Below, one piece after another: positions 1 through 12,119 of a DNA stretch of 12,119 nt (the stretch's first letter is position 1; every line of letters starts with the position of its first letter). The notes under the pieces are model-generated. The model did no database searches and was not told where the DNA came from. It saw only the letters and a list, made by a program, of their open reading frames with translations. Position numbers and translations under genes: made by a program. Source of the DNA: Clostridiales bacterium UBA6363. GTDB taxonomy: Bacteria > Bacillota > Clostridia > UBA1381. Location of the stretch: positions 2,893 to 15,011 of the forward strand of contig DJRJ01000083.1 in NCBI GenBank assembly GCA_002438865.1, read 5' to 3'.

Positions 1-1
1 A

Positions 2-391
2 CCGCAGACGTATATGAATTTAAGCGGAGAGAGCGTAGGCGAGTTTGCATCTTTTTATAAGATTGCGCCGGAAAACATAATAATAATCAATGATGATATT
101 TCGCTCGATATGGGCAGAATACGGATAAGACCGAAAGGCAGTGCGGGCGGTCACAACGGCTTAAAGTCGATAATATACCATTTGCAGAGCGATGAATTTC
201 CGAGAATAAAAATGGGCGTGGGCGCACCGCAGAACGAAAATTACGACCTTGCGGATTTTGTGCTCGGAAAATTTACCCGTGATGAAATACCCGTTATGGA
301 AAAGGCAATAATAAGAGCCGCCGAAGCGGTTGACGAAATAATCGCAAAGGGCGTCGGCTCGGCAATGAATAAATATAATTCGAGGCAGTAA
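2..391 (+). CDS. pth: Peptidyl-tRNA hydrolase, C-terminal part (5' end outside window)
   Basis: Cleaves the ester bond of peptidyl-tRNAs that drop off the ribosome, recycling tRNA in the cytoplasm. The window opens inside the gene: the frame reads PQTYMNLSG from base 2, matching the conserved Pth substrate-site segment (PxTxMNLSG), so the ATG at 14 is an internal Met and not the start. In this 129-residue fragment, D31 and the GGHNGLK motif (H51, N52) have the same 20-residue spacing as E. coli D93 and H113-N114. About 60 N-terminal residues, including the catalytic His, are missing only because of the window edge. The stop codon TAA overlaps the mfd ATG by one base (TAATG), so the two genes are probably translationally coupled; pth next to mfd is a familiar Firmicutes arrangement. 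Family assignment is secure. Confidence 0.95.
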   Translation, partial: PQTYMNLSGESVGEFASFYKIAPENIIIINDDISLDMGRIRIRPKGSAGGHNGLKSIIYHLQSDEFPRIKMGVGAPQNENYDLADFVLGKFTRDEIPVMEKAIIRAAEAVDEIIAKGVGSAMNKYNSRQ

Positions 392-3300
392 TGAATTTTT
401 TAAATATGCTTGAAAAATATCCGCCGTATCGGCGGATAACGGAAAATCTTAACAACACTCCCATATCGGTAGCGGGCGTTACGGAGTCGGCGCAGAGCCA
501 GCTCATATATTCGCTTGCGGAGAACGGGAAAAAGTCGGCGCTTGTGCTTGTATACAGTGATATGGAGGCAAAAGCGCTTTATTCCGATTTGTCTTTTTAT
601 ACCGATAATGCGGCGTGGTTTCCGTCAAAGGAATATGTATTTTATAATATCGAAACATCGGGTCACGAAAACGAGAAAAAGCGTCTTGCGGTGCTTGATA
701 AACTGCTTGACGGCAATTGTATTGTTGTTGCGAGCGTTGACGCTGTTTTGCAGTACACTGCAGATAAAGCCGTTCTTGAAAACAGCCGTATTGAGGTCGA
801 AATAGGAAAACGTTTTGAACTTGACAAGATGGCGGATAAGCTTGTAACAATGGGCTATGTCCGTGAAGATATGGTTGAGGGCGAGGGACAGTTTTCGATA
901 AGGGGCGGTATTCTCGACGTGTTTACTCCCAATATGGATATGCCCGTGCGAATTGAGTTTTTTGATGATGAAACAGACTCCATAAGACTGTTTGACGCCT
1001 ACAGCCAGCGTTCTTCGGATAAGCTTGAAAGCGTTAATATAATCCCCGTTACCGAGGCTGTTATGTCCTGTGAGAAAAAGGACGGGATAGTTTCGGAGCT
1101 GAAAAAAAGAATAAATAACGAGAAAAAGACAAAAGCACCGTCGGAGTATTATATAAGTACGTTGTCGGCGGATATTGAAAGCCTTAACGAACGGCACTAT
1201 TTCCCGTCGATAGACAAATATGCGTCAATGATTTACGGAAAAATCCCGACAATCGCCGACTATTTTTCCGACGACAGCTTTGTGTTTGTGGTAGACTCCA
1301 AGCGTATTGCGGAGCGTGGGAAATCCTTTGAGTGGGAAAAAGGCGAGCTTATTACGGAGTTAAAGCAAAAAGAAGTCATAGGCAAGAGAACAAAGGAAAG
1401 CTTTTTCGCACACTATGACGATTTTATAGCCCAAATAACGCAGAAAAAGGTTATTGCGATAGATGCGCTTTCGCATACGAAAACCGATTTTAATTATAAA
1501 TATCTCGAAATGTTTACCACGAAAACGACAATATCGTTCCACGGTAAAATAGATTATTTGTATGATGACCTGGAAAAGTGGCAGAAGGACGGATATACTT
1601 CGATAATACTCGTGTCTACCCGTGGCAGGGGAGAAAATCTGTCGGGAGTTCTCAATGAACGCGGCATAAAGACAAAAATTGTTCCCGACGGTGGCGAAAT
1701 CACCGAGGGACGGACAAATATTGTCCGTGGAAGTCTCGGCAAAGGCTTTGAATATCCCGAAATACGCACAGTTGTTATAAGCGACAGCGAAATATTTGAG
1801 CAAAAGCGCCGCAGAAATAAACGAAATATAGATAATGCGAACAGAATAAAATCGTATAACGATATAAACGAAAACGATTATGTCGTTCATGCGGTGCATG
1901 GTATAGGACGTTATCTCGGCACGCATAAAATGGTTGTGGGCGGGATAACAAAGGATTATCTCAAAATTCAGTACCAGGGAACGGATATTCTGTATGTGCC
2001 GATAGATCAGCTGAATATGCTTTACAAATATGTCGGCGGCGATACCGACAGGAAAATGAAGCTGAACAAGCTCGGCGGTGCAGACTGGAACAAAACAAAA
2101 CAGCGTGTAAAAAAAGCAACGGACGATCTCGCAAAAGACCTTATAAAGCTTTATGCCGAAAGAGCGGGGGCAAAGGGATATGCGTTCAGTGCGGATACGC
2201 CCTGGCAGCGTGAGTTTGAGGATACGTTCCCGTATCAAGAAACGGACGACCAGCTGCGTTCGGTTGAGGAAATAAAGAAAGATATGGAAAGCATAAAGCC
2301 TATGGACAGACTTTTGTGCGGAGATGTCGGCTTCGGCAAAACGGAGATTGCCATACGTGCGGCATTTAAGGCGGTGTGCGACTCAAAGCAGGTGGCGTAT
2401 TTGTGTCCGACAACAGTGCTGGCAATGCAGCATTACGAAACGTTTTTAAAACGTATGGAGAATTTCCCGATAAAGGTTGAAATGCTGTCAAGATTTCGGA
2501 GCGCCGCACAGCAGAAAAAGATAATAAAAAAGCTCAAAACGGGAGAAATAGACATAATAATCGGAACGCACCGCATATTATCAAAGGATTTGGAGTTTCA
2601 CGATCTGGGGCTTTTGGTGGTTGACGAGGAACAGCGTTTCGGAGTGGCGCATAAGGAGCGTTTAAAGGAAATAAAGAAAAGCGTGGACGTGCTTACAATG
2701 ACGGCAACGCCGATACCGAGGACACTGCATATGGCAATGACGAGCATACGTGATATGAGCGTGCTTACCGAGCCGCCCGAAAACCGCTATCCGGTGCAGA
2801 CATATGTGCTTGAGGATAATCCCGAGGTTGTGTTAAACGCCGTTAGGAACGAGCTTTCGAGAGGCGGACAGGTGTTTTATCTGTACAATAAGGTGCAGGG
2901 GATATACCGCAAAGCCGAATGGCTCAAATCTCAGTTCCCGAATGCGGAGGTTGCCGTGGGACACGGCAAAATGCATGAAGATGAGCTTGAGGGCATAATG
3001 TACGATATGGTAAACGGTGATATTGACATACTCGTATGCACAACGATAATCGAAACGGGACTCGATATACCGAATGCAAACACCATTATAATAGAAAATG
3101 CCGACAGAATGGGTCTGGCACAGCTGTATCAGTTACGGGGACGTGTGGGACGTTCAAACAGGACGGCATATGCGTACCTTACCTACAGGCGTGACAGCAT
3201 ACTTTCCGACGTGGCGTCGAAAAGACTGCGTGCGGCAAAGGAGTTTACGGAGTTCGGGTCGGGATTTAAAATAGCGATGCGTGACCTTGAAATCAGGGGT

Positions 3301-3885
3301 GCGGGAAATATTCTCGGTGCGGAACAGCACGGACATATGGAAAGCGTCGGATACGATATGTACTGCAAAATTTTGCAGGAAAGCATAGACGAGGCTAAGG
3401 GAACGGAGAAAAAGCGTGATACGGGCGTGTCGATTGATATAAACATAAACGCATATCTGCCGGAAAGCTATATCGAAAACGATAATCAGCGCATAGATAT
3501 TTACAAGAAAATTGCGGCGATTGAAAACGAGAGCGATAAGTTTGAAATAGAAGATGAGCTTATCGACCGCTACGGCGATATTCCGAAGTTTGTGCAGAAT
3601 ATCATAGATGTATCGGCTCTGAAAATAAAGGCACGTGAGTGCGGAATATATGAAATATCTCAGCACGGAAACGGTATAGAGCTTAAATTCAACGAGGACT
3701 GCATTGACGCAAAAACGATATTTGCGCTTGATACCAAGTATCCCAAACGCATAAAAATATCAGCGTCGGAAAAACCTGCAATAACTTTCAGAACGGACGA
3801 GGGTACAAATCCTCTGCAATATCTCAACGAGCTTTTGCCGGTTATTTGCGAAATGCAGAAAAATACAGTTGACAATGCGAAATAA
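391..3885 (+). CDS. mfd: Transcription-repair coupling factor Mfd
   Basis: ATP-driven DNA translocase that pushes stalled RNA polymerase off damaged template strands and recruits UvrA for nucleotide excision repair. At 1164 residues it has the normal full length. Visible order: a UvrB-like N-terminal region (about 1-330, with EGEGQFSIRGGILDVF), a CarD-like RNA-polymerase-interaction domain (about 490-550, with HAVHGIGRYLG), then the RecG-like translocase with Walker A GDVGFGKTE (Lys at 650), DEEQ box (745-748), TATPIPRTL, and helicase motif VI QLRGRVGRS, and a C-terminal D7-type domain from about 1010. The start ATG overlaps the pth stop; no strong separate ribosome-binding site is visible, which fits coupling to pth. 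Its last codons contain the -35 box for the next gene. No frameshift or missing motif is seen. Confidence 0.98.
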   Translation: MNFLNMLEKYPPYRRITENLNNTPISVAGVTESAQSQLIYSLAENGKKSALVLVYSDMEAKALYSDLSFYTDNAAWFPSKEYVFYNIETSGHENEKKRLAVLDKLLDGNCIVVASVDAVLQYTADKAVLENSRIEVEIGKRFELDKMADKLVTMGYVREDMVEGEGQFSIRGGILDVFTPNMDMPVRIEFFDDETDSIRLFDAYSQRSSDKLESVNIIPVTEAVMSCEKKDGIVSELKKRINNEKKTKAPSEYYISTLSADIESLNERHYFPSIDKYASMIYGKIPTIADYFSDDSFVFVVDSKRIAERGKSFEWEKGELITELKQKEVIGKRTKESFFAHYDDFIAQITQKKVIAIDALSHTKTDFNYKYLEMFTTKTTISFHGKIDYLYDDLEKWQKDGYTSIILVSTRGRGENLSGVLNERGIKTKIVPDGGEITEGRTNIVRGSLGKGFEYPEIRTVVISDSEIFEQKRRRNKRNIDNANRIKSYNDINENDYVVHAVHGIGRYLGTHKMVVGGITKDYLKIQYQGTDILYVPIDQLNMLYKYVGGDTDRKMKLNKLGGADWNKTKQRVKKATDDLAKDLIKLYAERAGAKGYAFSADTPWQREFEDTFPYQETDDQLRSVEEIKKDMESIKPMDRLLCGDVGFGKTEIAIRAAFKAVCDSKQVAYLCPTTVLAMQHYETFLKRMENFPIKVEMLSRFRSAAQQKKIIKKLKTGEIDIIIGTHRILSKDLEFHDLGLLVVDEEQRFGVAHKERLKEIKKSVDVLTMTATPIPRTLHMAMTSIRDMSVLTEPPENRYPVQTYVLEDNPEVVLNAVRNELSRGGQVFYLYNKVQGIYRKAEWLKSQFPNAEVAVGHGKMHEDELEGIMYDMVNGDIDILVCTTIIETGLDIPNANTIIIENADRMGLAQLYQLRGRVGRSNRTAYAYLTYRRDSILSDVASKRLRAAKEFTEFGSGFKIAMRDLEIRGAGNILGAEQHGHMESVGYDMYCKILQESIDEAKGTEKKRDTGVSIDININAYLPESYIENDNQRIDIYKKIAAIENESDKFEIEDELIDRYGDIPKFVQNIIDVSALKIKARECGIYEISQHGNGIELKFNEDCIDAKTIFALDTKYPKRIKISASEKPAITFRTDEGTNPLQYLNELLPVICEMQKNTVDNAK

Positions 3886-3896
3886 AATGTTATAAT
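3869..3896 (+). promoter_or_regulatory. Sigma-A promoter for the foldase lipoprotein gene
   Basis: A perfect -35 TTGACA (3869-3874) and a perfect -10 TATAAT (3891-3896) are separated by 16 bp. The -35 box lies inside the last codons of mfd and the -10 just after the mfd stop. The expected start site is near 3903, giving a leader of about 30 nt before the ATG at 3933. The foldase gene can thus be expressed independently of pth-mfd. Seen in sequence; activity is inferred. Confidence 0.75.
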
Positions 3897-3932
3897 AATG
3901 ATATATTCAAAAACAGGGAAAGGAAGAAATTT

Positions 3933-4895
3933 ATGAGAAAGATTACAGCATTGGCTATTGCGGGAGTTGTTGCGCTTTCGGGCTGCGCATTGCAGTCACA
4001 GGGACCGGCTGCCGCAGTTGTGGGAGGACATAAGGTAACGCAGGCGGAAGCGGAGTTTTACAGCGACAATTACAGATTTACCGATAACGAGGCGGAAAAC
4101 TCGGTAACGCAGGCGATAAACAGCAGAATTGTTATCGAACTGTGCGACAAAATGGGCATTGAAACGGACGATGACGATGACAAGCTTATTAAATCCACAC
4201 TTATAAGCCTTCGTAAGGAACAGGGCGGTACAACAGAGTTCGATAAGTACCTTAAGGAAAAGGGACTTAACGAGAAGTTTGTCAAGGATGTTCTTGCGGC
4301 AGATGTTTTAAAGGACAAACTCCAGGAAAAAATGGGACTTGAGGTTACGGACGATGAGATAAAAGATTACTACAACACTCATTATTACCGTGCAAAGCAC
4401 ATACTTATAATGGCTGATGATGACGATGATGCGGAAGCAAAAGCAAAAGCCGAGGGCATACTTGCAAGAGTAAATGCCGGCGAAGATTTTGATAAGCTTA
4501 TGAACGAGTATACGGAGGACCCCGGCACGAAAAATTCACCCGACGGTTATACGTTTACGGACGGCGAGATGGTGTCGGAATTTGAGAACACCGTAAAAGC
4601 ACTTGAAATCGGCAAGGTTGAAATGTGTAAGTCAAACTTCGGGTATCATATAATCAAGAGACTTGCGCTTGATGAAACGACCGACATATACAATGCAGGT
4701 TACGATAAGGCTAAGTCGACAATAAGCACAAAGCTTATGAACGAGAAGTTTATGAACAGTTTAAGAGATTACGCCGATCAGTACAAGGTAAAGATAAAAG
4801 AGGATGACGAAAAGAAAGCCGAGATAATAGAGAACATCAAGCAGGAAAGACAGGCAAAACAGGAAGAACAGAAACAAAAAGCAAGTCAGCAGTAA
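3933..4895 (+). CDS. Peptidyl-prolyl cis-trans isomerase (parvulin) lipoprotein, PrsA/SurA-like foldase
   Basis: Predicted extracytoplasmic chaperone that helps exported proteins fold outside the membrane. Residues 1-18 form a lipoprotein signal peptide: basic MRK, a hydrophobic stretch, and lipobox LSGC with the lipidated Cys at 18. A SurA/PrsA-type N-terminal helical region (about 27-140) is followed by one parvulin domain (about 153-243) starting YRAKHIL (H156) and ending FGYHIIKR (H239), the two hallmark His motifs. The last 35 residues or so are rich in Lys, Glu and Gln, probably a helical tail. Length of 320 residues is normal for PrsA-like proteins. Two runs of five Asp (79-83 and 162-166) are unusual decoration. 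The start follows an AAAGGAAG ribosome-binding site. It has its own promoter and a terminator directly after the stop. Whether it is orthologous to B. subtilis PrsA cannot be settled by eye, so no symbol is given. Confidence 0.9.
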   Translation: MRKITALAIAGVVALSGCALQSQGPAAAVVGGHKVTQAEAEFYSDNYRFTDNEAENSVTQAINSRIVIELCDKMGIETDDDDDKLIKSTLISLRKEQGGTTEFDKYLKEKGLNEKFVKDVLAADVLKDKLQEKMGLEVTDDEIKDYYNTHYYRAKHILIMADDDDDAEAKAKAEGILARVNAGEDFDKLMNEYTEDPGTKNSPDGYTFTDGEMVSEFENTVKALEIGKVEMCKSNFGYHIIKRLALDETTDIYNAGYDKAKSTISTKLMNEKFMNSLRDYADQYKVKIKEDDEKKAEIIENIKQERQAKQEEQKQKASQQ

Positions 4896-4897
4896 AA

Positions 4898-4946
4898 ATA
4901 ACGTTCAAGCCGTTTTAAAAAAGGCGGCTTGGACGTTATGCTTTTT
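4898..4946 (+). terminator. Intrinsic terminator after the foldase gene
   Basis: Arms 4898-4912 (ATAACGTTCAAGCCG) and 4925-4939 pair over 15 bp with one G-U wobble (T4905 with G4932) around a 12-nt loop, followed by a TTTTT run at 4942-4946. It begins three bases after the foldase stop codon and separates the pth-mfd-foldase block from the sugar operon. Confidence 0.9.
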
Positions 4947-4970
4947 ATAAGACAAAATACGAAAAAAAAT

Positions 4971-5030
4971 TTAAAAAGTCAAAATATTCTTATTAAAAGT
5001 CAATATATGTGTAGAAAAAAGACGATATAA
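4971..5030 (+). repeat. Short imperfect direct repeats upstream of the sugar operon
   Basis: GTCAAAATAT (4978-4987), GTCAATATAT (4999-5008) and the weaker GACGATATAA (5021-5030) begin 21-22 bp apart, about two helical turns. The first two are preceded by TTAAAAA or TTAAAA. The third overlaps the candidate -10. They could be regulator sites or merely AT-rich coincidence; composition makes chance matches easy here. Confidence 0.35.
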
Positions 5031-5031
5031 T
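5026..5031 (+). promoter_or_regulatory. Possible -10 box of the oxidoreductase/isomerase operon
   Basis: TATAAT at 5026-5031 lies 46 bp before the oxidoreductase ATG in a very AT-rich spacer (4948-5076). No good -35 is found at 16-18 bp upstream, so if this is the promoter it may need an activator or rely on upstream AT tracts. The same spacer carries short direct repeats listed separately. Confidence 0.4.
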
Positions 5032-5076
5032 TATTAAAATATAAGTATAAAAAAATATTTGAAGGAGAGTTTTCAA

Positions 5077-6267
5077 ATGGCAAATGATAATAATATTTTA
5101 GATCAGTTCAAAAGCGATCAGACAAAAAAAGAGATAGACAGCTCAAAAAAGCTTAAGGTAGGTATAATAGGCACAGGCTGGATAGCCGATGCACATATCA
5201 ATAACTATCTCCAGATGCCGGACGTTGAAATCGTTGCAGGCGCAGACCTTGTTGAAGGCAAAGCCGAAAAGTTCTTTAAAAAGTGGAACGTTGAGGGCGC
5301 AAGATGCTACAGAAGTCACAAGGAATTGCTTGAAGCGGAAAAAGACCTTGATGCGGTAAGCGTTTGTACATATAACGCAACTCACGCAGAATGTGCGATT
5401 GCGGCTCTCGAACACGGCATAAACGTTCTTCTCGAAAAGCCTATGTGTGTTACAACGGAGGAAGCCGTTGAAATTATGCGTGCGGAAAAGAAGAGCGGAA
5501 AAATCCTTTCAATAGGTTTCCAGCCCAGACTTGACCCGAATATGATAAAGGTTTGCCAGATTGTTAAGAGCGGCGTTTTAGGTAAAATTTATTATATTCA
5601 GACAGGCGGCGGCAGACGTCACGGTATACCGACTCCGTTCGGAACAAGCTTTATCAGCAAGGACACGGGCGTAATCGGCGCAATGGGTGATATAGGCTGT
5701 TATTCACTCGATATGGTGCTTAATGCTATCGGTTATCCGAAGCCGCTTACCGTTTCGGGTTATACATCAGACTTTTTCGGAAAAGACCCGCATTTCTATG
5801 AAATTGAAGGCAAGTCAAAGGAAATGTCGAAAGAATATGCCGACACATTCGGAGTTGAAGACTTTGCGGCAGGCTTTATAAGACTTGAAGGCGGAATTAT
5901 CCTCGACTTCAGAATTGCATGGGCAATGAATCTCGATACGCCGGGAGATACTATTATAATGGGTACAAAGGGTTCGTTAAGAATCCCGTCAACAGAGTGC
6001 TGGAACGGTTCTATCGGCGGACCGATGACTATTTACAGCGAAGTGGGCGGTTCACAGGTTGAAACGCAGATACCGCTTGAGCAGGTCGGCGATGACTTCA
6101 AAGGCAACTTCTACAGAAAGATACGTTCGTTCCTTGACGCTATAAAGGAAAACGGAACAGCTCCCGTACCGTCAAGTCAGATTTTGTACAACCAGGCTAT
6201 CATCGACGGTATCGTGAAGTCGGCTAAGCTCGGCAAGGAAATAGACATTGAAATTCCCGAAATATAA
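5077..6267 (+). CDS. Gfo/Idh/MocA-family NAD(P)-dependent oxidoreductase
   Basis: Predicted cytoplasmic dehydrogenase acting on a sugar, cyclitol or glycoside; the substrate is unknown. The Rossmann signature VGIIGTGWIA (GxGxxA, Gly32-Ala37) lies near the N-terminus after an unusual 27-residue hydrophilic extension, and the family's EKP motif is at 120-122, where Lys121 is the expected catalytic/cofactor-contact residue. The C-terminal alpha/beta substrate domain includes GAMGDIGCYSLDM, typical of the family's G-D-x-G-x-H/Y region. Length is 396 residues from the ATG at 5077, chosen because GAAGGAG (5061-5067) sits about 9 nt upstream; the in-frame TTG at 5059 overlaps that site and is rejected. 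A TIM-barrel isomerase follows 30 nt downstream, a pairing also seen in E. coli ycjS-ycjR, where a glucoside 3-dehydrogenase works with a 3-keto-glucoside epimerase. That analogy suggests, but does not prove, a keto-sugar pathway. Confidence 0.9.
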   Translation: MANDNNILDQFKSDQTKKEIDSSKKLKVGIIGTGWIADAHINNYLQMPDVEIVAGADLVEGKAEKFFKKWNVEGARCYRSHKELLEAEKDLDAVSVCTYNATHAECAIAALEHGINVLLEKPMCVTTEEAVEIMRAEKKSGKILSIGFQPRLDPNMIKVCQIVKSGVLGKIYYIQTGGGRRHGIPTPFGTSFISKDTGVIGAMGDIGCYSLDMVLNAIGYPKPLTVSGYTSDFFGKDPHFYEIEGKSKEMSKEYADTFGVEDFAAGFIRLEGGIILDFRIAWAMNLDTPGDTIIMGTKGSLRIPSTECWNGSIGGPMTIYSEVGGSQVETQIPLEQVGDDFKGNFYRKIRSFLDAIKENGTAPVPSSQILYNQAIIDGIVKSAKLGKEIDIEIPEI

Positions 6268-6297
6268 TTTGTTGCAAAACAGAAACGGAGGATTATT

Positions 6298-7128
6298 ATG
6301 AAAAAGTTTAAAGTAGGCGTTCAGCTTTACAGCGTAAGAGAAGACCTTGCAAAGGATTTTGAAGGAGCTTTGCAGGCTATAAAGGATATGGGCTATGATT
6401 ACGTGGAGTTTGCCGGATTTTATGACAAGAGCGCGGAAGAAGTGAAATCGGTGCTTGATAAAATCGGTCTTACTGCTGTTTCGGTACATCAGGGAAATCA
6501 GCTTTTCCTCGAACAGGGTCAGGCGGCAATAGATTATCTTAAAACCGTAGGCGTTAAATACTGTGCTATTCCGTGGTACGATAAGTCAAAGCTTGCCGGT
6601 ACGGACGCATGGGAAAATACAAAGAAGGAATTTACGGATTATTCAAAGGCATTAAAAGCGGCAGGAATAAAGCTTCTTTATCATAACCATGACTTTGAAT
6701 TTGAAAAAGCAGACGGAAAATATAAGATAGATTACATCTATGATGAAATCGGTCTTGACACAATCGAGCCGGAATTTGATACCTGCTGGGTAAAATATGC
6801 CGGCGAGGACCCCTGCAAGTATATCGAAAAGTACAGCGGCCATGTTGAGGTACTTCACTTAAAGGATTTTGTATGCAAGAATTACGGCGGAGCTGTGTAT
6901 GCGCTTATCGATAAAAACGGCAAGGAGCAGAAGCCTTCGTCAATGGAGGAAAACGGATTTAAGTTTATGCCTGTCGGAAGCGGCGTTCAGGACTTCAAGT
7001 CAATTCTTGAGGCTGCCGAAAAAGCAGGTACGGAGTATATAATAGTCGAGCAGGACGCATCGGAGGACAGACCGCCTATGGAGGCAGTTAAGATGAGCCG
7101 TGACTATCTCAGAACATTAGGTCAGTAA
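6298..7128 (+). CDS. Sugar phosphate isomerase/epimerase-like TIM barrel (AP endonuclease 2 fold)
   Basis: Predicted metal-dependent isomerase or epimerase of the xylose-isomerase-like superfamily (IolE, IolI, YcjR relatives). The protein of 276 residues opens with VGVQLYSVRED, a common start of this group. Candidate divalent-metal ligands are in the YHNHDFEFE segment (128-136), D161 in EFDTCW, H187 in HLKD and E251 in VEQD; the 26-residue spacing of D161 and H187 equals that recalled for YcjR (D179, H205). No signal peptide is seen, so it is cytoplasmic. The ribosome-binding site ACGGAGGA precedes the ATG by about 7 nt. It is 30 nt downstream of the oxidoreductase and surely co-transcribed with it. 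The joint role is probably oxidation of a sugar or glycoside followed by rearrangement of the keto product. The exact substrate cannot be read from sequence. Confidence 0.88.
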   Translation: MKKFKVGVQLYSVREDLAKDFEGALQAIKDMGYDYVEFAGFYDKSAEEVKSVLDKIGLTAVSVHQGNQLFLEQGQAAIDYLKTVGVKYCAIPWYDKSKLAGTDAWENTKKEFTDYSKALKAAGIKLLYHNHDFEFEKADGKYKIDYIYDEIGLDTIEPEFDTCWVKYAGEDPCKYIEKYSGHVEVLHLKDFVCKNYGGAVYALIDKNGKEQKPSSMEENGFKFMPVGSGVQDFKSILEAAEKAGTEYIIVEQDASEDRPPMEAVKMSRDYLRTLGQ

Positions 7129-7142
7129 AAAAAGTCCGGACC

Positions 7143-7210
7143 GCAAAAAGACAATTTTATTAGGAATACAGCAAATAATAAAATTTATCTTTATTTAGAT
7201 ACCTTTTTGC
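7143..7210. repeat. AT-rich nested inverted repeats downstream of the isomerase gene
   Basis: An outer pair GCAAAAAG (7143-7150) and CTTTTTGC (7203-7210) encloses an inner pair AATTTTATT (7153-7161) and AATAAAATT (7177-7185). All are exact, but A/T-rich and so thermodynamically weak. They sit between the isomerase stop codon and the long hairpin at 7212. No coding potential is seen in 7129-7392. Confidence 0.4.
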
Positions 7211-7211
7211 T

Positions 7212-7269
7212 ACGAACAAACTGAACCTCTCGGGGTACACACGTACGCCGTCGGGTTCAGTTTGTCCGT
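7212..7269 (+). repeat. Long imperfect hairpin element of unknown function
   Basis: Outer arms ACAAACTGAACC (7216-7227) and GGTTCAGTTTGT (7254-7265) pair perfectly over 12 bp and extend past an A-C mismatch with ACG/CGT (7212-7214, 7267-7269). Inside a 3x3 internal loop, CGGGGTAC (7231-7238) and GTACGCCG (7243-7250) pair with one G-G mismatch around an ACAC tetraloop. A six-T run comes only at 7278-7283, too far from the stem for a canonical terminator. It could be a 3' stability element, part of a tandem terminator, or a dispersed palindromic repeat. The nearest gene is the isomerase upstream. Confidence 0.6.
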
Positions 7270-7285
7270 TCCGAAGCTTTTTTCT

Positions 7286-7309
7286 GCCCCTTTTAAAAGG
7301 CGGCTTTTT
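7286..7309 (+). terminator. Intrinsic terminator ending the oxidoreductase/isomerase operon
   Basis: GCCCCTT (7286-7292) pairs with AAGGCGGC (7297-7304) with one bulged C, closing a TTAA loop, and is followed by TTTTT (7305-7309). It separates the sugar operon from the tRNA promoter at 7343. Confidence 0.7.
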
Positions 7310-7342
7310 AAGAAAAAATATGAATAAAAACCAAAAAATATA

Positions 7343-7371
7343 TTGACATCGTAAAAAAAATATGATATACT
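7343..7371 (+). promoter_or_regulatory. Promoter of tRNA-Leu
   Basis: A perfect -35 TTGACA (7343-7348) is followed after 17 bp by TATACT (7366-7371). The expected start site near 7378 leaves a 5' leader of about 15 nt ahead of the mature tRNA, which RNase P would remove. Confidence 0.9.
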
Positions 7372-7392
7372 AAATTGCGTTGTGGAGTATAT

Positions 7393-7481
7393 GCCGATGT
7401 GGCGGAATTGGCAGACGCCCAGGATTTAAAATCCTGTGGGAAGAAATTCCCGTGCCGGTTCGACCCCGGCCATCGGCACCA
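7393..7481 (+). tRNA. tRNA-Leu (anticodon UAA)
   Basis: Class II tRNA of 89 nt with encoded CCA (7479-7481). The acceptor arms GCCGATG (7393-7399) and CATCGGC (7471-7477) are fully complementary, with discriminator A at 7478. The anticodon stem CAGGA (7420-7424) / TCCTG (7432-7436) carries loop TTTAAAA with anticodon TAA (7427-7429), reading UUA codons. A long variable arm (about 7437-7453) is typical of tRNA-Leu, and the T loop contains GGTTCGA. It is a single-gene unit with its own promoter and terminator. Confidence 0.98.
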
Positions 7482-7485
7482 CATC

Positions 7486-7514
7486 ACGGCAAGCCTTTCG
7501 GGTTTGCCGTTTTT
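7486..7514 (+). terminator. Intrinsic terminator of tRNA-Leu
   Basis: ACGGCAAGCC (7486-7495) pairs with GGTTTGCCGT (7501-7510) over 10 bp with one G-U, around a TTTCG loop, and runs into five T (7510-7514). It begins four bases after the CCA end. Confidence 0.92.
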
Positions 7515-7569
7515 GCGTGCAAAAACAATTGTTAAACATTAGGAAAAATTTGAAAAGGAGCAGATTACG

Positions 7570-8565
7570 ATGAGTGCATTTATTGACAAGCTTAAGGAAC
7601 GTGCAAAAGAGGACATTAAGACAATCGTTCTCGCAGAGGGTGAAGAATTAAGAACAATTCAGTGTGCGGGCATAGTTAAAAAGGAAGGCTATGCAAAGGT
7701 AATACTTCTGGGAAATCCCGAAAAGATAAATTCAATTGCCGCTGCCGAAAAAATCGATATTGACGGAATTGAAATCATCAATCCCGAAAACGGCAATGAA
7801 GAATATGCCGAGCTTTTCGCTGAACTGAGAAAGAAAAAGGGCGTAACTCTCGAACAGGCAAGAGAAACCGTAAAAGATCCGCTTTATTACGGAAATATGA
7901 TGGTTAAGACAGGTGCGGCAGACGGAATGGTTGCAGGTGCGGTAAATTCATCGGCAAACGTAATACGTCCGGCGCTCCAGATTTTGAAAACAGCTCCCGG
8001 CACAAAGCTTGTCAGTGCATTCTTTATGATGATTGTGCCCGATTGTACATACGGCTGTAACGGTACTTTTATATTCGCAGACTGCGGACTTAATCAAGAC
8101 CCGAATGCGGACGAGGTATCGGAAATAGCTATCTCATCGGCAAAATCGTACAGACAGCTTATTTGCGATGAACCGAAAATTGCAATGCTTTCATATTCTA
8201 CATACGGCTCGGCAAAGAGCGACCTCGTTACAAAAATGCAGGAAGCTACAAAGCTTGCCAAGGAAAAAGCACCCGAACTTAAAATTGACGGCGAATTACA
8301 GCTTGACGCCGCAATAGTTGAGTCGGTAGCACGTCAGAAAGCTCCGTCATCACCGCTTGAAGGACAGGCAAACGTACTTGTATTCCCGAACCTTGATGCG
8401 GGAAATATCGGCTATAAACTTACTCAGCGCCTTGCAAAGGCTGAAGCATACGGCCCTATTCTCCAGGGAATAGCAAAGCCTGTAAACGACCTCTCAAGAG
8501 GCTGTGTGGCTGAGGATATAGCGGGCGTTGTTGCAATAACAGCTGTTCAGGCTCAGAATTCATAA
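7570..8565 (+). CDS. pta: Phosphate acetyltransferase
   Basis: Reversibly converts acetyl-CoA and phosphate to acetyl phosphate and CoA in the cytoplasm; with AckA it makes ATP and acetate during fermentation. At 331 residues it is the short single-domain type (PTA_PTB family), without the N-terminal regulatory domains of the enterobacterial enzyme. Recognisable stretches are MMVKTGAADGMVAGAVNSSA (about 113-132), KTAPGTKLVSAFFMMIVPD, and PVNDLSRGC, whose Ser309-Arg310 fall at the same numbers as the catalytic Ser309 and Arg310 of Methanosarcina thermophila Pta. AAGGAG (7555-7560) sits 9 nt before the ATG. It is 21 nt upstream of ackA, clearly an operon. No convincing promoter is seen in 7515-7569; transcription may start there from a weak site or come from limited read-through of the tRNA terminator. 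Confidence 0.97.
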   Translation: MSAFIDKLKERAKEDIKTIVLAEGEELRTIQCAGIVKKEGYAKVILLGNPEKINSIAAAEKIDIDGIEIINPENGNEEYAELFAELRKKKGVTLEQARETVKDPLYYGNMMVKTGAADGMVAGAVNSSANVIRPALQILKTAPGTKLVSAFFMMIVPDCTYGCNGTFIFADCGLNQDPNADEVSEIAISSAKSYRQLICDEPKIAMLSYSTYGSAKSDLVTKMQEATKLAKEKAPELKIDGELQLDAAIVESVARQKAPSSPLEGQANVLVFPNLDAGNIGYKLTQRLAKAEAYGPILQGIAKPVNDLSRGCVAEDIAGVVAITAVQAQNS

Positions 8566-8586
8566 TCGGAAAGGACGGTTAAAAAA

Positions 8587-9786
8587 ATGAAAGTTTTGGT
8601 TATAAACGCAGGAAGCTCATCGCTTAAATATCAGCTTATAGATATGGATACCGAAAGCGTTCTTGCAAAAGGACTCTGCGAAAGAATAGGCATTGATGAG
8701 CCGGATATACAGTATACAAACGTAGCTGCCGGTATGGACAAGATAAAGAAAGTTATCCCGATGAAGGATCACAGCGACGCAATTGCCGCTGTTATGGATA
8801 TACTTACGGATAAGGAAGTCGGCGTTATAAAGTCGATGGACGAAATAGATGCGGTAGGTCACAGAGTGGTACACGGCGGCGAGGAATTTGCGTCATCGTG
8901 TCTTGTTACGGACGCTGTTTTAAAAGCGCTTGAAAAATGCACACCGCTTGCACCGCTGCACAATCCGCCGAACATTATAGGAATAAACGCATGTCAGAAG
9001 GCTATGCCCGGCACTCCTATGGTTGCTGTATTCGATACTGCGTTTCATCAGACAATTCCGGCAAAGGCATATATGTATGCGCTCCCGTATGAATATTATG
9101 AAAAGTACGGCATAAGAAAATACGGTTTCCACGGAACAAGCCATAAGTTTGTTGCACAGGAGGCTGCAAAATACCTCGGCAAAGCACCCGAAGAATTGAA
9201 GATTGTTACGTGCCATCTCGGAAACGGCTCATCAATAAGTGCCGTTGACGGGGGAAAATGCGTTGATACTTCAATGGGATTTACTCCGCTTGACGGTGTT
9301 CCTATGGGAACAAGAACAGGTTCAATGGACCCGGCTGTTGTGACATATCTTTTAAACAAAGGTATGACCGACAAAGAGGTTGACAAAGTTATGAACAAGG
9401 AGAGCGGTGTTTACGGAATATCCGGCGTATCTTCGGATTTCAGAGATTTGTGCAGTGCCGCAGATAAAGGCAACGAGCGTGCAAAGCTGGCTCTTGATAT
9501 GTTTGCATATCATGTTAAGCAGTACATCGGCGCATATGTTGCGGCAATGAACGGCGTTGACGCTGTTGTAATGACGGCAGGCGTGGGCGAGAACGATTCG
9601 TATACAAGAAGTCTTATTCTTGACGGACTCGATTATCTCGGAATAACATACGACAAGGATAAGAACAACACAAGGGGAACAGTTGATATTTCGGCGGACG
9701 GCGCAAGAGTAAAAACTCTTGTTATTCCCACAAACGAAGAACTTATGATTGCAATCGATACAAAGAATATTGTAGAGGGCAAATAG
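8587..9786 (+). CDS. ackA: Acetate kinase
   Basis: Transfers phosphate from acetyl phosphate to ADP, giving acetate and ATP; second step of the Pta-AckA pathway. At 399 residues it is full length for the ASKHA-fold enzyme. Motifs in order: [15 protein letters not shown] at the N-terminus, GHRVVHGGE (Arg93), [19 protein letters not shown] (His182), [16 protein letters not shown] (Arg243), TAGVGEND, and PTNEELMIA (Glu384-385). These correspond to M. thermophila Arg91, His180, Arg241 and Glu384 with an offset of about two. The ribosome-binding site GGAAAGGA (8568-8575) is slightly distant, 11 nt from the ATG. Co-transcribed with pta and ended by a strong terminator. Confidence 0.98.
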
Positions 9787-9795
9787 TTAATTTGG

Positions 9796-9827
9796 GCGGT
9801 AACAAACTTCGGTTTGTTGCCGCTTTT
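9796..9827 (+). terminator. Intrinsic terminator of pta-ackA
   Basis: GCGGTAACAAAC (9796-9807) and GTTTGTTGCCGC (9812-9823) form a 12-bp stem with one G-U pair, capped by a TTCG tetraloop and followed by TTTT (9824-9827). It starts 9 nt after the ackA stop and isolates acetate production from the carAB promoter. Confidence 0.93.
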
Positions 9828-9903
9828 GTGTATGCACAATATACATTTATTTGCATAATATTCACTCAAAATGCAAAATAATGCAACAAATAATAAAAAG
9901 TGC

Positions 9904-9932
9904 TTGACAAAGCGGCAATATAATGGTACAAT
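9904..9932 (+). promoter_or_regulatory. Promoter of the carA-carB operon
   Basis: A perfect -35 TTGACA (9904-9909) and a -10 TACAAT (9927-9932) are separated by exactly 17 bp. The start site should be near 9939, giving a carA leader of about 175 nt that contains a small ORF and an intrinsic terminator. Confidence 0.88.
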
Positions 9933-9960
9933 AATTGAAATGAATACGGGAGGAACGGCA

Positions 9961-10038
9961 ATGTCAGTGACGGTAAAGATTAAGAATAAAACTTCATATG
10001 CAGGCAGCGGACTTGCCGGTTCGTTTTTGTTTAATTGA
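9961..10038 (+). CDS. Putative 25-residue leader peptide of carAB
   Basis: Twenty-five codons then TGA, read as MSVTVKIKNKTSYAGSGLAG followed by SFLFN. The Shine-Dalgarno site GGGAGG (9948-9953) lies 7 nt before the ATG, as good as any in the window, which is the main reason to believe it is translated. It begins about 22 nt after the predicted start site. There is no run of a regulatory amino acid and no Arg codon, so sensing of arginine by ribosome stalling is unlikely. Its last codons coincide with a U-rich stretch (10024-10036), and its stop codon overlaps the terminator stem. The peptide itself resembles no family I recognise; the role is probably in the act of translation, not the product. 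Confidence 0.55.
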   Translation: MSVTVKIKNKTSYAGSGLAGSFLFN

Positions 10039-10065
10039 CAATGTATAATCATTGTCTTTTTTTTT
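10037..10065 (+). terminator. Intrinsic terminator / attenuator in the carAB leader
   Basis: GACAATG (10037-10043) and CATTGTC (10050-10056) form a perfect 7-bp stem with a TATAAT loop, followed by nine T (10057-10065). The first stem bases are the GA of the leader ORF's stop codon TGA (10036-10038). It stands between the promoter at 9904 and carA at 10114, and no other promoter is visible after it, so it should act as an attenuator. A ribosome at the stop codon would cover the left arm and prevent the hairpin. Confidence 0.85.
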
Positions 10066-10113
10066 GAAAATTTATGCATTTTCTGAATGGTTTACGGAAG
10101 GAGTTATGGTTTT

Positions 10114-11169
10114 ATGAAAGCACAGTTGATTTTGGAAAACGGACAGCGCTTTACGGGCGATATGTTCGGTGCGGTAAAGGATATAGCGGGGGAGATAGTT
10201 TTTACAACGGGAATGACAGGCTACCAGGAAACTCTTACCGACCCGTCATTTTGCGGACAGATAGTAACAATGACCTTTCCGCTTATAGGAAACTACGGTA
10301 TAAATCTTGACGATAACGAAGCAAAGCATACTCACCTTAAGGCGTTCGTTGTAAGGGAAAAATGCAATGCGCCGTCAAATTTCAGAAACGAAATGAACCT
10401 TGACGATTTTCTTGAGGAGGAGGGCGTTGTCGGACTTGAGGGCGTGGATACACGTGCGCTTACGAAAATAATCCGTGACGGCGGTTGCATGAAAGCCGTT
10501 ATAATGCAGGGCGAGCCGACGGACGAAGAAGTGAAAAAGCTTATGGACTCTCTCGATAACTCAAACGTAATAATGGAAACAACCTCTGATGAAAAGTATG
10601 TCATTAACGAGGACGGGACGCCGCATATCGCATTTGTGGATATGGGCGCAAAAGACGGAATATTAAGAAATCTTAAAAAACGCGGCTGTAAAATAACGGT
10701 GTTCCCTGCAAACGTAAAGGCAGAGGAAATAGAAGCCGTAAACGCAGACCTCGTGTTTATATCAAACGGACCGGGAGACCCGCTTGACGCTCCCGGAACA
10801 GTGGATACAATCAAAACGCTTATCGGAAAAATACCTGTATGCGGAATTTGTATGGGACATCAGATAATAGGACTTGCGCTCGGAGCAACTACCGAAAAGC
10901 TTAAGTTCGGACATCACGGCGGAAATCATACCGTAAAGGATTTGATTACGGGAAAATGCTATATAACAAGCCAGAATCATAACTATATCGTGTCAAACCT
11001 TCCCGATAAGGTGGTTGATATGTTTGTGAACGTAAATGACGGAACGTGTGAGGGAATTATGCATACGGAACTTCCTGTTATGAGTGTGCAGTTTCACCCC
11101 GAGGCGGCGCCCGGTCCCATCGATACGGAGTGGCTGTTTGACAGATTTTTGGGAACGATAAACAAGTAA
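10114..11169 (+). CDS. carA: Carbamoyl-phosphate synthase small (glutaminase) subunit
   Basis: Hydrolyses glutamine and channels the ammonia to CarB, which makes carbamoyl phosphate for pyrimidine and arginine synthesis. The N-terminal CPSase small-chain domain includes [14 protein letters not shown] (about 34-47) and [16 protein letters not shown]; the C-terminal class I glutamine amidotransferase carries the nucleophile Cys246 in GICMGHQ and His328/Glu330 in [10 protein letters not shown], completing the triad. Length is 351 residues, close to Bacillus homologues. The ATG at 10114 is chosen because GGAAGGAG (10096-10103) lies 10 nt upstream; the in-frame ATG at 10087 would precede that site and add nine non-conserved residues. 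It is followed by carB after 13 nt. Expression is probably controlled by the leader attenuator. Confidence 0.98.
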
Positions 11170-11182
11170 GGAGGAAGAAATT

Positions 11183-12119
11183 ATGCCGTTGGATAAATCT
11201 ATAAAAAAGGTACTCGTTATAGGCTCAGGTCCGATAGTAATAGGACAAGCCGCAGAATTTGACTATTCCGGCACACAGGCTTGCCGTGCGATAAAAGAAG
11301 AGGGCGTGGAGGTTGTTTTGGTAAACTCCAACCCTGCAACGATTATGACCGACAGAGGTATGGCGGACAAAACGTATATCGAACCGCTTACCGCAGAATA
11401 CATTGAAAGAATAATAGAAAAGGAACGCCCCGATGCGCTTGTTGCGGGCATGGGCGGACAAACGGGACTTAATCTGTCCGTTGAGCTGTACGATAAGGGT
11501 ATTCTCGATAAATACGGCGTGCGTGTAATCGGCACGTCCATTGCCTCGATAAAAGAGGGCGAGGACAGAGATTCGTTTAAACAGCTTATGGAGCGCACGC
11601 ATCAGCCGATTGCACCGTCGGAAATTGTGACGGATTTGGAGTCGGGACTTGATTTTGCAAAGCGGATAGGCTACCCGGTTATAGTAAGACCTGCTTACAC
11701 GTTGGGTGGAACGGGCGGCGGTATTGCCGAAACGCCGGAGGAGCTGGAGGCAATACTTCTTCAGGGACTTCACCTTTCGAGAGTGGGACAGGTACTCCTT
11801 GAAAAATCAATAAAAGGCTGGAAAGAGATTGAATTTGAAGTAATGCGTGACGGTGCGGGAAACTGTATTACGATATGTTCAATGGAAAACGTTGACCCCG
11901 TAGGCGTTCACACGGGCGATTCGATAGTTGTTGCACCGGCGCTTACGCTTGCGGATAAAGAGTATCAGATGCTCAGAAAAGCGGCTATAGATATTATCAA
12001 TTCAATTGAAATAAAAGGCGGCTGTAACGTTCAGTTTGCGCTTGATCCCGACAGCTTTAATTATGCGGTAATAGAGATAAACCCGCGTGTGAGCCGTTCG
12101 TCGGCACTTGCGTCAAAGG
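11183..12119 (+). CDS. carB: Carbamoyl-phosphate synthase large subunit, N-terminal part (3' end outside window)
   Basis: Uses ammonia from CarA, bicarbonate and two ATP to make carbamoyl phosphate. The first 312 codons of a protein normally near 1070 residues are present; the reading frame is open to the window edge. Visible are the N-terminal pre-ATP-grasp domain ([22 protein letters not shown], then [10 protein letters not shown]) and most of the first ATP-grasp (carboxyphosphate) domain: Arg129 in EDRDSF, Arg169 in [13 protein letters not shown], both at the E. coli numbering, the [11 protein letters not shown] segment, and metal-site Glu298/Asn300 in [15 protein letters not shown] (E. 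coli 299/301). GGAGG (11170-11174) immediately follows the carA stop and sits 8 nt before the ATG, so the two subunits are made from one message. Confidence 0.98.

What the first reader, a model, noticed from the sequence alone, without database searches (positions are those of the whole stretch)
9904..10113. carAB leader built like a translation-coupled attenuator
Seen: consensus promoter, about 22 nt of leader, a 25-codon ORF with a strong ribosome-binding site, a U-rich stretch (10024-10036), then a perfect 7-bp hairpin with nine T whose left arm starts in the ORF's stop codon, then the carA ribosome-binding site. Established: in enterobacterial pyrBI, low UTP makes RNA polymerase pause in U-rich leader sequence, the ribosome catches up and blocks the terminator; many Firmicutes instead use PyrR. 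Inference: this clostridial carAB operon may use a pyrBI-like, UTP-sensitive or general translation-sensitive switch, reached independently. A weak possible pause hairpin (GGCA 10003-10006 / TGCC 10014-10017) lies ahead of the U-rich stretch.
Basis: partly seen in the sequence, partly recalled or inferred. Interest (0 to 1): 0.72.

Follow-up and report, generated by a model that had tools for sequence, protein, structure and literature searches.

The report
Ribosome-gated switch before carAB genes
In a group of gut Clostridia, the genes that make carbamoyl phosphate are preceded by a tiny gene whose translation appears to keep a transcription stop signal from forming, and the tiny gene's ribosome entry site can be hidden by its own far end; this may be a way to tie an enzyme's supply to the cell's nucleotide level without a dedicated regulator protein.

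Summary
48 carA leaders from at least two families share promoter, ribosome site, short ORF, pyrimidine-rich tract and terminator. In 27 of 28 dereplicated leaders the stop codon lies at the terminator stem (1.4 to 3.8 expected). The few indels keep the frame, the peptide drifts, and the conserved tract is read in all three frames: translation matters, not the peptide.

Leaders' ribosome sites pair better with their own tract than with other leaders' tracts (z -6.8; five control pairings show no such advantage). The tract carries the NusG pause motif TTNTTT in register in 21 of 25 (in the window, shifted), and the genome's NusG has the pro-pausing residues.

Best reading: a protein-free, translation-gated attenuator. 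While polymerase is held in the U-rich tract, the anti-SD is still inside it, a ribosome enters, reaches the stop codon and blocks the terminator. UTP sensing is plausible but unproven; one relative has the same leader before a pyrimidine operon. Other Clostridia families keep the ORF-terminator module but carry a PyrR-loop motif beside its ribosome site. New variant of pyrBI/pyrE-type attenuation.

The parts
9904..9932 (+). sigma-A type promoter, TTGACA / N17 / TACAAT
   Evidence: a promoter matching at least 10 of 12 positions ends 28-46 nt before the leader start codon in 47 of 48 leaders, the miss being L023
9948..9953 (+). Shine-Dalgarno GGGAGG of the leader ORF
   Evidence: sequestered in the predicted fold
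9961..10038 (+). leader ORF, 25 codons plus TGA
   Evidence: frame conserved without peptide conservation
9941..9961 (+). 5' arm of helix P1 (SD side; purine-rich)
   Evidence: MFE fold; swap test in 28 leaders. Not significant for the window alone (z -1.09)
10013..10033 (+). 3' arm of helix P1: anti-SD and U-rich tract
10027..10032 (+). TTGTTT, a match to the NusG pause motif TTNTTT; in the window it lies downstream of the aligned register used by 21 of 25 leaders
   Evidence: motif as given in PMC12288461 and PMC9226507 passages
10006..10025 (+). local hairpin (8 pairs, 3 G-C) just before TTTGTTT; possible pause hairpin, conservation not tested
10037..10065 (+). intrinsic terminator, 7-bp stem and nine T; left arm begins in the stop codon
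10096..10103 (+). carA Shine-Dalgarno GGAAGGAG
10114..11169 (+). carA, carbamoyl phosphate synthase small subunit
   Evidence: TIGR01368 over its cut-off
11183..12118 (+). carB, start only (window and contig end here)
   Evidence: first third of the large-subunit model TIGR01369; contig length

Best explanation
A cis-acting, regulator-protein-free attenuator gated by ribosome entry. Shown by comparison: (1) the leader ORF is maintained and ends at the terminator stem; (2) its peptide is not what is selected; (3) the pyrimidine-rich tract near its end pairs with its own Shine-Dalgarno region (helix P1) and also keeps U where it is not paired. P1 and the terminator do not compete for sequence, so a ribosome is the obvious link: P1 shuts off leader translation, and a ribosome at or near the stop codon covers the terminator's left arm. 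Inferred: the deciding event is whether a ribosome enters before RNA polymerase finishes the tract. When polymerase is held in the U-rich tract (low UTP and/or a NusG-dependent pause), the anti-SD is still inside the enzyme, the SD is open, a ribosome loads, follows and suppresses termination, so carAB is made. When UTP is ample, polymerase passes quickly, P1 closes, the leader stays untranslated and transcription stops. The result would be carbamoyl phosphate supply matched to pyrimidine need.
For: Stop codon at the stem in 27 of 28 leaders against 1.4-3.8 expected. In 18 close pairs (some sequences used more than once) the only 4 indels, in 3 pairs, are 3, 3, 6 and 9 nt; differences at codon positions 1/2/3 are 50/43/62. 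The aligned tract is read in phases 2, 1 and 0 in 12, 8 and 5 of 25 leaders. Swap test: own SD x tract -14.86 against -11.66 kcal/mol swapped, none of 20,000 permutations as low, own better than row and column means predict in 23 of 28; none of five control pairings shows this. Compensatory pair types at tract columns, e.g. column 101 G-C 16, C-G 4, A-U 1 and column 105 U-A 12, G-C 3, C-G 1. T is invariant at columns 106, 107 and 113 although columns 106 and 107 are unpaired in 8 and 7 of 25. TTNTTT in 23 of 28 in the last 45 nt, 3 of 28 in the first 45. Own NusG has Asn-Thr at the motif-reading positions. Same leader before a pyr operon in G058. In E. coli a terminator several base pairs after a stop codon is almost fully suppressed (PMC4824070, abstract and passages).
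Against: No expression, pausing or UTP data exist. The window's own fold is not better than shuffles (z -1.09 for the ORF part; -1.78 with the terminator), and in the swap test its own pairing ranks only in the best 36% (row) and 11% (column). L046, L067, L039, L065, L056 and L037 pair more weakly than the swapped average. One of the four C-G pairs at column 101 (L050) is formed inside the ORF, not at the SD. The G058 pyr leader folds with its SD paired (P 0.86-0.96), but its swap test is no better than with foreign tracts. U-richness is partly explained by pairing to a purine-rich SD. Over the whole ORF, TTNTTT does not exceed codon shuffles (40 sites against 34, maximum 53; 23 leaders against 17.7, maximum 25); only its position is striking, and the window is one of 4 of 25 not in the shared register. 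Three orthologous carA of genus g12 lack this leader (L048, L066, L108).
Confidence: 0.6

Rival explanations
1. Translation-gated attenuator without nucleotide sensing: the same SD gate and terminator respond to general ribosome supply, initiation rate or growth state.
For: Everything shown (ORF frame, anti-SD, stop at stem) fits without UTP. The U-rich tract is partly accounted for by base pairing.
Against: Invariant U at columns that are unpaired in 7-8 of 25 leaders, the TTNTTT position, and the link to pyrimidine genes in two operon types suggest a transcription-speed input.
Confidence: 0.25
2. An unknown protein or small molecule binds P1 or the leader and sets SD access, as PyrR may do at the PyrR-loop motif in other families of the class.
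For: 16 loci elsewhere in the class carry the PyrR-loop motif next to the SD of a leader ORF, so gating of this SD by a protein has a possible precedent; 43 of 70 family genomes have a PyrR above cut-off.
Against: The loop motif is absent from 48 of 48 leaders; no PyrR above cut-off in the window's genome; no Rfam match but a tRNA in 20 sources including the window; sequence inside P1 is poorly conserved.
Confidence: 0.1
3. Ribosome-arrest or amino-acid attenuation (arginine or other codons) controls the terminator.
For: Arg is 5.1% of leader residues against 2.3% of carA; Phe and Ser are high.
Against: 12 of 28 leaders, including the window, have no Arg; the conserved tract is read in three frames, so no shared C-terminal peptide exists; Phe and Ser excess would follow from the U-rich tract.
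Confidence: 0.03
4. Accidental ORF over an ordinary terminator of the upstream gene or a constitutive leader.
For: Short ORFs and promoter-like sites are common by chance.
Against: 27 of 28 against at most 3.8 expected, frame-keeping indels, and ackA already has its own terminator-like hairpin at 9794-9825 upstream of the promoter.
Confidence: 0.02

Closest known systems
E. coli pyrBI attenuator (pyrL leader)
   Same: Leader ORF, pausing that synchronises ribosome and polymerase, terminator suppressed by a closely following ribosome, pyrimidine genes (PMC4824070 and PMC5021804 passages; U-rich nature of the pause region recalled).
   Different: pyrL's terminator lies inside a 135-bp ORF; here the stop codon sits at the stem. 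No SD-sequestering helix is mentioned for pyrL in the passages read. Different gene and phylum.
E. coli rph-pyrE attenuator
   Same: Distance of the stop codon to the attenuator sets read-through (PMC2784333 passage).
   Different: There the upstream ORF is a full gene; here a 25-codon leader whose SD is gated.
B. subtilis tlrB (yxjB) leader
   Same: NusG-dependent pause gives a leader ribosome time to start before an SD-sequestering structure closes; the ribosome blocks a terminator (PMC6851288 passages).
   Different: Trigger there is drug arrest at RYR; here no arrest peptide, and the SD of the leader itself is sequestered by an anti-SD in its own ORF.
PyrR attenuators
   Same: Pyrimidine control by leader termination; carA leaders in other families of the class carry the loop motif.
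   Different: No PyrR loop in 48 of 48 leaders; B. subtilis PyrR stabilises an anti-antiterminator RNA (PMC4347634 passage); no leader ORF is mentioned there.
carA motif (SRC-12-1) of betaproteobacteria
   Same: Structured element before carA.
   Different: Extended hairpin immediately before the carA RBS, mostly in Polynucleobacter, proposed as a riboswitch acting on translation; no ORF-terminator module is mentioned (PMC8632094 passages).

Membership tests
pyrBI/pyrE-type translation-coupled attenuator | leader ORF whose ribosome reaches the terminator | tested here: met
   47 of 48 stops at -14..+15 of the stem; 27 of 28 against 1.4-3.8 expected
pyrBI/pyrE-type translation-coupled attenuator | U-rich, UTP-sensitive pause before the terminator | tested here: inconclusive
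   tract conserved and U-rich (13.8 of 20 against 11.8 in codon shuffles), but pausing and UTP effect need experiments and pairing explains part of it
pyrBI/pyrE-type translation-coupled attenuator | expression falls with UTP and depends on leader translation | not testable with these tools
   no expression data
PyrR attenuator | PyrR-binding loop RTCCNGNGAGGY (recalled consensus) | tested here: not met
   0 of 48; the same scan finds it in 16 of the 34 class-level regions
PyrR attenuator | pyrR in the genome | tested here: not met
   no match over cut-off in the window's genome, 73% complete; 43 of 70 in the family
amino-acid or arrest-peptide attenuator | conserved codon run or C-terminal peptide | tested here: not met
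   three reading frames across the tract, 12 of 28 without Arg
NusG-pause-assisted leader (tlrB/vmlR kind) | TTNTTT before the critical structure and a pausing-type NusG | tested here: met
   21 of 25 in register (the window has it out of register), 23 of 28 in the last 45 nt; Asn-Thr in own NusG
NusG-pause-assisted leader (tlrB/vmlR kind) | NusG-dependent pause measured | not testable with these tools
   the motif alone is not sufficient in B. subtilis (PMC12288461 passage)
riboswitch | conserved ligand-binding core | tested here: not met
   no Rfam match in the leaders scanned (only a tRNA in the window); ORF interior poorly conserved. The Rfam silence is weak evidence, since PyrR-loop leaders were also silent

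The most novel reading that the evidence does not exclude
Clostridial carAB carries one old module, a short ORF whose translation holds off a terminator, with an exchangeable gate on ribosome entry: a PyrR-binding loop beside the SD in several families of the class, and in the window's family and its Monoglobus-like neighbour an anti-SD that doubles as a nucleotide-sensitive pause site. In the latter, RNA polymerase itself is the UTP sensor because a paused enzyme hides the anti-SD.
Probability: 0.35. Interest if true: 0.85.

Novelty: new variant of a known kind. Interest (0 to 1): 0.72.

Why it matters
Ribosome-coupled attenuation is often thought rare in Firmicutes, where RNA polymerase is reported to outrun ribosomes in B. 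subtilis (Johnson et al. 2020, seen only as a reference; content recalled). A leader that hides its own ribosome site unless polymerase is delayed would show how such coupling can be arranged locally. The PyrR-loop counterpart suggests a concrete evolutionary swap between a protein gate and an RNA gate on the same module, and gives a reporter-testable system for how cells without PyrR match carbamoyl phosphate supply to pyrimidine need.

Tried and rejected
Arrest peptide or amino-acid attenuation: rejected on three-frame reading of the tract and missing codons. PyrR attenuator in this family: no loop in 48 of 48 leaders and no PyrR above cut-off in the window's genome. Arginine control: not supported; the same leader precedes a pyr operon and the leader peptides lack a common Arg codon. 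RNAalifold on the MAFFT alignment found only the terminator (7 pairs, no compensatory pair), because the SD arm is out of register in that alignment; I relied on the swap test and did not run the count of structure pairs. The same leader before other genes: the model search of 70 genomes gave carA leaders, one pyr operon (G058) and one weak match judged unrelated by eye (G066, E 0.005). That model is not sensitive: it gave no match in eight genomes whose carA leader I had read (G007, G008, G010, G011, G012, G022, G025, G069), so further copies may exist. In 36 pyr-region loci it found only the G058 case and one match at E 0.83. Other families of the order (f2-f4): 24 regions, none with this leader by inspection. 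First null for the stop-codon position kept the start fixed although starts had been chosen partly by where the frame ends; one search repeats it with the choice included.

Full report
What is there. The window is the end of contig G000:C53 of an unnamed, 73%-complete genome that is the only held member of its genus, in a family (f1) of 70 held genomes. Public relatives found by carA are mostly uncultured Clostridia, some labelled Ornithomonoglobus or Monoglobus.

How many relatives, and what was dropped. The carA protein search gave 54 public loci and matches in 67 of 70 family genomes (many are partial or paralogous). I read 71 upstream regions, the window's included. 48 have the leader. 23 were set aside: three genus g12 orthologues with another leader (L048, L066, L108), four distant loci (L072-L075), one truncated inside the leader (L045), one duplicate (L126), and 14 (L112-L125) with carA behind other genes, mostly arg or pyr genes, or as a divergent copy, without this leader. 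L025, L051 and L054 had under 60 nt upstream; L070 and L076 were partial carA. Clustering at 80% similarity gave 28 representatives.

Translation is selected, the peptide is not. In 27 of 28 representatives the stop codon falls between -14 and +15 of the stem, an interval set from the data. Dinucleotide shuffles expect 3.35 with the start fixed. Because starts were chosen partly by where their frame ends, I repeated this with the choice rerun on each shuffle: 1.4 or 3.8 expected; and taking simply the first start with an SD after the promoter, 23 of 28 end there. Among all 48 it is 47, the exception being L044, whose ORF runs through the terminator as in pyrBI. Start codons are ATG 38, GTG 1, TTG 9. 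In 18 close pairs, not all independent, there are four indels, of 3, 3, 6 and 9 nt, and differences at codon positions 1, 2 and 3 are 50, 43 and 62. In a 25-leader alignment the tract is nearly constant as nucleotides but is read in three frames, by 12, 8 and 5 leaders. A shared arrest peptide or codon run cannot explain that.

The tract is an anti-SD. The ribosome-site region of each leader was paired in silico with the 3' part of its own and of every other leader: own -14.86, swapped -11.66 kcal/mol, z -6.8, none of 20,000 permutations as low; 23 of 28 do better with their own partner than row and column means predict. Five control pairings (ribosome site with the early ORF, with the stretch after the terminator, with the promoter region; codons 2-9, and the stretch upstream of the ribosome site, with the tract) show no such advantage; in the last, own pairing is worse than swapped (z +2.7). 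In individual folds the purine core nearest to GGAGG is paired with the 3' half at a mean P above 0.5 in 23 of 28; L057 and L058 score near zero because their SD hairpin closes earlier, and L034, L056 and L067 lie at 0.32-0.45. Pair types change together: UAAAGG with CCUUUA (L033), CAAAGG with CCUUUG (L110), GAAAGG with UCUUUC (L028); column 101 shows G-C 16, C-G 4, A-U 1, G-U 1, U-G 1, of which one C-G (L050) is formed inside the ORF. For the window alone the fold is not significant and its swap ranks are 0.36 and 0.11, so its P1 rests on the family.

U is kept beyond pairing. Columns 106, 107 and 113 are T in 25 of 25 although columns 106 and 107 are unpaired in 8 and 7. Around column 105, which is free to vary and co-varies in P1, the flanking T give TTNTTT in 21 of 25; the window is one of the four without it there, but has TTGTTT at 10027-10032. 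This is the NusG pause motif of B. subtilis (PMC12288461, PMC9226507 passages). It occurs in the last 45 nt of 23 of 28 leaders and in the first 45 nt of 3, but total sites over the ORF do not exceed codon shuffles. The genome's NusG has Asn-Thr where the residues numbered 81-82 of the best solved chain are Asn-Thr and those numbered 85-86 of another are Ser-Val; the paper passage gives N81/T82 for B. subtilis and S85/V86 for E. coli, and the species of the two chains is inferred from that numbering. The motif alone does not prove a pause.

How it most likely works. P1 and the terminator coexist in one fold, so a ribosome is the obvious link: P1 stops leader translation, leader translation stops the terminator. 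In E. coli a terminator several base pairs past a stop codon is almost fully suppressed, and 10-15 nt of free RNA ahead of the ribosome allow full folding (PMC4824070). The unsettled step is the input. A delay in the U-rich tract would keep the anti-SD inside RNA polymerase and the ribosome site open, which makes polymerase speed, and hence UTP, the natural signal; this is inference. A close precedent for the timing problem is tlrB, where a NusG-dependent pause lets a leader ribosome start before an SD-sequestering structure closes (PMC6851288 passages).

Pyrimidine link and relatives. A covariance model of the leader found, in 70 family genomes, carA leaders, one copy in G058 before pyrC-pyrK-pyrD-pyrF-pyrE-pyrB-pyrI (names by NCBIfam), with its own promoter, 21-codon ORF and terminator, and one weak match judged unrelated. 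The model missed eight genomes whose leader I had read, so it does not exclude more copies. The window genome's pyrB-pyrC-pyrF-pyrK-pyrD run has no pyrR and no leader terminator by eye. Across the class (391 genomes searched, 51 with a close carA, 40 of them outside the family), I read 34 of those 40 upstream regions. A second family, f19, shares the ORF leader: five of its seven regions are the same loci as among the 48, two more (L190, L193) by eye. In 16 of the 34 (12 in family f43, two in f23, one each in f71 and f78) a PyrR-loop motif (recalled consensus) stands directly before the SD of a leader ORF; an ATG whose frame ends in the terminator is present in 13 of 16 against 1.83 expected with start choice included, and in 15 of these leaders tested the SD shows no anti-SD pairing (own -6.57, swapped -6.97, p 0.82). 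So the ORF-terminator module may be older than either gate. Order-level families f2-f4 have carA behind pyr or arg genes or otherwise without this leader (24 regions).

Novelty. Ten library searches and the passages read show no description of this leader. The only carA RNA motif seen is betaproteobacterial and different (PMC8632094 passages). Leader-peptide attenuators in Firmicutes as such are known, e.g. for histidine in bacilli (PMC2965389 passages). The library holds open-licence papers only, and the main pyrimidine-regulation review is not held, so prior mention elsewhere cannot be excluded.

Verdict. The finding is real and stronger than its author could know: a conserved translation-gated attenuator (high confidence), with a protein-free gate not seen in the literature searched, and UTP sensing as a testable proposal (about even odds).

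Noticed in passing
L195-L198, L200, L201, L207-L209, L213, L215-L219, L223: PyrR-loop motif directly followed by SD and a 12-79 codon leader ORF, most ending in the terminator: PyrR may act here by blocking leader translation. Rfam's gathering thresholds do not flag these leaders.
   Followed up: partly
L195, L196, L209, L219, L223 (upstream of carA): Leader 5' end (about ACACTTTAAATTGG) looks complementary, by eye, to an AAGTGTATTT-like stretch after the terminator; possible further long-range structure.
   Followed up: no
L187 (G055), L188 (G054), L108 (G052): Genus g12 carA leaders differ: no comparable ORF seen by eye; L187 and L188 share a TTTRAATAATATATTTTTTTGCC stretch.
   Followed up: no
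L235:799-970: In G058 the same leader precedes a pyrC-pyrK-pyrD-pyrF-pyrE-pyrB-pyrI operon; no carA orthologue was found in that genome (86% complete).
   Followed up: yes
20 of the loci L142-L161, and L162:10072-10200: Most of the 20 pyrB or pyrR-pyrB upstream regions read show a TAGACA / TATAAT-like promoter and no obvious leader terminator (L145 does have a hairpin with a T run), although 43 of 70 genomes keep pyrR; its RNA target there is unclear.
   Followed up: partly
L049, between the leader terminator and carA: Repeated GTAGGGGCGGTCATCGGCC units inserted between leader and gene in one relative (G028).
   Followed up: no
window 7393-7478 and 9794-9825: A tRNA gene, and a 14-pair terminator-like hairpin after ackA (pta-ackA named by NCBIfam).
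   Followed up: no
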